Source: Gemmatimonadota bacterium (GTDB taxonomy: Bacteria > Gemmatimonadota > Gemmatimonadetes > Gemmatimonadales > Gemmatimonadaceae). From it: a DNA stretch of 64,000 nucleotides. Within the stretch, counting starts at the first letter, position 1; each line of letters opens with the position of its first letter. Below are positions 1 through 64,000 of the stretch, piece after piece. The notes below the pieces were generated by a model, which made no database searches, was not told where the DNA came from, and saw nothing but the letters and a program-made list of their open reading frames with translations. Location: NCBI GenBank assembly GCA_016874035.1, contig VGVM01000001.1, positions 101,878 through 165,877 on the forward strand. The letters are read 5' to 3'. A program made the position numbers and the translations under genes.

Positions 1-492
1 GCGGATCGGCTTGAGGAATGGCTCACTGAGCTTGTACGACCACCGTGCGTACCATGCGCCCGGGCGCGCACGTATCCATGACAGGACCACGCGCACGATC
101 AGCGCGAGCTGCAGCACGGCAAAGACCCACGTGATCGCGAGCCGGTACACTCCCCGGGCGCCGCCGTCCACGGCCGCAAGGGCGAACGCCAACTGCCCGC
201 GCAGGAAGTCCACTGCCGCCAGCAGCAGGATCCCACTGAACACCACGAACCCGGCGGCCCACCACGGCGCGTGCGCCGGGAGGCCGCCGGATCGCACCAC
301 CACCCGCTCAATCGGCATGACCCACGGGTCAACCCATCGCCGAAACAGGCGCGCCACGCCGCCGAACGGGTTCAGCCGGCGCGTGCGGACCATCCAATCG
401 AGCGTCGCCACCAGCGCCAGCGCTACCGCGAGTGCAAGCAAGGTCGGTCGCAGGAACGCGGCGAACGAGTCGAGGTACGACAGCAGGCTCAC
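1..492 (-). CDS. YggT-family integral membrane protein (runs off left edge)
   Basis: Own translation of the minus strand from GTG at 492 (frame not in supplied track): ...VLQLALIVRVVLSWIRARPGAWYARWSYKLSEPFLKPIR, the YggT signature (LSW...P...Y.L.EP.L.PIR); hydrophobic; open to the window edge. Confidence 0.75.
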   Translation of the reverse strand, partial: MSLLSYLDSFAAFLRPTLLALAVALALVATLDWMVRTRRLNPFGGVARLFRRWVDPWVMPIERVVVRSGGLPAHAPWWAAGFVVFSGILLLAAVDFLRGQLAFALAAVDGGARGVYRLAITWVFAVLQLALIVRVVLSWIRARPGAWYARWSYKLSEPFLKPIR

Positions 493-782
493 CGCGAGTC
501 CCTCGAGGACCGGGAGCGGGGCAGTCCTGTGTCCTCGGTCACATCACCCGATATTCGGGGTAACACTGCGGTGACACCCCCCGGTACCATCGGGTAAACA
601 TCTATGCGGTGCAAAACCGCGTGTGATTGTGTGATTAGCACGCTGGTCAACACACGAGAAACATGTCACGCCGGAGCTGTCGTTGAACGCCAGGCCAACG
701 TCGGTGACGTATCGGGGCCAGATAGCCATTTGGGGCGTCAGGGGGTAATCTGACACACCTGTTTGCGTTCAAACGCGCCCCT

Positions 783-1325
783 GTGAACGACTTCGATCCG
801 TCCCTCCCGATCCGCGCCAAGCGAGGCGACGATCAGGCGTTCATCCAGCTCGTGGAGCACTACTACCCACGCTGCCTCCGGTTCGCCCGGAACATGCTGG
901 GGAGTGAGCAGGACGCTGAAGAGGCCGTGCAGGATACGTTCGTGCGGGTCCATGACAGTTTTCCCAGGTTCCGCGAGGACGCCCGGTTTGACCCCTGGCT
1001 CTTCCAGATCCTGGCCAACCGATGCCGAACCTTGATGGCCCGCAACCGCCGCCATCGTTCCGTCATCGAATACGGGGAGATTCCGCTCACGGCATCGGCC
1101 GAGCATGAGATCGGCGCGGATTGGGCGGAGGAAGTACGGGTGGTACTCGACACCCTGCCGGTGGAGCAGCGGGAGGCGTTCCTGCTCCGACATGTGGAAG
1201 ACCTATCGTACGAGGACATTTCCGCGATGACGGGAGCGGGGCTCTCGGCGCTGCGGATGCGGGTCAAGCGAGCGTGCGATGCACTTCGCACGCGATTGAC
1301 CGAGGTGACTGAAAGTGAACGATGA
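783..1325 (+). CDS. ECF-type RNA polymerase sigma factor
   Basis: GTG start; region 2 (HYYPRCLRFARNMLGSEQDAEEAVQDTFVRV) and region 4 (LPVEQREAFLLRHVEDLSYEDISAMTGAGLSALRMRVKRA). Confidence 0.93.
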   Translation: MNDFDPSLPIRAKRGDDQAFIQLVEHYYPRCLRFARNMLGSEQDAEEAVQDTFVRVHDSFPRFREDARFDPWLFQILANRCRTLMARNRRHRSVIEYGEIPLTASAEHEIGADWAEEVRVVLDTLPVEQREAFLLRHVEDLSYEDISAMTGAGLSALRMRVKRACDALRTRLTEVTESER

Positions 1326-1905
1326 ACGAGACGAAATGATCGAGCGCGCAGCGCGGGTGCTGCGCACACCGCCCCAGGTGCGGAGCGGCACGGTGGCTCG
1401 GGTGCTGATGGCCGTACGCGCACGACATGCCCGCCCGGCGTCGCGCTGGCAGCGCGCGCTCTGGTGGGTCGCGGACACGTCGATCTCGGCACGCGGCGCC
1501 GCGGTCCTTGCCGCCGCGTCGCTGGCAATCGGGTTCGTGGCGCGCGGCACTGTGGCGACCAGTGAGCCGATCGTGGTCGCGAGCGGCCCGAGCATCGAGC
1601 TCCAGCCGGTCGCGGACGGCGACGCGGCCGAACGACCGGTGCCGGTGGCGCTCGTCTTCGAGCAGGCCAACGCGCGCGACGTGGCGGTCGTCGGCGATTT
1701 CAACGGTTGGGACAGGGCCGCGAGCCCCATGGTCCGCGCCGGCACTGAGGGGCCATGGACGGCCACGGTGCTCGCCAAGCCGGGCCGCCACACCTACGCC
1801 TTCATCGTTGACGGGACGACCTTGGTCGCGGATCCGAATGCCGCCAAGGCCACGAGCAATGACTTCCGCGGCGACGCGTCCGTGATGATCGTTCGGCCGG
1901 ACTGA
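1315..1905 (+). CDS. Single-TM protein with C-terminal glycogen-binding-like (CBM48/AMPK early-set) domain; possible anti-sigma
   Basis: Overlaps the sigma ORF by 11 nt; short N-terminal segment, TM (ARGAAVLAAASLAIGFVARG), then VALVFEQANARDVAVVGDFNGWDRAASPMVR...GRHTYAFIVDGTTLVADPNA. Confidence 0.8.
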   Translation: MNDERDEMIERAARVLRTPPQVRSGTVARVLMAVRARHARPASRWQRALWWVADTSISARGAAVLAAASLAIGFVARGTVATSEPIVVASGPSIELQPVADGDAAERPVPVALVFEQANARDVAVVGDFNGWDRAASPMVRAGTEGPWTATVLAKPGRHTYAFIVDGTTLVADPNAAKATSNDFRGDASVMIVRPD

Positions 1906-2612
1906 TGAGGCCGACCATGCGGCTCAACCGGCGAAGGGGCGTCCTGCGGACGTTGGCGGGCATTTGCGCTATGGTACCCGTCGGCGTATTCGCGGGCGGC
2001 GTGGTGGGCGCCTTGGGCGTCGTCAGCGCGCCGGCGTCCCTCGCTGCGCAGGAAACCCGGCTGCTGCTGATCAGTGACGACGGCACCCGGGACGCCGTTC
2101 GCCGGTTCCTCGATGCCGCCCGCGTGCGCGGCACGCCGACGGAGCCGCTGGTGTCACGGGCGCTCGAAGGCGTCGCGTTCCGCGCCACCCCGAAGGAGAT
2201 CGAGCGTGCCCTGGCGGCCCTCGAGAAACGGCTCAAGAAATCCCGCGAGTTGCTGGGCGCGAACTCCACGGTTGACGAACTGGCCGCCGGCGCCGACGCG
2301 CTGGCGCACGGCGCGCCGGAATCGGCGCTGCGCGACATGCGGCGGATCGCTCCCGGGCGCCGGCTGACCGTCGAGCTCGGCGTACTCACCGAGCTGCTCG
2401 CCAAGGACATTGCCCCCAAGACGGCGGCGACCATGGTGCTGCGTTTGATGGCGCGCGGCGCGAGCGGCACGCAACTTACCGAACTCAATGCCGCCGTTCA
2501 GAAGGATGTCGCCCTTGGCGTCAAACCCGTCTCAGCGCTCGAACTGCGCGGACGTGGCGTCATGTCGCTCCTCCCGCCCGCGGGCAGCGTCGTCACGGCG
2601 CAGAAGCGCTAG
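1905..2612 (+). CDS. Exported hypothetical protein
   Basis: TGATG stop/start overlap with upstream gene; N-terminal signal/anchor ending SLAAQ. Confidence 0.75.
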   Translation: MRPTMRLNRRRGVLRTLAGICAMVPVGVFAGGVVGALGVVSAPASLAAQETRLLLISDDGTRDAVRRFLDAARVRGTPTEPLVSRALEGVAFRATPKEIERALAALEKRLKKSRELLGANSTVDELAAGADALAHGAPESALRDMRRIAPGRRLTVELGVLTELLAKDIAPKTAATMVLRLMARGASGTQLTELNAAVQKDVALGVKPVSALELRGRGVMSLLPPAGSVVTAQKR

Positions 2613-2631
2613 CGACGACCGGTTCCATCCC

Positions 2632-2666
2632 AGCGGGCAGCCCTTGCGGCTGCCCGCTTTGTATTT
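2632..2666 (+). terminator. Rho-independent terminator-like hairpin inside the operon
   Basis: AGCGGGCAGCC-CTTGC-GGCTGCCCGCT (11-bp perfect stem) followed by TTGTATTT. Confidence 0.75.
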
Positions 2667-3795
2667 CGGTGTAGCGACGGCCCTCACCATCGTCGCGCCG
2701 CGGTACGCCGAGGCGCAGACCCGGAACGACCTCCGGATCGAGGCCGGCGTCGCACAGATCGTCCAGCCGTCTTCAGACGATCGGGTCGCCGCCACGTTGG
2801 GCATCATCCGTCACCGTGGCGATCCCACGCTGGCGTGGATCGCTTCCGGCAATGCCACGTGGGCGCGTGATAGCGTGGCGGCCGCGCAGCTCGCCATTGG
2901 CGCGGCCTGGCGGCCTTCGCCGGCCAGCAAGTGGCAGCTCGAGGCCGCTGGCGCCGGGGTGCTGTTTGCCCTCACGGATCCCTTCCGCGATGCGAGCGCG
3001 TCGGCCGGCGCGCGCGCGCGTTGGTTGCGCTGGTCATCGCTCTCGGCGAGCGCGGGCGCGGCCGCCGGACGCACGGTGCGTTCGGCGGGGACGGCGGCGT
3101 CACGCCAGATGGACCTCGGCATCTCGGTCGCAGCCGGCTCGGCGGCGATCGATCTCGCGGTACGCGACGTCGGCAGCACGGACGGCCTGCTGCTCGAGGC
3201 AAGCCAGGTGACGACGCGCGACGGGTCGCGGGAGTTCGACCTGCGCGACTTCGTCGCGTCGGTTGCATTTGAGCGCGGTCCGATCGAGCTCTCATTGGTC
3301 GAGACAATCCGGCGCGGCCGGGCGTCAACGATCGCCGAGCAAGCGGCATTCATGGCGGCCGCGACGTGGCATGTGACCGCGCGGTACGCGCTGGTGGTGA
3401 CCAGCGGTCGCCAGCTTGCCGACCCGGTGCGAGGGGCACCGGATGCCACGGTGACCCAGATAGCGGTCCGGCGGTCGGTGACGTCGCTGGACAACGAGGT
3501 GGCGCCTCGCGCGAGCGAGGCGTCCGTCAGCGTGACCCGGGTCGGCGAGCAGCGGATCGTGGTCCTGCGCGTGGCGGTGCCCGCGGCGACCCGTGTGGAA
3601 GTGGCCGGGAATTTCTCGGGCTGGGAGCCCGTCGAGGGCGAACGACGCGATGGCGCCTGGGAGGCCCGCATCCCGCTCGGCCCGGGCCGATACCGGATCG
3701 CCTACCGTCTCGACGGCGGCCCATGGCTGGCGCCCGCCGGGCTCGCCCGGCTCCGGGAGTTTAGCGGGGAGGTCGGCCTCCTGGTCGTGCCCTGA
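2644..3795 (+). CDS. Exported outer-membrane-like protein with C-terminal glycogen-binding-like domain
   Basis: ORF 2488..3795, realistic starts TTG 2644 or TTG 2659; signal ending APRYAEAQ; C-terminal VLRVAVPAATRVEVAGNFSGWEPVEGERR...GRYRIAYRLDGGPW. Confidence 0.75.
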   Translation: MRLPALYFGVATALTIVAPRYAEAQTRNDLRIEAGVAQIVQPSSDDRVAATLGIIRHRGDPTLAWIASGNATWARDSVAAAQLAIGAAWRPSPASKWQLEAAGAGVLFALTDPFRDASASAGARARWLRWSSLSASAGAAAGRTVRSAGTAASRQMDLGISVAAGSAAIDLAVRDVGSTDGLLLEASQVTTRDGSREFDLRDFVASVAFERGPIELSLVETIRRGRASTIAEQAAFMAAATWHVTARYALVVTSGRQLADPVRGAPDATVTQIAVRRSVTSLDNEVAPRASEASVSVTRVGEQRIVVLRVAVPAATRVEVAGNFSGWEPVEGERRDGAWEARIPLGPGRYRIAYRLDGGPWLAPAGLARLREFSGEVGLLVVP

Positions 3796-3930
3796 ACGGC
3801 CCGTTTTGCCCCTGATCGCGGCTGGCGGCGGCCCGTCGCGTCGCTGAAATTAGAGGGTCGTACCGGCCAGGCTCGGCCAGTCAGGCACCCATCCGGGTGC
3901 GACACCACCGCAGGCGATCAGGGGGTACCG

Positions 3931-5229
3931 ATGCACACGTCCCGTCGCACCTTCGTTCGCGGCCTCGCGGCCGCAGGCGTTGCGTTCCCTGCATTCCGTG
4001 AGGATGCGTTCGCGCACCTCTTCCGCGCGAACACGATCGCCGGCGAAAAGTCGGCCGCGGCAGTCGCCGAGGATGAACTCTACTGGTCCGAGATTGCGCG
4101 CGCGTTCGACGCCGACCGGACGATGATCAACCTGAACAACGGCGGAATCTCGCCGACGCCGAGCCACGTGCTCGAGCAGATGATCCGCGACCTGAAGTTC
4201 ACGAACGAGCTCCCGGTCGAGCACATGTGGCGCATCCTGCAGCCGCGCATGGAGAGCACCCGCCGCGAGCTGGCGAAGGAGTTCGGCTGCAGTCCGGACG
4301 AGATGGCGATCGTCCGGAACGCGAGTGAGGCGCTCGAGATCATGATCTACGGGATCGATCTCCAGCGGGGCGACGAAGTGCTGGTGACGAACCAGAACTA
4401 CGGCCGGATGATCACGACGTGGCAGCAGCGGGAGCGTCGCGAGGGGATCGTCCTCAAGCAGATCTCGTTCAAGGTTCCGCCGCCGTCGGACCAGTACATC
4501 GTGGACCAGTTCAGGGCCGCGATCACGCCGCGCACGAAGGTCATCGAGATCACGCACATCACGAACCTCACGGGCCAGGTCCTGCCGGTGCGCGAGATCA
4601 TGCGCATGGCGAAGCCGCTGGGCATCGAGGTCTTCGTGGACGGCGCCCACGCGTTCGGCCAGTGGCCGATGAAGCGCGACGAGCTCGAGGTGGATTTCTA
4701 TGGCACCTCGCTGCACAAGTGGCTGCACGCACCGATCGGCGCGGGCTTCCTGTACGTGCGGCAGTCGAAGATCCCGAAGTTGTGGCCGCTGATGGCCGCC
4801 GCGGAGAGCCAGGCAAGCGATATCCGGAAGTACGAGGAGATCGGGACGCACCCGCAGGCGAACTTCAACGCGGTGTCGGCGGCGCTCGCGTTTTCGCAGG
4901 GGATGGGGCTGGATCGCAAGATCGCGCGACTCCGGTACCTGCGCGACCGCTGGGCGAAGCGCCTGATGAGCGAGAGCGACCGGGTGAAGGTGCTCACGCA
5001 GCTCGGGCCGGACCGGAGTGGCGCGATCGGGTTCTTCAACGTGGACGGGCTCGACCCCGCCAAGCTCGGCGGCTGGCTGCTCGAAAAGTACCGGATCGTC
5101 AACACGCCGATCATTCATCCCGAGTTTCAGGGCATCCGTATTACGCCGAGCGTGTACACCACGCCCGCGGAGATCGACACGTTCGCCGACGCGGTGTTGA
5201 AGGCGATTAAGTCTGGCATTGCATCGTAA
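3931..5229 (+). CDS. Tat-exported class V aminotransferase (isopenicillin-N epimerase-like, PLP-dependent)
   Basis: MHTSRRTFVRGLAAAGVAFPA twin-arginine signal; NLNNGGISPTP, DGAHAFGQWP, GTSLHKWLHAPIGAGFLYV (PLP Lys). Confidence 0.9.
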   Translation: MHTSRRTFVRGLAAAGVAFPAFREDAFAHLFRANTIAGEKSAAAVAEDELYWSEIARAFDADRTMINLNNGGISPTPSHVLEQMIRDLKFTNELPVEHMWRILQPRMESTRRELAKEFGCSPDEMAIVRNASEALEIMIYGIDLQRGDEVLVTNQNYGRMITTWQQRERREGIVLKQISFKVPPPSDQYIVDQFRAAITPRTKVIEITHITNLTGQVLPVREIMRMAKPLGIEVFVDGAHAFGQWPMKRDELEVDFYGTSLHKWLHAPIGAGFLYVRQSKIPKLWPLMAAAESQASDIRKYEEIGTHPQANFNAVSAALAFSQGMGLDRKIARLRYLRDRWAKRLMSESDRVKVLTQLGPDRSGAIGFFNVDGLDPAKLGGWLLEKYRIVNTPIIHPEFQGIRITPSVYTTPAEIDTFADAVLKAIKSGIAS

Positions 5230-5238
5230 AGAGGAACC

Positions 5239-5904
5239 GTGGCTGCGAAGAAGAAGACCCCGAGCAAGTCCCCTGCGCCGAAGGCCGCACGCGGCAAGGC
5301 GGCAACCAAACCAGCCGCCAAGGTCGCGGCGAAGGTTGTGATTCCGGCTGAGCCATCCGACGAGATGGACTCGGCCGAGCGCAACGCCTCGTACGAAAAG
5401 GGCAAGTGGGCGCATGCGTTCAAGCGCGCCGATGGCGAGATCCGCTATTGGCTGGTCAAGACCGAACCGGACATCTTCGGGTTCGACGACCTGCTGCGCC
5501 GGCACGGTCGCACGACCTGCTGGGACGGCGTCCGGAACTACGCGGCGCGGAACTTCCTGCGCGACGCGATGAAGATGGGCGACAAGGTGCTCTTCTATCA
5601 CTCGATGACGGATGAGCAGTGCATCGTCGGCGAGTGCGAGGTCGCGCGCGAAGGGTATGTGGATCACACGGCGTTCGATCCCAAGCACCGGCACTTCGAT
5701 CGCGAGTCGAAGCAGGATGATCCGCAGTGGTACATGGTGGACCTGCGGGCGACGGCCCAGTACACGACGCCGGTGACGCTGGAGCAGATCAAGCGGAAGG
5801 CGGTGCTGAAGGACATGGTGCTGATCCGGATCCCGCGGCTCTCGGTGATTCCCGTGACGGACAAGGAATACAAGACGGTACGGGCGATGGCCGGGGAGAA
5901 GTAG
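5239..5904 (+). CDS. EVE-domain protein with Lys/Ala/Pro-rich N-terminal tail
   Basis: RYWLVKTEPDIFGFDDL...WDGVRNYAARNFLRDAMKMGDKVLFYHS; tail MAAKKKTPSKSPAPKAARGKAATKPAAKVAAK. Confidence 0.92.
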   Translation: MAAKKKTPSKSPAPKAARGKAATKPAAKVAAKVVIPAEPSDEMDSAERNASYEKGKWAHAFKRADGEIRYWLVKTEPDIFGFDDLLRRHGRTTCWDGVRNYAARNFLRDAMKMGDKVLFYHSMTDEQCIVGECEVAREGYVDHTAFDPKHRHFDRESKQDDPQWYMVDLRATAQYTTPVTLEQIKRKAVLKDMVLIRIPRLSVIPVTDKEYKTVRAMAGEK

Positions 5905-5950
5905 TTTTTTCGATTCGCTGGATTTTCGTTCCGCGGCTGCAACTGCTTTA

Positions 5951-6240
5951 GCAGGGAAACGGCGGAAACAGCGGATCACGGCGGAGACGACAACTGCAAA
6001 TACTTGGGGGAACTGCGCCGGTGGCCTGAGTTGCGGCGCGCTGTTGGAAACCGCCGTGGCTGCGCCCTAGCCGCCACTGCCTGGGCAGGGAAACGGCGGA
6101 AACCGCGGATCACGGCGGACACTACAACTGCAAATACTTGGGGGAACTACGCCGGTGGCCGGAGTCGCGGCGCGCCGTTGTAGTTCCCCCAGAGGTTGCA
6201 GTATCGGTTGTTATCTGTCGTTTCAGTTGTTTCCCTGCAA
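5951..6240. repeat. Intergenic ~100-bp direct repeat (5951.., 6085..) plus partial inverted copy (~6181..6240)
   Basis: GCAGGGAAACGGCGGAAAC[A/C]GCGGATCACGGCGGA...CAACTGCAAATACTTGGGGGAACT occurs twice 134 bp apart; TAGTTCCCCCAGAGGTTGCAG...GTTTCCCTGC is the degenerate reverse complement. Confidence 0.85.
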
Positions 6241-6270
6241 AAGCAGTCGCCGTATCCGCAGTTTCGGCAC

Positions 6271-7767
6271 CTAAGGCGTAGCCGTACGCATCGGTGCCAT
6301 CTCCAACCGCACGCCACCGGGTCCCTCACGGAAACCCATGTACACCACCCCGGGCCCGAATCCGGCAATCACGCGGCCGGCGGGCAGCAGCACGCGATCC
6401 GTGAGCTTGCCTTGGGCGTTGATCACGTCATACACGGAGCCGCCGTTGTACACGGTGTTCGTGCGCACCCAGAGGTTGCCATCCATGTCGGCCTTTGTCG
6501 CGCCGGCGCCGAACGGCGGGGCGTAGTCGGGGAGTTCCGACGGATCCACGAAGTTGAGCGGCGGAATCTGCAGCGTCGTCTGCGACGGCGCGCCGCCAGC
6601 GGTTGCCCCAGGGGCGGCGCCGCGCGCGGGAGGCGCATCGCCACCACCCATCCGAAACTCCATGACTCGCATGCGGTCGCCCGCACCCGCGGCGGCCGCG
6701 CCGGCCGCCATCGCTTCGAAGCCTGCGAGCCCGGCGGCGCCGGCCATGCCCGCCAGCGCTGCCGCACCGCCCCCGGACTGCATCACCTGCATGGCGCGTT
6801 GCCGCTGCGCTTCCAGCGCCGTCTTCGCGGAATCAATGAACGCGACCTTGGCCGAATCGGTCAGGCGGATCCAATCGTGCGGGATCTTGTGCGATGCCGC
6901 CACCTTGCCCTCACCATCCACGTAATCCACGCGGAAATCCTGGCCCCGCACCAGGGCGACCCGACCGTCCGACGCGACGGCCCAGTCGTCCTCCACCTGC
7001 AGCGGGTTGAGCCGCGTGGTCACGCTCATCCGGCCATCGGTACCCCGATTCACGTTGATGTTCTGCCTTGGAATCTTGACGTGCCCGACCGTGTCCACCT
7101 TCCTTGTGTCGAGTGCGACCCGGACCACGGCGAGCGACTCCGGCAACTGTGGCATCTGGAACTGCGGCCCGTTGGCGCCCGGCGTTGGCGCGGCCATCCG
7201 GAACTGCGGCATCCCGCGGTACACGAGGCGGCCCTGGGCATCGAAGCCCGGAGTTCCGTTGGGGCCACCGATCAGCGAGATCACTTCGTTTGGCCGTGGG
7301 ACCGACATCACCCGAGTGACGTTGCCCGTCGGGTCAATCACGAGCATCGAGAGCGACTGCGGGTCCACGAAGAGCGTCGAGTCGCCCTTGTAGGCGATCA
7401 GTCCCGCCGCCCGCGAGCTGTACGCGTTCGCAGTCGCCGGGGTCGTGTCTGCGATCACCTTGAACGAGCCGAGCCCGGGCTCGAACATCAGGACGCGACG
7501 GCCGAAGTTGTCATTGACGAGCACACGCCCGTTCGGCAGTGCGCGGGCCTGAGACACGGCGCCGAGCAGCTCCGCGGACTTGGCCGTGGCGGAAGAGAGC
7601 GTGCGGATGGCCGGGAGCGCGCTGCTGGTCGCCGGTGCGGCGCCCTGCGCCAGGGCGCGCTGCGGCGCTGCGGCCAGCGAGATCGCGGCGAGCGACGCCA
7701 CGAGCCTGCGCGATGCGTGCGAGGCGGTTCGCGTGAACCGCGCGGAACAATGGGACGTGTAACTCAT
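6271..7767 (-). CDS. Exported 6-bladed-beta-propeller-like protein
   Basis: ATG at 7767, signal ending QRALAQ; propeller-like repeats (LPNGRVLVNDNFGRRVLMFEPGLGSF; DGNLWVRTN). Confidence 0.7.
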   Translation of the reverse strand: MSYTSHCSARFTRTASHASRRLVASLAAISLAAAPQRALAQGAAPATSSALPAIRTLSSATAKSAELLGAVSQARALPNGRVLVNDNFGRRVLMFEPGLGSFKVIADTTPATANAYSSRAAGLIAYKGDSTLFVDPQSLSMLVIDPTGNVTRVMSVPRPNEVISLIGGPNGTPGFDAQGRLVYRGMPQFRMAAPTPGANGPQFQMPQLPESLAVVRVALDTRKVDTVGHVKIPRQNINVNRGTDGRMSVTTRLNPLQVEDDWAVASDGRVALVRGQDFRVDYVDGEGKVAASHKIPHDWIRLTDSAKVAFIDSAKTALEAQRQRAMQVMQSGGGAAALAGMAGAAGLAGFEAMAAGAAAAGAGDRMRVMEFRMGGGDAPPARGAAPGATAGGAPSQTTLQIPPLNFVDPSELPDYAPPFGAGATKADMDGNLWVRTNTVYNGGSVYDVINAQGKLTDRVLLPAGRVIAGFGPGVVYMGFREGPGGVRLEMAPMRTATP

Positions 7768-7828
7768 GGTCAACCCTCGATGAGTGCTGCTCTGAAGAAG
7801 TGCGGTAATGCGCGTAAGCGTCAATGAA

Positions 7829-10800
7829 CTAACGGGCGATGACCTGCATGCCTGCGCCGGCGGGAATGGCGATCGGGCCGCCGCCTCCCCCGAACGGATT
7901 GCCGCCTGCCCCTGCGGTCCCGGAGCGGATGGACGAAAGAAACCGTGGGTCGAGGTAGCTCGTGACCAGCGCCGGCAGCTGGCGGCGTTGTGCGTCGGTC
8001 AGGAGCCCCTTCACCTTCGGCGCGAGATTCCTGAGCAGGTCAACCGTCGCCTCACGCCCCTTCTTGTACTGCGCGTACGCCGTGCCTTCATCGTAACGCT
8101 CTGGCAGTGCGGCGAGCGAACGCGCAACCGGAGTCCAGACCGAGTCAAGCCGGATCAGGTACCACCGGTTCAGCGTGGCCAGGCTATCGGCCTGCTTCGC
8201 GGTGAGCTTGAGCGTATCGGACTGGCGCAGCACCTGCGCGATCGGGTTCACCATGCCGCCGTTGGCGTAGATGGACTTGATCACGCCTTCCGGGAGCTTG
8301 TTGCCTTCGTTGCGGCGCCCGATGTTCATCTGCTGCGTGAGCGACTGCCGCTCCCGCGTCGGGCCGATGTCGAACCGGAACTGCGCCGTCGCCACCACGG
8401 GCGTGCGCGTGGCCGTCAGCAGCGGGCTGGCGGAGCCGAATCGCTGGTTCACTTCGTAGCGGAACCGATTGTTGACCGCATCGAAGCCGCGCACATACAG
8501 CAGGTTCTGGTCCGGGACAGCGGGCTGCCCCCAGCCGTGTTGGCGATCGCTGCCGTGCATCAGCATGTCGAGCGCGCCGATGGGATTCGACACCGAGAAC
8601 GACAGGATCGCGCGCTGCGGCATCCGGAACTTCACCGGGTTGAGCGAGATGCTCAGGTTCGCCTGCGAGGTCCATGGCCCCTGGCAACTGTTCCGGCGCG
8701 CGAGCCGGCCGGCCTGCTTGCGCAGGCAATCCTGCACGTAGCTGGGCGCGTCGTCGAGCAACTGTGCCATCGCGATGGAGAGCGTCGGGTCGCTCGAGAT
8801 CGAACCGTCATACACGAACGCACGGTCGTTGGCAGAGCCGTCGCCGTTCACATCCGACCCCACCATCGGCGTGAAGGGCGTGCCGGAACGGAATCCGCCG
8901 GTCCAGCCGACCCGCACGAGATCGAACGCATTGTAGAAGAGCGAATACTGCACCTGGTGCCGCGAATCGAAGTTCGAGCGCGCCCACTGGAAGTCAAGCG
9001 GGTTCCCGGCCGTATTGCCGCCGAAGCCGCGCGAGCGCTCGCGCACGTTCGTGTACACGTACGAGGCATTCCACGACAGCCGACTCGAGAACGTCAGCGG
9101 CGAGATCGTCGCGCGGAACTGGCGACTCTCCGAGCGAAGATCCGAGCGCGATTCGGTGACGCGGTTGTACGCCGTGGTCACCCGCGCATCGCGCGTGGCG
9201 ATCGCGCCGGTACGCGTGTCGATGCTCGACGGCTGCACGAACACGGGTCGCCCAGCCTCGCCGGCGAGCGAGAGCCGCTGCGTCGGGAGGAAGTTGGCGT
9301 CCACGGTGCCGGCCTGAGCGAGGTTCAGCGAGTACGTGACCTCGAAGTTGCCGTTGAATCGGTTGCCGAGGATCGCGCCGCTCCACTGCAGGTTCGAGCG
9401 GATGCTGCGGGGCGCGTTCCAGCGGTCATCGTACAGCGTGACGTTCGGCGCGCTGTTGGAGAACACCGAGCCCGTTGAACCATCCGCGCACGTTGACGGC
9501 GCGAGCGCGGTACCGTTCGCGTACGACGGCCAGTTCGGCGCGGGCACCGCGAGCCCCGTGCACACGATTTGCTGCAGGCCAGTTGGCAGGCCGGTGTTGT
9601 CCAGCGCGCCGCTGAGCGCCTGCGTGGCTGGGTTGCCCTGGAAGAGCCCGACCCCGCCGCGCACGGTCGCACGCGGACCGCGGAACGCGCCTTCAAACGC
9701 ACCGATCTGCGCCGCCGTGCCGTAGTTCCACGAGAAGCCCACGCGCGGGCTCAGGTAGATCCGGTTCGGGGCGACGTCGTTGCGGACGCCGATCGCCTGT
9801 TCGAGCGCGGTGTTCCGCTCAGGTCGGTCGCCATAGTAATTGCCATCGAGCCGAACGCCGTACTGGATCTGCAGGCGATTGGTCCTGCGGTACGAATCGC
9901 CGAGCGACACCGCGCCGATGAACTGCCCACCGTCGCGAATCCGCGGCTGCAGGGTCCGCCCATACGTGGCCGGCCGTCCGGCGTCGAGGTCCGCGAGCGA
10001 GAGGTAGCTGAACGTGCCGCGGCCGTTCAGCGCCTGGTCGAGGCCGTAGCGGTCGTAACGCAGCTCCGTTGAGAGTTTCACCCGGTGCTTATTGTCGAGC
10101 GAGAACCACGAAAGCAGGTTGGTGAACGCGAACGCGCCGTTGGTGGTCGCGTTGTCGAGCGCCGCGTTGCCGCCGAACGCAACGGACTTCACGCCATTGG
10201 TGCCGTCCGGGAAGGTCGAGTTGATGCGAACCGAGCCGCCCGGGAGCAACAGGTACGGGTCGGTGGCCGCACGCGACGACGTAAGCCCGATCGTGCTCTC
10301 CGTGAGCACCCCTGACTCGAAATAAAAGGAGTGCCGCAGCTGGCTGCCGGCGTTCCAGGTGAACCGGTCGCCGCTGTGCGCGGGCATCTCCGCCGTGAGA
10401 TTGCCGATCGGCGACTGCCGGTTCCAAGACGCGTTGACCGCCACGCTGTAGGCCGACCCGGCGCGGGACGATGGCGGCGAGAAATCGAAGGACCCGAGCA
10501 CGGAGCCTTGATCGCCGACGCGATCGGACGGTGCGCGCCCGATGACCGCCGGGACGCCCAGACGCTGCAGGATCGCCAGCAGCCGCGTGACGGAATCAGC
10601 CGCGATGCCGCTGGTCTGCAGGCCGCGCGCCGACGTGTTGAGCAGCGATTGCAGGTCGTTCGAACGTCGGCCGAGCTGGTACGCCATGTTGTAGAACGCC
10701 TTGTTGTACCGGATCGGCCCGGACACCCGCCCGCTCAGCGACGTGTTCGAATACTCGTTGCCCAGTTCCTGTGCGGCGGCGTCGGTCCACTGCAGCTGCG

Positions 10801-11578
10801 GTGCGTCGAGGTTCAGGCTGTTGGTGCGGAGGATGAAGTTCGTTCCGCTCTGCGTGCGCAGGTTGAAGTTCGCGCCGCTGAACCCACCGCGAGATACGTC
10901 GTAGGGCGATGTGGTCAGCGCGCCGCCCACGGCGGCGTCGCGCGGGATGTCGGCCCCGCCGAAGTTCTGCCCGTTTAGCGTGGTCGAGTTCTGGCTCGGG
11001 TCGAGCCCCAGGACCGAGAATCCGGACGGGTCGCCGTCGGCACCGGGAACAAGCAGCACGCCCGGCACGGAGGCCGCCATGGCCGCGATTTCCCCCTGCT
11101 GTGCGGCGGTAAGCGCCGATGTGTTGACCGCGCGTTCGGTGCCGCTGATGTCGGCCTGGGCCTGGTTCCGGTCAGGGCGGACGCGGTCGCCCTGCACGCG
11201 CACGGCGCCGAGCGAGGTCGCCGTCCGCTGCATCTCGGCGTCCGCAATCAGGATGTCCTCGTCCGCGATTCGCTTGATCTCATAGCGGCGCGGCGCGTAC
11301 CCGATCGCATTGAACGTCACGAAATAGTCGCCGTCGCCGCCGGGGAACGTCACCGTGTAGCGTCCATTGGCATCCGAGCGCGCCTGGCGGCTCACCGCGC
11401 CCGAAAGCGTGGTCACCGTGACTTGGGCGCCTTCGAGCGGCTGTCGTTCCGGGCCTGTCACGCGCCCGCGGATGACGTCAACGGTCTGGCCCCCTGCGCT
11501 GGAAGCGGTCGCGGTGAGCGCCACGGCGAGGGCGAAAGCCGAGCAGAGGCGGAAGGGCCAGGGAAACCGATTGATCAC
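7829..11578 (-). CDS. TonB-dependent receptor with N-terminal carboxypeptidase-regulatory-like domain
   Basis: IRGRVTGPERQPLEGAQVTVTTLSGAVSRQARSDANGRYTVTFPGG; plug and long beta-barrel; GTG start at 11578 with signal peptide. Confidence 0.88.
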   Translation of the reverse strand: MINRFPWPFRLCSAFALAVALTATASSAGGQTVDVIRGRVTGPERQPLEGAQVTVTTLSGAVSRQARSDANGRYTVTFPGGDGDYFVTFNAIGYAPRRYEIKRIADEDILIADAEMQRTATSLGAVRVQGDRVRPDRNQAQADISGTERAVNTSALTAAQQGEIAAMAASVPGVLLVPGADGDPSGFSVLGLDPSQNSTTLNGQNFGGADIPRDAAVGGALTTSPYDVSRGGFSGANFNLRTQSGTNFILRTNSLNLDAPQLQWTDAAAQELGNEYSNTSLSGRVSGPIRYNKAFYNMAYQLGRRSNDLQSLLNTSARGLQTSGIAADSVTRLLAILQRLGVPAVIGRAPSDRVGDQGSVLGSFDFSPPSSRAGSAYSVAVNASWNRQSPIGNLTAEMPAHSGDRFTWNAGSQLRHSFYFESGVLTESTIGLTSSRAATDPYLLLPGGSVRINSTFPDGTNGVKSVAFGGNAALDNATTNGAFAFTNLLSWFSLDNKHRVKLSTELRYDRYGLDQALNGRGTFSYLSLADLDAGRPATYGRTLQPRIRDGGQFIGAVSLGDSYRRTNRLQIQYGVRLDGNYYGDRPERNTALEQAIGVRNDVAPNRIYLSPRVGFSWNYGTAAQIGAFEGAFRGPRATVRGGVGLFQGNPATQALSGALDNTGLPTGLQQIVCTGLAVPAPNWPSYANGTALAPSTCADGSTGSVFSNSAPNVTLYDDRWNAPRSIRSNLQWSGAILGNRFNGNFEVTYSLNLAQAGTVDANFLPTQRLSLAGEAGRPVFVQPSSIDTRTGAIATRDARVTTAYNRVTESRSDLRSESRQFRATISPLTFSSRLSWNASYVYTNVRERSRGFGGNTAGNPLDFQWARSNFDSRHQVQYSLFYNAFDLVRVGWTGGFRSGTPFTPMVGSDVNGDGSANDRAFVYDGSISSDPTLSIAMAQLLDDAPSYVQDCLRKQAGRLARRNSCQGPWTSQANLSISLNPVKFRMPQRAILSFSVSNPIGALDMLMHGSDRQHGWGQPAVPDQNLLYVRGFDAVNNRFRYEVNQRFGSASPLLTATRTPVVATAQFRFDIGPTRERQSLTQQMNIGRRNEGNKLPEGVIKSIYANGGMVNPIAQVLRQSDTLKLTAKQADSLATLNRWYLIRLDSVWTPVARSLAALPERYDEGTAYAQYKKGREATVDLLRNLAPKVKGLLTDAQRRQLPALVTSYLDPRFLSSIRSGTAGAGGNPFGGGGGPIAIPAGAGMQVIAR

Positions 11579-11758
11579 AGGTGAGGTCGGGCGGAAAGGA
11601 GCGCAGCGGCCAGCGGTGACGCCGGCGCTGGGATGGGCGGGTCGCGAAAAAGGCGCGATCCCACCGATTAGAACGAGCATAGGCCCCTAAAGGTTGCCGT
11701 TTTCACCGAATTGACATCTCGCGCCGACCCGGCGCCCACTTCGGCGCTCAAATGGGGC

Positions 11759-13087
11759 CTACACCCCGCTCGCCATGTAGCGCTTGATCGCCGCCACGGT
11801 GCGCTCGGCGTCGGCCATCGTGTTGTAGAAATGCGGGGAGAGCCGCAGCCCGGGACGATCCTGGGCGTTGGCGCGACCGGTGACCACGATCTTGTCGTTC
11901 TGCGCCAGCGCGGTCACCAGCCGGCGCGGGTCGAGCGAGCCTGGCTGGAAGATCACGATCGCGGCGCGTTGGGTGGCATCGGTCGAGGTCCACATCCTGA
12001 CGCCGTCCAGCTTGCCCAGCTCGGTGACGAAGTACGTCGCGAGCGCACGAGAGCGCTTTTCGATCTCAGCGCGACCGATGCCGCCCTGGAACTTGAGGGC
12101 CTCGCTGACGGCGGCGATTGAAGCATCGTCGCGCTGGCCTTCGGCCTCGAACCGCCGTGAGATTCCCACGGCGCCGGCGTACAGCCCGACGATGGTCGGG
12201 TGAATGCGCTCGTGGACGGCCTTGTTGACGTACAACAAGCCCTTTTCCTTGGGACCGCAGGGCCACTTGTGCATCGAGCCCGTATAGAAATCGGGCTGCA
12301 TCGCACCCAGGTCGAGATCGAGCACGCCAAAGGCCTGGGCGCCGTCCACCAGCGACATCACGCCGCGCTGGCGCGCCATGGCGCAGAGCTCGGCGGCCGG
12401 CAGCAGGTCGCCCGAGTTGGAGCTGATGTGCGAGATCGCGAGTACCCGGGTCCGCGGAGTGATCGCCTTGGCAAAGAGGTCCACGTAGCCCGCGGTGCCG
12501 GGATGACCCTGCGGCACGGGCACGGTCACGACGGTGAAGCCGAACCGGCTGGCCTTCGTACTCCACGCCGCGAGGTTGCTCGGGTGGTTGTCCGCCCAGA
12601 CGATGACCTCATCGCCGGCGCCAAGCTGCAGCCCCGACGAGACGAAGTTGTTGCCCTCGGTCGTGTTCCGGACGATGACGATTTCCTCGGGCGTCACGCG
12701 CAGTGCGGCGGCGAGCAGCGTGCGCGCTTCCTCGCGGCCCTTCATGAGCTCCGAGCGAGCGTCCGCGCTGGGGCTGGCCTCGTAGCGGCGCATGTTGCGC
12801 TCGTGGGCCTCGAGGGACGGGAGCGAAACGGGGCAGAGATTCGCCGCGTTGAGAAACCCGACATCCTTGGGCACGAGGAACCGGGCTCGCACGGATTCCC
12901 AGAACTTCTCGTCGGGCGCCTGCGGAGTCGGTGGGAGCGGAGCGCTGGTGAACCCGAAGGCATCGAGTGTCGAACCGTCCGCGAATGCGCGGTCCGTGAG
13001 CAATGCGGATGCGCCACCGATCGAAAGAAGGCGCGCGAAGTCGCGGCGGGAGACGGATCGGTCGGTCGGCTGGTTCGGATCGGCCAC
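11759..13087 (-). CDS. Tat-type class V aminotransferase
   Basis: GTG 13087; RSVSRRDFARLLSIGGASALL; FLNAANLCPVSLPS, VDGAQAFGVLDLD, YTGSMHKWPCGPKEKGLLYV. Confidence 0.87.
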   Translation of the reverse strand: MADPNQPTDRSVSRRDFARLLSIGGASALLTDRAFADGSTLDAFGFTSAPLPPTPQAPDEKFWESVRARFLVPKDVGFLNAANLCPVSLPSLEAHERNMRRYEASPSADARSELMKGREEARTLLAAALRVTPEEIVIVRNTTEGNNFVSSGLQLGAGDEVIVWADNHPSNLAAWSTKASRFGFTVVTVPVPQGHPGTAGYVDLFAKAITPRTRVLAISHISSNSGDLLPAAELCAMARQRGVMSLVDGAQAFGVLDLDLGAMQPDFYTGSMHKWPCGPKEKGLLYVNKAVHERIHPTIVGLYAGAVGISRRFEAEGQRDDASIAAVSEALKFQGGIGRAEIEKRSRALATYFVTELGKLDGVRMWTSTDATQRAAIVIFQPGSLDPRRLVTALAQNDKIVVTGRANAQDRPGLRLSPHFYNTMADAERTVAAIKRYMASGV

Positions 13088-13229
13088 GGGCTGCTCCAAG
13101 TGGGGAAACCGGCTCCATGAACCTACCCTCGGCCCCCGATCACGCGCCATATTCTTCCGGGCGCGCCGTACGGCGCTCGGCTCGGCTTCTCAGCGTACAC
13201 ACCGTTCACCACCTCAGCCCGGGTTATTC

Positions 13230-13670
13230 ATGCGGACCGTCGGTCGGATTCTCACCCTTGCAGCCGTCGTTGCGCTGGCAGCGCCTGCACTCGAAGCGCA
13301 GGGTCGTCAGGTTGTCATCCCGCAGGGCGGACGCGGCAGCGCGACGCTCTCGCCAGGCATCAAGGCCGGGAACATCGTGTTCGCCAGCGGCCAGCTCCCC
13401 GCGCGCGGCGATTCGACGATCGAAGCGCAGACAACGAGCACGCTGAACAACATCAAGGCCGTATTTGAGGCCGCTGGCACCTCGATGGACAATGCGGTCG
13501 CCTGCACCGTGTACCTGCTCAATGTCGCTGACTTCCAGGGCATGAACTCGGCGTACACCAAGTTCTGGTCGCCGGAGAAGCCGCCGCCGTCCCGCACGAC
13601 GGTCGTGATCTCGGCGCTCGTCGTGCCGAGCGCGAAGCTGGAGATCACTTGCTTTGCGGCGATGCCATAG
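13230..13670 (+). CDS. RidA/YjgF-family protein with signal peptide
   Basis: MRTVGRILTLAAVVALAAPALEAQ + SPGIKAGNIVFASGQLP...TSTLNNIKAVFEAAGTSMDNAVACTVYL; ATG at 13230 within the longer listed ORF. Confidence 0.88.
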   Translation: MRTVGRILTLAAVVALAAPALEAQGRQVVIPQGGRGSATLSPGIKAGNIVFASGQLPARGDSTIEAQTTSTLNNIKAVFEAAGTSMDNAVACTVYLLNVADFQGMNSAYTKFWSPEKPPPSRTTVVISALVVPSAKLEITCFAAMP

Positions 13671-13680
13671 GAGAGCAGGC

Positions 13681-13820
13681 AATAGGTAGTAGGTAGTAGG
13701 TAGTAGGTATTAGGTAGTAGGTAATAGTCGGAGGAACGAAGAGCGCCCCGGGCCGTCAGGCTCCGGGGCGCTCTCGTTTTTCGCCACCCAATCCCTACTA
13801 TCTACTACCTACTATCTACT
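13681..13820. repeat. Heptanucleotide (AGTAGGT)n arrays in inverted orientation on both sides of a terminator
   Basis: Left: AATAGGT AGTAGGT x3 ATTAGGT AGTAGGT AATAGTC (13681-13729); right: CTACTA TCTACTA CCTACTA TCTACTA (13795-13820). Confidence 0.9.
13741..13781. terminator. Rho-independent terminator between convergent genes
   Basis: GAGCGCCCCGG-GCCGTCAGGCT-CCGGGGCGCTC then TCGTTTTT. Confidence 0.85.
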
Positions 13821-13838
13821 ATAGGGCCGAGTCCCTCC

Positions 13839-14825
13839 CTACTTTCGGATCAGGATCCCGCCACCGAAAGGATTCGTGCCGACCTTGTGGCGTGCGACGA
13901 CCGACCGGGTCTCGGTGTCTATCACGATCACTTCGCCGGTGCCGACGTTCATCGCATAGAGCTTCGAGCCGTCGGGCGAGAACACGGGAAACGCCGACGG
14001 CCCGGCGCCGATTTTGATCGTCGCGGCCACCTGACGCGTGCGGGCGTCGATGAGCGCCACGTCCTCCGTCCCGCCGTGCGTGGACGCGGCCCAGCGACCA
14101 TCGGGCGACACCGCCATCCGCCCGGCGCCCTTGCCCAGGTCCTTCAACGTCTCCACGACGCTGTCACGCTTGCTGTCGATCACGGCCACCGACCCGTCGC
14201 GGTCGCAGTGGATCCAGACGTCGCCGTTCGGCGCGAAGCCCACGCCGACCGGCCCGCCGGGAACCGTGATGATCTTCGTGATGGCGTCGGTCTTCGTGTC
14301 GATCACCAGCACGCGATTGTCGTCGCGCATCGGGTAGTAGAGCTTGTCGGTCACGGGCTGGATGGCGAGGAAGTGCCCTCCGCGCAGCACCACGTCGATC
14401 TTCTTCACGACTTTCCTTGACTTCGTATCAATGACCACGATGCCGGGGACGTCGGCGTTCTCCAGCCCGACGTAGAGCCTGCTGCCGTCCGCCGTCAGCG
14501 CGCTGCCGTGCGGCGACGCGGAGCCGTTCCGCGCCGACGACGTGAAGAAGGGCGACTCGATCTTCGCGAGCTGCGTGAATCCGCGCGTCTCCAGGACCAC
14601 GACGTGCGGGCCGTTGGGAACAGCCACGTAGAACGTCTTTCCATCGGGTGACGGAACTCCCTCGTGCGGCTGCTCCAGGGCCTTGAATTGATTGAGAATC
14701 CTGCCCGACACCGGGTCCAGCTCGTACACCGTGTGGTCGTTGTGGCTGAGCGCAACGATGGTGTGGGCCTGCGCGCCGGCTGTCGTGGCGGCAGCGAGGG
14801 AGAGGGCGAGCGCGGCGAGACGCAT
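13839..14825 (-). CDS. Exported YVTN/YncE-like beta-propeller protein
   Basis: ATG 14825 (MRLAALALSLAAATTAGAQ); repeated VIDTK(S/T)...V/IT...DGS...VYV units. Confidence 0.85.
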   Translation of the reverse strand: MRLAALALSLAAATTAGAQAHTIVALSHNDHTVYELDPVSGRILNQFKALEQPHEGVPSPDGKTFYVAVPNGPHVVVLETRGFTQLAKIESPFFTSSARNGSASPHGSALTADGSRLYVGLENADVPGIVVIDTKSRKVVKKIDVVLRGGHFLAIQPVTDKLYYPMRDDNRVLVIDTKTDAITKIITVPGGPVGVGFAPNGDVWIHCDRDGSVAVIDSKRDSVVETLKDLGKGAGRMAVSPDGRWAASTHGGTEDVALIDARTRQVAATIKIGAGPSAFPVFSPDGSKLYAMNVGTGEVIVIDTETRSVVARHKVGTNPFGGGILIRK

Positions 14826-14857
14826 GGGCGGCCTGTGGGGGAAATCCAGGGGCCTTC

Positions 14858-16234
14858 CTACGGATTCCGGTCCGTGCAGGCTTCGGTGCGCCCGGCGGGC
14901 GCCGGCCACTCGGGGTTGTTCGTTTCCGTCTGCGACGGGACCAGCACGACGTCGCTTCCGTACACCCCGCCCTTGAAGTACGCGCCGGTAGGGAACACGC
15001 TGTTCGCGGCCCGGCCGTACTGGCGAACCAGCCGCCGCAAGTCTCCCAGCCGGTGCGCCGTGAAGTACATCCAGAACGCACGCTCGCGGAACAGCATGTC
15101 CACGCGGGCGACGGCCGTACCTGGGTCCACGAGCGGCGCGAGCCCCGTCACGGTCGTGCGCGCCGCGTTCAGCGTTGCCAGGAAGTTCGCGATGTCGCCC
15201 AGCTTCAGGAAGTTCTCGGCTTCGATCATCCGGGCCTCGATGCCGGTGGCTACCGGCGTCGGCGAGTTCCCGGCCGGGTACTGCGAAAAGAGGGGCGTGA
15301 GGGTACCGTCCTGCCCCGCTCCAAGCCTGGTCCCGTCGACTCTCACGCGCGGGTCCTTGCTGCTGACGAAGTCGAGTCCGTTACCGCCCTCCCGGTCCGC
15401 GGCGCCGAAGTTCTTCGTGTCCGACATCCAGTCGAACACGCCGTTCCTCGTCGTGCTGAGGGCGTACTCGGCGTTGAGTACGAAGGAGGTTGGCACCGCG
15501 AGAGACCCGGCGCCGTCACCCCCGGCCGCAACGACCGCCGCCGCCCGGTCATACTGATTGATGTCGACATACATGCGGCCCTTGCCCACGCGCGCGGCGT
15601 TCCGGAATGGCTGGTCCGCGGCCGACGTCGAGAGGATCCCCAGCGCGGAGTCGAATGCCGCCAGTGATCGCGCGTAAAGCTGCGCCGTGCTGAGCACCGT
15701 GGTGCTCGGATTCTCGTCGGTGAACTTGGAGACGGGAACACCGTTGCAGTACGTCTCCGCCATCATCACGTAGATCAAACCCTGCAGCACATACAGCTGC
15801 CCCACTTGCGTCGCCTTCGCGGAAGCCGGGGTCGGGGGGTATGCGTTCAACCCGCGAACGGCACGCACGCTGCCGTTGAGCGCGCTGCCGAACGGTGACC
15901 ATGGAGAGGTGGCCGGGAACTGGGTGTTGTTGAGCGATCGCCGGTCGAGGTGTTCCGTGCCGTTGCGTGCCACGAAGGCCTCGTCACTGAGGATCGCGCT
16001 CGTCAGCACGAGGTTCACTCCCGCGTTCACGAAGTTGTTGAAGAGGCCGATGGCGGCGACGCGCTGGGCCTGGGCCCCCGCGGCCGAAGTCACCTTGTCG
16101 GTCGTGATGATGTCGGGCGTGTTCACCTCGAGCAACTCGGTCGTACTGCAGGCTGCCACGGCCAGCAGGGCGGCAGTGGCGAGCGATCGGCCGCGCCGAT
16201 CGCCTCTCCCGCGCCCGGAGTTTGAAATGGTCAT
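14858..16234 (-). CDS. SusD/RagB-like outer-membrane lipoprotein
   Basis: ATG 16234; lipobox LLAVAACSTTELLEVNTPDII; C-terminal RERAFWMYFTAHRLGDLRRLVRQYGR. Confidence 0.88.
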   Translation of the reverse strand: MTISNSGRGRGDRRGRSLATAALLAVAACSTTELLEVNTPDIITTDKVTSAAGAQAQRVAAIGLFNNFVNAGVNLVLTSAILSDEAFVARNGTEHLDRRSLNNTQFPATSPWSPFGSALNGSVRAVRGLNAYPPTPASAKATQVGQLYVLQGLIYVMMAETYCNGVPVSKFTDENPSTTVLSTAQLYARSLAAFDSALGILSTSAADQPFRNAARVGKGRMYVDINQYDRAAAVVAAGGDGAGSLAVPTSFVLNAEYALSTTRNGVFDWMSDTKNFGAADREGGNGLDFVSSKDPRVRVDGTRLGAGQDGTLTPLFSQYPAGNSPTPVATGIEARMIEAENFLKLGDIANFLATLNAARTTVTGLAPLVDPGTAVARVDMLFRERAFWMYFTAHRLGDLRRLVRQYGRAANSVFPTGAYFKGGVYGSDVVLVPSQTETNNPEWPAPAGRTEACTDRNP

Positions 16235-16277
16235 CTTGGGATCCGCTCGTATCGGAAGTTGGGGGGATGGTCGCGTG

Positions 16278-19200
16278 TCAGTAGGCCACGTTGATGCGGG
16301 TGATCCAGTAGCGGAGCGGTGGCTCGGAGAAGAAGTCGTTGGCGGCCTGGCCGCCGCTGTTGGCTTCGGGATCGAGGCCCGGGAACTTCGTCCAGACAAC
16401 CTTGATGTTCCGGCCACTCAGCGCGATGTTCGCCGACCGGCCGCGCAGGTACTTGCTCGTGAAGCGCTGGGGCACGTTGTAGACCACTGACAACTCGCGC
16501 AGGCGGATGAAGTCGTTCGGGACGAACATGCCCCACAGGGTGCGGTTCGCCGAACTCGCGGCCATCAGCGCCGCGGCCTGATCCCCGAGCGGCGCCGTGG
16601 GATCGTTGACGGCCCGGCAGTTGGCGGTCGAAACACAGCGCTGGTTCTGGTAGCCCCAGCTGTTCCAGTAGCCGCCCCGGTAATCAAACAGGGCGGTGAT
16701 GTCCACCAGGCCGCGGAAGAGGCCGACGCGATTGCTCAGCGCAGCTTCGTACTCGGGAAGCGCCGAGCCGCGGAAGCTTTGCCCCTGGTACTTGCCGGTG
16801 ACCGTGTCGACCTGGACTTCGGCCTCCGTGAGGATGCCGTCGTTATTGGCGTCCTTGTATGCAAGGATCTTGCGATCCCAGAGCGCCGAGATCGGGAAGC
16901 CGACCACCCGGCGGACGCCCGGCGACGTGGAGAGCACCACGTCGCCAACCGAGACGATCTTGTTCTTGTTGCGCGAACCGCTGAGGCGCACGTCCCAGCG
17001 GTAGGCGCCGCTCCGGATGATGCCGACGTCGACCGTCAGCTCCTCGCCGCGGTTCTCCACGCCGGCGATGTTCACGGTCTGGCTGCCTCCCGCGCCGAAG
17101 GACGGCGGGAGCGGCCTGGCCAGCAGCGCATCGTGGCTCTGCTTGTTGTACGTCTGGAGCTCAACGCTGACGCGTTCGTCCAGGAACGACAGGTCGGCGC
17201 CGATCTCGAACTCGATCGTCTTCTCCGGCCTCAGGTTGGGGTTGCCGATGGACGACACCACGAGCCCGGGCTGGTCAGCGCCTCCTACGGTAAACGCCTG
17301 CGCGCCGAGGAACGCGAGGGCGGCAGTTGTGCCGGGCTGCACGCCCGACTGGCCGAGCGCGGCGCGCAGCCGGAGCTGGTCGAGCGTGAAACGCTTGGGG
17401 AACCACGTCTCATCCGAGATGACGTACGACAGCGCGAACCGCGGGTAGATGGTGGCTCCCGTCGTGCGTCCGAACGCGCTGTTCTGGTCCTGCCGGATCC
17501 CGACCGTCCCGAAGAGCCGATCGCGGTGGCTCACCTGCTCCTCGAGGTACCACCCGTAGGTGGCGTTCTCGGTCGTCGACTCGCTGATCAGGCGCTGCGA
17601 GGCCGAGTTCGGCGTGGAGACCCCCGGCCCGAACCCGTATCCACTGCCGCTCGCCGACTGGAAGTTGTCCTTGAACCACTGCGCGCCAAGCGTGGTGCGG
17701 GACTGCACCGTGCCCGTCACGGCGCGTGTCGCCGTGGCTCCAAGGTCCACGGAGTACTTCGTGTTGAGCGTACGGGACAGGCCCTTGCCCGAGAACCCCT
17801 GGCCGGCGCTCGGCCCCCATGCGGCCTGCTGGTTGGTCCCCTCGCCGAGCAGCTGGAGCTGGTAACCGTAGTTCGAGGCCTGGTCGATGCCCACGACGCT
17901 CCGAACGCTGAGCCACGGTTTCGGCTGCCAGTTCAGCTGCGTCGAGCTGAGGAACCGCTTTTCGATGCTCTTGAGTTCGACCGAGAAGATGTCCCCCATG
18001 AACTCCCGCTGCGTGCCGAGCGTGTGCTGGCCGTCATTGCGCAGCGTCGCCGAGCATTTGACGCACCCCGGCGCGGTAAAGAGCTGGAAGAACATCCCGG
18101 CGAAAAAGCCGCCATCGAAGGGTGTGAAGAGGGTCTTGTCGATGTACCCCGTGCTGACGCCGAGCGTGGCCGTCCGCGAGAGGCCGATCTGGAAATTGCC
18201 GCGCAGGCTCGTGACGTCGAGTTGATTCGGATAGCGCTGCGTGGTGCGCGGCGCCGAGCCACGCACGTTCGTGATGCGCGCGACCTCCGAGTCGGGCATC
18301 ACGAACGGCCCCGTCTCGTGCTCGCGCACGGCGGAGACAAAGTACCGGAGAAACTCCGTGCCGCCCGAGACCTGCCCGCCCCACTGCACGCGCGGGGTCC
18401 GCCGCAGGCCTCCGCTCGCGTTGCGGAACGGGCTGGTCAGCGGATTCATGAAGGGGTTGTTGCGCGTCAGGCTGTCGACGCGGCACTGGCGGAGCGCGGA
18501 CTGGGAGATCTTGCACTGAATGTCGCCGCCCACCGGCTGGCCCTGGGCGTTCAGGTTGCGGCCCCAGCTGCGCCAGTTCTCCTCAAACTCCGACGGCTGC
18601 TCCACCAGGCCTTGTTCAAGGAAGAAGGTCCACCGCGCGTTGCCCGCCTCGCCTCGCTTGGTCTTGATGACCAGGACGCCGTTCGTCGCCGCCGTACCAT
18701 AGAGCGCCGCTGCCGCCGGCCCCTTGATCACGTCGATCGTTGCGATCTCGTTCGGATTCAGGTCGGACAACCGGGAGCTGGAGAACTGCGTGAAGGCCAG
18801 GCCCGAGGACCCTTCGAACCGAACGCCGTCCAGGATGACCAGCGGATCGTTCGTGAGCGAGAGTGAGCTGATGCCGCGAATCCGGATGGTCGGGGTGGCG
18901 CCCGTGGCGCCGGTGCCCTGGATGATCTGAAGGTTCGCCGTTCGCGCCTGCAGGAGCTGCTGCACCGTGGCCACTGGTGCCGTGGCCACCAGCGAATCAG
19001 CCTTGAGGGACGACACCACGTTGCCGAGCTCGCGCCGGGCCTGAATGCCGGTGGCCGTGGTGACGACCTCCTCGAGCCGCGTGACCGCCTTCGTGAGCGC
19101 AAAGTTGACCGTGACGTCGCCACTCTCGGGCACGGTGACGGACTTGCTCATCGGCTGGTAGCCGATGCGCATGGCCCGCAGCGAGATGGTGCCCGGGGGC

Positions 19201-19460
19201 ACGCCGGGAATGCTGTAATCGCCGTTGTTGCTCGTCGTGGCGGCGCGACGCGTGCCCTCGATGACGACCTGCACCGCGGGAATCGGTACGTCGCCTTCCG
19301 CGTCGACGACGCGCCCGCGGATGGTCGCCAGCCGCGCTGGCACCTCGCGTGAACGGGAAGCGACGGGGTTCGTGTCGCCATTCGACTGCGCAATGCCGGG
19401 CGAGGCGAACGCCGTGCATGCCAACAGCGCGCTCGCGGCCCGGCGGAGGGTGGGGGACAT
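16278..19460 (-). CDS. SusC/RagA-like TonB-linked outer-membrane protein
   Basis: ATG 19460 (MSPTLRRAASALLACTAFASPGIAQ); carboxypeptidase-regulatory domain, plug IRGISSLSLTNDPLVILDGVR, IDVIKGPAAAALYGTAATNGVLVIKTKRG. Confidence 0.92.
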   Translation of the reverse strand: MSPTLRRAASALLACTAFASPGIAQSNGDTNPVASRSREVPARLATIRGRVVDAEGDVPIPAVQVVIEGTRRAATTSNNGDYSIPGVPPGTISLRAMRIGYQPMSKSVTVPESGDVTVNFALTKAVTRLEEVVTTATGIQARRELGNVVSSLKADSLVATAPVATVQQLLQARTANLQIIQGTGATGATPTIRIRGISSLSLTNDPLVILDGVRFEGSSGLAFTQFSSSRLSDLNPNEIATIDVIKGPAAAALYGTAATNGVLVIKTKRGEAGNARWTFFLEQGLVEQPSEFEENWRSWGRNLNAQGQPVGGDIQCKISQSALRQCRVDSLTRNNPFMNPLTSPFRNASGGLRRTPRVQWGGQVSGGTEFLRYFVSAVREHETGPFVMPDSEVARITNVRGSAPRTTQRYPNQLDVTSLRGNFQIGLSRTATLGVSTGYIDKTLFTPFDGGFFAGMFFQLFTAPGCVKCSATLRNDGQHTLGTQREFMGDIFSVELKSIEKRFLSSTQLNWQPKPWLSVRSVVGIDQASNYGYQLQLLGEGTNQQAAWGPSAGQGFSGKGLSRTLNTKYSVDLGATATRAVTGTVQSRTTLGAQWFKDNFQSASGSGYGFGPGVSTPNSASQRLISESTTENATYGWYLEEQVSHRDRLFGTVGIRQDQNSAFGRTTGATIYPRFALSYVISDETWFPKRFTLDQLRLRAALGQSGVQPGTTAALAFLGAQAFTVGGADQPGLVVSSIGNPNLRPEKTIEFEIGADLSFLDERVSVELQTYNKQSHDALLARPLPPSFGAGGSQTVNIAGVENRGEELTVDVGIIRSGAYRWDVRLSGSRNKNKIVSVGDVVLSTSPGVRRVVGFPISALWDRKILAYKDANNDGILTEAEVQVDTVTGKYQGQSFRGSALPEYEAALSNRVGLFRGLVDITALFDYRGGYWNSWGYQNQRCVSTANCRAVNDPTAPLGDQAAALMAASSANRTLWGMFVPNDFIRLRELSVVYNVPQRFTSKYLRGRSANIALSGRNIKVVWTKFPGLDPEANSGGQAANDFFSEPPLRYWITRINVAY

Positions 19461-19637
19461 CACCGCCTCCTTCCTTAGGGTGGGTGGATTTCTTGAACAT
19501 GGAGCACCAGGCTCCGGCTGTCCAGTCTGCACCGCCCCGCGCGGGCGCAGGCTCGGTCGATGACCGCGCGCCGGGTGACTCGGCGCGGCGACGGTTGGCT
19601 GGTTGCCCTTCCCCTGCGGGCGGCGTAGCATCTCCTG

Positions 19638-22600
19638 ATGCGAACACTCACGCTTGCCGGCGCGCTGCTCGCCACTCAGGCGGCTGCCCAGCCACCCGGA
19701 CGAGACCCCACCAACGCGCTGACCCTCGCGACGCCCCGGACCGTCAGGTTCACGACCGATGAAGGGACGTGGATGTCCGTGGATGTCTCGCCCGACGCCT
19801 CCACGATCCTCTTCGATCATCTGGGTGATCTCTACACGATGCCGATCGGCGGCGGCAGGGCGACCCGCATCGTCGGTGGCACCGCTGTTGACGTCCAGCC
19901 GCGTTATTCCCCCGACGGCAAGTGGATCGCGTTCATGTCCGATCGCGGCGGCGTCGATGCAACGTGGGTTGTCGATGCCACGGGCAAGCAGGCGCGCCAG
20001 CTCGTCCCGGGCGGGTCGCAGCCGGCATGGACGCCCGACGGAAAGTTTGTGGTCACCGGCAATCGCATGGTCGATCTTCGTGGCGGGACGGGAGTCACTC
20101 TCACCGCCACCGGCGACGACGGCGGCCGCGGCGGACGGGCGGGCGGGGGAGGCGCGGGAGGCGCCGCCCCAGGCGCCACCGGAGCGTCGTTCACGCAGGA
20201 TGGGCGGTATGTCTGGTTCCAGGCTCCCAACGGGCAGCAGGCGTATCGGTACGATCGCCTTCGCGGCGTGATCGGGTACCAGACGAACGTCGCGGGCGGC
20301 GCATTCCGCCCCATGGTGAGTCGCGATGGCCAGGCGCTCGCCTACTTCACTCGCTACGAGGCGAAGACGGCGCTGGTGGTGCGCGATCTCGCGACGGGCG
20401 CCGAACGCTGGGTGCTCATGGGTACGCATCCGGAGGCTCCCGGGCCCCCGGGGTTTGGTCCGCTCCCGGGTTCCGCCTGGCTCCCCGATGGCAGGTCGAT
20501 CATCACGAGCTACGACGGCAAGCTGTGGCGCATCGACGTGGCGACCGGCAAGAGCGTCCTGATTCCCTTCACGGTCGACGTGGAGCAGTCGCTCGGCGCA
20601 CTCGTCAAGGGGTCGCATCGGATCGGCGACTCGGTGACGGTCCGCGAGATCCGCGAGCCGGCCCTCTCCCCGGATGGCCGCCGCGTCGCCTTCACGGCGC
20701 TCGGCAAGGTGTACGTGATGGATCTCGCAGGCCGGGCGCCGCAGCGGCTGACCAATGCGACACACCTCGTCGAGTCCTCGCCGGCGTGGTCACCCGATGG
20801 ACAGTCCATCGTCTACGCCACCTGGAGTGACGGCGCGGGAGGCGACATTCACCGGGTCGACGCACGTGGAGGCACACCGGGCAATCTCACGCGCGCGCCC
20901 GCCTTCTACTCGCGGATCACGCTCTCACACGATGGATCCCGCATCGTGTTCGTCCGCGCGCCCCGGCGCGCGGTCACCTTGATGGGGAATGACGACGTCG
21001 TGCAGGCGCGGACGCCGGCGGGGGCGGGTTCGGAGCTGAACCTCGAGCTTCGGTGGATGCCGGCCGGGGGCGGGACGCAACACCACATCACGATGGTGGC
21101 CGATCTCGGACCTCTTGCGCCGGGCGGCGGGCCGCACCTCACCTCCGACACGAGCCGGGTGTTCTATCACGATGGCAGCGCGCTCGTCTCGGTCGGTTGG
21201 GACGGCGCCGACCGGCGCGTGGTGCTGGCCGGGGCCACCTCGCAGACCGTGCTCGCGCCCGACGGGTCTTCCGTGCTGAGTCGGGCCGGACGTCGCCGGC
21301 AGATCTACCTGTTCGAGCGGCCGCAGGCGGCCGATTCGATCACGATCGACCCGGCCGCGGCCACGCCGCCGGTGCCGGTGCGGCGCCTCACGCGCGCGGG
21401 CGGCGACTTTCCCGCCTGGTCGCTGGACGGCACCAAGGCGGTCTGGAGTCTCGGCTCGTCACTCTTTGTCTACGACGTTGCGCAAGGAGAGAAGGCCCTG
21501 GCCGATTCCCTCGCGGCGGCGATCGCGCGAGCGGGGCCGGCCGGCGGCGCCGATTCCACCCAGCGTCCGCCGGGTGATTCGGCGGCCGCGGCCCAGTCGC
21601 GCGGCGCCCCTGCCTACGAGGCGACGCGATACGACGTGACAATCACCGTCGGCGCCGACCGGCCGTCGGGCGTGCTCGTGCTGCGTGGTGCGCGCATCGT
21701 GACGATGAAGGGCCGCGAGGTGATCGAGAATGGCGACATCGTGATCACGGGCAACCGCATCACCGCTGTCGGCGCGCGCGGCCGCGCGGCGATCCCGCGG
21801 GGCGCGCGCGTGATCGACGTGGGTGGTACGACCATCGTGCCGGGCTTCGTCGATGTGCGCGCTGCCAGCGCGGTGGCGCCCCAGGCGCACCGCACGATCG
21901 TCGCGCAGTACCTTGCCAACCTGGCGTTCGGCGTCACCACGATGCGCGATCCTGAGGCAGCGGCATTCGACGTGTTCACGTATGCCGACCGGGCCGGAAC
22001 CGGCGAACTGCTGGGTCCGCGGGTGTTCGCCACCGGCCCCGCCGTTCTCGATTCCGGCGCCACCCTGCGGACACCGGCAGAGGCGCGCGACTTCGTCGGC
22101 CCGTACGCCAGCGCGTTTCGCAGCAACACGATTCGCGCGGATCTGACGGCCCCGCGCCCCGACCGCCAGCGATTCCTCGCCGCCTCCGGCGCGCTCGGCC
22201 TCACGGCCGTCGCGGCGTCGGCGCCCGATCTCAAGCGGAGCCTGAGCGCGATTCTGGACGGCTACGCGGATCACCAGGGGCACTTCGACATCTTCCCGGT
22301 GCGCGGCGATCTCGCGAAGCTCATCGCGGAATCGGGAACGGTGTACACCCCGAACTTCCTCGGTCGCGTCGCGGGACGAGTCGGCATGGAGCACATCCTG
22401 GCCACCGAGAAGCCGCACGCGGATCCCAGGCTGCAGCGCTTCTATTATCACAAGGACCTGGACCGCCTGGTCCGCGCGCGCAGTCCGTGGAATTCGGCGG
22501 ACGAGTACGCGTTCAGCGACATCGCGGCGGGCGCCGCCCGCATCGTCGAGGCCGGCGGCAAGGTCGCCGTCGGTTCCGGCGGATCGGTGCAGGGCCTCGC

Positions 22601-22916
22601 CTTCCACTGGAACATGTGGCTCCTCGCCAGCGGGGGACTGTCGAATCACGACGTCCTTCGCGCCGCGACGGCGAGCGGCGCTGATGCCATTGGCGTCGCG
22701 GGCGACCTCGGGTCGATCGAGCCCGGCAAGCTTGCGGACCTGGTGGTGCTCGACCGGAATCCGCTCACGGACATCCGCAACTCGGTGTCGCTGCGCTACG
22801 TGGTGCACAACGGGCGCGTGTACGACGCCGCGACGCTCGACCAGGTCGCGCCGATGGTGAGGAAGCTCGACCAGCCCTGGTGGACAGCAGCCGAACCCGT
22901 GGGAGGGGCCCGTTGA
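19638..22916 (+). CDS. PD40/TolB-like propeller fused to amidohydrolase-like domain lacking metal-ligand His motifs
   Basis: RFTTDEGTWMSVDVSPDASTILFDHLGDLYTMPIGGG; C-terminal fold similar to 22916..26167 but VDVRAASA replaces VDVHAHTW and VGSGGSVQG replaces VGAHHEVQG. Confidence 0.87.
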   Translation: MRTLTLAGALLATQAAAQPPGRDPTNALTLATPRTVRFTTDEGTWMSVDVSPDASTILFDHLGDLYTMPIGGGRATRIVGGTAVDVQPRYSPDGKWIAFMSDRGGVDATWVVDATGKQARQLVPGGSQPAWTPDGKFVVTGNRMVDLRGGTGVTLTATGDDGGRGGRAGGGGAGGAAPGATGASFTQDGRYVWFQAPNGQQAYRYDRLRGVIGYQTNVAGGAFRPMVSRDGQALAYFTRYEAKTALVVRDLATGAERWVLMGTHPEAPGPPGFGPLPGSAWLPDGRSIITSYDGKLWRIDVATGKSVLIPFTVDVEQSLGALVKGSHRIGDSVTVREIREPALSPDGRRVAFTALGKVYVMDLAGRAPQRLTNATHLVESSPAWSPDGQSIVYATWSDGAGGDIHRVDARGGTPGNLTRAPAFYSRITLSHDGSRIVFVRAPRRAVTLMGNDDVVQARTPAGAGSELNLELRWMPAGGGTQHHITMVADLGPLAPGGGPHLTSDTSRVFYHDGSALVSVGWDGADRRVVLAGATSQTVLAPDGSSVLSRAGRRRQIYLFERPQAADSITIDPAAATPPVPVRRLTRAGGDFPAWSLDGTKAVWSLGSSLFVYDVAQGEKALADSLAAAIARAGPAGGADSTQRPPGDSAAAAQSRGAPAYEATRYDVTITVGADRPSGVLVLRGARIVTMKGREVIENGDIVITGNRITAVGARGRAAIPRGARVIDVGGTTIVPGFVDVRAASAVAPQAHRTIVAQYLANLAFGVTTMRDPEAAAFDVFTYADRAGTGELLGPRVFATGPAVLDSGATLRTPAEARDFVGPYASAFRSNTIRADLTAPRPDRQRFLAASGALGLTAVAASAPDLKRSLSAILDGYADHQGHFDIFPVRGDLAKLIAESGTVYTPNFLGRVAGRVGMEHILATEKPHADPRLQRFYYHKDLDRLVRARSPWNSADEYAFSDIAAGAARIVEAGGKVAVGSGGSVQGLAFHWNMWLLASGGLSNHDVLRAATASGADAIGVAGDLGSIEPGKLADLVVLDRNPLTDIRNSVSLRYVVHNGRVYDAATLDQVAPMVRKLDQPWWTAAEPVGGAR

Positions 22917-25900
22917 TGCGCACATTTGGGTGGATTGTACCGGCGGCCGCGATCGCGGTTGCGGCGGCCGAGGTGGCGGCGCAGGCGTCACAGCCGGCGA
23001 AGCCGCGCGCCTACACGGTGACGGCGGGATCGGCGCCGCGCGACCCGACGAACGCGCTGCCGCTGCGGACGACGCGCATCGCGCGCTTCACGACGGACGA
23101 AGGGACGTGGATGTCGCTCTCCGTGTCGCCCGACGGGCGTACCATCCTGTTCGATCTGCTCGGCGACCTCTATACCCTCCCCATCGCCGGTGGCAAGGCA
23201 ACGCGCATCATGGGCGGCAACCAGCTCGATGTGCAGCCACGCTACTCGCCCGACGGTCGCCGAATCGTGTTCGTGTCGGACCGATCCGGCAGCGACCAGG
23301 CGTGGATCGCGAACGCCGACGGGTCGGACCCCGTCAAGCTGACGAAATTCCCGAGCGGCGCCGTGTCGTACCCCGTGTGGATGGACAACGCGTACGTGCT
23401 CGTCCGGCAGAGCCTGTTCCACACGGCCGGCGGCGATGGCGTTGGCGTGCCGTTCGGCGCGGGCGCGACGAGCTTTTCGCCGGACGGGAAGCGCGCGTAC
23501 ACGTCGGGGCGGGGCGGCCAGATCACGATGTACGATCGGTCGAGCGGCCGTGGTCATGTGGCGGTCAGCACGCCTGGCGGTGCGATGCAGGTGAACGTCA
23601 GCCCCGACGGAAAGAGACTGGCGTATTTCACGCGCTATGACATGGCCACCACGCTCGTCGTGCGCGACATCGACTCGGGCGACGAGAAGATCCTTCGCAA
23701 GGGCGTGCAACATGACGCCAGCGCCCGCGCCGCGGGGTTTGGCCTCATGCCGAATCCCTCCTGGATGCCCGATGGGTCCGCGATCCTCACCACGTGGGAC
23801 GGCAAGATCTGGAAGGTGGATGCGAGCACGGGACAGGCCGAGAACATCCCCTTCACGGCCGACGTGGAGCAGTACATGGGCCCGCTGTCGCTCTTCCAGT
23901 ACCCGATCACCGACACCTTCCTCGCGCGACAGATTCGCGACGCGACGCCCTCTCCCGACGCGACGCAACTTGCCTTTACCGCGCTGGACAAGCTCTACAT
24001 CACGAGCCTCGCGGGCGGCACGCCGAGGCGCGTCACGAGCGCCGAACACGTCGTCGAGCATTCGCCGGCGTGGTCGCCGGACGGGCGCTCCATCGTGTTC
24101 GCGACCTGGACCGACGAGCGGGCCGGTGACCTCTATCGCGTGAACGCCGACGGGTCCGGGCTGCGGAAAATCACGCGGACCTCCTCGTTCTACGCGAGGC
24201 CGGTGTTCTCGCCCGATGGGCGGCGCATCGTGTTCGCCACGGGGCCGTGGGTGCCCCGGCGCAATTTTGTCGACAACCTCAGCGGCGCGCTGGACGACGG
24301 CCCGCTTTCGTTCGCGTGGATGGACGCGGACGGCGGCAAGGTGCACGAGATCACGGCCGTCGGCAACGTCTCGCAGATCCCCGAAGGGCCGATGGCGCAT
24401 TTCGGGCCCGACACGAGCCGCATCCTCTTCGCGACGAACGCGGGACTGCAATCCGTGCGCTGGGACGGTTCCGACCGCAAGACCGTGTACACGGGCGACC
24501 CGATCGTGCTGTCGCCCACGGGGACGCACGGATTCGCGCTCAACAGCGGCACCCAGCGGCTCCACGTGTTTCCGGCGCCGATGGTGGGGCGGCCCACCGC
24601 GCTGAACGTGCGCGCGGACACGTCCGGCGTCCCGGCGCCGGTCGCCATCGAGGTGGGAGGCGAGTTCCCGGGGTGGAGCAGCGACGGTCGCTACGTGCAT
24701 TTCTCGCTCGGCCGGTCGTTCTTCCTTTACGACGTCGCCGAGGCGATGCGGGCGCGGGAGGATTCGATTCAGCAGGCATGGCCGAAGCGCCTGGCGGGCG
24801 ACACGCTTCCCGTTCCCGGCGCCGATACGCTGCCCATGCGGGCGGCGTACACGCCGAAGCGCTTCGACATCAAGGTCCAGGTCGCCGGATACAAGCCGAG
24901 TGGTGTCATGGCGCTCAGGGGCGCTCGCATCATCAGCATGAACGGCGACGAGGTCATCGAGAAAGGCGATATCGTCGTCACGGACCATCGGATCACGGCC
25001 GTCGGTCCGTCGGGACGCGTGGCCATTCCTGCCGGCGCGAAGGTGTTCGACGTGTCCGGCAAGACGATCATTCCCGGATGGGTGGACGTCCATGCGCACA
25101 CGTGGCCGTCGCGCGGCGTGCACAAGACCTCCGTGCCGGCGTTTCACGCGAACCTCGCCTTCGGCGTGACAACGATGCGGGATCCGCAGACGAGCACGAG
25201 CGACATCATGACCTACGGCGATCGCCTGCGCGCGGGAGACCTGCTTGGCCCGCGGTTCTTCGGGACGGGGCAGGGGGTGTTCAGCGGCGCCCAGGTGAAC
25301 TCGTTGCAGCGCGCGCGCGAGGTGGTTAAGCGCTACGCCGAGTTCTATGAAACGCAGACGCTGAAGCAGTACGTCGCCGGCAATCGGCGCACGCGGCAGT
25401 TGATCGTGATGGCGACGCGGGAGATGGGCCTGACGCCGACGACCGAAGGCGCGGGGGACCTCAAGATGAGCATCACGGAGATGCTCGATGGGTACCCGGG
25501 GCACGAGCACGCCTACGAGATCTATCCGCTCTACAAGGACTTCGCCCTGCTCTCGGCCGCAAGCGAGATCACGTACACCCCGACATTGCTCGTGGCGTAC
25601 GGGGGACCCGAGAACAAGTACTACATGATTGCGCGCGAGAATGCGTACAACGAGGGGCGCCTCAAGCGATTCACGTTCCAGCCCGACCTCGCCCGGCGCA
25701 CGCGGTCCGGAATCTGGGTCCCCGAGGACGAGTTCACGTTCAAGGGCGTCACGGCCGCGGCCGCGAGGATCGTCGCGGCGGGCGGCAAGGTGGGCGTCGG
25801 GGCGCACCACGAAGTGCAGGGGATCGGAACGCCCTGGGACCTGCGTCTGATGTCCGAAGGCGGGATGCCGCTGCATGATGTGCTGCGCGTGGGGACGATC

Positions 25901-26167
25901 TTCGGCGCCGTGTCCATCGGCCTGGACAGGGACCTCGGCTCGATCGAGGCCGGGAAGCTCGCGGATCTCATCGTCCTCGATGCAAATCCCCTCACCGACA
26001 TCGCCAACATCGAGCGCGTCAGGTATGTGATGCGGAACGGGCAGATGTTCGAGTCCGCGTCGCTGGACGAGGTCTGGCCGCGCCAGCGCAAACTGCCCCC
26101 GCAGTGGTGGATGGAGTGGGTGCCTCCGGCGGCGACGCCCAGGACCGGGCCGGTGAAGAGCCCGTAA
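22916..26167 (+). CDS. PD40/TolB-like propeller fused to amidohydrolase (motifs intact)
   Basis: ATG 22916 overlapping upstream TGA (TGATG); IIPGWVDVHAHTW, LDGYPGHEHAYEIYPLYKD, GVGAHHEVQG, LGSIEAGKLADLIVLDANPL. Confidence 0.9.
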   Translation: MRTFGWIVPAAAIAVAAAEVAAQASQPAKPRAYTVTAGSAPRDPTNALPLRTTRIARFTTDEGTWMSLSVSPDGRTILFDLLGDLYTLPIAGGKATRIMGGNQLDVQPRYSPDGRRIVFVSDRSGSDQAWIANADGSDPVKLTKFPSGAVSYPVWMDNAYVLVRQSLFHTAGGDGVGVPFGAGATSFSPDGKRAYTSGRGGQITMYDRSSGRGHVAVSTPGGAMQVNVSPDGKRLAYFTRYDMATTLVVRDIDSGDEKILRKGVQHDASARAAGFGLMPNPSWMPDGSAILTTWDGKIWKVDASTGQAENIPFTADVEQYMGPLSLFQYPITDTFLARQIRDATPSPDATQLAFTALDKLYITSLAGGTPRRVTSAEHVVEHSPAWSPDGRSIVFATWTDERAGDLYRVNADGSGLRKITRTSSFYARPVFSPDGRRIVFATGPWVPRRNFVDNLSGALDDGPLSFAWMDADGGKVHEITAVGNVSQIPEGPMAHFGPDTSRILFATNAGLQSVRWDGSDRKTVYTGDPIVLSPTGTHGFALNSGTQRLHVFPAPMVGRPTALNVRADTSGVPAPVAIEVGGEFPGWSSDGRYVHFSLGRSFFLYDVAEAMRAREDSIQQAWPKRLAGDTLPVPGADTLPMRAAYTPKRFDIKVQVAGYKPSGVMALRGARIISMNGDEVIEKGDIVVTDHRITAVGPSGRVAIPAGAKVFDVSGKTIIPGWVDVHAHTWPSRGVHKTSVPAFHANLAFGVTTMRDPQTSTSDIMTYGDRLRAGDLLGPRFFGTGQGVFSGAQVNSLQRAREVVKRYAEFYETQTLKQYVAGNRRTRQLIVMATREMGLTPTTEGAGDLKMSITEMLDGYPGHEHAYEIYPLYKDFALLSAASEITYTPTLLVAYGGPENKYYMIARENAYNEGRLKRFTFQPDLARRTRSGIWVPEDEFTFKGVTAAAARIVAAGGKVGVGAHHEVQGIGTPWDLRLMSEGGMPLHDVLRVGTIFGAVSIGLDRDLGSIEAGKLADLIVLDANPLTDIANIERVRYVMRNGQMFESASLDEVWPRQRKLPPQWWMEWVPPAATPRTGPVKSP

Positions 26168-26230
26168 CGGGCGGCCGAAGGACACGACGTTCGATCGCGG
26201 TCTCGCCGACCGCCTCCGGGCGCTACCGGC

Positions 26231-26530
26231 TCACGCCTGCGCTTTGGCGACCGCCAGCGCGATCACGCGCTCGGGATCGAGCGTCGAAGCGAGCACGCAC
26301 ACGATCGATCCTTCGGGCCAGAAGACGAGCGTTGCGGCGCCGACCTGGTAGATCGCGAACGTCACGCCATTCTGCGTGCGCGACTCCCGCGGTGTCGACA
26401 ACTCCGTCATCCGGGCTTCGAACATCTGGCACACCAACGCGATGCCGCCGGCGCCGCGGTAGGTAAAGAGCGCGCTTGGGCGCCCTTGAACCCGGTGCGC
26501 GCGCCCGCCCACGAGCGTGAATCCCATCAT
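26231..26530 (-). CDS. Small protein resembling the sensor part of anti-sigma factors
   Basis: FTLVGGRAHRVQGRPSALFTYRGAGGIALVCQMF...NGVTFAIYQVGAATLVFWPEGSIVCVLASTLDPERVIALA; no zinc-finger or TM. Confidence 0.5.
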   Translation of the reverse strand: MMGFTLVGGRAHRVQGRPSALFTYRGAGGIALVCQMFEARMTELSTPRESRTQNGVTFAIYQVGAATLVFWPEGSIVCVLASTLDPERVIALAVAKAQA

Positions 26531-26542
26531 GCCAACTACTAT

Positions 26543-27205
26543 CTACTTGATGTACACGTACCGCTTGAGCCGCTGCAGCTCGGTAGGATTCGCGCGCACG
26601 TACTTGCCGATCTCGCGGTCGAACTGCTCCATCGAGGTCCACGGACGGTACTCGACGAACTCGCGCTTCCAGCGCCGCGTACCGACACCGATGCCGGCAA
26701 ACGTGTCCATGATTGCCTCGGTGTGCGTGTTCAGTTCGATCGGAATGAACACGTACTGCTCGAGCCGGTCCGCCTCCGCCGCGTTTGCGACCTTGGTGAC
26801 CTCGGCGGTGAATGAGGCGAAATCGGCGTACGGGCGCTTCGCCTTGATCGCGGAGAGCTTCCGCGCGTCCATGCCGGGGATGAGCATGAAGTCGGCATCG
26901 GTGCCCCGGTTCAGGTCCACATGCACGAAGAGCTTGGCGTACAGCGTCGTGCGGGCGGCCTTGGCCATGCCCTTCGCATTGAGGATGCTGTCGAGCGGCG
27001 CCGGGCCGAGGATCGGGCGGGCGGACTTGAGCGCCGCGACGATGTCCGCCGTCATGCCCGGGAGCGGGGTCATGACGCTGTCCGCAGCGACGTTCGGTTC
27101 GACAAGACCCTGCTGACGGCCCAGCTGGGCCGCCGCAGGCATCGAGAATAGTGCGAGCGCGGCGATTCCCGTTGTGCCGCGCAAGATGACCTGGCGTGCG
27201 TTCAT
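26543..27205 (-). CDS. Exported helix-hairpin-helix (ComEA-like) protein with three ~60-aa repeats
   Basis: Signal ending PAAAQ; VDLNRGTDADFMLIPGMDARKLSAIKAKRPYADFASF and two related units. Confidence 0.8.
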   Translation of the reverse strand: MNARQVILRGTTGIAALALFSMPAAAQLGRQQGLVEPNVAADSVMTPLPGMTADIVAALKSARPILGPAPLDSILNAKGMAKAARTTLYAKLFVHVDLNRGTDADFMLIPGMDARKLSAIKAKRPYADFASFTAEVTKVANAAEADRLEQYVFIPIELNTHTEAIMDTFAGIGVGTRRWKREFVEYRPWTSMEQFDREIGKYVRANPTELQRLKRYVYIK

Positions 27206-27648
27206 ACAGTTGTACTCCGTGAGGTATGACCGCCGAGTCGTGGATGGCGGTACGTGAACAACAGGCCGAGCAGGCCGATCTGCAACATCGTTCCAGGCGC
27301 GAGTGCCGGGATGCTCCCTTCAAGTGCTTCGAGGTACAGCTCCGTTCCCGCCAGCGAAGGGTTGGACTCCGACGCGTCGAGGAGGTTAGTGCGGTAGTGC
27401 TGGATCACCCCGACGCCTCCGCTCAGCGCGAGCAGGACCATCACGACACGAAGCGCCTTCAGTGCCGCAGAGCCGGCGCTCAGTCCGTGCCAGGTCAGGA
27501 CCACCAGCGAAACCGGCAGCAGGACCATGGGCACGAGTTGCCACACGTCCTCGTAGTGCTTGAGCAGGATGAGTTCGATTTCCGTGCCAACCAACACGAG
27601 GACCAGGATTCCAAGCAGCGCCTTTCGAAAGAACGGCTCGACGGACAT
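27202..27648 (-). CDS. Small multi-TM membrane protein
   Basis: Four hydrophobic segments; 4-nt overlap with the HhH gene. Confidence 0.75.
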   Translation of the reverse strand: MSVEPFFRKALLGILVLVLVGTEIELILLKHYEDVWQLVPMVLLPVSLVVLTWHGLSAGSAALKALRVVMVLLALSGGVGVIQHYRTNLLDASESNPSLAGTELYLEALEGSIPALAPGTMLQIGLLGLLFTYRHPRLGGHTSRSTTV

Positions 27649-27660
27649 TGGCCAGCGCCC

Positions 27661-28449
27661 CTAACCTTTCAAGAACATCGCGACACCACTCCCGATCCCG
27701 ATTGCGACCACGGCCCGACGAACCCAGACCTGCCCGACCCGCTGCGCCATGCGGGACCCCAACGCGCCGCCAAGCATCGCGCCAACCGCCATCGTAAGCG
27801 CTACGGGCCAGACGATGATTCCGCTGACGACGAACACTGCGACCGCGATCGCGTTGATGTTCATTCCGCACCAGTTCTTGAGGCCGTTCATCGTGTGGAT
27901 GTTCCGGAGTCCCATCATCTCGAATGCGGCGAGCATCAGGATGCCGGCGCCCGCGCCGAAGTAACCGCCATAAATCCCGACGGCGAACTGGTACACGAGG
28001 AACCGCAGTGGCGGCTTGCTCCGTTCCACGTCCTCGGGGTCGTTCCCGGCGCCCGATGCTCCGCTGTGTCCCCCGATCCACCGCATGATGGGCTTCTGGA
28101 GCATGAACAGCGCCGTCGCACCCCAGATCAGCCATGGGACGAGGCCGGCAAACCGCTCCTCTGGGGTGAAGATCAGGAGCAAGGCGCCTGTGATACCGCC
28201 CGCTGCGGAGGGTATAGCCCAGTGGAGCCACCATTTCCGAATGCCCTGGATCGCGGTCCGATACCCCCAAAAACTGGCCAGGCTGCCGGGCCAGAGGGCG
28301 ACGGTTGATGTGGCGTTGGCCACGACCGGCGGCACCCCGAGGGCGACCAGGGCAGGGAAGGTGAGCAGGGTACCGCCACCGGCGATGGAATTCATCATCC
28401 CGCCGCCCATCGCGGCGAGCATGACCAGGAGAAGTTTTGCGAACGACAC
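27661..28449 (-). CDS. TauE/SafE-family sulfite exporter-like permease
   Basis: AAMGGGMMNSIAGGGTLLTFPALVALGVPPVVANATSTVALWPG; YFGAGAGILMLAAFEMMGLRNIHTMNGLKN. Confidence 0.92.
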   Translation of the reverse strand: MSFAKLLLVMLAAMGGGMMNSIAGGGTLLTFPALVALGVPPVVANATSTVALWPGSLASFWGYRTAIQGIRKWWLHWAIPSAAGGITGALLLIFTPEERFAGLVPWLIWGATALFMLQKPIMRWIGGHSGASGAGNDPEDVERSKPPLRFLVYQFAVGIYGGYFGAGAGILMLAAFEMMGLRNIHTMNGLKNWCGMNINAIAVAVFVVSGIIVWPVALTMAVGAMLGGALGSRMAQRVGQVWVRRAVVAIGIGSGVAMFLKG

Positions 28450-28546
28450 GGTAGCTTTAATGGTACAACAGGGACACCCGACACTTCTTACGGGGCTTCA
28501 ACACGGAGTCCCCGGGCCACACCTCAAGGAGAACTGGTAGCGAACC

Positions 28547-29887
<1,341 letters not shown>

Positions 29888-29959
29888 CGGCAACGGCGAG
29901 TGGTGGGTGGTCGGTTGTCGGTGGTGGGTGCAGGTGACCGGCAACGGCAACTGCAACGG

Positions 29960-29998
29960 CGAGTAACGGGTAGCGCGTGACGCGCTGCCCGTTCGCGC
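29960..29998. terminator. Hairpin between convergent gltA and mutY-like gene, inside a (CGGCAA)-like low-complexity repeat
   Basis: AACGGGTAGCGCG-TGA-CGCGCTGCCCGTT (one G:T). Confidence 0.55.
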
Positions 29999-30660
29999 TT
30001 AAGTACGGGTTCGTGACTTGCAGATTGCTTTCACGGGGCATTCGGGGCACTTCTTCACCCGTGCAGTACACACCAGCGCGCCGAGTTCCATGATCGCCTG
30101 GTTGTGGGTCCAGGTCGCCTTGCCGCTGCGCGGGAGAATGGACTCGGCGATCGCCCAGATGCGCTTCAGGTCGCGGGGGCGCTTGGGGTTGAGGCGCGGC
30201 GCGAACACGCGCGCGATGACGCGGGCGACGTTCGTGTCCACGAGCGCCGCCCGCACCTCAAAGGCGAAACTCGCGACCGCCCCGGCCGTGTAGGCGCCGA
30301 TCCCGGGCAGCTCGCGTAGCGCCTCGGGATCGCTCGGCAGCCGCGCGTCCGCGCCTTCGGACACGACCGTGCGAGCGAGTGAATGCAGGTTTCTCGCGCG
30401 GGCGTAGTAGCCGAGCCCTTCCCACGCGGCGACGACGTCGCGCTTGTGTGCGCTGGCCAGCGCGTCGAGCGACGGAAAGCGCGTGAGGAACGCCGGGTAG
30501 AACTCGAGTACGCGCGACACCTGCGTCTGCTGCAGCATCGCCCCGACACGAGGATGCGGTACGGGTCCCGCGTACGGCGCCACGGGAGGTCGCGGCCGCG
30601 GCGCCTGAACCACGCCGCGAGGCGGCGCCGAAAGTCCGCCGCTGTCTTCGGGTCGCGCCT
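29999..30660 (-). pseudogene. mutY: A/G-specific adenine glycosylase (MutY-like), apparent frameshift near 30541 and no C-terminal domain
   Basis: LAAWFRRRGRDLPWRRTRDPYRILVS in one frame; AMLQQTQVSRVLEFYPAF...LPGIGAYTAGAVASFAF...CTARVKKCPECPVKAIC in another; ends right after the Fe-S loop. Confidence 0.75.
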
Positions 30661-31310
30661 CAGCGGAACAATCCGCCTTCCACAATGATCGTCCGCGCGA
30701 GCACCACGCCCATCGCGATTGACAGCACGCCGGCCGCGAGCCGGATGCCACGCTGCACTCGGACAACCCGCGTACCCGCATCGGGTCCCTCGCGCGCGCG
30801 CTGCACGACCTGCATCGGCGCGGCGATCAGCGCGGTGACGAGCGTCATCCCGGCAACGGTGCCGATCCCGAACACCGCGAGGTACGCGATCGCCCATACC
30901 GGGTCGCTGATCGCGGCGAGCACGAGCACCACCACCGCGGCCGATCCGGCCAGCCCATGCACCACGCCTACGGTGAAGGCGCGCCGGTCATCCGCCGATG
31001 TCGGCGCGGGCGCGGCGTCGGTCTTGCGCAGGTTCGAGAACCCGAGGCCGATCAGGACCAGCGCCACCAGGAACTCGAGCCCGAGCCCCAATCGCGACGG
31101 AATCGCGACCCGGAACCCCACGAGTGCGCCGCCCACCAGGAGCACGGTCATCGAATGGCCGAGCCCCCACGCCGCCCCAACTCGTGCCGCGCGCGCGAAC
31201 GACTTCTCGCGCGCCACGATCGCCGTCACCGCGACCACGTGGTCGGCATCGGTCGCGTGCTTCAGGCCCAGCAGGAACCCCAGTACTGCCGCCGACAGCG
31301 CGCTCAGCAT
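30660..31310 (-). CDS. NiCoT/UreH-like nickel/cobalt transporter-family membrane protein
   Basis: LLGLKHATDADHVVAVTAIV motif and GLGHSMTVLLVGG; six hydrophobic segments. Confidence 0.8.
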   Translation of the reverse strand: MLSALSAAVLGFLLGLKHATDADHVVAVTAIVAREKSFARAARVGAAWGLGHSMTVLLVGGALVGFRVAIPSRLGLGLEFLVALVLIGLGFSNLRKTDAAPAPTSADDRRAFTVGVVHGLAGSAAVVVLVLAAISDPVWAIAYLAVFGIGTVAGMTLVTALIAAPMQVVQRAREGPDAGTRVVRVQRGIRLAAGVLSIAMGVVLARTIIVEGGLFR

Positions 31311-32578
31311 GTGCCGTTCCTGGCGGGATTGTTGTCATTGGGCAGCGGGGCGTCTGTCAGCCGCCAGCTCCCGTCCGGCAATCGCTGGATCAACCGCTCA
31401 TCGCTCCGGCACTCGGCGGACCGCCCGCGCACGACGCCGTGGAAATCGTAGAGGGCCGAGCTCGCGAACCGCATGGCGTGGTTTGGTTCGAAGAACTTGC
31501 GGATCGCGCCGTTCACCTTGCGGCCCTTTGTCACATCCACGACCTCAAACCCGTGCATGGTCAGCGCGCGTGCGGCCGTTGCCTCGCCGGCGCGTGGTGA
31601 CTTGTTGAGGATGCGCGACATGTCCATGAGGAGATCGTCGTCCGAAGCATACACGATGCGACGGTGCGCGACCGGCACGAGTCGCGCGGCGAGCGAATCG
31701 CGTAGCCGAGCGAGCGGGATATCGGGTGCGAAGAACACGAGCGCGCCGAGGCGAGCGGTTTCCGGCCGGCCCGCCCCGTTAGCGTCCGGCTCGCTGCCGC
31801 CCGCGGCGCCTTCCACCAGCGCCTCGGCCACGAGCTGCGCGCCCATGCTGTGGGCGGCGACAGTTACCGTACCCGGACGCACGGCTGAAGTCAGGTCGCC
31901 CAGCGCGGCCCGGAACGCGGCGTGGCTGGTCACCGCGGTGGCGGAATCATTGCGGTACGCCCGCGACACAATCGCCGACGCCGACGGCCACGTGATCACG
32001 GTCGAATGCGCCGGCCACGCGAACACGACGTTCGGACCCGGGTGTGAGCCTCGGTGAGCGATCTCCGCACCCTGCGTGATCGCGAGCCCGAAGCCCACCG
32101 CGTAGCCGTGCACGTAGAGAATCGTCCCCGCTCCGGTGCCCGCCGTCGCCAGGTCGCGCGCGCGAAGTCGAGACATCCATTCCGCGCGGCTCATCTGGGC
32201 GGAATCCACGGTCTCAGCATCAACGCCTTCGCGCAGCGGACCGTCCGAGCCAGGACCGCTTCGTTCCTGGTACCGCGTGACCACGAATCCGTACTCCAGC
32301 GTGTCGCTCGGCGTGCGCGTGAGGTCGCGCCCGTCGCGGCGCCGGTTGGTCACGTACCAGGTGGTGTCGAAGGAGGTGAGGCGGAAGGTCGTACGGCTTG
32401 CGCCCTCGCCGGACGCGCGCGCGTCACGTGCGGCCGGAGTCGGTACGCGCACCGAGTCCGCGGGCGAAACCCCGACGATCGGGGTGGTACCGCGCGACGG
32501 AACGCAGCCGGCGGCGAACAGCACGCCCAGCGCGAGCGGAAACCGGTATCCGCGTGACTGCAACCGACGCTCCCGCAC
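31304..32578 (-). CDS. Alpha/beta hydrolase (DUF900-like) lipoprotein
   Basis: LFAAGCVPSRG lipobox; ILYVHGYAVGF, VTVAAHSMGAQLVAEAL, LGALVFFAPDIPL. Confidence 0.85.
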   Translation of the reverse strand: MRERRLQSRGYRFPLALGVLFAAGCVPSRGTTPIVGVSPADSVRVPTPAARDARASGEGASRTTFRLTSFDTTWYVTNRRRDGRDLTRTPSDTLEYGFVVTRYQERSGPGSDGPLREGVDAETVDSAQMSRAEWMSRLRARDLATAGTGAGTILYVHGYAVGFGLAITQGAEIAHRGSHPGPNVVFAWPAHSTVITWPSASAIVSRAYRNDSATAVTSHAAFRAALGDLTSAVRPGTVTVAAHSMGAQLVAEALVEGAAGGSEPDANGAGRPETARLGALVFFAPDIPLARLRDSLAARLVPVAHRRIVYASDDDLLMDMSRILNKSPRAGEATAARALTMHGFEVVDVTKGRKVNGAIRKFFEPNHAMRFASSALYDFHGVVRGRSAECRSDERLIQRLPDGSWRLTDAPLPNDNNPARNGTC

Positions 32579-32579
32579 C

Positions 32580-33869
<1,290 letters not shown>

Positions 33870-33879
33870 TCTAGGGGGA

Positions 33880-33917
33880 AAAACAAAGCGGCGCGGACTG
33901 GAGTCCGCGCCGCTTCA
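33880..33917 (-). terminator. Rho-independent terminator downstream of 33936..34565
   Basis: Minus strand AAGCGGCGCGGACTCCAGTCCGCGCCGCTTTGTTTTTCCCCC. Confidence 0.88.
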
Positions 33918-33935
33918 AGTTCTCAGGTTTTCGAG

Positions 33936-34565
33936 TTAGGAGCCGCTGCCGGTGCTGCCGGTACTAGTGGTCGTCGTGGTCGTTCCAACCACGACTGGCG
34001 CTCCGGTCTGCGTGGTAGCCGTCACCACACCGGTCGAGGACACACTCGCAGACACGGTCTGCGCATCCGATTGCGTACTAAATTGCGGGGTAGCGAGTGT
34101 CAAGAGTATGGGCAACACTACTGTTTTGCCCACCACTGTGCCTCGTGTACGAACTGTGATGTTGCAATACTGAACGGACATTACTATGCCCGTCGGGAAC
34201 TGTGGCGTGCCGGGAGCCAGCACAGTGAAGGCGCACGACCCAAAGACCACCGACGTGTTGAGCGTACCGCCAGGCGTAACGATCACAGCCGTGGTAGAGC
34301 TACCAGTTGTGGTCATCGTGATCGACACCGGCTGGTTCGCAAGCGCCGGACTCAGCGCCGCGCCGCTCCTGAAGGCAAACGTCTTGCCCGAGATGGCGGT
34401 TGCTATGATCGCAGTCACCGGGGCGACGACGTCCGCCGCCGCCACCTGCACCGGCGCCGTCGGCTCGTCATTGCAGGCAACGAACACGGTCGCTGCGGCT
34501 ACAAGTGCAGCGCCGGAGCGGAGAATCGTGCGCGAAGAACGGAAACGTGTCGTCATGGTCTGCAA
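33936..34565 (-). CDS. Thr/Val-rich putative lipoprotein
   Basis: Lipobox-like TVFVACNDEP; extracellular-type low-complexity sequence ending TTTTTTSTGSTGSGS. Confidence 0.75.
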   Translation of the reverse strand: MQTMTTRFRSSRTILRSGAALVAAATVFVACNDEPTAPVQVAAADVVAPVTAIIATAISGKTFAFRSGAALSPALANQPVSITMTTTGSSTTAVIVTPGGTLNTSVVFGSCAFTVLAPGTPQFPTGIVMSVQYCNITVRTRGTVVGKTVVLPILLTLATPQFSTQSDAQTVSASVSSTGVVTATTQTGAPVVVGTTTTTTSTGSTGSGS

Positions 34566-34745
34566 AGCCCCCTAAGGGAAGTGAAGCGGAACACTGCCGT
34601 CGGCCACCCACCGACCCGACTGATAGGCGGGCTGGGGGTAACTGAACCTACCCAAGCATCGGCCTAAAATGCGCTCGGAGCAGGCCTTTCCGGAACCCCC
34701 CCCCGGGGGGGCGGAATTCGGGCAGCCCCTTAGCTTCCCGGCGCT

Positions 34746-35987
34746 GTGCCCCAGATCACAAACCTGCCCCCCTCCGTCAACCCGTTCCGGGTCCTCGCCC
34801 GGCACCGGAATTTCCGCCTTTTCTGGGTGGGCCAGACGGTCTCATTGATCGGCAGCTGGATGCAACAGGTCTCGACCTCCTGGCTGGCCTTGGAGCTGTC
34901 CAACGACCCCTTCATGGTCGGGCTGGTCAGCGCTGCGGCCACGGCGCCGATCCTCCTGCTTTCCATCCCGGCCGGGGTCTTCGCCGACCGACGCGCCAAG
35001 CTGGGCATCGTGCGCGCGCTGCAGGTGGCGTTCCTGATCCAGGCCGCCGTGCTCTGGTGGGTCACTTGGACCGGGCGGATCTCGATCGCCGGCCTGATCA
35101 TACTGGTCCTCATCGCCGGGCTGATCGAATCTTTCGAGATCCCCGCGCGCCAGTCGCTGATCATCCGGCTGGTCACGAAGGACGACCTTCAGGGCGCGAT
35201 TGCGCTCAACTCCAGCGGGTTCAACTTCGCGCGCATCGTCGGCCCGAGCATCGCCGCGGTCGTGATCGCGCAGCTGGGGATCTCGTGGGTCTTCGGCATC
35301 AACGCGCTGAGCTTCCTCGCCGTCGTGGTCGGCCTGTCGCTGATCCGCCTCGCGCCGGGCACGGACGTCGGCACGGCATCGGGCCGTTCGACCTGGCACG
35401 GAATCGTCGAAGGGTTCACGTTCGTGCGGAACGACCGGCTGATGTGGATCCTCATGCGCGTCGTCGCGCTGTTCTCGTTCCTCGGCATTCCCGTGCTGAC
35501 GATGCTCCCGGTCATGGCGCGCGAGCACCTCGGGCGCGGCGCCGGCGGTTACGGCACGATGATGGGCGCATTCGGGATCGGCGCGGTCGCGGGTTCGTTG
35601 TTCATCGCTGGCCCCGGCACGGGCATGCGCCGCGGCACGCTGCTCACGGTCAGTTCGCTCGCGCTCGGCGCCGCGATGACGGCGTTTGGCGTCTCAACGA
35701 GCTTTCCGCTTTCGCTCGCGCTGCTGGTGATCTGCGGCGCGGGGATGATGGCGAACAACGCGCTGATCAACGGGCTCATGCAGTCGCGCGTGACGGACGA
35801 ACTCCGCGCCCGCGTGATGGCGCTCTACGTCACGGTGTACATCGGGATGCATCCGGTCGGGTCGGCCGCGGCGGGGTGGTTCGCGCGGGAGTTCGGGGTG
35901 TCCGCGACGGTGACGGGCATGGGGTTCACCCTGTTGCTCGCCGCCGCATGGGCGTTCCGGCGATACCCGGAGCTGCGGCGAGCATAG
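34746..35987 (+). CDS. MFS transporter (MFS_3/EntS-like)
   Basis: FRLFWVGQTVSLIGSWMQQVSTSWLALELSNDPFMVGLV; 10-12 TM. Confidence 0.92.
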   Translation: MPQITNLPPSVNPFRVLARHRNFRLFWVGQTVSLIGSWMQQVSTSWLALELSNDPFMVGLVSAAATAPILLLSIPAGVFADRRAKLGIVRALQVAFLIQAAVLWWVTWTGRISIAGLIILVLIAGLIESFEIPARQSLIIRLVTKDDLQGAIALNSSGFNFARIVGPSIAAVVIAQLGISWVFGINALSFLAVVVGLSLIRLAPGTDVGTASGRSTWHGIVEGFTFVRNDRLMWILMRVVALFSFLGIPVLTMLPVMAREHLGRGAGGYGTMMGAFGIGAVAGSLFIAGPGTGMRRGTLLTVSSLALGAAMTAFGVSTSFPLSLALLVICGAGMMANNALINGLMQSRVTDELRARVMALYVTVYIGMHPVGSAAAGWFAREFGVSATVTGMGFTLLLAAAWAFRRYPELRRA

Positions 35988-36020
35988 ACACCACCGCGCC
36001 GGGTGCAGTATGATCTCCGC

Positions 36021-37238
36021 ATGAATCGGAATCGCTTGCGCCTGAATCGCTCACTCGTCGCGACCGCCGCCTTCGCAGCCGCCGCCTTCGCGGCATTCGG
36101 CGTCGCCGCACTCGATCCGGCCCATGCCAACGCGCAAGCCGCGGCCGGTCGGCTGGTGATCATCGGCGGCGGGCTCAACGCGAACAACGCCGAGGTGTAC
36201 CAGGCGATCCTCGCCGGCCGTCAGGGCACGGGCCCACTGTGCGTGTTCCCCACGGCGGGTGCCACGCCGGACAGCGCGATGGCGGGTCCGGTGGCGAACT
36301 TCGACCGGCACGGCGGCGCAGGCACGGCGCGCGGCATCCTCGTGTCGGTGCAGAAACCGGAGACCGCGCAGGATCCGCGCGTGGTCGAGCAGATCCGCGG
36401 CTGCTCGGGGTTCTTCTTTATCGGCGGTGTGCAGTCGCGCGTGAGCGAGGCGTTCCGCCCCAGGGGCAAGGACTCGCCCGCGTACACCGCGCTGATGCAG
36501 CGCTGGCGTGAGGGTGCGGTGGTCTCCGGCTCGAGCGCGGGCGCGGCAATCATGAGCGACCCGATGATCGCGAGCGGCACCAGCGCGGGCGCATTCAAGA
36601 CCGGCCTCCGCCGCCTGGCTCCGGGTGTGCCGGCGCCTGACGATGATTCCGGCGCCGGCATGACGCTCATGCAGGGGCTCGGGTTATTCCCGCGCGCGCT
36701 GGCGGACCAGCACTTCCTCGCGCGCGGCCGTCATGGCCGCCTCCTGGTTGCACTGCTCGACATGCAGGAGTACGACCTCGGCTTCGGCATTGACGAGAAC
36801 ACGGCGCTCGTCGTGGACGGCTCGCGCGCCTGGGCCGCCGGTGCGTCGGCGGTGATCGTGTTCGATGAGAAACCGGCGGCACGGAGCGGCAGCGGCGCGA
36901 CGGGGATCGCCATGCACATGCTGGCGAGCGGCGACGCGTTCGATGTCGCTTCACGGACGGCGACGATCGCGCCGAAGCCAGGGTTGGCGGCGCTGCCGGC
37001 GGACAGCGCCGCGATGACGCCGCCGGCCAACCCGTTCACCGCGTGGGAATGGCTGCGTGCGCTCGACCGGTTCGCGCGCACGCCCGCCACCCAGCAGGCG
37101 TTCACTGCCGACGGCGGCTCATTCGTGATGCGTAAGGCGAGCGGTTTTCGCGCGGCGGGTGCGAGCGACGCCGGCGTCCGCGGCGCGAGCCGCGGCCTGT
37201 CCATGACCGGCGTGACGATTGACGTGAAGCGCTCGTAG
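36021..37238 (+). CDS. Exported cyanophycinase-like S51 peptidase
   Basis: LVIIGGGLNANNAEVYQAIL, GFFFIGGVQSRV, GAVVSGSSAGAAIMSDPM; N-terminal signal. Confidence 0.88.
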   Translation: MNRNRLRLNRSLVATAAFAAAAFAAFGVAALDPAHANAQAAAGRLVIIGGGLNANNAEVYQAILAGRQGTGPLCVFPTAGATPDSAMAGPVANFDRHGGAGTARGILVSVQKPETAQDPRVVEQIRGCSGFFFIGGVQSRVSEAFRPRGKDSPAYTALMQRWREGAVVSGSSAGAAIMSDPMIASGTSAGAFKTGLRRLAPGVPAPDDDSGAGMTLMQGLGLFPRALADQHFLARGRHGRLLVALLDMQEYDLGFGIDENTALVVDGSRAWAAGASAVIVFDEKPAARSGSGATGIAMHMLASGDAFDVASRTATIAPKPGLAALPADSAAMTPPANPFTAWEWLRALDRFARTPATQQAFTADGGSFVMRKASGFRAAGASDAGVRGASRGLSMTGVTIDVKRS

Positions 37239-37248
37239 CGGGCGCGCG

Positions 37249-38337
37249 CTACGGCGTCGCGACGACCGGGTTGGAAAGCGTGCCCACGCCCTCGTAGGAG
37301 CACGCCATGCGATCGCCCGCCTTGAGCAGGATCGGCGGGTTGCGCGCGGAGCCCACGCCCGGCGGTGTGCCCGTCGCGATCACATCGCCCGGCCGCAGGG
37401 TCAGGATCCCGCTCGCGTAGGCAACCTGCTCGAACACGTTGTGGATCATCTGCGCCGTCGTGCCGGTCTGGAGTTCCTCGCCATTCAGCACGAACGTCAT
37501 CTTCATCCGGCCCACGTCCGGGATGAACTCCTTCGGCGTGATGAAGGGGCCCATCGGCGCAAACGTGTCGTGGTTCTTCGAGATCACCCAGTCGGAGCCA
37601 TGGCGCGAGTCGCCGCGTCCGCCGCGGTCGGACATGTCGTTCTCGTTCGTGAACCCGAAGATGAACGCGCCCGCCTGGTCCACGGTCGGTCGCGTGGTGG
37701 TCTTGCCGATCACGACGCCGAGTTCGCATTCCCACTCGATCCGGTCGCGCTTGGGCGGGATGCGGACCGGTTCGCCGTGCGCCACGATCACGCCGGGCGA
37801 CTTCATGAACATGTACGGGTTCCAGCGCCAGTCGTCGCTTGCGCGCTCCCAGATTCCGGGCGAGCTGGTGGTGCCTTCGAGCGCGCGGCCGGCCGTGGGC
37901 GGGTTCGAGCCCAGCAGGCGTCCGCGGGCCATCTCGATATCGTGCTCCGCGTAGTTCACGGCGACGTTGAGCATGACCGTGGGATACATGATCGGCGGCA
38001 GGATCTTGAGCGTACGCAGCTGGTGCACCCAGGCCGGGCGGTTCGCGCGCGAGACATCGCCCGCGGCGGCGATGAGCTCAACGATCCGCGCGCGGACGCC
38101 GGCGTCGTAGCGCGTGATCAGGTCCTTCATGTCCGCGACGGCCGCGAGCGTCGAGCGCTGTGCGGTGACGGCGCGGTGCGCGGCGTTGAAGTCAATCACG
38201 AACGAGTCGCGGACCACGACGCCGACGAACACACGGTCGCCCTGCGACAGCGTCCCGACCTTGAACGGGGTGGGGGCGGGCTGGGCGGAGACTGTTCCGG
38301 CGAAGAACAGGCCCGTGATCAGGGAAAGCGGTCGCAT
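37249..38337 (-). CDS. Exported fumarylacetoacetate-hydrolase-family protein
   Basis: MRPLSLITGLFFAGTVSAQ; IEWECELGVVIGKTTTRPTVDQAGAFIFGFTNENDMSDR; RPGDVIATGTPPGVG. Confidence 0.9.
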   Translation of the reverse strand: MRPLSLITGLFFAGTVSAQPAPTPFKVGTLSQGDRVFVGVVVRDSFVIDFNAAHRAVTAQRSTLAAVADMKDLITRYDAGVRARIVELIAAAGDVSRANRPAWVHQLRTLKILPPIMYPTVMLNVAVNYAEHDIEMARGRLLGSNPPTAGRALEGTTSSPGIWERASDDWRWNPYMFMKSPGVIVAHGEPVRIPPKRDRIEWECELGVVIGKTTTRPTVDQAGAFIFGFTNENDMSDRGGRGDSRHGSDWVISKNHDTFAPMGPFITPKEFIPDVGRMKMTFVLNGEELQTGTTAQMIHNVFEQVAYASGILTLRPGDVIATGTPPGVGSARNPPILLKAGDRMACSYEGVGTLSNPVVATP

Positions 38338-38456
38338 TGATCCTCCGTGACGTGTGGGGCAGGCCGGGATCGCATGGTGCTCGGCCTTTTGCGTGAAATC
38401 AAACGACGAAAACTGCAAGAAGGAACGATAGGACTTCTTCGTGTTGCCCGTTTCGG

Positions 38457-39923
38457 CTACGCCGTCAAGTCCTCGGGCGCATCGTCCGCGCTGCCGCGGC
38501 GTCGGCGGCCCGGCTCATTGCTGGCGCGTCCATACCGGCCCAGCTCACTGCGCGAAATCCGGCGGCGCGCGACCAGCGCTTCGAGCACCAGCTCGCATGC
38601 AAAGGCGAACTGCGCGTCGTCGTTGGCCGGCGCGAGGGCGTGTTCGATCACGACCGCGGCCAGCCCGGGAACGGTTTCGTACGCGGCCCGCATCACTGCG
38701 GCGCCGGCCTCGTCGCTCACCTGGAGCGCGGCGCCTTCATCGAACCACACGGTGATCGCGTCCGTGTCCGCGTGGGGCGCGTGCGCCTTGAGCGTTGCGT
38801 CAGCGGCGCGGCGGATGAGTTCGCGCGCGATGGTCGCGCCGCCGACGAGTTCGCCCTCGTACTCGAGTTCGAGCTTCCCGGTGATGGCAGGGAGGGCGGC
38901 GTAGATGTCTTCCATCCGCGGCGCCACGCCGGGTTCGCCGAGCGCAATCGCGCGGCGCTCGGCGTTCGAGACGGCGTTCTCCATGACCGTGATCGGCATG
39001 CGCTGTGACACACCGGACCGCCGGTCAATGCGGCGGTCGGTGCGCGCTTCGAACGCGATGCGCTCGACGAGTTCAGACACCAACGGCGACACCTGAACCT
39101 TGGTATCGGGCCGCGCCGTCCACGACTCGGCGCTCGTGATCGCGACGCCGAGCTCGACGGATTCCGGATAGTGCGTGATGATCTCGCTGCCGATCCGGTC
39201 CTTGAGCGGTGTGATGATCTTGCCGCGCGCGGTGTAGTCCTCGGGGTTCGCGGTGAAGCACAGGAGCACATCGAGCGCGAGCCGCACGGGATAGCCTTTG
39301 ATCTGGACGTCCCCTTCCTGCATGATGTTGAACAGTCCGACCTGCACCTTGCCTGCGAGGTCAGGGAGCTCGTTCAGCGCGAAGATGCCGCGGTTGGCGC
39401 GCGGGAGCATGCCGTAGTGGATCGTGAGCTCGTCGGACAGTACGTGGCCGCCGCGCGCGGCCTTGATGGGGTCGAGGTCGCCGATGATGTCGGCGACGGT
39501 GACGTCCGGCGTGGCGAGCTTCTCCACGAACCGCTGGTCGCGTTCGACCCAGTCAATCGGCGTGTCGTCGCCGGCCGCGGCGAGTCGCTCGCGCGCGTAC
39601 TTCGAGATTGGGGCGAACGGTGAATCGTTGATCTCGCTCCCCGCGACGATCGGGATCGCGTCGTCGAGCAGACCGGTGAGGGAGCGCAGGATCCGCGATT
39701 TCGCCTGCCCGCGGAGTCCGAGCAGGATGAAGTTGTGTCGCGAGAGCAGCGCATTGACGATCTGGGGAACCACGGTGTCGTCGTAGCCGACGACGCCGGG
39801 GAAGATCGGCCGCCGCTCGCGCAGGCGCGCGACGAGGTTGGCCCGCATCTCGTCCTTGACGGAACGCGGACCGGCGAGCTTCGCTCGTTTCAGCTCGCCG
39901 AGCGAGCGTGGGTGCTTGGTCAT
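38457..39923 (-). CDS. MoxR/magnesium-chelatase-I-like AAA+ ATPase
   Basis: ILLGLRGQAKSRILRSL (Walker A), NRGIFALNELPDL, LCFTANPEDYTARGKIITPLKDRIGSEI. Confidence 0.9.
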   Translation of the reverse strand: MTKHPRSLGELKRAKLAGPRSVKDEMRANLVARLRERRPIFPGVVGYDDTVVPQIVNALLSRHNFILLGLRGQAKSRILRSLTGLLDDAIPIVAGSEINDSPFAPISKYARERLAAAGDDTPIDWVERDQRFVEKLATPDVTVADIIGDLDPIKAARGGHVLSDELTIHYGMLPRANRGIFALNELPDLAGKVQVGLFNIMQEGDVQIKGYPVRLALDVLLCFTANPEDYTARGKIITPLKDRIGSEIITHYPESVELGVAITSAESWTARPDTKVQVSPLVSELVERIAFEARTDRRIDRRSGVSQRMPITVMENAVSNAERRAIALGEPGVAPRMEDIYAALPAITGKLELEYEGELVGGATIARELIRRAADATLKAHAPHADTDAITVWFDEGAALQVSDEAGAAVMRAAYETVPGLAAVVIEHALAPANDDAQFAFACELVLEALVARRRISRSELGRYGRASNEPGRRRRGSADDAPEDLTA

Positions 39924-39944
39924 GCTACGCGATCCGGTCCATGA

Positions 39945-42728
39945 CTAGGGTACGGTCGGGCGTGCCGGCGCGTCCTTGTTCGCATCGAGCACCTTCTTGC
40001 GGTCGAGCCAGGTCTGCCCGCCCGTGATCCACTTCGGTGCGGTTTCTCCCTTCAGGTAGTGACCGAACCACTGGAGGATCCGGCGCTGGTAGTCCACGGC
40101 GTTCTCGCGCTTGCCGAGGCCGTGGCCTTCGCCAGGATAGTTGAGCATGACGACGTCCTTTCCGGCGCGACGTGCGTAGTTGTAGAGCAGCACGCCCTGT
40201 CGCATGTCCACCGTGGGGTCTTCGCTGCCGATCTCGATCAGCAGCGACTTGGCCTTCATCTCGTGGATCTTGTTGAGCGGCGAGTTGCGCAGCATGGCGG
40301 GGAAGTCTTCCCAGGGTGGGACTTCCATGCGGAACTGGCCGGTTTCCCAGTGGTCGAACTCCGGGACGCTGCTCCAGTGCATCTGGCCGGCGAAACTGAT
40401 CATGTCGGAGATGCCCGCGCCCATCACAGCGGTCTTGAAGAGGCTGCTGTGCGTGGAGAGGTACGCGGCTTCGTAGCCGCCCTGTGAGTGGCCGGCGTGC
40501 CCGATGTTGGCCGGGTCCACGAGGCCACGCGCAATGACCGACTTCACTGCCGGCTCGACCGCGTGCAGCACCGCGACGCCCGGCTCGCGCGGCCGGAACA
40601 CGATGTCCGGCATCAGCACGAAGTAGCCGTTCTGCGTGAACGTGTTCGCGTTGTAATAGTCGTTCTCGCGCGGCGTGATGTAGCGGTGCAGGCCGTCCGA
40701 GAGCAGCTCGTACGTGTACACGATCATCGGGTACTTCTTCTTTGCGTCGTAGTTCGCGGGGTAGTAGAGGATCGCCTGCAGCGGTCGCCCGATCGTGCTC
40801 GTGAAGTTGACCAGTTCCGTCCTGCCCCATGCGTAGTCGCGCTGGAACGTGTTCGTCGCGGTCAGCGCGCGCCCGTCCGCCAACGTCGCGCCGGCGCTGA
40901 ACAGGTTCGGCGAATCAACGAACGTCTGCCGCGTGTACGTGTAGCGCTCGGCGCTGTCGGCGCGCGCAAGCGCGCCAACGGAGGCGTCGGCCATGATCAA
41001 CTCGGACACCTTGCCGCCCGCGAGCTGTGCGTAGCCGCTCCGCTTGGTGCGCTTGCCGAAGACCGAGAGGTACACGGGCTTCGTGAGGTCCACGGCGCGT
41101 GCCGCCGCGGTCGCGTTGAACGCCGCGAACGACGCAATGCGATAGCGCGTCCTGGCCACGGCGCCTTCGGTCAGCCTTGTGCCGCCGGTTCCATCGAGCG
41201 TGAGCTGCCAGACGTCGTGGATGTCGTTCACGAGCAGCGATTCGCCATCGGCCGTCCACGACGGCGCGCCTGCGGGCGGCAGCACATCGGTCGGGTGGTC
41301 GTCATCGCGGTCCACGAAGTCGGCCTTCTTCCCCGCGGTGAGCGAAGCGGTCAGGTTGGTCTTCTTCCCGGACGCGACCTCGAGCGCCCAGTAGTCGCGG
41401 CCGTCGAACCACGCGAGGCGGCGGCCCGTGGGGTCGGTGGCGTAGAAGAACCGGACCTTCTCGAGCGCCTTCGTGCGCGCGCCGGTCGCCAAGTTGATCG
41501 CGTACACGTCCATGAACCGGCGGCCGAACATCTGCCCCCACGGGTATGGCGTGCGATCCTGCTCGACGGCATACCGGTCGCCCTCGAGGATGGTCGTGAC
41601 CCCGCCTTCGTCCTCCGCGATCGGGATCACCGTGTTCCCGCCGATGCGCCACGCGGCGACGCGCGTCGCGCGCAGGTCGGCCTGCTCCGACGAACGCTGT
41701 TGCGGGATGACCTCGACGTCCTTCGCGTGCCAGATCTCGACATCGGAGACTTTCTCGTCCGATTTCTTCGGCTGGTCGGCGACCGCCTCGCGACTGCGGA
41801 GGCCGATGTACAGCGTGGCGCCGTCCGCGGACCACGTAGGGCGGCGCGTGTCGCTGATGCGCGCTTTCGCGCCGAGCACCTGCGGCAATGCGGCGGGATC
41901 GAGCGAACGCGGTGCGGCGGCCGACTGGTCCGCGCGGCTCCATACGAGCACGATATGCGTGGTGTCGAGGAACGCGCGGTCGGCTGCGGCGCGAAGGACC
42001 GCGAGGTCCGTGGACTTGGCGCGCCACGCGATCGAACGGTGGAGCCCCGGCGCCGCGTCGAGCACGCGGGTCGTGCCCTTGCTGCCGTCGAAGAGCTGGA
42101 GGCTCCCGCCGGCGCCGGCTTCGCCCGGCGTCGTGAACGCGAGGAGCGAGCCCGACTCGGCCCATGCGTGCTCGCCCACTCCGGTGAACACGGTGCGCGC
42201 ACCGGTCGCGAGGTCGTGCACGATCACATCCTGCACGCGCTTGCCCTCGGCGGGGTAGCGCGTGAGCGCGACGTACTTGCCATCCGGACTGAACGCAAAG
42301 GCGGAGACATCGGCGAGCGCGATGCTGTCGCGGCCGTTCAGGTTCCGCGCGGCGAAGCTCGTGCGCACGGGCTTCCGGTCCTTCTGCAGCTGGTCGCGGA
42401 CCTTCGGCGCGACCGTGACGAGATGCCCGAGCCAGCGCGCGTTCGTGGTGAAGGCGGGCTGCGTGGCGTACTTGATGCGAATTGTCGTGTCGCGCTGGCC
42501 GCCGCGGACGTGGAGTTCGTTCTCCTCGTCCACGCGGTTGATGCCGATCGCGATCCAGTCGCCTGAGGCCGACATCCGCGTCGCGCCGATGGATTCCCAC
42601 TTGCCGAAATCGGCGGGCTTGAGCGTGGGTTTGTCCTGGGCGCTCGCGGTGGTCGCTGTGAAGGCGTTTGCCAGCGCGGCCAGCGTTAGCGCGGCGGCCG
42701 CACGGCGTACTTGTGACGAATCGGGCAT
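39945..42728 (-). CDS. S9 prolyl-oligopeptidase-family peptidase
   Basis: GHAGHSQGGYEAAYL, LLIEIGSEDPTVDMRQG, GEGHGL; ATG 42728 with signal. Confidence 0.93.
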   Translation of the reverse strand: MPDSSQVRRAAAALTLAALANAFTATTASAQDKPTLKPADFGKWESIGATRMSASGDWIAIGINRVDEENELHVRGGQRDTTIRIKYATQPAFTTNARWLGHLVTVAPKVRDQLQKDRKPVRTSFAARNLNGRDSIALADVSAFAFSPDGKYVALTRYPAEGKRVQDVIVHDLATGARTVFTGVGEHAWAESGSLLAFTTPGEAGAGGSLQLFDGSKGTTRVLDAAPGLHRSIAWRAKSTDLAVLRAAADRAFLDTTHIVLVWSRADQSAAAPRSLDPAALPQVLGAKARISDTRRPTWSADGATLYIGLRSREAVADQPKKSDEKVSDVEIWHAKDVEVIPQQRSSEQADLRATRVAAWRIGGNTVIPIAEDEGGVTTILEGDRYAVEQDRTPYPWGQMFGRRFMDVYAINLATGARTKALEKVRFFYATDPTGRRLAWFDGRDYWALEVASGKKTNLTASLTAGKKADFVDRDDDHPTDVLPPAGAPSWTADGESLLVNDIHDVWQLTLDGTGGTRLTEGAVARTRYRIASFAAFNATAAARAVDLTKPVYLSVFGKRTKRSGYAQLAGGKVSELIMADASVGALARADSAERYTYTRQTFVDSPNLFSAGATLADGRALTATNTFQRDYAWGRTELVNFTSTIGRPLQAILYYPANYDAKKKYPMIVYTYELLSDGLHRYITPRENDYYNANTFTQNGYFVLMPDIVFRPREPGVAVLHAVEPAVKSVIARGLVDPANIGHAGHSQGGYEAAYLSTHSSLFKTAVMGAGISDMISFAGQMHWSSVPEFDHWETGQFRMEVPPWEDFPAMLRNSPLNKIHEMKAKSLLIEIGSEDPTVDMRQGVLLYNYARRAGKDVVMLNYPGEGHGLGKRENAVDYQRRILQWFGHYLKGETAPKWITGGQTWLDRKKVLDANKDAPARPTVP

Positions 42729-42988
42729 TGTCGAACTCCAGATGATGCGGGAAATCGGTAGCCCCAAGCTACTCCGCGCGTCCCGGCACCGCAGGGTACG
42801 CCGCTCTCCAGTTCGGGTCGCCGGTACAGCTCGCACGCCCGTCTCGGCCAAACGAGCGTAAGAGAATCACGAGAAAGGTCAGAACAACGAGAGACCCGTT
42901 GTTCTGGCAGGTTACGCCTGTCGCTTGCCGCGCATCCGCCGAGGATCAGGCAATAGCAGTTGTTCCTCGCGTCGTTCGACGCCGGTGG

Positions 42989-43432
42989 CTACGACTTGGC
43001 GTGGCTGGTCCACCCGTCGGCCTTCGCGGCCTTCGCGGCCTTCGCGGCCTTCGGCGACTTCGCGCCCGCGACGTTTCTTGCCACGGCCGCCTTGATCAAT
43101 GCGGTGAACGCGCGGGCGTTCAGCGTTTCGCCTTCGCGAATATCAATCGCGCGGCGCTTGTTGCCGGCGAGGCTCGCATTGAACAGTCGCGCGGGATCGG
43201 GCACGGTCGCGCCGTTGGCGAACGTGAGCTTCACCGCCTTCGCGTACGTCTCGCCGGTGCAGATGATGCCATTGCACGACCACACCGGAACTTCCCACTT
43301 CCACTCTTCGACGATCTCGGGGTGGGCAGCCAGCACCAGCTTCCGAACCTGTGCGAGTGTCTTGCCGCGCCAGCCGCCAAGTTCGCGGATGCGCTTGGTG
43401 ATGACCGCGGACGCTGGTGAACTACTGGGCAC
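42989..43432 (-). CDS. DUF1801 protein with Ala/Lys repeat tail
   Basis: AHPEIVEEWKWEVPVWSCNGIICTGETYAKAVKLTFANGA...; GTG 43432; tail PKAAKAAKAAKADG. Confidence 0.8.
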   Translation of the reverse strand: MPSSSPASAVITKRIRELGGWRGKTLAQVRKLVLAAHPEIVEEWKWEVPVWSCNGIICTGETYAKAVKLTFANGATVPDPARLFNASLAGNKRRAIDIREGETLNARAFTALIKAAVARNVAGAKSPKAAKAAKAAKADGWTSHAKS

Positions 43433-44702
43433 TGGTCGCCGTGATGACGCCAGCTCCGCGCGAAAGCAGGCCGGAGAGCGTGTGCCGGGCAGTTTCGAAC
43501 CCCGACTTCGCGGAGTTCGGCATAGGAGTACCGTCCACGTTGCGAAGCGCGAGTGACGGGCTTGTCTGCCGCCCGCCGACGAGGATTTCGAAGTGCAGGT
43601 GCGGCGCGGTGGCGAGGCCCGTCGCGCCGACGTAGCCGATGATGTCCTCCTGCTGCACACGGACACCCCGCGCCATACCGCGTGCAAACCGGCTCAGGTG
43701 CGCGTAGCGGCTCACGTAGCCGTTCGGGTGGCGCACTTCAATGATGTTCCCGAACCCCCCGGGTTCGCTGCCGACGCGCGTCACGGTGCCGTCGCCGATG
43801 GACATGATCGGCGTCCCCGATCGCGCGCCGTAGTCGAGCCCGCGGTGCGGGCGCCGCACGCCGAGTATGGGGTGGTAGCGCATGCCGAACGCGGATGTCA
43901 CGCGCGCAAACTCGATGGGCGCGTGCAGGAACGCCGTCGCGAGCGATTTCCCGGCGGCGTCGAAGTACACGTTTCGGATGCCGGGCACTTGATAGTGGTA
44001 CGCCTGGATCGGCTTCTTGTTGACCTGCAGGCGCGAGGCGAGCACGCGCCGCACACGCGTCGTGTTCTCGGGACCGCGGGCGCGCTCCACGACCGCTTGC
44101 ACGGAATCGCCGGGCTGCAGCTCGCGCGTCATGTCCACGCGGTACTTGTACACGTCGGCGATCTCGAGAACGAGCGCTTCGTGGGACGCACCCGGGAAGA
44201 GTGATCGCGCTGAGTCGCCTGTGGCGTCGTAGAGGTTCGTACCCACCGCGCCGCGCACGACGATCGTGTCGTACGTCCACGGCAGTTCGCGCACCACGGC
44301 GGTCCAGCGACCGCCGGCCGCCGAGTCCGCGGTGGCGGCCGGAGCCGCCGCGTTGCCGGCGCCATTCGCCGCGGGCGCAGGCAGTACGCGAGACACGGAG
44401 ACCAGCCGGTCGATCGCGAGCTTGAAGCGCACTTCGCGGGTCGGGGCCGCCGAGTCGGCGCGGACGAACTCCACCGCGAGTTCCGGCCGCACCCGCCTCG
44501 GGTCGATCATGGGAGTCGCGGCGAGCACCTCGCGGACGGTCGGGCCGTCGAGCCCGCCGCGGCGCAGCAGGATGTCGAGCGTCTCCTCGTCGCGCAGCGT
44601 GTCCGCCGTGACGTACTCCTGCGGCCCTTTGCCGGCGCCGCTGTTCGAGCACGACGCCGACACAACCAGCGCAGCCGCGGCGAACGCGATCGTGGCGCGC
44701 AA
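43422..44702 (-). CDS. M23-family metallopeptidase lipoprotein
   Basis: RYHPILGVRRPHRGLDYGARSGTPIMSIGDGTV...YAHLSRF...GATGLATAPHLHFEI. Confidence 0.95.
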   Translation of the reverse strand: MRATIAFAAAALVVSASCSNSGAGKGPQEYVTADTLRDEETLDILLRRGGLDGPTVREVLAATPMIDPRRVRPELAVEFVRADSAAPTREVRFKLAIDRLVSVSRVLPAPAANGAGNAAAPAATADSAAGGRWTAVVRELPWTYDTIVVRGAVGTNLYDATGDSARSLFPGASHEALVLEIADVYKYRVDMTRELQPGDSVQAVVERARGPENTTRVRRVLASRLQVNKKPIQAYHYQVPGIRNVYFDAAGKSLATAFLHAPIEFARVTSAFGMRYHPILGVRRPHRGLDYGARSGTPIMSIGDGTVTRVGSEPGGFGNIIEVRHPNGYVSRYAHLSRFARGMARGVRVQQEDIIGYVGATGLATAPHLHFEILVGGRQTSPSLALRNVDGTPMPNSAKSGFETARHTLSGLLSRGAGVITATSAQ

Positions 44703-44706
44703 CCGA

Positions 44707-46806
44707 TCAGTCAGCAGGCCGGATCTCCACGAGATTGTCGTAGAACACGGGGCCTGCGCCCATGTCGGTCAGACGCTGCGACGTAGTGTCGTTCGCGTTC
44801 TTGCCGTCCGGCGCGAGCTTGGTCCACCATACGCTGGGCGCATTCGCGACGCCTTCGCGGACGGCTTCACCCACGCGGGCGACACCGGTGAAGAAGCCGC
44901 GATCGTTCCCGACGACCACTCGCATGCCCTCGACGATGCCGCGCGCCGAGGCGTCGGCGACGTTCATCACGATCTCGGGCTCGGCGTTCCGTCGCAACGA
45001 CTCGACGTTGACGAAGGTGGAGTTGAGGAACTGGTGCCGCGGACTCGAGATCAGCGCGAGCGGGAATCGTGCGGCGAGCTCCGGCGTGGTCTCCGGGAAC
45101 TCGTGCGGTGGCGTGAAGTTCGGCACCGGGTCGAGCCCCATGGCCGCCATGCGCTCCGAGTAGAACTCGCACTTTCCGCTCGGCGTGAGGAATCCGCCGT
45201 CGGCGTAGGGCAGGAAGGGCTTCGGCACGTTGAGCCGCACCCAGCCATGCTCCGCGAGTGCCTCGAAGGTGACGCCCTTCATCCGTTCGCCCGGGGAATC
45301 GAGCGCGCCGCGGATGATCGTGACATCGTCCTCGCGCAACGCGGGATGGTCGAGTCCCATGCGCGCGGCGATGAGCCGGAAGATCTCGCTGTTCGGCTTC
45401 GACTCGCCGATGGGAGCGATGGACGGCCGGTTCAGCGTGGCGTAGAGGTGCCCGTAGGAGAAGTGGATGTCCCAGTGCTCCAGTTGCGTGGTCGCAGGGA
45501 GCACCCAATCGGCCCAGTCGGCGGTATCGGTCTGGAAGTGTTCGAGGACGACGGTGAAGAGGTCTTCGCGCGCCAGGCCTCGAACGACGGCATTGCGATC
45601 CGGCGCGACCGCGGCCGGGTTGGAGTTGTACACGATCATCGCCTTCACCGGCGGCCCGCCGACTCCCGCGTCCGGAAGGTTCAGCGCGTCGCCGAGCCGG
45701 ATCATGTTGATCGTGCGCACGGGGCCCGGGATCAGGTCCGGCCGCGCGAGGTTGTCCTTGTTGAACTGGAACGTGCGGCTGGTGGAGAGCTGCACACCGC
45801 CTCCGGGTCGCCGCCAGTGACCGCACACGGCCGGGAGGCAGGCGATCGTGCGCACCGCCATCGCGCCGCCACCGTGGCGCTGCAGTCCGTAGTTGATGCG
45901 GAGGAACGCGGATTTCGCGCGACCGAAGCGCCGGGCGAGCGATACGATCACTTCTTCGGGGATGCCGGTGATGGGCGCGGCGCGCGCGGGCGACCACTCC
46001 GCGGCGCGGGCGCGCAGCTGGGCGATGCCGATCGTGTGCCGTTCGATGTAGTCCGCGTCCTCGAGCCCTTCGGCGAAGATCACGTGCATCATCGCGAGCG
46101 CGAGCGCGGCGTCCGTGCCCGGCCGGATGCCGATCCACTCGTCGCACTGTTCCGCGGTGCGGGTCCGGATCGGGTCAATGCAGATCACCGTCGCGCCGTT
46201 GTCGCGCGCCTTGCGCACGTACGGCCAGAGATGCGGATTCGCCGTCAGCGTGTTCGTGCCCCAGAGGAGCACGAGGTCGCTCCACGGCAGCCCTTCGCCG
46301 TCCGCGCCCATGTTCGCGCCGACGGTCATCTGCATGCCGGCGGCGCCTGCCGTGGCGCAGATCGTCCGGTCGAGCAGTGACGCGCCGATCAGGTGGAAGA
46401 ACCGGCGGTCCACCGATTCGCCCTGGACGTAGCCCATCGTACCGGCATACGAATACGGGAGGATCGCCTGCGGGCCGAACTCAGAGCTGCGAATCGCATT
46501 CAGCCGCGCGGCGATATCGGTGAGCGCCTCTTCCCACGTTGCGGGTTCGAACTTGCCGCTTCCCTTCGGGCCCACGCGCCGGAGCGGCGTCGTAAGCCGG
46601 TCCTTGTGATACGTGCGTTCGAGATACCGATTCACCTTCGCGCAGAGGAATCCCTGCGTGAACGGATGGTCCGGGTCGCCCTGCACGCGGGTGGCGCGGT
46701 CGCGTTCCACCGTGACCAGCATCGCGCAGCAGTCCGGGCAATCGTGCGGACAGGCGCCGCGAACTACCGTCGCTGCCGCGTTTTCGTCGTGCGCGTCAAT
46801 CGCCAT
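44707..46806 (-). CDS. Molybdopterin-dependent oxidoreductase with N-terminal [4Fe-4S] motif
   Basis: ACPHDCPDCCAMLVTV...GFLCAKVNRYLERTYHKDRL; LVLLWGTNTLTANPH. Confidence 0.93.
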   Translation of the reverse strand: MAIDAHDENAAATVVRGACPHDCPDCCAMLVTVERDRATRVQGDPDHPFTQGFLCAKVNRYLERTYHKDRLTTPLRRVGPKGSGKFEPATWEEALTDIAARLNAIRSSEFGPQAILPYSYAGTMGYVQGESVDRRFFHLIGASLLDRTICATAGAAGMQMTVGANMGADGEGLPWSDLVLLWGTNTLTANPHLWPYVRKARDNGATVICIDPIRTRTAEQCDEWIGIRPGTDAALALAMMHVIFAEGLEDADYIERHTIGIAQLRARAAEWSPARAAPITGIPEEVIVSLARRFGRAKSAFLRINYGLQRHGGGAMAVRTIACLPAVCGHWRRPGGGVQLSTSRTFQFNKDNLARPDLIPGPVRTINMIRLGDALNLPDAGVGGPPVKAMIVYNSNPAAVAPDRNAVVRGLAREDLFTVVLEHFQTDTADWADWVLPATTQLEHWDIHFSYGHLYATLNRPSIAPIGESKPNSEIFRLIAARMGLDHPALREDDVTIIRGALDSPGERMKGVTFEALAEHGWVRLNVPKPFLPYADGGFLTPSGKCEFYSERMAAMGLDPVPNFTPPHEFPETTPELAARFPLALISSPRHQFLNSTFVNVESLRRNAEPEIVMNVADASARGIVEGMRVVVGNDRGFFTGVARVGEAVREGVANAPSVWWTKLAPDGKNANDTTSQRLTDMGAGPVFYDNLVEIRPAD

Positions 46807-47027
46807 GGCGTCTCGGGGTTGGCTCTAATGTAATGCCCACTACTACCTGTATCCCTTTCCGGTGCGTCACGGAAGCCCAAGTCAACACGTTGCCGGATAA
46901 CGAGTTGCGCTCAGGTCCGGATTGACGTCACCGCCAAAGTGGATACTTTTCATCGCTGTCACATGACTGCGTGTTTGGCGCAGCTGACCCTGTGCCATAC
47001 CCCCAAATCCTTTCAGGAGTGTTCCAC

Positions 47028-47213
47028 ATGAAGAAGCTCGTACTCGCCGCGACGATTTTCGTTGCCGCCGCTTGCGCCGGTGAGAAGCCGGCCGAAGCAC
47101 CGCCGGCTGCTGAGCCGGCGCCGGCTCCGGCGCCCGCGATGGACAGCGCGGCGATGAAGATGGACAGCACCGCTACCAAGATGGACAGCGGCGCGAAGAA
47201 GAAGACGCCGTAA
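47028..47213 (+). CDS. Small putative lipoprotein with A/P-rich and MDS repeats
   Basis: AGGAG RBS at 47016; MKKLVLAATIFVAAACAGEKPAEAPPAAEPAPAPAPAMDSAAMKMDSTATKMDSGAKKKTP. Confidence 0.8.
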   Translation: MKKLVLAATIFVAAACAGEKPAEAPPAAEPAPAPAPAMDSAAMKMDSTATKMDSGAKKKTP

Positions 47214-47244
47214 TCGCGGCTTCACTTCGAGACCGAGAAGAACA

Positions 47245-47277
47245 GACGGGCGCGCCGAAAGGCGCGCCCGTCTTGCT
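47245..47277. terminator. Bidirectional Rho-independent terminator
   Basis: GACGGGCGCGCC-GAAA-GGCGCGCCCGTC then TTGCTT; opposite strand TGTTCTT. Confidence 0.85.
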
Positions 47278-47294
47278 TGGCGGCATCGCAACCG

Positions 47295-48287
47295 TCAGGT
47301 CGCGGTGGTCGAGAACGGCAGCGCCGTAACAGTCGCGCCCAGTGCGCCGCCGTGGCCGTCGTCCACCTCGACGACTTCTCCGTCGGCGACTTCCTTTCGA
47401 ACGTAGGCGAGCGCGATGAGGCCCAGTCGCGGCGAGTGAGCGATCGAACGTAGCTCGCCGGCGGGGTTCTGCGACGGGTGACGCAGCGCGGAGCGCGGGA
47501 CGGGGGTGTTCGCGCCCGCCGTGTCACCCGCTGGCGTCGGAGGTGCGTGAAAGCGTAATCCGCGCAGCGTCCGGTTCACGTGGCCACGGAAGTGAACGCG
47601 CGCGACGGTCTCCTGTCCTGTGTAGCAACCCTTGTCGAACGAGATCGCGCCCAGGTCGGCGCGGTCGAGGGCGGCTTCCTGCGCGAGGGTGTTCTCGTCC
47701 ATATCGGCGCCCCAGAGCGGGCGGCCGGCCTCGACGCGAAGCACTTCCGCGGTCGCCGAATCCAGCTCCGGCATTTCGGCACGCAACGAACGGATCGTGC
47801 CTTCGAGAAACTCCGGCCGCACAATCATCGCGGTGGCCGGGAGCCCGAAATCCGGCACGCGTGCGATAAACCCGCCGTCGTTCGCCGCAACGCTTCCGTA
47901 TGCTGCGAGTGACGCAAAGTCGCTCGCGGCGAATGGCCCGAGCACGGTCACATCGCCAAACTCGGCCGTGATATCGCGCCAGGTGGCAAGCCGCGGGTTC
48001 ACGTACTTGCGGAGCATCGCCAGCAAACCCGGGCCGGCCGCCGCCGAAGTATCGAGCACGAATCGGCCGTCATCGCGGGCGAATACGCGAACGTCGGCGA
48101 TCACCTTGCCCTTTGGAGTCAGCGCCGCGGCGTAGCATCCCATGCCCGGCGCGAGCTTCGCAATGTCGTTGGTGAGGAGTCCGTTCAGGGCCTCCGCCGC
48201 TTTCGGGCCGGTGAACTCGATCCGGACACGGTCGCTTCGCACGACGAACGCCTTGGAGCCGTGGGCCGCTTCGTACGCCGCGCTCAT
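47295..48287 (-). CDS. YgfZ/GcvT-domain protein
   Basis: IEFTGPKAAEALNGLLTNDIAKLAPGMGCYAAALTPKGKVIADVRVF; FDKGCYTGQETVARVHFRGHVNR. Confidence 0.93.
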   Translation of the reverse strand: MSAAYEAAHGSKAFVVRSDRVRIEFTGPKAAEALNGLLTNDIAKLAPGMGCYAAALTPKGKVIADVRVFARDDGRFVLDTSAAAGPGLLAMLRKYVNPRLATWRDITAEFGDVTVLGPFAASDFASLAAYGSVAANDGGFIARVPDFGLPATAMIVRPEFLEGTIRSLRAEMPELDSATAEVLRVEAGRPLWGADMDENTLAQEAALDRADLGAISFDKGCYTGQETVARVHFRGHVNRTLRGLRFHAPPTPAGDTAGANTPVPRSALRHPSQNPAGELRSIAHSPRLGLIALAYVRKEVADGEVVEVDDGHGGALGATVTALPFSTTAT

Positions 48288-49525
48288 ACGTTTGCCTCGC
48301 GCGAGTAGGCCTCGTCGAGCAACTCGACCGGGTGCCGCACCGACACGCGCGACCCCGCGCGCAGGAGGCCGGCGCCGATGTGCATCATGCAACCGGGGTT
48401 GCCCGTGGCGACGCAGTCGGCGCCGCTCGCCGCGATGCTCGCCATCTTGGGCGCGAGGATGCGCTGGGACAGCCCGGGATTCTCGAGCGAGTACAATCCG
48501 GCCGCGCCGCAGCACGACGAAGCATCGGGCAGGTCGTGTGCATCGGTCAGCCTGAGGGCGGCGAGCAACTTCGCGGGTGGGTCCGTGAGTCGCTGCGCGT
48601 GCTGCAGGTGGCAGGGGTGGTCCACGGCGAGCTTTCGCGGCTGTCCTGCGGCCTGGATCGGTCCTGCGGCAGCAAGCAGTTCGCTGACGTCGCGCACGCG
48701 GCTCGCGAACGTGCGCGCACGCGCGGACCATTCCTCGTCGTCGGCGAGCAGGTGGTCGTACTCCTTCATCGCCGCTCCGCACCCCGCGGAGTTCACGGCG
48801 ACGTACGCGGCGCCCGACGCCTCGAACGCCGCGATGTTCTCCCGCGCGAGCGCGCGGGCGGCATCACGCGCGCCCGCATGGGCGTGCAACGCGCCGCAGC
48901 ACTTCTGGCCCGGCGATGACACGATGCGGTATCCGTTGTACGCCAACGTTCGCTCGGTCGCGCGGTTTACGGGCGCGAGCAGGCCTTCCATGACACAGCC
49001 TTGAAGCACGGCGACATCCTCGCGCGAGGGAGTGCCGGCGCGCGGGCGATAGTCGCGGGCGCGCGCGCGGTGGCTCACTGCGAGCGTCGCCATCATGATC
49101 CCGATTCGGCCCGGCAGCCTCGACAACAGTGCGGCGAGACCGAGCGCGCGAAGCGCGCGGCCTGCGCTGAAGAACGCGGCCGCGAGAGTCGGCGTCGCAA
49201 ATACGTACAGGAGGACCCGCGTCGGGAGGGACAGCGGTCGTCGCTCCACCATCTTCGCGCGAGTTTCCTCGAGCAGGTGTCCGTAGGGCACGCCGCTCGG
49301 GCAGGCGGTCTCACACGCACGACAGCCGAGGCATTGGTCGAGGTGCAGCGCTGCCGCCGGGTCGGCTACGGCGAGCGAACCATCGGCGATGGCCTTCATC
49401 AGCACGATCCGTCCGCGTGGCGAATCGTTCTCGTCGTCCAGCGTCAGGTACGTCGGGCAGGCCTGCGTGCAAAACCCGCAATGCACACACAGGTCGGCGC
49501 CGGCAAGCGGCTTCGGCGCGGTCAC
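48284..49525 (-). CDS. glcF: Glycolate oxidase iron-sulfur subunit
   Basis: CVHCGFCTQACPTY, CLGCRACETACPSGVPYG, CCG domains; GTG 49525. Confidence 0.92.
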   Translation of the reverse strand: MTAPKPLAGADLCVHCGFCTQACPTYLTLDDENDSPRGRIVLMKAIADGSLAVADPAAALHLDQCLGCRACETACPSGVPYGHLLEETRAKMVERRPLSLPTRVLLYVFATPTLAAAFFSAGRALRALGLAALLSRLPGRIGIMMATLAVSHRARARDYRPRAGTPSREDVAVLQGCVMEGLLAPVNRATERTLAYNGYRIVSSPGQKCCGALHAHAGARDAARALARENIAAFEASGAAYVAVNSAGCGAAMKEYDHLLADDEEWSARARTFASRVRDVSELLAAAGPIQAAGQPRKLAVDHPCHLQHAQRLTDPPAKLLAALRLTDAHDLPDASSCCGAAGLYSLENPGLSQRILAPKMASIAASGADCVATGNPGCMMHIGAGLLRAGSRVSVRHPVELLDEAYSREANV

Positions 49526-50442
49526 GCCGACTCCCCGAGCACGCCCGGGTTCAGTATTGCCGCCGGGTCGAAGCGTTCCTTGATCCGCCGCGCGAGCGGC
49601 AGCGCGAGTGCGTCCTGTTCGATTGACCGCACCGGTGCATTCGTCTCTCTCACGAGACTCCAGGCCGAAGCCTCGCACTCGGTCAGGCTTCCCAGCGCGC
49701 GCAACATGCGTTCCGCTGCGCTGACCAACGCCGCGTTGCCGGCGAACCGGACGAGCAGTGCGCCCACCTCCGCGTTGAGTGCGGCGGCCGATGCAGCCGA
49801 CAACGGCTCGACCGCCAGGGGCGTGATCGCGCCGCGCCGGATGTCCGCAGCGGCGCCCGGTTCGCACGCGACGATCCACGTGCGATCCACCGCCGGCCGC
49901 GCGCGCAACCGCACCGTCACTTCGGTGATCACGCCGAGCGCGCCGAACGAGCCCACGAGGAGCCGCGTGAGGTCAAAGCCCGCGACGTTCTTCACGACGC
50001 GCCCTCCGCCACGTACCGTAGTCGCGAGTCCGTCAACGAACTCGAGGCCCAGCGCGATGTCGCGCGGCCGGCCGAGTGCGCGGGCGAGCGGTCCGTTCGT
50101 CGCTGTCGCGAAGGTTGCGCCGACGGTGCCGTGATTGCCGCCCCACGGCGTGAGCGTGCACCACTGGTTGTGCTCGGCGCAGATCGCGTCGAGCTCGGCC
50201 AGGGTTGTCCCGGCGCGAACGGTCAGCGTGAGGTCCCCGGGCACGTAGGCGACCACGCCTCGCAACTCGCGGAGGCTGACGGGTGTTGCGTCCGCGCGGA
50301 TCCGCGATGCCGGTGTGCCCGCGTCCGACCACGTGCCGCCCGCGACAACCCGCAGTCGCTGGACGGCGGCGCGGGCGTCGCGCACGATGTCGGCAAGCTC
50401 CGCGACCGAACGCGGGGCAGCGAGCGAGCTCGTGCCTGTCAT
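49522..50442 (-). CDS. glcE: Glycolate oxidase FAD-binding subunit
   Basis: LTLTVRAGTTLAELDAICAEHNQW, RGGGRVVKNVAGFDLTRLLVGSFGALGVITEVTVRL. Confidence 0.92.
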   Translation of the reverse strand: MTGTSSLAAPRSVAELADIVRDARAAVQRLRVVAGGTWSDAGTPASRIRADATPVSLRELRGVVAYVPGDLTLTVRAGTTLAELDAICAEHNQWCTLTPWGGNHGTVGATFATATNGPLARALGRPRDIALGLEFVDGLATTVRGGGRVVKNVAGFDLTRLLVGSFGALGVITEVTVRLRARPAVDRTWIVACEPGAAADIRRGAITPLAVEPLSAASAAALNAEVGALLVRFAGNAALVSAAERMLRALGSLTECEASAWSLVRETNAPVRSIEQDALALPLARRIKERFDPAAILNPGVLGESA

Positions 50443-51866
50443 GACCGGGCCGCCGGCGTGGCCATCCATTCACGGCAGCGGTGTACCGGCACGACCTTGC
50501 CCGGGTTAGCGCGGCGTGCGGGATCCCACGCGTCGCGCAGTCGGCACATCGCGTCGAGCGAGTCGGGCGTGAACAGGTCTTCCATATACGGAAGCTTGTC
50601 CAGGCCTACGCCATGTTCGCCGGTGATCGAACCGCCCTCGGCGATGCAGGCGGCCATGATCTCGTCGCAGGCCGCATGCACACGGGCCGCCTCCGCCGAG
50701 TCATGCCCGTTGTACGGGATGTTCGGGTGGAGATTGCCGTCGCCGGCATGGAAGACATTGCAGACGCGAATGCCGTGCTTCTCGGCGATACGCGCCACCT
50801 CACGAAGCACCGGTGCGAGGCGTGTGCGCGGCACGACGGCATCCTGCACGGCGAGTGTCGGCGCCACGCGGCCCATCGCGCCGAACGCCTTCTTGCGGCC
50901 CTGCCACAGCTTGGCGCGCGCGGCCGCATCGGTCGCGGTCTTCACCGATCGAGCGCCTGCAGCCGTGCAGTGTCTGGTGATTTCGGCGACGTCGTCGTCG
51001 AGTCCGGCAGCCGGTCCATCCACTTCAACGAGCAGGCATGCCGCGGCGTCGGTTGGGTAGCCGGCGGCGTAGATGGACGCTTCGACAGCCGCGATCGTGC
51101 CGGCGTCAACAAGTTCCAGCGCCGCGGGTACGATGCCCGCGGCGATGATCGTACTGACCGCGTCGGCCGCGCCATCCACCGTCGTGAAATCGGCGAGCAT
51201 GGTGCAGATCCGCTCGGGATTCGGCGTCAGCCGCACTGTGATGTCCACCGCGAGCCCGAAGCAGCCTTCCGAACCGACGAATGCGCCGAGCAAGTCGAAC
51301 CCGACGGCATCGGCATCCGGCGTCCGCAGCTCGAGCAACTCGCCGTCCGGCAGCACAACCGTTGCCGCGAGGACATGGTTCAGCGTCACGCCGTACTTGA
51401 GGCAGTGGGGTCCGCCGGCGTTCTCGGCGACATTGCCGCCGATCGTGCACGCCGCCTGGCTGGACGGGTCCGGCGCGTAGTGCAGGCCGAAGGGAGTCGC
51501 CGCCTTCGTAAGCGAGACGTTGACGACACCGGGTTCGACCGTCGCGGAGCGCGCCTCGGGGTCGATCGCCAGGATGCGGCGCATGCGCTGCATGCCGATC
51601 ATGACCACGCCGTCAGCGAGCGAGCCGCCCGAGAGCCCTGTTCCGGCGCCGCGAGCGACCCAGGGCGCGTTGGCGGCCGCGAGGGCCTGCACGACCGCGA
51701 TGGCCTCCTCGCGATTCCCCGGCGCCACGAACAGGCGCGGGCGTTTGTGGTAGCCGGGGAGTCCGTCGTTCTCGTAGACGAGGAGTTCACTCGCGCCGGT
51801 CTTCACGTGACGCGGCCCCACGATATTCGCGAGCCGGTCCGCCAGAATGCGCGTGTTGGAATCCAC
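50439..51866 (-). CDS. glcD: Glycolate oxidase subunit (FAD-linked)
   Basis: PWVARGAGTGLSGGSLADGVVM, CTIGGNVAENAGGPHCLKYGVTLNHVL, SITGEHGVGLDK; GTG 51866. Confidence 0.93.
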   Translation of the reverse strand: MDSNTRILADRLANIVGPRHVKTGASELLVYENDGLPGYHKRPRLFVAPGNREEAIAVVQALAAANAPWVARGAGTGLSGGSLADGVVMIGMQRMRRILAIDPEARSATVEPGVVNVSLTKAATPFGLHYAPDPSSQAACTIGGNVAENAGGPHCLKYGVTLNHVLAATVVLPDGELLELRTPDADAVGFDLLGAFVGSEGCFGLAVDITVRLTPNPERICTMLADFTTVDGAADAVSTIIAAGIVPAALELVDAGTIAAVEASIYAAGYPTDAAACLLVEVDGPAAGLDDDVAEITRHCTAAGARSVKTATDAAARAKLWQGRKKAFGAMGRVAPTLAVQDAVVPRTRLAPVLREVARIAEKHGIRVCNVFHAGDGNLHPNIPYNGHDSAEAARVHAACDEIMAACIAEGGSITGEHGVGLDKLPYMEDLFTPDSLDAMCRLRDAWDPARRANPGKVVPVHRCREWMATPAARS

Positions 51867-51941
51867 ATCCGAAATATCAGGGCGTTGCCGGTGAGCTACA
51901 ACGCGCGGACCGGGCCGGCGGCGCACGGCGGTACCGCTGAA

Positions 51942-51973
51942 AAGCGAAGCGCCGAGCAACTTCGCTCGGCGCT
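51942..51973 (-). terminator. Terminator downstream of sigma-70 gene
   Basis: Minus strand AGCGCCGAGC-GAAGTT-GCTCGGCGCT then TCGCTTTTC. Confidence 0.75.
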
Positions 51974-52035
51974 CCGGGTTCAACGCATACGACCCGATTC
52001 CGGGCGGATCGTACGGTTGGGTGGGGTTCTTAGGA

Positions 52036-52926
52036 TCAGGTGATGGCCCAGAAGCCGGCCAGCGCGCGGCCTTCGGGCGCGGTGCGCAGCTTCTCGAATG
52101 CGCGCTCACGGATCTGGCGGATCCGCTCACGGGTGACGCCCATGAGCTCGCCGATCTTCTCGAGCGTCATCGCCTCGGCGCCTTCATCCAAGCCATAGTA
52201 CAGGTTGAGGATCTTCCGCTCGCGTGGCGTGAGATGCCGACGGAACACCGAGCGAATCGTCTCCTTCATCAGGTTTACGTCGGTCGTCTCCTCGATCTCG
52301 ACGCCGTCCGCGCCCGCGAACCGTTCGCCAAGCGAACTGGCCTCGCGGTCACTGCGGTCCACCGGCGCGTCGAGTGACATCTCGGCGGCCGACATCTGTT
52401 TCGAGTTCCGGATATTCTCGGCCGTATCGTCGAGCATGCGGCCGAGTTCATGATCGGTCGGGTCCCGCTTGAGGACCTGGCCCAGGATCGTCTCGGCGCG
52501 GGACAGGCGAATCAGCGCGGAGTTCTGGTTGAGCGGGATACGGACGGAGCGCGTCTGCTCCGCGAGCGCCTTGAGCACGGCCTGGCGCACCCACCACACG
52601 GCGTATGAAATGAACTTCACGCCCTGATCGGGATCGAACTTCTTGACTGCCTTGAGCAGGCCTTCGTTGCCGATCGCAACGAGTTCGGAGAGATCCAGTC
52701 CGTGGCCCTGGTACTTCTTGACGTAGGAGATGACGAACCGGAGGTTCGACGTCACCAAGCGCTCGGCGGCGGCTTCGTCGCCCTTTTGCACGAGGCGCGC
52801 GAGGCGCTTCTCCTCGGCTGGGTCCGAGATCAGGGGAAGCTTCTGGATGTCATGCAGGTACTGGTCGAACGCCGACGAAGGCGATGAACGGAAATAGCGG
52901 CCCTTCGTCTCAGCAGCATGCTGCAT
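52036..52926 (-). CDS. Sigma-70 family RNA polymerase sigma factor (RpoD/SigA type)
   Basis: VISYVKKYQGHGLDLSELVAIGNEGLLKAVKKFDPDQGVKFISYAVWWVRQAV; LEKIGELMGVTRERIRQIRERAFEKLR; ATG 52926. Confidence 0.95.
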   Translation of the reverse strand: MQHAAETKGRYFRSSPSSAFDQYLHDIQKLPLISDPAEEKRLARLVQKGDEAAAERLVTSNLRFVISYVKKYQGHGLDLSELVAIGNEGLLKAVKKFDPDQGVKFISYAVWWVRQAVLKALAEQTRSVRIPLNQNSALIRLSRAETILGQVLKRDPTDHELGRMLDDTAENIRNSKQMSAAEMSLDAPVDRSDREASSLGERFAGADGVEIEETTDVNLMKETIRSVFRRHLTPRERKILNLYYGLDEGAEAMTLEKIGELMGVTRERIRQIRERAFEKLRTAPEGRALAGFWAIT

Positions 52927-53004
52927 ACTCACCCCAGAAAGGACGTTGCAGTGCACGACGAGCGATCGAACCCCCGCGGAAAACACCGTTCCGCAGGGAC
53001 GCGC

Positions 53005-53034
53005 ACGATAGGGGGCGGGGCGTGAATTGGTCAA
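53005..53034 (-). promoter_or_regulatory. Putative sigma-70 promoter for sigma gene
   Basis: Minus strand TTGACC-N18-TATCGT. Confidence 0.5.
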
Positions 53035-53138
53035 CACCCGCGGAACATCGGGCTGCCAAACGGCCCGGCAGTCACCGACCTAAATGATTGTCAGGACTTG
53101 TCTTAGGTCAGTGTCACAAATCTGACTGACAAATACTG

Positions 53139-54239
53139 CTACAGCACGCGGCCGAGGGCTCGGTTGATTACTTCGGCCGGCACAGGCGTCCCGAATCCGG
53201 AACCGGAACCGTGCGGGCGGCCGACACCGGCGCAAAGCGAAAACTCGATCGCGCCGTCACGCGCCTTCTTGTCGGCGCGCATCGCGTCGAGCACGGCGTC
53301 GAGGCGCAGGCCGGCCGCGCGCGCATCCGTCGGCAACCCTGCGGTCGCAATCGCCGCGCGGAGGCGCGCCTCGAAGTCCGCAGCGGCGATCCCGAGGTCC
53401 ACGGCGATCCGCGCCTCGACCACCATGCCGATTGCGACGCAGTCGCCGTGCAGGAGCGCGTAGCGACACGCCGCCTCGATTGCATGACCGACCGTGTGGC
53501 CGAAGTTCAGCATCTTGCGGGCGTCGGCCTCGCGTTCGTCCAGGGCCACGACAGCGGCCTTCATTCGCACGTTGCGTGACACGAGTTCGTGCACGGTGTC
53601 CGACGACGCGGTTCGCGCGGCCACGGCGCCGGTGGCTTGCTCGATCCACGCGAACTCGTCTTCCGACGTGATGGCGCCGTGCTTGATCGCCTCGGCCAAC
53701 CCGTTGCGCACATGTTGATCGGGCAACGTGGCGAGCGTTGCGGGGTCGATGCAGACGAGCACGGGCTGGTGAAAGGCGCCCACCAGGTTCTTCCCGGCCG
53801 GCGTGTCCACGCCGGTCTTGCCGCCGATCGCGGCGTCAATCATGGCGAGGAGGGACGTCGGCACCTGGATGAACGGCACTCCCCGCATGTAGGTGGCGGC
53901 GACAAACCCCGCGAGATCGCCGACCACACCGCCGCCCAGTGCAATGATGGTCGAGTCTCGACCGAAGCCGCGCGCGAGGAGCTGGTCGGTCAGGGTCGCC
54001 CAGGTCTCGCGGGTTTTCGACGCCTCGCCGGCCGGCACGGTGAAGACGTCGGCGGACGCGACGTCCAGCGTACGCGCCAAGGCCAGTGCGTGCAGGTCAT
54101 GGACGTTGGTGTCCGTAATGATCGCCGCACGCGTGCCGCGGATCGCGTCCCGGATCCGTTGCGCGCCGTCATCGGCGAGTGCCGCACCGACGACAATGCG
54201 TGAACCGTGCAGGTCGAGCGCTTCGGCCGGGCGGGGCAT
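53139..54239 (-). CDS. aroB: 3-dehydroquinate synthase
   Basis: IIALGGGVVGDLAGFVAATYMRGVPFIQVPTSLLAMIDAAIGGKTGVDTPAGKNLVGAFHQP. Confidence 0.97.
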   Translation of the reverse strand: MPRPAEALDLHGSRIVVGAALADDGAQRIRDAIRGTRAAIITDTNVHDLHALALARTLDVASADVFTVPAGEASKTRETWATLTDQLLARGFGRDSTIIALGGGVVGDLAGFVAATYMRGVPFIQVPTSLLAMIDAAIGGKTGVDTPAGKNLVGAFHQPVLVCIDPATLATLPDQHVRNGLAEAIKHGAITSEDEFAWIEQATGAVAARTASSDTVHELVSRNVRMKAAVVALDEREADARKMLNFGHTVGHAIEAACRYALLHGDCVAIGMVVEARIAVDLGIAAADFEARLRAAIATAGLPTDARAAGLRLDAVLDAMRADKKARDGAIEFSLCAGVGRPHGSGSGFGTPVPAEVINRALGRVL

Positions 54240-54285
54240 CAGCGTGTGTGCCGCGCGCAGACGGCCACGGGGACTGCCATGCCGA

Positions 54286-54837
54286 CTACCAGGTGACTTC
54301 GCTCGCGCCGGCGCGCCGGTTGGCGACGCGCGCGAGTACGAACAGCAAGTCCGAGAGGCGGTTCAGGTACACGATCACGATCGCGGGGACGTCGGCTTCC
54401 TGACGGAGGCGGACGACCGCCCGCTCGGCGCGCCGGCAGACGGTGCGCGCCACATGGAGCGAGGCGGCCTTCGGCGTTCCGCCCGGCATGATGAACGCCT
54501 TGAGCGGTTGGAGCTCGTCTTCGCCGTCGTCGATCGCCTGCTCGAGTTGCGCGATGCGGCGGTCGGTCAGCCGGGCCTTCTCGAGCTGTTTCCGATGCTC
54601 TTCCGGGTGCGGCGTGGCCAACAGCGCGCCGATCGCGAAGAGATCGCGCTGGATCGGGGCGAGCACCTCGTCAATGCGCGGCATCATTTCCACCGCACGC
54701 ACGACCCCGAGCGATGCGTTGAGTTCGTCCACGTCGCCGTAGGCCGCGACCCGCAGGTCGTCCTTGGAAACGCGATCGCCGCCAAACAGCGCGGTGCGCC
54801 CGTCGTCGCCGGTCTTGGTATAGATCTTCGGAGCCAT
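54286..54837 (-). CDS. Cob(I)alamin adenosyltransferase, PduO type
   Basis: KIYTKTGDDGRTALFGGDRVSKDDLRVAAYGDVDELNASLG; RTVCRRAERAVV; YLNRLSDLLFVLAR. Confidence 0.96.
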   Translation of the reverse strand: MAPKIYTKTGDDGRTALFGGDRVSKDDLRVAAYGDVDELNASLGVVRAVEMMPRIDEVLAPIQRDLFAIGALLATPHPEEHRKQLEKARLTDRRIAQLEQAIDDGEDELQPLKAFIMPGGTPKAASLHVARTVCRRAERAVVRLRQEADVPAIVIVYLNRLSDLLFVLARVANRRAGASEVTW

Positions 54838-54878
54838 GCGCGAAGTTTACCGCCTTGGCCGCGGGTCGGTCGGCGCGT

Positions 54879-55967
54879 TCAGCCACCGTCCGCGGCGGCG
54901 CCCGGCGGCGGGACGACCGCCATCCCGTCCGGGTTTGAGCCCGCCTGGTTGAGTAGTGCCTGGCCGGCGCCGGTTCCGCCGCCCGCGCCGTCGCCGCCAC
55001 GCCCGCGGCCGGAGTCGAACGACGGACTGAAGGTCGCAGGAAACAGCTTCGTCAGGTGCGCCTGCAGCTTGTCGGGCGACCCGGTCACACCAAGCTTGCT
55101 GCACCAGGCGTCCAGCGCCAAGCCGATGATGGCGGCATTCGGGCGCATCATCGGGTTCTTCGAGATCGCCAGTGTCACCAGCCCGGCCAGGCCGGGGTCG
55201 AGGTCGGGCAGCAGCTTCTGGATGTTCGGCGTCGGTGCGATGGTGATCTCGTCAAAGGCGGCTTCCGTCTCGGATTCGCGGAAGAGTTGATCGAGTGCGA
55301 GCAACTCGAACAGGACGACGCCGGTCGAGAACAGGTCGGACCGCCAGTCCACCTTCGCGCCGACGACTTGCTCGGGGCTCATGTAGTGCTTCTTGCCGAT
55401 CGCCAGGCTGTTCGCCTCGGCGGGGTCGTGCATGCTGCGTGCCTTCGCGATCCCGAAGTCGCCGAGCTTCACCTGGCCGTCCCAGGTCACGAGGATGTTC
55501 CCGGGCGAGACATCGCTGTGCACGATGTAGAGCCGCTTGCCGAGGTCGTCCACGAAGTTGTGCGCGTAATCGAGCGCGCGGCACACGCGGCTTACCATGT
55601 ACGCCGCGAGCGGGACGGGGATAGGCTCGCCGAGCGCGCGGTGGCGGTCAATGAGCGCGCGCACCGTGACGCCCCGGATGTACTCCATCGCCATGAAGAA
55701 CTCGCCGCCGACTTCCTCGAACTGGAAGATCTGGACGATGTTCCCGTGCATCAGGTTCGCCGAGAGCTTCGCCTCGTCAATGAACAGCTGCAGCCATTCC
55801 GGCTCACGCGCGTACTTCTCGTGGATGACCTTGAGCGCGACCCGCTTGGTGAAGCCGCGGTCGCCGACCTGCTCCGCTTCGTACACGGTGGCCATGCCGC
55901 CGCGTGCGATGCGGCGGACCAGGCGAAACCGGCCCTGATATTCGAGGATGCGCGCGTTATCCGTCAT
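54879..55967 (-). CDS. Ser/Thr protein kinase
   Basis: RIARGGMATVYEAEQVGDRGFTKRVALKVI; IVHSDVSPGNILV; VKLGDFGIAKA; Gly-rich C terminus. Confidence 0.95.
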   Translation of the reverse strand: MTDNARILEYQGRFRLVRRIARGGMATVYEAEQVGDRGFTKRVALKVIHEKYAREPEWLQLFIDEAKLSANLMHGNIVQIFQFEEVGGEFFMAMEYIRGVTVRALIDRHRALGEPIPVPLAAYMVSRVCRALDYAHNFVDDLGKRLYIVHSDVSPGNILVTWDGQVKLGDFGIAKARSMHDPAEANSLAIGKKHYMSPEQVVGAKVDWRSDLFSTGVVLFELLALDQLFRESETEAAFDEITIAPTPNIQKLLPDLDPGLAGLVTLAISKNPMMRPNAAIIGLALDAWCSKLGVTGSPDKLQAHLTKLFPATFSPSFDSGRGRGGDGAGGGTGAGQALLNQAGSNPDGMAVVPPPGAAADGG

Positions 55968-56030
55968 GACCGGTCAGGAAGTCCTGCATTAAAGGTTGCT
56001 CAAGTCCTTTACGATGGCGAATTTTCGCAC

Positions 56031-57050
56031 ATGGTGCATGACGAGCGCGACATCACGATCATCGGGGGCGGGCCGACGGGGCTGTTCGGCCTTTTCTACG
56101 CCGGCATGCGAAAGGCGAGCGCGCGCATCGTCGACGCGCTGCCCGACCCCGGGGGGCAGCTTACGGCGCTGTACCCGGAGAAGTTCATCTTCGACGTCGG
56201 CGGCTTTCCCAAGGTGCTCGCCAAGGACCTGGTGCACGCGCTGCACGCGCAGGCGACGCAGTTCGGGGCGACGTTCCACGGGAGCCAGCGGGTCATCGCG
56301 CTCGAGGAGCGGGCCGGTGGGTTTGACCTCGTAACCGAGACCGATCGCTTCCCGACGCGCAGCATCATCATCGCCGCCGGGATCGGGGCATTTGCGCCGC
56401 GGCGCCTGCCGCAGCCGTGCGCGGCGCCGTGGGAGGGGAAGGGGATCTCCTACGCGGTGGGCGATCCGGCGCAGTACTCCGGGAAGCATGTGGTGATCAT
56501 CGGCGGCGGCGATTCCGCATTCGATTGGGCGGACCAGTTGACCGCCCGCGCGGCTGGGCTCACGCTGGTCCACCGCAGCGACCGGTTTCGCGCGCATGGC
56601 GCGACCGTCGCGGCGGTCGAGGCGGCGCAGCAGGCCGGGAAGGTGGCGATGCACACGTTCCACGAGCTGCATGACATCCACGCCGGTGACGCTGGCCTGC
56701 TGCACGAAGTGGAACTGCGCGACACAAAGACGAAAACCACACGCCGCGTGCGTGCCGACGTCATCCTGCCGATGCTTGGCTACGTGAGTGACCTCGGCAC
56801 GCTTGCGACCTGGGGCCTGCAGGTGGCCAATGACGAGATCAGCGTGAACCAGGAGATGCACACGGGTCGCGCGGGGATCTGGGCGGCGGGCGACATCACC
56901 ACGTATCCGGGCAAGCTGAAGCTGATCGCCACGGGGTTTGCGGAAGCGTGCACGGCGGTGAACCAGGCCGTGCACTGGATCTATCCCGACCGGAAGGTGA
57001 ACCCCGGGCACTCGTCGAACCTCGCCATCTTCGGCCAGAAGGACGATTGA
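56031..57050 (+). CDS. Ferredoxin-NADP reductase-like FAD/NAD(P) oxidoreductase
   Basis: ITIIGGGPTGLFGLFYAGMR, PGGQLTALYPEKFIFDVGGFP, VVIIGGGDSAFDWA; no CxxC. Confidence 0.92.
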   Translation: MVHDERDITIIGGGPTGLFGLFYAGMRKASARIVDALPDPGGQLTALYPEKFIFDVGGFPKVLAKDLVHALHAQATQFGATFHGSQRVIALEERAGGFDLVTETDRFPTRSIIIAAGIGAFAPRRLPQPCAAPWEGKGISYAVGDPAQYSGKHVVIIGGGDSAFDWADQLTARAAGLTLVHRSDRFRAHGATVAAVEAAQQAGKVAMHTFHELHDIHAGDAGLLHEVELRDTKTKTTRRVRADVILPMLGYVSDLGTLATWGLQVANDEISVNQEMHTGRAGIWAAGDITTYPGKLKLIATGFAEACTAVNQAVHWIYPDRKVNPGHSSNLAIFGQKDD

Positions 57051-59335
57051 CCACGCGCTCGCGGCTCCTCGCCTGCACGGGCGCCGCGCTGCTCGCGGTG
57101 GGCGCTCCCCTCGGGTTGCGCGGTGGCGGCGGTGTACTGCACGCGCAGGACCTCACGTGCGATCGCGGAGACCTCGAGGTCGCGGCACTCCGATTCTCGG
57201 GCAACACGGCGTTCGCCGACGCGGTGCTCGAGGCCGGGATCGTCACGACGCAATCCTCGTGGGCGCGGCGTCGGCTGGGTTTCATCGGACGTTCGCGATG
57301 CCTCGACCGCGCGCAGTTCGCGCTCGACGTGGCGCGCCTCACGGTGTTCTACCGGAACCACGGCTACGTGGACGCCACGGTGGACACCGTCGTGACCGCG
57401 CTCAGCGCCTCGCGCGTGGCGGTGGAGTTCCGGGTCGCCGAAGGCGAGCCGGTTCGTATTTCCGCGCTGGCCATCGAGGGACTGGAGCGGGTGCCGGAAC
57501 GCGAGCAGGTCATGGGCGGGCTGAGCGCGGCGGTGGGTCAGCCATTCGACAAGTACGCGATCGAGGCGGCGCGCGACTCGCTGTCCCGGCGCCTCCGCAA
57601 CACCGGCTATCCCGACGCCGAGGTCTTTGTCGGGTACGACACGGAGGTGGCGGCGCATCGCGCGTCGCTGATCTTCAGCGTCCATCCCGGCGCGCGCGCG
57701 ACGATCGGTCCCGTGCGTGTGGTGGCGGCGCCGCGCGCGGGCGGTGCGCGCGGGATCGGCGACGCGACGGTTCGCCGCGTCGCCGGCGTGACCGAGGGCG
57801 ACCTGTACAGCGAGGAACGGCTGGAGCGCGCCAAGCGATCGCTCTACCAGACCGAGGCCTACGACCAAGTGAGCGTCCGCACGGATTCCGGTCCGACGCG
57901 CGGCGACTCGTCGCGGATCGGGGTGACACTCGACCTGGTCGAGGGTTACATGCGCACCATGCGCACGGCCGCCGGGTACGGCACCCTCGATTGTTTTCGC
58001 GCGACCGGTGACCTGACGCAGTACAACGCGTTCGGTGGCGCCGCGCGCCTCGACCTTCGCTCACGCGTGTCGAAGCTGGGCATCAGCGCGCCGCTGAGCG
58101 GCCTGGACGCCCTCTGTCCGCAGGCGAAGGCCGACGACTACAGTCGCGACCTCAACTACTACGGCGGCGCATCCGTGTCGCGCGGCGCGCTGGCCGGCGG
58201 ATTCGTCCCTTCCGTTACGCTGTACAGCGAACGCCGGTCGGAGTACCGCGCCTTCCTGCGCACGATTCCCGTCGGCGGCACCGTGACGTTCGCCCGCAGT
58301 CGCGGGGGTGTCGGCGCGCTGCTCGGCTATTCGGTCGAATACGGACGGACCGAAGCGCAGCCCGCGCTGCTCTGCGCGGTGTTCAACGCCTGCGAGGCGG
58401 CGGATCGCAGCTCCCTGCAGCGCACGCAGCAGCTGGCGGTCGCCAGCGTGGCATGGACGCGCGAGACGGGCGACAACCTGCTCAATCCCACGCGCGGCAG
58501 CGTGCTGCGCGCGGAGTTCCGCACCGCGGGCCGGCACACCGGCAGCGACCCGGCCCTTCAGTTCAATCGCGTGTTGCTCGACGGCACGCGCTACCTGGCC
58601 TTGGGGCCGGATGTGACGCTGGCCGCGCGGCTCCGGCTGGGCGCGGTCGTGGGGCCGTCGCTCTCCCTCGGCAAGGCGGCGCTCTTCGTGCCGCCCCAGG
58701 AACGGCTGTTCGCTGGCGGGCCGACCACCGTGCGGGGCTTTTCGCAGAACGAGCTCGGGCCCGCGGTGTACATCGCCGCGTCGTACGACACCGTGCGCGC
58801 GAACGGCTTGCCGGGTGGGACGCCGTCGAACCCTGCCGATACCGTGTTCCTGCGGGCAAGGAGCGACGAGCCCGGCGAACGCACGGTCCCGACCGGTGGC
58901 AACGCACTCGTGGTCGCCAACATCGAGGCGCGCTTCCGCAGCCCCGTGCTGCCGGACCTGCTGCAGTGGACGGCGTTCGTTGACGCGGGCGAAGTGTGGA
59001 ACCGGGGTACCACGGGCACGAGGCTCGGCTCGCGCGCGCTTCGGTGGACGCCAGGGCTGGGTGTCCGGGCGCGGTCCGTGATCGGGTTCATCCGGCTCGA
59101 CCTCGCGTACAACGCGTACCAGCGCCCGTCCGGGGCGGCGTACTTCGATGCGCCGGTGGCAGTCGGTGGAGCCTTGCTCTGCGTGAGCCCCGGCAACGCG
59201 CTGCGCGTGACCGCCGGAAGCGACGGGCGGCTGGCGCAGGCGGCGGGCGACTGCCCGGCGACGTTCGCGCCTCCGCGCAGCGCGGCGTTCATCCGGCGGC
59301 TCACGCCGAGCATCTCGATCGGCCAGGCGTTCTGA
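57047..59335 (+). CDS. TamA/BamA-superfamily outer-membrane protein (POTRA + barrel)
   Basis: TTG 57047 overlapping upstream TGA; POTRA segments (FYRNHGYVDATVDTV; LRNTGYPDAEVFVGYD); FAGGPTTVRGFSQNELGPAV. Confidence 0.88.
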   Translation: MTTRSRLLACTGAALLAVGAPLGLRGGGGVLHAQDLTCDRGDLEVAALRFSGNTAFADAVLEAGIVTTQSSWARRRLGFIGRSRCLDRAQFALDVARLTVFYRNHGYVDATVDTVVTALSASRVAVEFRVAEGEPVRISALAIEGLERVPEREQVMGGLSAAVGQPFDKYAIEAARDSLSRRLRNTGYPDAEVFVGYDTEVAAHRASLIFSVHPGARATIGPVRVVAAPRAGGARGIGDATVRRVAGVTEGDLYSEERLERAKRSLYQTEAYDQVSVRTDSGPTRGDSSRIGVTLDLVEGYMRTMRTAAGYGTLDCFRATGDLTQYNAFGGAARLDLRSRVSKLGISAPLSGLDALCPQAKADDYSRDLNYYGGASVSRGALAGGFVPSVTLYSERRSEYRAFLRTIPVGGTVTFARSRGGVGALLGYSVEYGRTEAQPALLCAVFNACEAADRSSLQRTQQLAVASVAWTRETGDNLLNPTRGSVLRAEFRTAGRHTGSDPALQFNRVLLDGTRYLALGPDVTLAARLRLGAVVGPSLSLGKAALFVPPQERLFAGGPTTVRGFSQNELGPAVYIAASYDTVRANGLPGGTPSNPADTVFLRARSDEPGERTVPTGGNALVVANIEARFRSPVLPDLLQWTAFVDAGEVWNRGTTGTRLGSRALRWTPGLGVRARSVIGFIRLDLAYNAYQRPSGAAYFDAPVAVGGALLCVSPGNALRVTAGSDGRLAQAAGDCPATFAPPRSAAFIRRLTPSISIGQAF

Positions 59336-59337
59336 GC

Positions 59338-62300
59338 ATGGGCCGCCGCCAACTCGTCGTCCTCATCAGCGCCGCCGTCATGGTGCTGCTCGGCGCCGGG
59401 GCCGTCGGGGCCCTGGTGGTGGCGACCCAGAGCGACGATGGCCGTGAATGGATTCGCGCGCGGTTGGCGGCATTCCTCAATCGCGGCTTGCAGGGCGAAC
59501 TGAAGGTCGGGCGCCTCTCAGGCTCGTTCCTGACCGACCTGACGATTGACACGCTGGAGCTTCGTGACCGCGGCGATTCCGTGTTCTTCGCCGCGGGTCG
59601 CGTGACCGTGCACTACGATCCGCGCGACCTCCTCGACGGCCGGATCATCATCCGCAGCATGGATGCCACGAACCCGTTCATCGTGATCCGGAAGGAACTC
59701 GACACGGCGTGGAACTACAACAAGGTGTTCGCGGCCAACGAAGGACCGAGGCCTGTGTCCCGACTCACGCGCACCGCGTTCGGCGCGCGGGTGATGCTGC
59801 ACAACGTGCGCGTTCGCGGTGGGCATATCCAGCTGACGAAGCCGTGGCGCCCCGCCGATTCCCTGCGGGCGGACAAGCGCGACAGCGCGATCGCATTCAA
59901 CCTCGCGGACACGTACAACGACATCGAGCGGGTGACGCTGGGCGGACAACGCGGATTCCAGAAGACGTGGCGGTGGAAGGATATCGATGCGACGTTCTCG
60001 CGCATCCGCTGGCGCCATCCCGACAGCACGGGCCGCCGCTTCACCGTCGCGCGGCTCGACATGACGGAAACCGTGCCGCCCTTCCGGTTCCGCGAGATGC
60101 GGGGCGAAGCCACCTGGCGCGGCGACACCGCGTGGTTTGACATGCCGCACTTCCGCCTGCCGGGGTCGGTCGGCTCGATCAAGGGCTCGGTCGAATGGCC
60201 GATCAACAACAACATGTACTGGGATGTGCGCGTGCGCGGTGACACGGTCGCGCTGACCGACATCCACTGGATCTACCCGACCCTGCCGACGGTGGGGAGC
60301 GGGTCCATGGACCTGCGAATCCTCACGCGCCGTGAGAACCACGAAGTCACGGACTACGTGATCACGAACATGGATGTGCGGAGCCGGGGCTCGCGGCTCG
60401 TCGGCGACATGACGTACCGCGTTGGCGGTCCGGTGCTGGAGGTCCGCGATGTGGCCCTCGCGCTGCGGCCCGCGAACTTCATCCTGTTCGAGACGCTGAA
60501 CGGCGTGCCGTTCCCGTATGCGTGGAAGGGCGATGTCACCGGCACCGTGCTGGCGTCCGGAGGGCCGGTGAACCGGTTCAAGGTCGAGCGCGCGGACCTC
60601 GCGTTCGAGGACCACAACGTGCCGGGAGCGACCGCCAAGGGCGTCGGGCGCGGCGAACTCGATATCCTCTTTCCGGCATTCGCGAAGTTTCACGGGTTCG
60701 AGCTGGAACTCGACCACTTCGACCTGCGCACCGGGCAGTTCCTCAACCCGCTGTTCCCGCGGCTCGACGGGCGAATCGGGGGCACCGCGGTGCTCGATTC
60801 CGTCTGGCTGGACGTCCGGGTGCGCGATGCGGACCTCGTGCATCGCGACGGCGACGACGTGGCGCCGACGCGCGTGCGCGGCGCCGCGCGGGTGACGTTG
60901 GGCGACGACTTCGTCACGGTGGATGCCGCGGGCACGGCGCTTCCGCTGTCGATGGACGCCATGGCGAAGTCCTACCCGATGCTGCCGCTTCGCGGCGAAT
61001 ACAGCGGCACGATGCGCGCGCAGGGAACGATTGCCGACCTCGCGTACACGGCGGACCTCTCCGGGCCGGCGGGACGCGTGCAGGTGGATGGCCGGTTCGA
61101 CGGATTTGAGCCGACGTTCGGCGCCGTGGCGCGCGCGACGCTCTCGTCGTTCGACCTGCGCACGGGCCTCGGGAATCCGGCCCTGCCGACCTCGGAGCTC
61201 GATGCGCGAATCACGGTTGACCTTCGCGGGGATTCGCTGGCCACGCTGGCCGGCACGGCGCAGGTGCAGGTGGATCGGTCGGTCGTGGACAGCGTGCGCG
61301 TCTTCGGCGGCCAGGCGACGATGCGTTTTGGCGGCCGCCTGCTGCGCGTGGACAGCCTCCGTCTTGAATCCACCGCGGCGGAGCTGCGCGCGGCGGGTGG
61401 TCTTGGCCTGTCCTCCGACGTCACCGATTCGCTCGGGTTCCGCGTGACGGTGGATTCGCTGGGCGGGCTCCGACGGTATCTCGCGCGGACGAGCGCGGAC
61501 TCGCTGGCGGGCGGGTTCCGCGTGCTTGGCGCGCTGACCGGCCAGCTGAGCCGATTCGCCGTGGACGCCGCGCTCGATGGCGGCGATGGACTTCGGATTC
61601 GCGACGGCACGGCGCGCGGGCTCCGCGCGGCGGTCTCGCTCTCGGGCCTCCCGGATTCCGCGACCGGCGCAGTGACGGCGAGACTCGACGGTGTCCGCGT
61701 GGGGACCTCCGTGTTTCCGGACGTGGACCTGCGCGCCGACGTCGGCGCCGGCCGACAGGCGTACACGCGCGCGGCGATCGTGAGTGGCACGGGCGCGACC
61801 ATGCGGGCGACCGCGGCGATCGAGCGACTCGCCGATTCCGGGTTTGTCGTCCGGCTGGACTCGCTGGCGGCCCGGACGGCGTCGAATACGTGGCGCCTGC
61901 AACGGCCGTCCCGGTTCACGCTCGTGGGGCGCGGCCTCCGCGTGGACACGCTCGCGCTGGCCGGGCTCACGGGCGGCCGCATTGACGCGTCCGGTCGGAA
62001 CGCCGGGACGGATTCGATCGCGCTTGGCATTCGTGCGAGCAACGTGCCGCTCGCCGACCTCGGTGAGGTACTGCAGGTCCGCTCGCCCTTGAGCGGCCTC
62101 CTGACGGGCCGCGCCGAGCTGCGCGGCACGCGCGCACAGCCCGACCTGTTCTACACGGCGTCGCTCAGCGAGGGCCGACTGGGCCCGCTTGGCTTCGACG
62201 CGCTCGATGCGGATGGCCGCTACGCGAATCGCCGGCTGACGACGTCCATGGGCCTGCGTCGCGGCGGCCGACCGGCGTTGCACGCGGACGCATCGCTGCC

Positions 62301-63900
62301 GTTGGATCTTTCGCTCGACGCCGCCGGCTCGCGCCTCCTCGAGGAACCGCTCACGGCGCACATCCGGACGGACAGCGCGGGGCTCGCCCTGCTGGAGAGC
62401 TTCGTGCCGGCCGTGCGCGACGCATCGGGGACGATGGACCTCGACCTCGCGCTGGGTGGCACGTGGCGGCATCCGCGCGCCACCGGCCTGCTCTCGGTTC
62501 GCGACGGGAGGTTGCGGCTCGCGCCCATGGGCAACGTCGCGCTGAGCGGCGTGCGCGCCGATATCGGCTTCCTCGGGGACAGCATCGTCATCCGCGAACT
62601 GTCGGCACGCGACTCAACCGACGCGGGGAAGACGGCGCAGGTCAGCGGGACGATCGGGATCCGCGACATCGCCGACCCATCGTTCGCGCTGGGCGTCGAG
62701 ATGCAGCGATTCACGGTCGTGGACGACCCGCGCCTGGCGCGACTCGACCTCACCGGGAACGCCCGGCTGTCGGGTCGCCGCAGCGGCAGTGTGCTCGCGG
62801 GCGACGGGTTCACGGTGGAGCGCGGCGAGATTCGACTCACCGAGCTGTACCAGAAGCGCGTGATCGCCGTGGACGAACTTTCGATCAGCGGCCTCGCCGA
62901 CACGACCGCCGCTGCGAACGTCCTGGCGGCCGCGGCGGGCGACACCCTCCTCATGAACAACCTCACGGTGCAGAACGTGCCGATCCGCATGGGGCCGGAC
63001 GTCTGGTTGCGCTCTGAGGAAGCGAACATCGCGCTGGGCGGCTTCGTGAATGTCACGCGCGGGCGGCCGCAACGCGGCGGCGGTGCGCGGCAGCAGCTCC
63101 TCCTCGAGGGCCCGCTCCAGACCGTGCGCGGCACCTACCGCCTGAATCTCGGCCTGGTGCAGCGCACGTTCGCGGTCGAGGGCGGCGAGGTGCGCTTCTA
63201 CGGCGATCCCGACCTCAACGCGACGCTGAACATCAATGCGCTCCACGTCGTGCGGCAGATCGGGCAGCAGGGCGCGCGGCCGGACGTGCGCGTTCGCGTG
63301 CATATCGGCGGCACCCGACTCGCGCCGACCGCCGAGCTTTCGAGCCCGGATTCGATCCGCGTCACGACTGGCGACCTCATCAGCTACCTCACCACCGGGG
63401 GCCCGAGCAGCGAGATCAGCGGTCGCGGGAACGACTACACCTCGACGGCAACGCGCGCCCTGCTCACGAGCGTCGGGTCGGTGCTGAGCGGCAAGGCCGT
63501 CTCGGGTGGGCTGTGCGATGATGCGCAGCTCTCGACGGCGGGGCTGGATGCCTACTGGGCCGGCGGCTCGTCGCTCCGGGACGTCAGCGGTCGGGTGCTG
63601 CAAGGCACGCGGTTCAACTGCGCGCGCCAGCTGAGCGACCGGCTGTTCGTGCGGCTCGACGCGGGGCTCTGCCAGGTCGGCGAACTCGTCGGCAGCGGCT
63701 CCGCGACGTCCACGGCGCCGTCGTTCGCCGACACGTTCGGCGCGAAGGTGGACTACCGCATGTCGCGCGACCTGACGTTGTCGCTGGGCGTCGAACCGCC
63801 CACGAGCGCGGTGTTCTGCCGGACGGACGCTGGGGCGCGCGGCTTTGCGCCCACGCCGCGCCAGATCGGCCTCGACCTGTTCCGCTTCTGGCGGTTCTAG
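59338..63900 (+). CDS. TamB/DUF490-family translocation and assembly protein
   Basis: ATG 59338, N-terminal TM; 1520 aa; C-terminal GTYRLNLGLVQRTFAVEGGEVRFYGDPDLNATLNINA...DLISYLTTGGPSSEISG. Confidence 0.92.
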   Translation: MGRRQLVVLISAAVMVLLGAGAVGALVVATQSDDGREWIRARLAAFLNRGLQGELKVGRLSGSFLTDLTIDTLELRDRGDSVFFAAGRVTVHYDPRDLLDGRIIIRSMDATNPFIVIRKELDTAWNYNKVFAANEGPRPVSRLTRTAFGARVMLHNVRVRGGHIQLTKPWRPADSLRADKRDSAIAFNLADTYNDIERVTLGGQRGFQKTWRWKDIDATFSRIRWRHPDSTGRRFTVARLDMTETVPPFRFREMRGEATWRGDTAWFDMPHFRLPGSVGSIKGSVEWPINNNMYWDVRVRGDTVALTDIHWIYPTLPTVGSGSMDLRILTRRENHEVTDYVITNMDVRSRGSRLVGDMTYRVGGPVLEVRDVALALRPANFILFETLNGVPFPYAWKGDVTGTVLASGGPVNRFKVERADLAFEDHNVPGATAKGVGRGELDILFPAFAKFHGFELELDHFDLRTGQFLNPLFPRLDGRIGGTAVLDSVWLDVRVRDADLVHRDGDDVAPTRVRGAARVTLGDDFVTVDAAGTALPLSMDAMAKSYPMLPLRGEYSGTMRAQGTIADLAYTADLSGPAGRVQVDGRFDGFEPTFGAVARATLSSFDLRTGLGNPALPTSELDARITVDLRGDSLATLAGTAQVQVDRSVVDSVRVFGGQATMRFGGRLLRVDSLRLESTAAELRAAGGLGLSSDVTDSLGFRVTVDSLGGLRRYLARTSADSLAGGFRVLGALTGQLSRFAVDAALDGGDGLRIRDGTARGLRAAVSLSGLPDSATGAVTARLDGVRVGTSVFPDVDLRADVGAGRQAYTRAAIVSGTGATMRATAAIERLADSGFVVRLDSLAARTASNTWRLQRPSRFTLVGRGLRVDTLALAGLTGGRIDASGRNAGTDSIALGIRASNVPLADLGEVLQVRSPLSGLLTGRAELRGTRAQPDLFYTASLSEGRLGPLGFDALDADGRYANRRLTTSMGLRRGGRPALHADASLPLDLSLDAAGSRLLEEPLTAHIRTDSAGLALLESFVPAVRDASGTMDLDLALGGTWRHPRATGLLSVRDGRLRLAPMGNVALSGVRADIGFLGDSIVIRELSARDSTDAGKTAQVSGTIGIRDIADPSFALGVEMQRFTVVDDPRLARLDLTGNARLSGRRSGSVLAGDGFTVERGEIRLTELYQKRVIAVDELSISGLADTTAAANVLAAAAGDTLLMNNLTVQNVPIRMGPDVWLRSEEANIALGGFVNVTRGRPQRGGGARQQLLLEGPLQTVRGTYRLNLGLVQRTFAVEGGEVRFYGDPDLNATLNINALHVVRQIGQQGARPDVRVRVHIGGTRLAPTAELSSPDSIRVTTGDLISYLTTGGPSSEISGRGNDYTSTATRALLTSVGSVLSGKAVSGGLCDDAQLSTAGLDAYWAGGSSLRDVSGRVLQGTRFNCARQLSDRLFVRLDAGLCQVGELVGSGSATSTAPSFADTFGAKVDYRMSRDLTLSLGVEPPTSAVFCRTDAGARGFAPTPRQIGLDLFRFWRF

Positions 63901-63960
63901 AAGCAGTTTCTAAACCCTCGCTCGGTCGTTTGAGAGGAAGGTGGCCTCGCTCCGAGCGGG

Positions 63961-64000
63961 GTGATGATGAAAGTCGAGCTGACGGATGCGCAGTGGGCCC
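63961..64000 (+). mobile_element. Start of probable IS5-like transposase gene, cut by right edge
   Basis: GTG ATG ATG AAA GTC GAG CTG ACG GAT GCG CAG TGG GCC = (V)MMKVELTDAQWA, typical IS5-family start. Confidence 0.5.

Follow-up and report, generated by a model that had tools for sequence, protein, structure and literature searches.

A predicted trans-envelope sigma factor switch with AMPK-type early-set domains in Gemmatimonadota

In the cell-surface signaling systems of the FecI/FecR/FecA type, including FoxI/FoxR/FoxA, an ECF sigma factor is combined with an inner-membrane anti-sigma factor and an outer-membrane barrel that carries a periplasmic signaling domain. In the Fox system, the STN-type domain of the anti-sigma factor is required for contact with the signaling domain of the transducer, a precedent for contact through domains of the same fold between a transducer in the outer membrane and an anti-sigma factor (PMC11637429). 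The dual-membrane anti-sigma factors Dma1 and Dma2 of Bacteroides, of which Dma2 affects polysaccharide-utilization loci (PMC13088901), are single proteins that run from the outer membrane to the cytosol and have been reported only in Bacteroidota. The RseA/RseB pair of the sigma-E system consists of a membrane anti-sigma factor and an exported modulator. In class II anti-sigma factors of the CnrY type, the cytoplasmic part is only about two helices long, and sigma region 2 is reached by the second helix; a dual-interface rule has been formulated, according to which the last cytoplasmic helix of an anti-sigma factor meets sigma region 2 (PMC7406223). Gemmatimonadota are common and little studied, and the control of SusC/RagA-type uptake in this phylum appears to be undescribed in the open literature that could be searched.

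The locus analyzed here occupies positions 783-3795 of the window, i.e., of the whole 64,000-nt stretch of DNA under study, and consists, as a sequence-only reading had stated, of four genes on the same (plus) strand. Gene 1 (783..1325) starts with GTG and encodes a 180-aa protein that contains sigma regions 2 and 4 only, the set that defines ECF sigma factors (Pfam entries Sigma70_r2, E value of 1.6e-17, and Sigma70_r4_2, E value of 9.6e-13; NCBIfam assignment sigma70-ECF). It shares an overlap of 11 nt with gene 2 (1315..1905, plus strand), which has the TGATG at 1903-1907 in common with gene 3 (1905..2612, plus strand), both as originally read. Because these overlaps recur in homologous loci (sigma/gene 2 in 38 of 43, genes 2/3 by 1 or 4 nt in 32 of 40), the four-gene arrangement is not a product of chance. 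Gene 4 extends from about 2644 to 3795 on the same strand. Between genes 3 and 4 lies a terminator-like hairpin (2632..2658, plus strand), strong and with a T-rich tail, which encloses the TTG codon at which gene 4 is proposed to start. This hairpin is not significant by itself (1 found versus 1.6 expected in shuffles), and the short gene 3/4 gaps in relatives suggest a lack of conservation; the hairpin may act as an attenuator, or gene 4 may start elsewhere.

Gene 2 encodes a predicted membrane anti-sigma factor with a cytoplasmic segment (residues 1-56), a transmembrane segment (residues 57-75), and a periplasmic early-set domain (residues 109-193). The single hydrophobic stretch and the positive-inside charge agree with the proposed single transmembrane segment preceded by a short cytoplasmic N terminus. 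The noted lack of a zinc finger was also upheld: HxxxCxxC, the motif of class I zinc anti-sigma factors, was found in none of 100 gene 2 homologues. The N-in single transmembrane segment and the position of the gene next to that of the sigma factor are traits expected of a membrane anti-sigma factor, in which the cytoplasmic segment would be the part that binds sigma. Four distant gene 2 proteins (L036, L240, L243, and L244) have longer N termini. The N terminus of L244 resembles RseA_N (E value of 0.0084), “anti-sigma factor” (1.9e-4), and “putative anti-sigmaE” (2e-4), and that of L240 resembles “anti-sigma factor” (1.1e-3), all of these matches being below the curated cutoffs. Judging by the overlapping gene, the N-in topology, and these anti-sigma-like N termini in distant family members, gene 2 appears to encode an anti-sigma factor.

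Covariation between the sigma factor and gene 2 was also examined. Across 100 sequence pairs, the four strongest couplings all hit the cytoplasmic segment of gene 2, which makes up 42 of the 181 columns, with Tyr28/Phe63 of sigma region 2 and Val27/Thr26 of gene 2 at the top. In a covariation analysis of all four proteins (90 sets), the strongest combination was again that of sigma region 2 and the N terminus of gene 2, with 16 strong pairs versus 3.2 expected. Since the coupling of sigma region 2 was also raised with several other partners, phylogeny contributes to this covariation, which is no more than suggestive. The covarying gene 2 position would fit the dual-interface rule (PMC7406223). 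An apparent natural fusion of sigma and gene 2, at L083, was rejected, as the join reads as a frameshift.

The early-set domain that had been recognized in the outer part of gene 2 was recovered by HMM search above the Pfam cutoffs for both AMPK1_CBM (34.3 bits versus a cutoff of 26.8; E value of 2.8e-8) and CBM_48 (E value of 7.5e-8), which places it in the CBM48/AMPK1_CBM family. The same kind of domain had been proposed for the C terminus of gene 4. There, the CBM_48 score remained below the Pfam cutoff (19.0 versus 22.4 bits), but the family profile built from 42 homologues matched AMPK beta-1 (1z0n; E value of 1.3e-4), and the AlphaFold2 model includes a separate C-terminal beta domain. 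This model (pLDDT of 88) has 14 strands, with a barrel at residues 27-278 and the beta domain at residues 292-382; in Foldseek searches it retrieved porins, and the 14-stranded OmpG aligned best over the barrel. With an even number of strands, the C-terminal domain would lie on the periplasmic side; gene 4 is predicted to encode an outer-membrane beta-barrel with a periplasmic early-set domain. Gene 3 has a signal-peptide-like start and no Pfam match. Its AlphaFold2 model (pLDDT of 87) is all-alpha, with about 10 helices, and found no confident fold match in the PDB (best Foldseek E value of 0.089); this exported protein is a conserved component of the cassette.

The glycogen contacts of AMPK beta-1, which we take to be the five residues Trp100, Lys126, Trp133, Leu146, and Asn150, are kept unevenly and not as a full set. 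Among 43 members of the gene 2 family, Trp100 is invariant, Trp133 is found in about half, Asn150 in 16, and Lys126 in none, and the Leu146 position is aromatic; gene 2 of the window retains Trp100 alone and has Phe in place of Leu146. In the gene 4 family, Trp100 is present in all 43 proteins and Trp133 in 39. The sequence-only reading had named loss of carbohydrate-contacting residues across homologues as evidence that would count against it; such loss is partly seen in gene 2. The early-set domains of genes 2 and 4 fall into separate groups, the gene 4 group being weakly supported, and so give no support to a recent duplication that would have derived one from the other; by this comparison, they are apparently separate, old lineages.

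Matches to gene 2 were found in 152 of the 249 Gemmatimonadota genomes, ∼60% of the sample. An ECF sigma gene is located directly upstream of gene 2 in 100 of the 103 loci inspected, and genes 3 and 4 usually adjoin. In the first 43 loci, sigma adjoins gene 2 without exception and genes 3 and 4 follow downstream in nearly all, although gene 3 was not detected in L033 and L034. In the 60 lower-scoring loci, sigma is directly upstream of gene 2 in 57, and the order sigma-2-3-4 is retained in 37; several others have the order 2-4-3 or carry gene 4 on the opposite strand. In some of these 60 loci gene 4 was not found nearby, so it may be dispensable or shared. These Gemmatimonadota loci were chosen by their gene 2 matches, and the gene 3 profile served as an independent test. 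In the phylum to which a Myxococcales-labeled genome belongs, 6 of 141 genomes gave a match, and in that of a Dyadobacter genome 1 of 148 did. Each of the seven matches has, within a few kilobases and on one strand, an ECF sigma gene and genes for two early-set proteins, one a membrane protein and the other a barrel; these genomes may be drafts, in which mis-binning of single contigs is possible. In the Myxococcales-labeled genome, the order is sigma-gene 2-gene 4-gene 3, all on a single strand. Conservation of the four-gene order in other genomes, which the earlier reading had named as a check, was seen in most of the Gemmatimonadota loci inspected, and the cassette also occurs in a few genomes from other phyla. 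A search limited to open papers found no description of the cassette or of such an ECF group, as the earlier reading had also held; the sigma factor may nevertheless belong to one of the published, numbered ECF groups.

A motif of the form kGTGAC-N16/17-GGGTA precedes the sigma gene in 32 of 43 loci, compared to 2.2% of control segments. In the window it takes the form GTGAC-N16-GGGTAA (571..597, plus strand), a predicted autoregulatory, sigma-specific promoter. A stricter form was found in 48 of 100 loci versus 0.5% of controls, with dinucleotide shuffles of the upstream regions giving 0.68 on average. On the other strand of the same regions there were 12 such sites, so some of these regions may hold divergent promoters. 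A close form of the motif has six sites in the 3.08-Mb genome to which the window belongs, and its reversed control has none.

In eight sister genomes, seven motif sites are found shortly upstream of genes for SusC/RagA-type receptors, and five of these belong to one orthologous operon (genomes G000, G057, G063, G083, and G169). Where tested, the receptor under the motif was assigned to the SusC/RagA family (TIGR04056, 456 and 447 bits versus a cutoff of 368). A version of the motif with shorter spacing occurs in G027, and G115, a member of another genus, has an additional site upstream of a receptor-like gene. G173 has a similar site and no gene 2 match, so another sigma factor may read it. 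With the motif present before both the sigma gene and an orthologous SusC/RagA operon, the switch probably regulates both its own expression and uptake across the outer membrane. The shared motif makes a link to nutrients plausible and names no ligand. The lipoprotein encoded after the receptor was considered as a SusD candidate because of its position and the look of its start; this identity was not confirmed by Pfam, NCBIfam, or a PDB profile. Among the receptor-operon neighbors tested, no glycan-degrading enzyme was recognized. A second SusC/RagA-type receptor with the same motif is encoded beside ATP synthase genes in two closely related genomes (L141 at 13574 and L136 at 9156).

Several other motif matches were discarded. 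Those within coding regions (a thymidine-phosphorylase-like gene and neighbors of an RND pump) were disregarded, being attributed to chance or to similarity in coding sequence. Within the window's genome, motif sites upstream of genes for an export operon of the SLBB/Wza-like type, for a Rieske protein, and for an enzyme resembling phytoene desaturase were dropped from the regulon because the search of the genus revealed no conserved equivalents. In G000, GTGAC-N16-GGGTAT stands 56 nt before an SLBB/Poly_export gene and a Wzz-like gene (L142 6309-10059, contig C25) and was not seen in the sister genomes, and GGTGAC...GAGTAAT stands 25 nt before an amine-oxidase/phytoene-desaturase-like gene (L112 1910-3435, contig C74).

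The cassette resembles the FecI/FecR/FecA systems in its division into an ECF sigma factor, a predicted inner-membrane anti-sigma factor, and a predicted barrel of the outer membrane with a domain on the periplasmic side. Unlike them, it includes the additional helical gene 3, its barrel is not a TonB receptor and has no plug, and early-set domains take the place of FecR and STN; no Pfam match to FecR, STN, or a TonB-dependent transducer or plug was detected in genes 2 to 4. It is similar to Dma1/Dma2 in having predicted parts in both membranes, but genes 2 and 4 are separate and their products carry early-set domains, so no single polypeptide spans the two membranes. With RseA/RseB it shares a predicted membrane anti-sigma factor, an exported partner, and the weak RseA_N resemblance of a distant gene 2 protein; it differs in the presence of a barrel gene in the operon and in the early-set nature of the periplasmic domain of gene 2, and gene 3, all-alpha and lacking Pfam matches, shows no homology to RseB. 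The short cytoplasmic segment of gene 2 is reminiscent of CnrY, but the distant members have longer, class-I-like N termini, so the short form may be secondary. CnrY is not known to carry an early-set domain. The early-set domains belong to the same family as the AMPK beta glycogen-binding domain and CBM48 (E value of 2.3e-11 by profile to 1z0n), from which they differ in being exported and encoded in a sigma operon, as well as in their incomplete glycogen contacts. As the cassette lacks the defining traits of FecR/FecA, Dma, and RseA/RseB, it is best viewed as a novel variety of cell-surface signaling by ECF sigma factors, and the relay favored below would follow FecA/FecR in its logic while using other components.

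In the favored explanation, the four genes form a trans-envelope switch in which a relay from the early-set domain of gene 4 to that of gene 2 releases the sigma factor, a proposal whose chances are judged to be about even. The gene 4 barrel would sit in the outer membrane with its early-set domain hanging into the periplasm, and gene 2, in the inner membrane, would face the periplasm with a related early-set domain and the cytoplasm with a short segment that binds sigma; gene 3 would be an exported helical accessory protein. A change in the outer-membrane state or in a ligand would be sensed by gene 4, whose early-set domain, aided by gene 3, would then touch that of gene 2 in a different way. 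In response, gene 2 would free the sigma factor, probably after proteolysis, and the freed sigma would transcribe its own operon and the operon of the SusC/RagA-type outer-membrane receptor. Sequence evidence supports the conservation of the cassette, its domain architecture, the model of the barrel, and the motif proposed as promoter; inhibition of sigma by gene 2, the early-set contact, the role of gene 3, the proteolytic release, and the signal are inferred. The relay is favored by analogy with FoxA/FoxR (PMC11637429) and the Dma proteins (PMC13088901). That the early-set domains of a non-TonB barrel and of an anti-sigma factor actually touch across the periplasm, together with a helical protein, and so signal to an ECF sigma factor would be a new kind of cell-surface signaling and is a more tentative proposal, less likely than not. 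Covariation between the two early-set domains was at background (7 strong pairs versus 7.0 expected in 90 sequences). This result speaks against the switch as outlined above, as do the loci in which gene 4 was not found nearby, the below-cutoff scores of all anti-sigma matches, and the share of phylogeny in the covariation of sigma region 2. If true, the AMPK glycogen-domain family would gain a role in bacterial signal relay, and there would be a route from the outer membrane to sigma without a TonB receptor as the transducer. With the cassette so widespread in the sampled genomes, and with a predicted promoter and target at hand, uptake regulation in Gemmatimonadota becomes testable.

The sequence-only reading had seen here a polysaccharide-sensing sigma/anti-sigma switch with an envelope partner. 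The switch and the partner have gained support from the gene order across phyla, the distant N termini, the topology, the sigma-gene 2 covariation, and the conserved autoregulatory motif, but polysaccharide sensing was not borne out. Literal glycan sensing, in which the early-set domains would bind a periplasmic alpha-glucan or other polysaccharide and binding to gene 2 would free sigma, could draw on the family membership of these domains, on Trp100 and Trp133 being kept together in 39 of 43 gene 4 proteins and about half of the gene 2 proteins, on the SusC/RagA receptor under the same motif, and on the wide occurrence of polysaccharide-utilization loci in Gemmatimonadota (PMC10469786). It nevertheless appears doubtful, given that Lys126 is never kept and Asn150 in 16 of 43, that gene 2 of the window lacks both of these and Trp133, and that no glycan-degrading enzyme was recognized among the tested neighbors of the receptor.

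Monitoring of outer-membrane assembly or stress in the manner of RseA/RseB, with gene 4 as a surveillance barrel, gene 3 as an RseB-like modulator, and sigma answering damage to the envelope instead of nutrients, is an unlikely reading: an RseA_N-like N terminus in one distant gene 2 protein, an exported helical protein in nearly all cassettes, and the barrel partner speak for it, but gene 3 shows no RseB homology, and the target predicted from the conserved sites is a single receptor operon rather than chaperones and proteases. That the genes are mere neighbors, with gene 2 serving a structural role in the envelope instead of regulating the adjacent sigma, would agree with the below-cutoff scores of gene 2 against anti-sigma families; the overlap of the two genes, an association that persists across phyla and is recovered from gene 3 alone, and the anti-sigma-like N termini of distant homologues make this very improbable.

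Several genes near the cassette or related to it deserve mention. An exported class-V aminotransferase-like protein (3931..5229, plus strand; Aminotran_5, E value of 8.7e-39) is an accessory neighbor in the window, and its homologues are encoded directly downstream of the cassette in 21 of 43 loci. In some sister species, its gene starts only a few nucleotides from the end of the cassette and may be a fifth member of the operon. Also near the cassette, on the minus strand of the window (7829-11680), is a gene for a 1283-aa TonB-dependent-receptor-like protein with an N-terminal carboxypeptidase-regulatory-like domain. In a Myxococcales-labeled genome, a GGDEF-like protein (L035 5007-6219) has at its C terminus an early-set domain similar to the one in gene 2.

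Follow-up and report, generated by a model that had tools for sequence, protein, structure and literature searches.

An overlapping pair of exported PD40-amidohydrolase genes in Gemmatimonadota, with one copy a predicted pseudoenzyme

The window, a stretch of 64,000 nucleotides from a Gemmatimonadota genome, contains two overlapping genes for proteins of one architecture, and the first of them (copy 1) very probably encodes a conserved pseudoenzyme that arose by tandem duplication and is co-translated with its active sister (copy 2). We base this reading on metal-site losses that recur in orthologues, on the strict pairing of the two genes, on purifying selection, and on the concentration of the losses in the amidohydrolase domain of copy 1. 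The original prediction had called copy 1 a pseudoenzyme kept as a full-length gene, and the call gains support: the catalytic residues are lost, the alignment places no equivalent ligands nearby, and the gene is held by selection. Its further suggestion, that copy 1 may be a heteromeric partner or a substrate-binding subunit, would be consistent with the overlap and joint occurrence of the two genes.

The gene pair and its metal-site columns

The pair and its immediate surroundings comprise the following features.

16278..19462, minus strand: SusC-like TonB-dependent receptor, divergent from copy 1
19638..22916, plus strand: copy 1 (P0001, 1092 aa), with a signal peptide, a PD40/TolB-like propeller, and an amidohydrolase domain without the metal site; predicted pseudoenzyme
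22901..22908, plus strand: GGGAGGGG, Shine-Dalgarno-like, within the 3' end of copy 1 and 7 nt 5' of the copy 2 ATG, read directly from the sequence
22914..22918, plus strand: TGATG stop-start overlap of copies 1 and 2
22916..26167, plus strand: copy 2 (P0002, 1083 aa), with a signal peptide, a PD40/TolB-like propeller, and an amidohydrolase domain with the family's full set of metal-site residues; predicted active partner

Each N-terminus contains a signal-peptide-like stretch, predicting export, and the PD40 matches (PF07676; E values of 4e-23 and 5e-29 for the two proteins) indicate a PD40/TolB-like propeller. PF01979 and PF07969 score above the cut-off in both proteins in a profile search; copy 2 spans the whole of the Amidohydro_1 profile (positions 1-343), whereas the match of copy 1 is confined to the C-terminal end of the profile (236-343). 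Comparison by hhalign with a single-domain amidohydrolase gives 99.6 to 99.9% probability, in keeping with an amidohydrolase fold. The two proteins align end to end with 46% identity, and the coordinates, the shared layout, the TGATG overlap, and all eight motifs that had been quoted for them are exactly as originally described. Further upstream, a lipoprotein that is probably SusD-like but has no Pfam match (about 14858-16330, minus strand) also diverges from copy 1; it is not conserved beside copy 1 in G303 or G382, two of the genomes with copy 1 orthologues described below.

Metal-site columns were read from an alignment of same-architecture relatives collected in Gemmatimonadota genomes, using for comparison the 58 rows outside the copy 1 clade where these columns are covered, with one distant single-domain row left aside. 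All 58 rows, copy 2 included, carry H-x-H (beta 1), K (beta 4), E (beta 5), E-H (beta 6), and H (beta 8), an invariance counted among the best-scoring relatives, not a random sample of the PD40-amidohydrolase family. The copy 2 residues (H726, H728, K817, E844, H865, and H964) are the same as those of all relatives, and copy 1 reads R-A, R, A, (Q)G, and G at the corresponding columns.

21858..21866, plus strand: copy 1 R741-A-A743 at the family's beta-1 HxH, which pairs with the HxH of the solved prolidase 2qs8 (relatives alignment)
22134..22136, plus strand: copy 1 R833 at the family's invariant beta-4 Lys, the carboxylated-Lys position (relatives alignment, hhalign)
22215..22217, plus strand: copy 1 A860 at the family's invariant Glu, the beta-5 ligand position (relatives alignment, hhalign)
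22275..22280, plus strand: copy 1 Q880-G881 at the family's invariant beta-6 Glu-His (relatives alignment)
22578..22580, plus strand: copy 1 G981 at the family's invariant His, the beta-8 position (relatives alignment, 2qs8 alignment)
25091..25099, plus strand: copy 2 H726-A-H728, beta-1 HxH, retained (relatives alignment)
25805..25807, plus strand: copy 2 H964, beta-8 His, retained (relatives alignment)

The loss of metal-binding motifs first noticed in copy 1 stands against these 58 intact rows, and the beta-4 change from Lys to Arg (R833) is a loss additional to those noticed earlier. Of the 78 family-invariant columns, 27 vary in copy 1, and these include all seven metal-site columns (chance, 3e-4). 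The ligands were located by sequence and profile alignment. By hmmsearch, prolidase-type 2qs8 has its HxH and GTD opposite the family's beta-1 HxH and beta-8 position, and by hhalign, the family's Lys and Glu fall opposite the Lys and the beta-5 His, respectively, of a single-domain amidohydrolase from the same genome. The global hhalign alignment puts beta 8 in the wrong place and is shifted by two at beta 6; beta 8 was therefore placed by the hmmsearch alignment to 2qs8 and beta 6 by the I-x-H-G motif. In metalloBSH, a characterized amidohydrolase, replacing each of six metal-site residues by Ala abolishes activity (PMC13081902). A sequencing or assembly artefact behind the copy 1 losses is ruled out, because orthologues in other genomes carry the same ones.

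The accompanying claim that copy 2 keeps its metal-binding motifs holds for the residues, all of which are present, but they form the pattern of the PD40-amidohydrolase family and not that of textbook amidohydrolases. We note that in the copy 2 domain (24863-26164 of the window) and in all relatives (L017-L120), an invariant Glu occupies the textbook beta-5 His ligand position and an invariant His (GSHGQLQG) the textbook beta-8 Asp position. The metal site of the family looks like one altered family-wide relative to textbook amidohydrolases, and copy 1 would serve as a natural loss-of-site control, supporting which residues form the family's metal centre.

Two readings would leave copy 1 with a metal-binding or catalytic centre. 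In the first, equivalent ligands at shifted positions would still hold metal in copy 1, and several His residues do lie nearby, as in GYADHQGH. However, three copy 1 orthologues keep H879 but G348 (SQAGA) does not, nothing substitutes for the Lys, the Glu, or the beta-8 residue, and the alignment accommodates the losses without a local shift; judged at this sequence level, such displacement is very improbable. In the second, copy 1 would catalyse a reaction at a different centre, metal-free or relocated, to which new polar residues fixed in copy 1 (D805, D835, D842, H919, and R833) could contribute. Near the lost ligands, however, the alignment of copy 1 proteins contains no conserved replacement set of His, Asp, Glu, or Cys resembling a metal site, and among the new acidic or His residues, D835 alone occupies a formerly family-invariant position, and we regard a centre of this kind, metal-free or relocated, as improbable.

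Orthologues, pairing, and selection

Orthologues of copy 1 were taken from a sequence search of genomes and not from a genome-wide peptide-pattern scan, which gave only distant propeller matches and no orthologue. They are present in three other Gemmatimonadota genomes: G303, of the same genus (73% identity); G382, from a different genus within the family (65%); and G348, from a third genus, where a contig end leaves only the C-terminal 230 residues of the protein (65% identity over this part). The losses at beta 4, 5, 6, and 8 are common to all, where covered. At beta 1, two orthologues read HAD and HAQ, with the first His alone remaining, so it is this His that appears to have persisted longest in the copy 1 lineage.

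Directly downstream of each copy 1 orthologue is a copy 2 orthologue (81%, 73%, and 73% identity), and the junction is a TGATG or TAATG overlap in four of the four genomes carrying the pair. Pairing in related genomes, suggested at the outset as a check, is consequently strict: among 288 genomes of the order, both genes occur, adjacent and overlapping, in the same four, and neither was found alone. The order-wide search with copy 2 yielded no solo orthologue, its next best match being a general family member (49%), and no further pairs were found in the class and phylum samples. Three of the four pair-bearing genomes are incomplete (61-74%) and carry the pair on contigs of 5-7 kb cut inside one gene; for these three, a binning error could alter the genus assignment, with the sequences unaffected. 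In G382, the approximately 80 residues after the overlap ATG of copy 2 (L088 2800-3071) are unlike a signal peptide, and the true start may be further in. Upstream of copy 1, the same genome has a series of short, degenerate repeats of the CCCAGTCCCCAGT type (L088 near 6400-6500).

Copy 1 is under purifying selection. Compared with G303 by NG86, it has a dN of 0.197, a dS of 1.278, which is near saturation, and an omega of 0.15; omega for copy 2 is 0.14 in the same pair of genomes. Between the two copy 1 genes, 15% of second and 53% of third codon positions differ, and neutral simulations with similar or lower third-position divergence accumulate a mean of about 9-15 stops, with a minimum of 2 per run, compared with none observed. 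The dN/dS check that had been proposed for copy 1 therefore comes out against neutral evolution, which is rejected by the omega of about 0.15 together with the absence of stops. The HxH positions vary among orthologues (R-A, H-D, and H-Q) in a way resembling stepwise loss, from which one could argue that copy 1 is in decay and persists through its link to an active neighbour. However, with this omega, a reading frame open over the whole available length in every orthologue, and structural invariants retained, decay is hardly credible.

Constraint has been lifted in one domain in particular. Among columns of the amidohydrolase domain that are invariant elsewhere in the family, 22 of 94 are replaced in all copy 1 proteins, compared with 6 of 94 in copy 2 (p 0.002). 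In the propeller, 3 of 53 invariant columns are replaced in copy 1 and 6 of 53 in copy 2, and the two domains of copy 1 differ in this respect (p 0.006). Judged by their sequence order, the 22 columns cluster at motifs expected at the barrel strand ends, which we infer to surround the former active site. Overall, 60% of barrel positions and 56% of propeller positions are identical across all three copy 1 orthologues, so the barrel is no less conserved than the propeller. At 12 of the 22 replaced columns, the three copy 1 proteins share the same new residue (the shared ones include R833, D835, A838, Q880, G909, V911, R914, A977, G981, and A988), which is near the 60% background, so the emptied site appears to be neither hypervariable nor frozen.

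These shared replacements, taken as a sign that the rim of the former active site is non-random, also bear on a rather unlikely alternative, in which copy 1 forms no stable complex with copy 2 and acts as an exported binding protein in its own right. Its emptied barrel and its propeller would then take up a ligand, such as the substrate or the product of copy 2, and either sense it or pass it on. The SusC-like importer that adjoins copy 1 divergently in this genome would suit such a role. Nonetheless, strict co-occurrence and coupled translation with copy 2 favour a stoichiometric relation, and the receptor does not adjoin copy 1 in G303 or G382. A functional link between copy 1 and the receptor was dropped because of this absence.

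Origin and proposed role

Copies 1 and 2 fall in sister clades supported at 97% by SH-aLRT, and the stems of the two clades are of similar length (0.67 and 0.62). With either copy left out of the tree, the other groups with the same clade of eight members, an outcome that speaks against long-branch attraction as the source of their sisterhood. The best fit is a tandem duplication after which both copies diverged. The same genome encodes a third full-length PD40-amidohydrolase (G000:C53:8837-12115; L090), with 31-39% identity to copy 2 in pieces and an intact metal site.

We propose that an exported PD40-propeller amidohydrolase was tandemly duplicated, and that copy 1 then lost its entire metal centre and stayed as a non-catalytic partner of copy 2, a proposal that we regard, taken whole, as evenly balanced. 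The two proteins would be translated in a coupled manner from one message, exported, and most likely assembled together, with the dead barrel of copy 1 acting as a structural or regulatory subunit that stabilizes copy 2 or shapes its substrate entry. Copy 2 would perform the metal-dependent hydrolysis, probably of an amide of the peptide or N-acyl amino acid type. The absence of catalysis by copy 1, the assembly of the two proteins, and the substrate are parts of the proposal that we infer, and a heteromeric, structural or regulatory partnership would be the best mechanism. A more specific version, put forward tentatively and with more doubt than confidence, is an exported hydrolase that is functional only when joined in a heteromer to its own metal-free sister, the sister's barrel being rebuilt for ligand binding or gating and the ratio fixed by coupled translation. 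Several considerations count against the proposal: translationally coupled genes often encode proteins that do not interact, only four genomes carry the pair, of which three are incomplete and uncertainly placed, and the dS of copy 1 is close to saturation.

Comparison with known systems

Gemmatimonadota proteins combining a PD40/TolB-like propeller with an amidohydrolase domain (PF07676 and PF01979) have the same layout as the pair, with about 45% identity, and a single genome often encodes more than one of them. Copy 2 carries all the metal-site residues that are invariant in the family, whereas no sampled member apart from copy 1 and its orthologues lacks the metal site. The pair is also the only tandem, overlapping arrangement noticed in the match lists. 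A literature search on this architecture found no described function for this large family, nor any report of an enzyme-pseudoenzyme pair within it. The best solved relatives of the barrel detected by sequence are amidohydrolases of the prolidase or Xaa-Pro dipeptidase type (PDB 2qs8, 3feq, and 3mtw), in which the HxH corresponds. These are single-domain proteins; the PD40-amidohydrolase family instead has a beta-5 Glu and a His at the beta-8 Asp position, and copy 1 has neither.

Enzyme-pseudoenzyme pairs are known in other families. The ATCase of Pseudomonas aeruginosa is inactive without a pseudo-dihydroorotase, an amidohydrolase-superfamily pseudoenzyme needed for assembly and activity, and a fungal multifunctional protein contains a pDHO domain without zinc ligands (PMC7053772). 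The Pseudomonas system resembles the proposed one in that an amidohydrolase-superfamily pseudoenzyme supports a partner enzyme, but the partner is a transcarbamoylase and not an active sister, and the pseudoenzyme has no propeller and belongs to another family. It is also cytoplasmic. In trypanosomatid deoxyhypusine synthase, a dead paralogue activates the live copy in a heterotetramer (PMC3663545). The likeness is the combination of an active enzyme with a catalytically dead paralogue; the fold is unrelated and the organism is a eukaryote. The two synthase genes are not known to be translationally coupled.

Dead enzyme copies surviving as partners of live ones are best documented in eukaryotes and in a few cytoplasmic bacterial complexes. 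The exported, coupled live/dead pair in four bacterial genomes would be a compact system in which to test why a dead amidohydrolase barrel is kept, whether for assembly, gating, or ligand binding. That selection has preserved copy 1 whole and beside its sister in four related bacteria suggests a continuing function, probably that of a non-catalytic partner.
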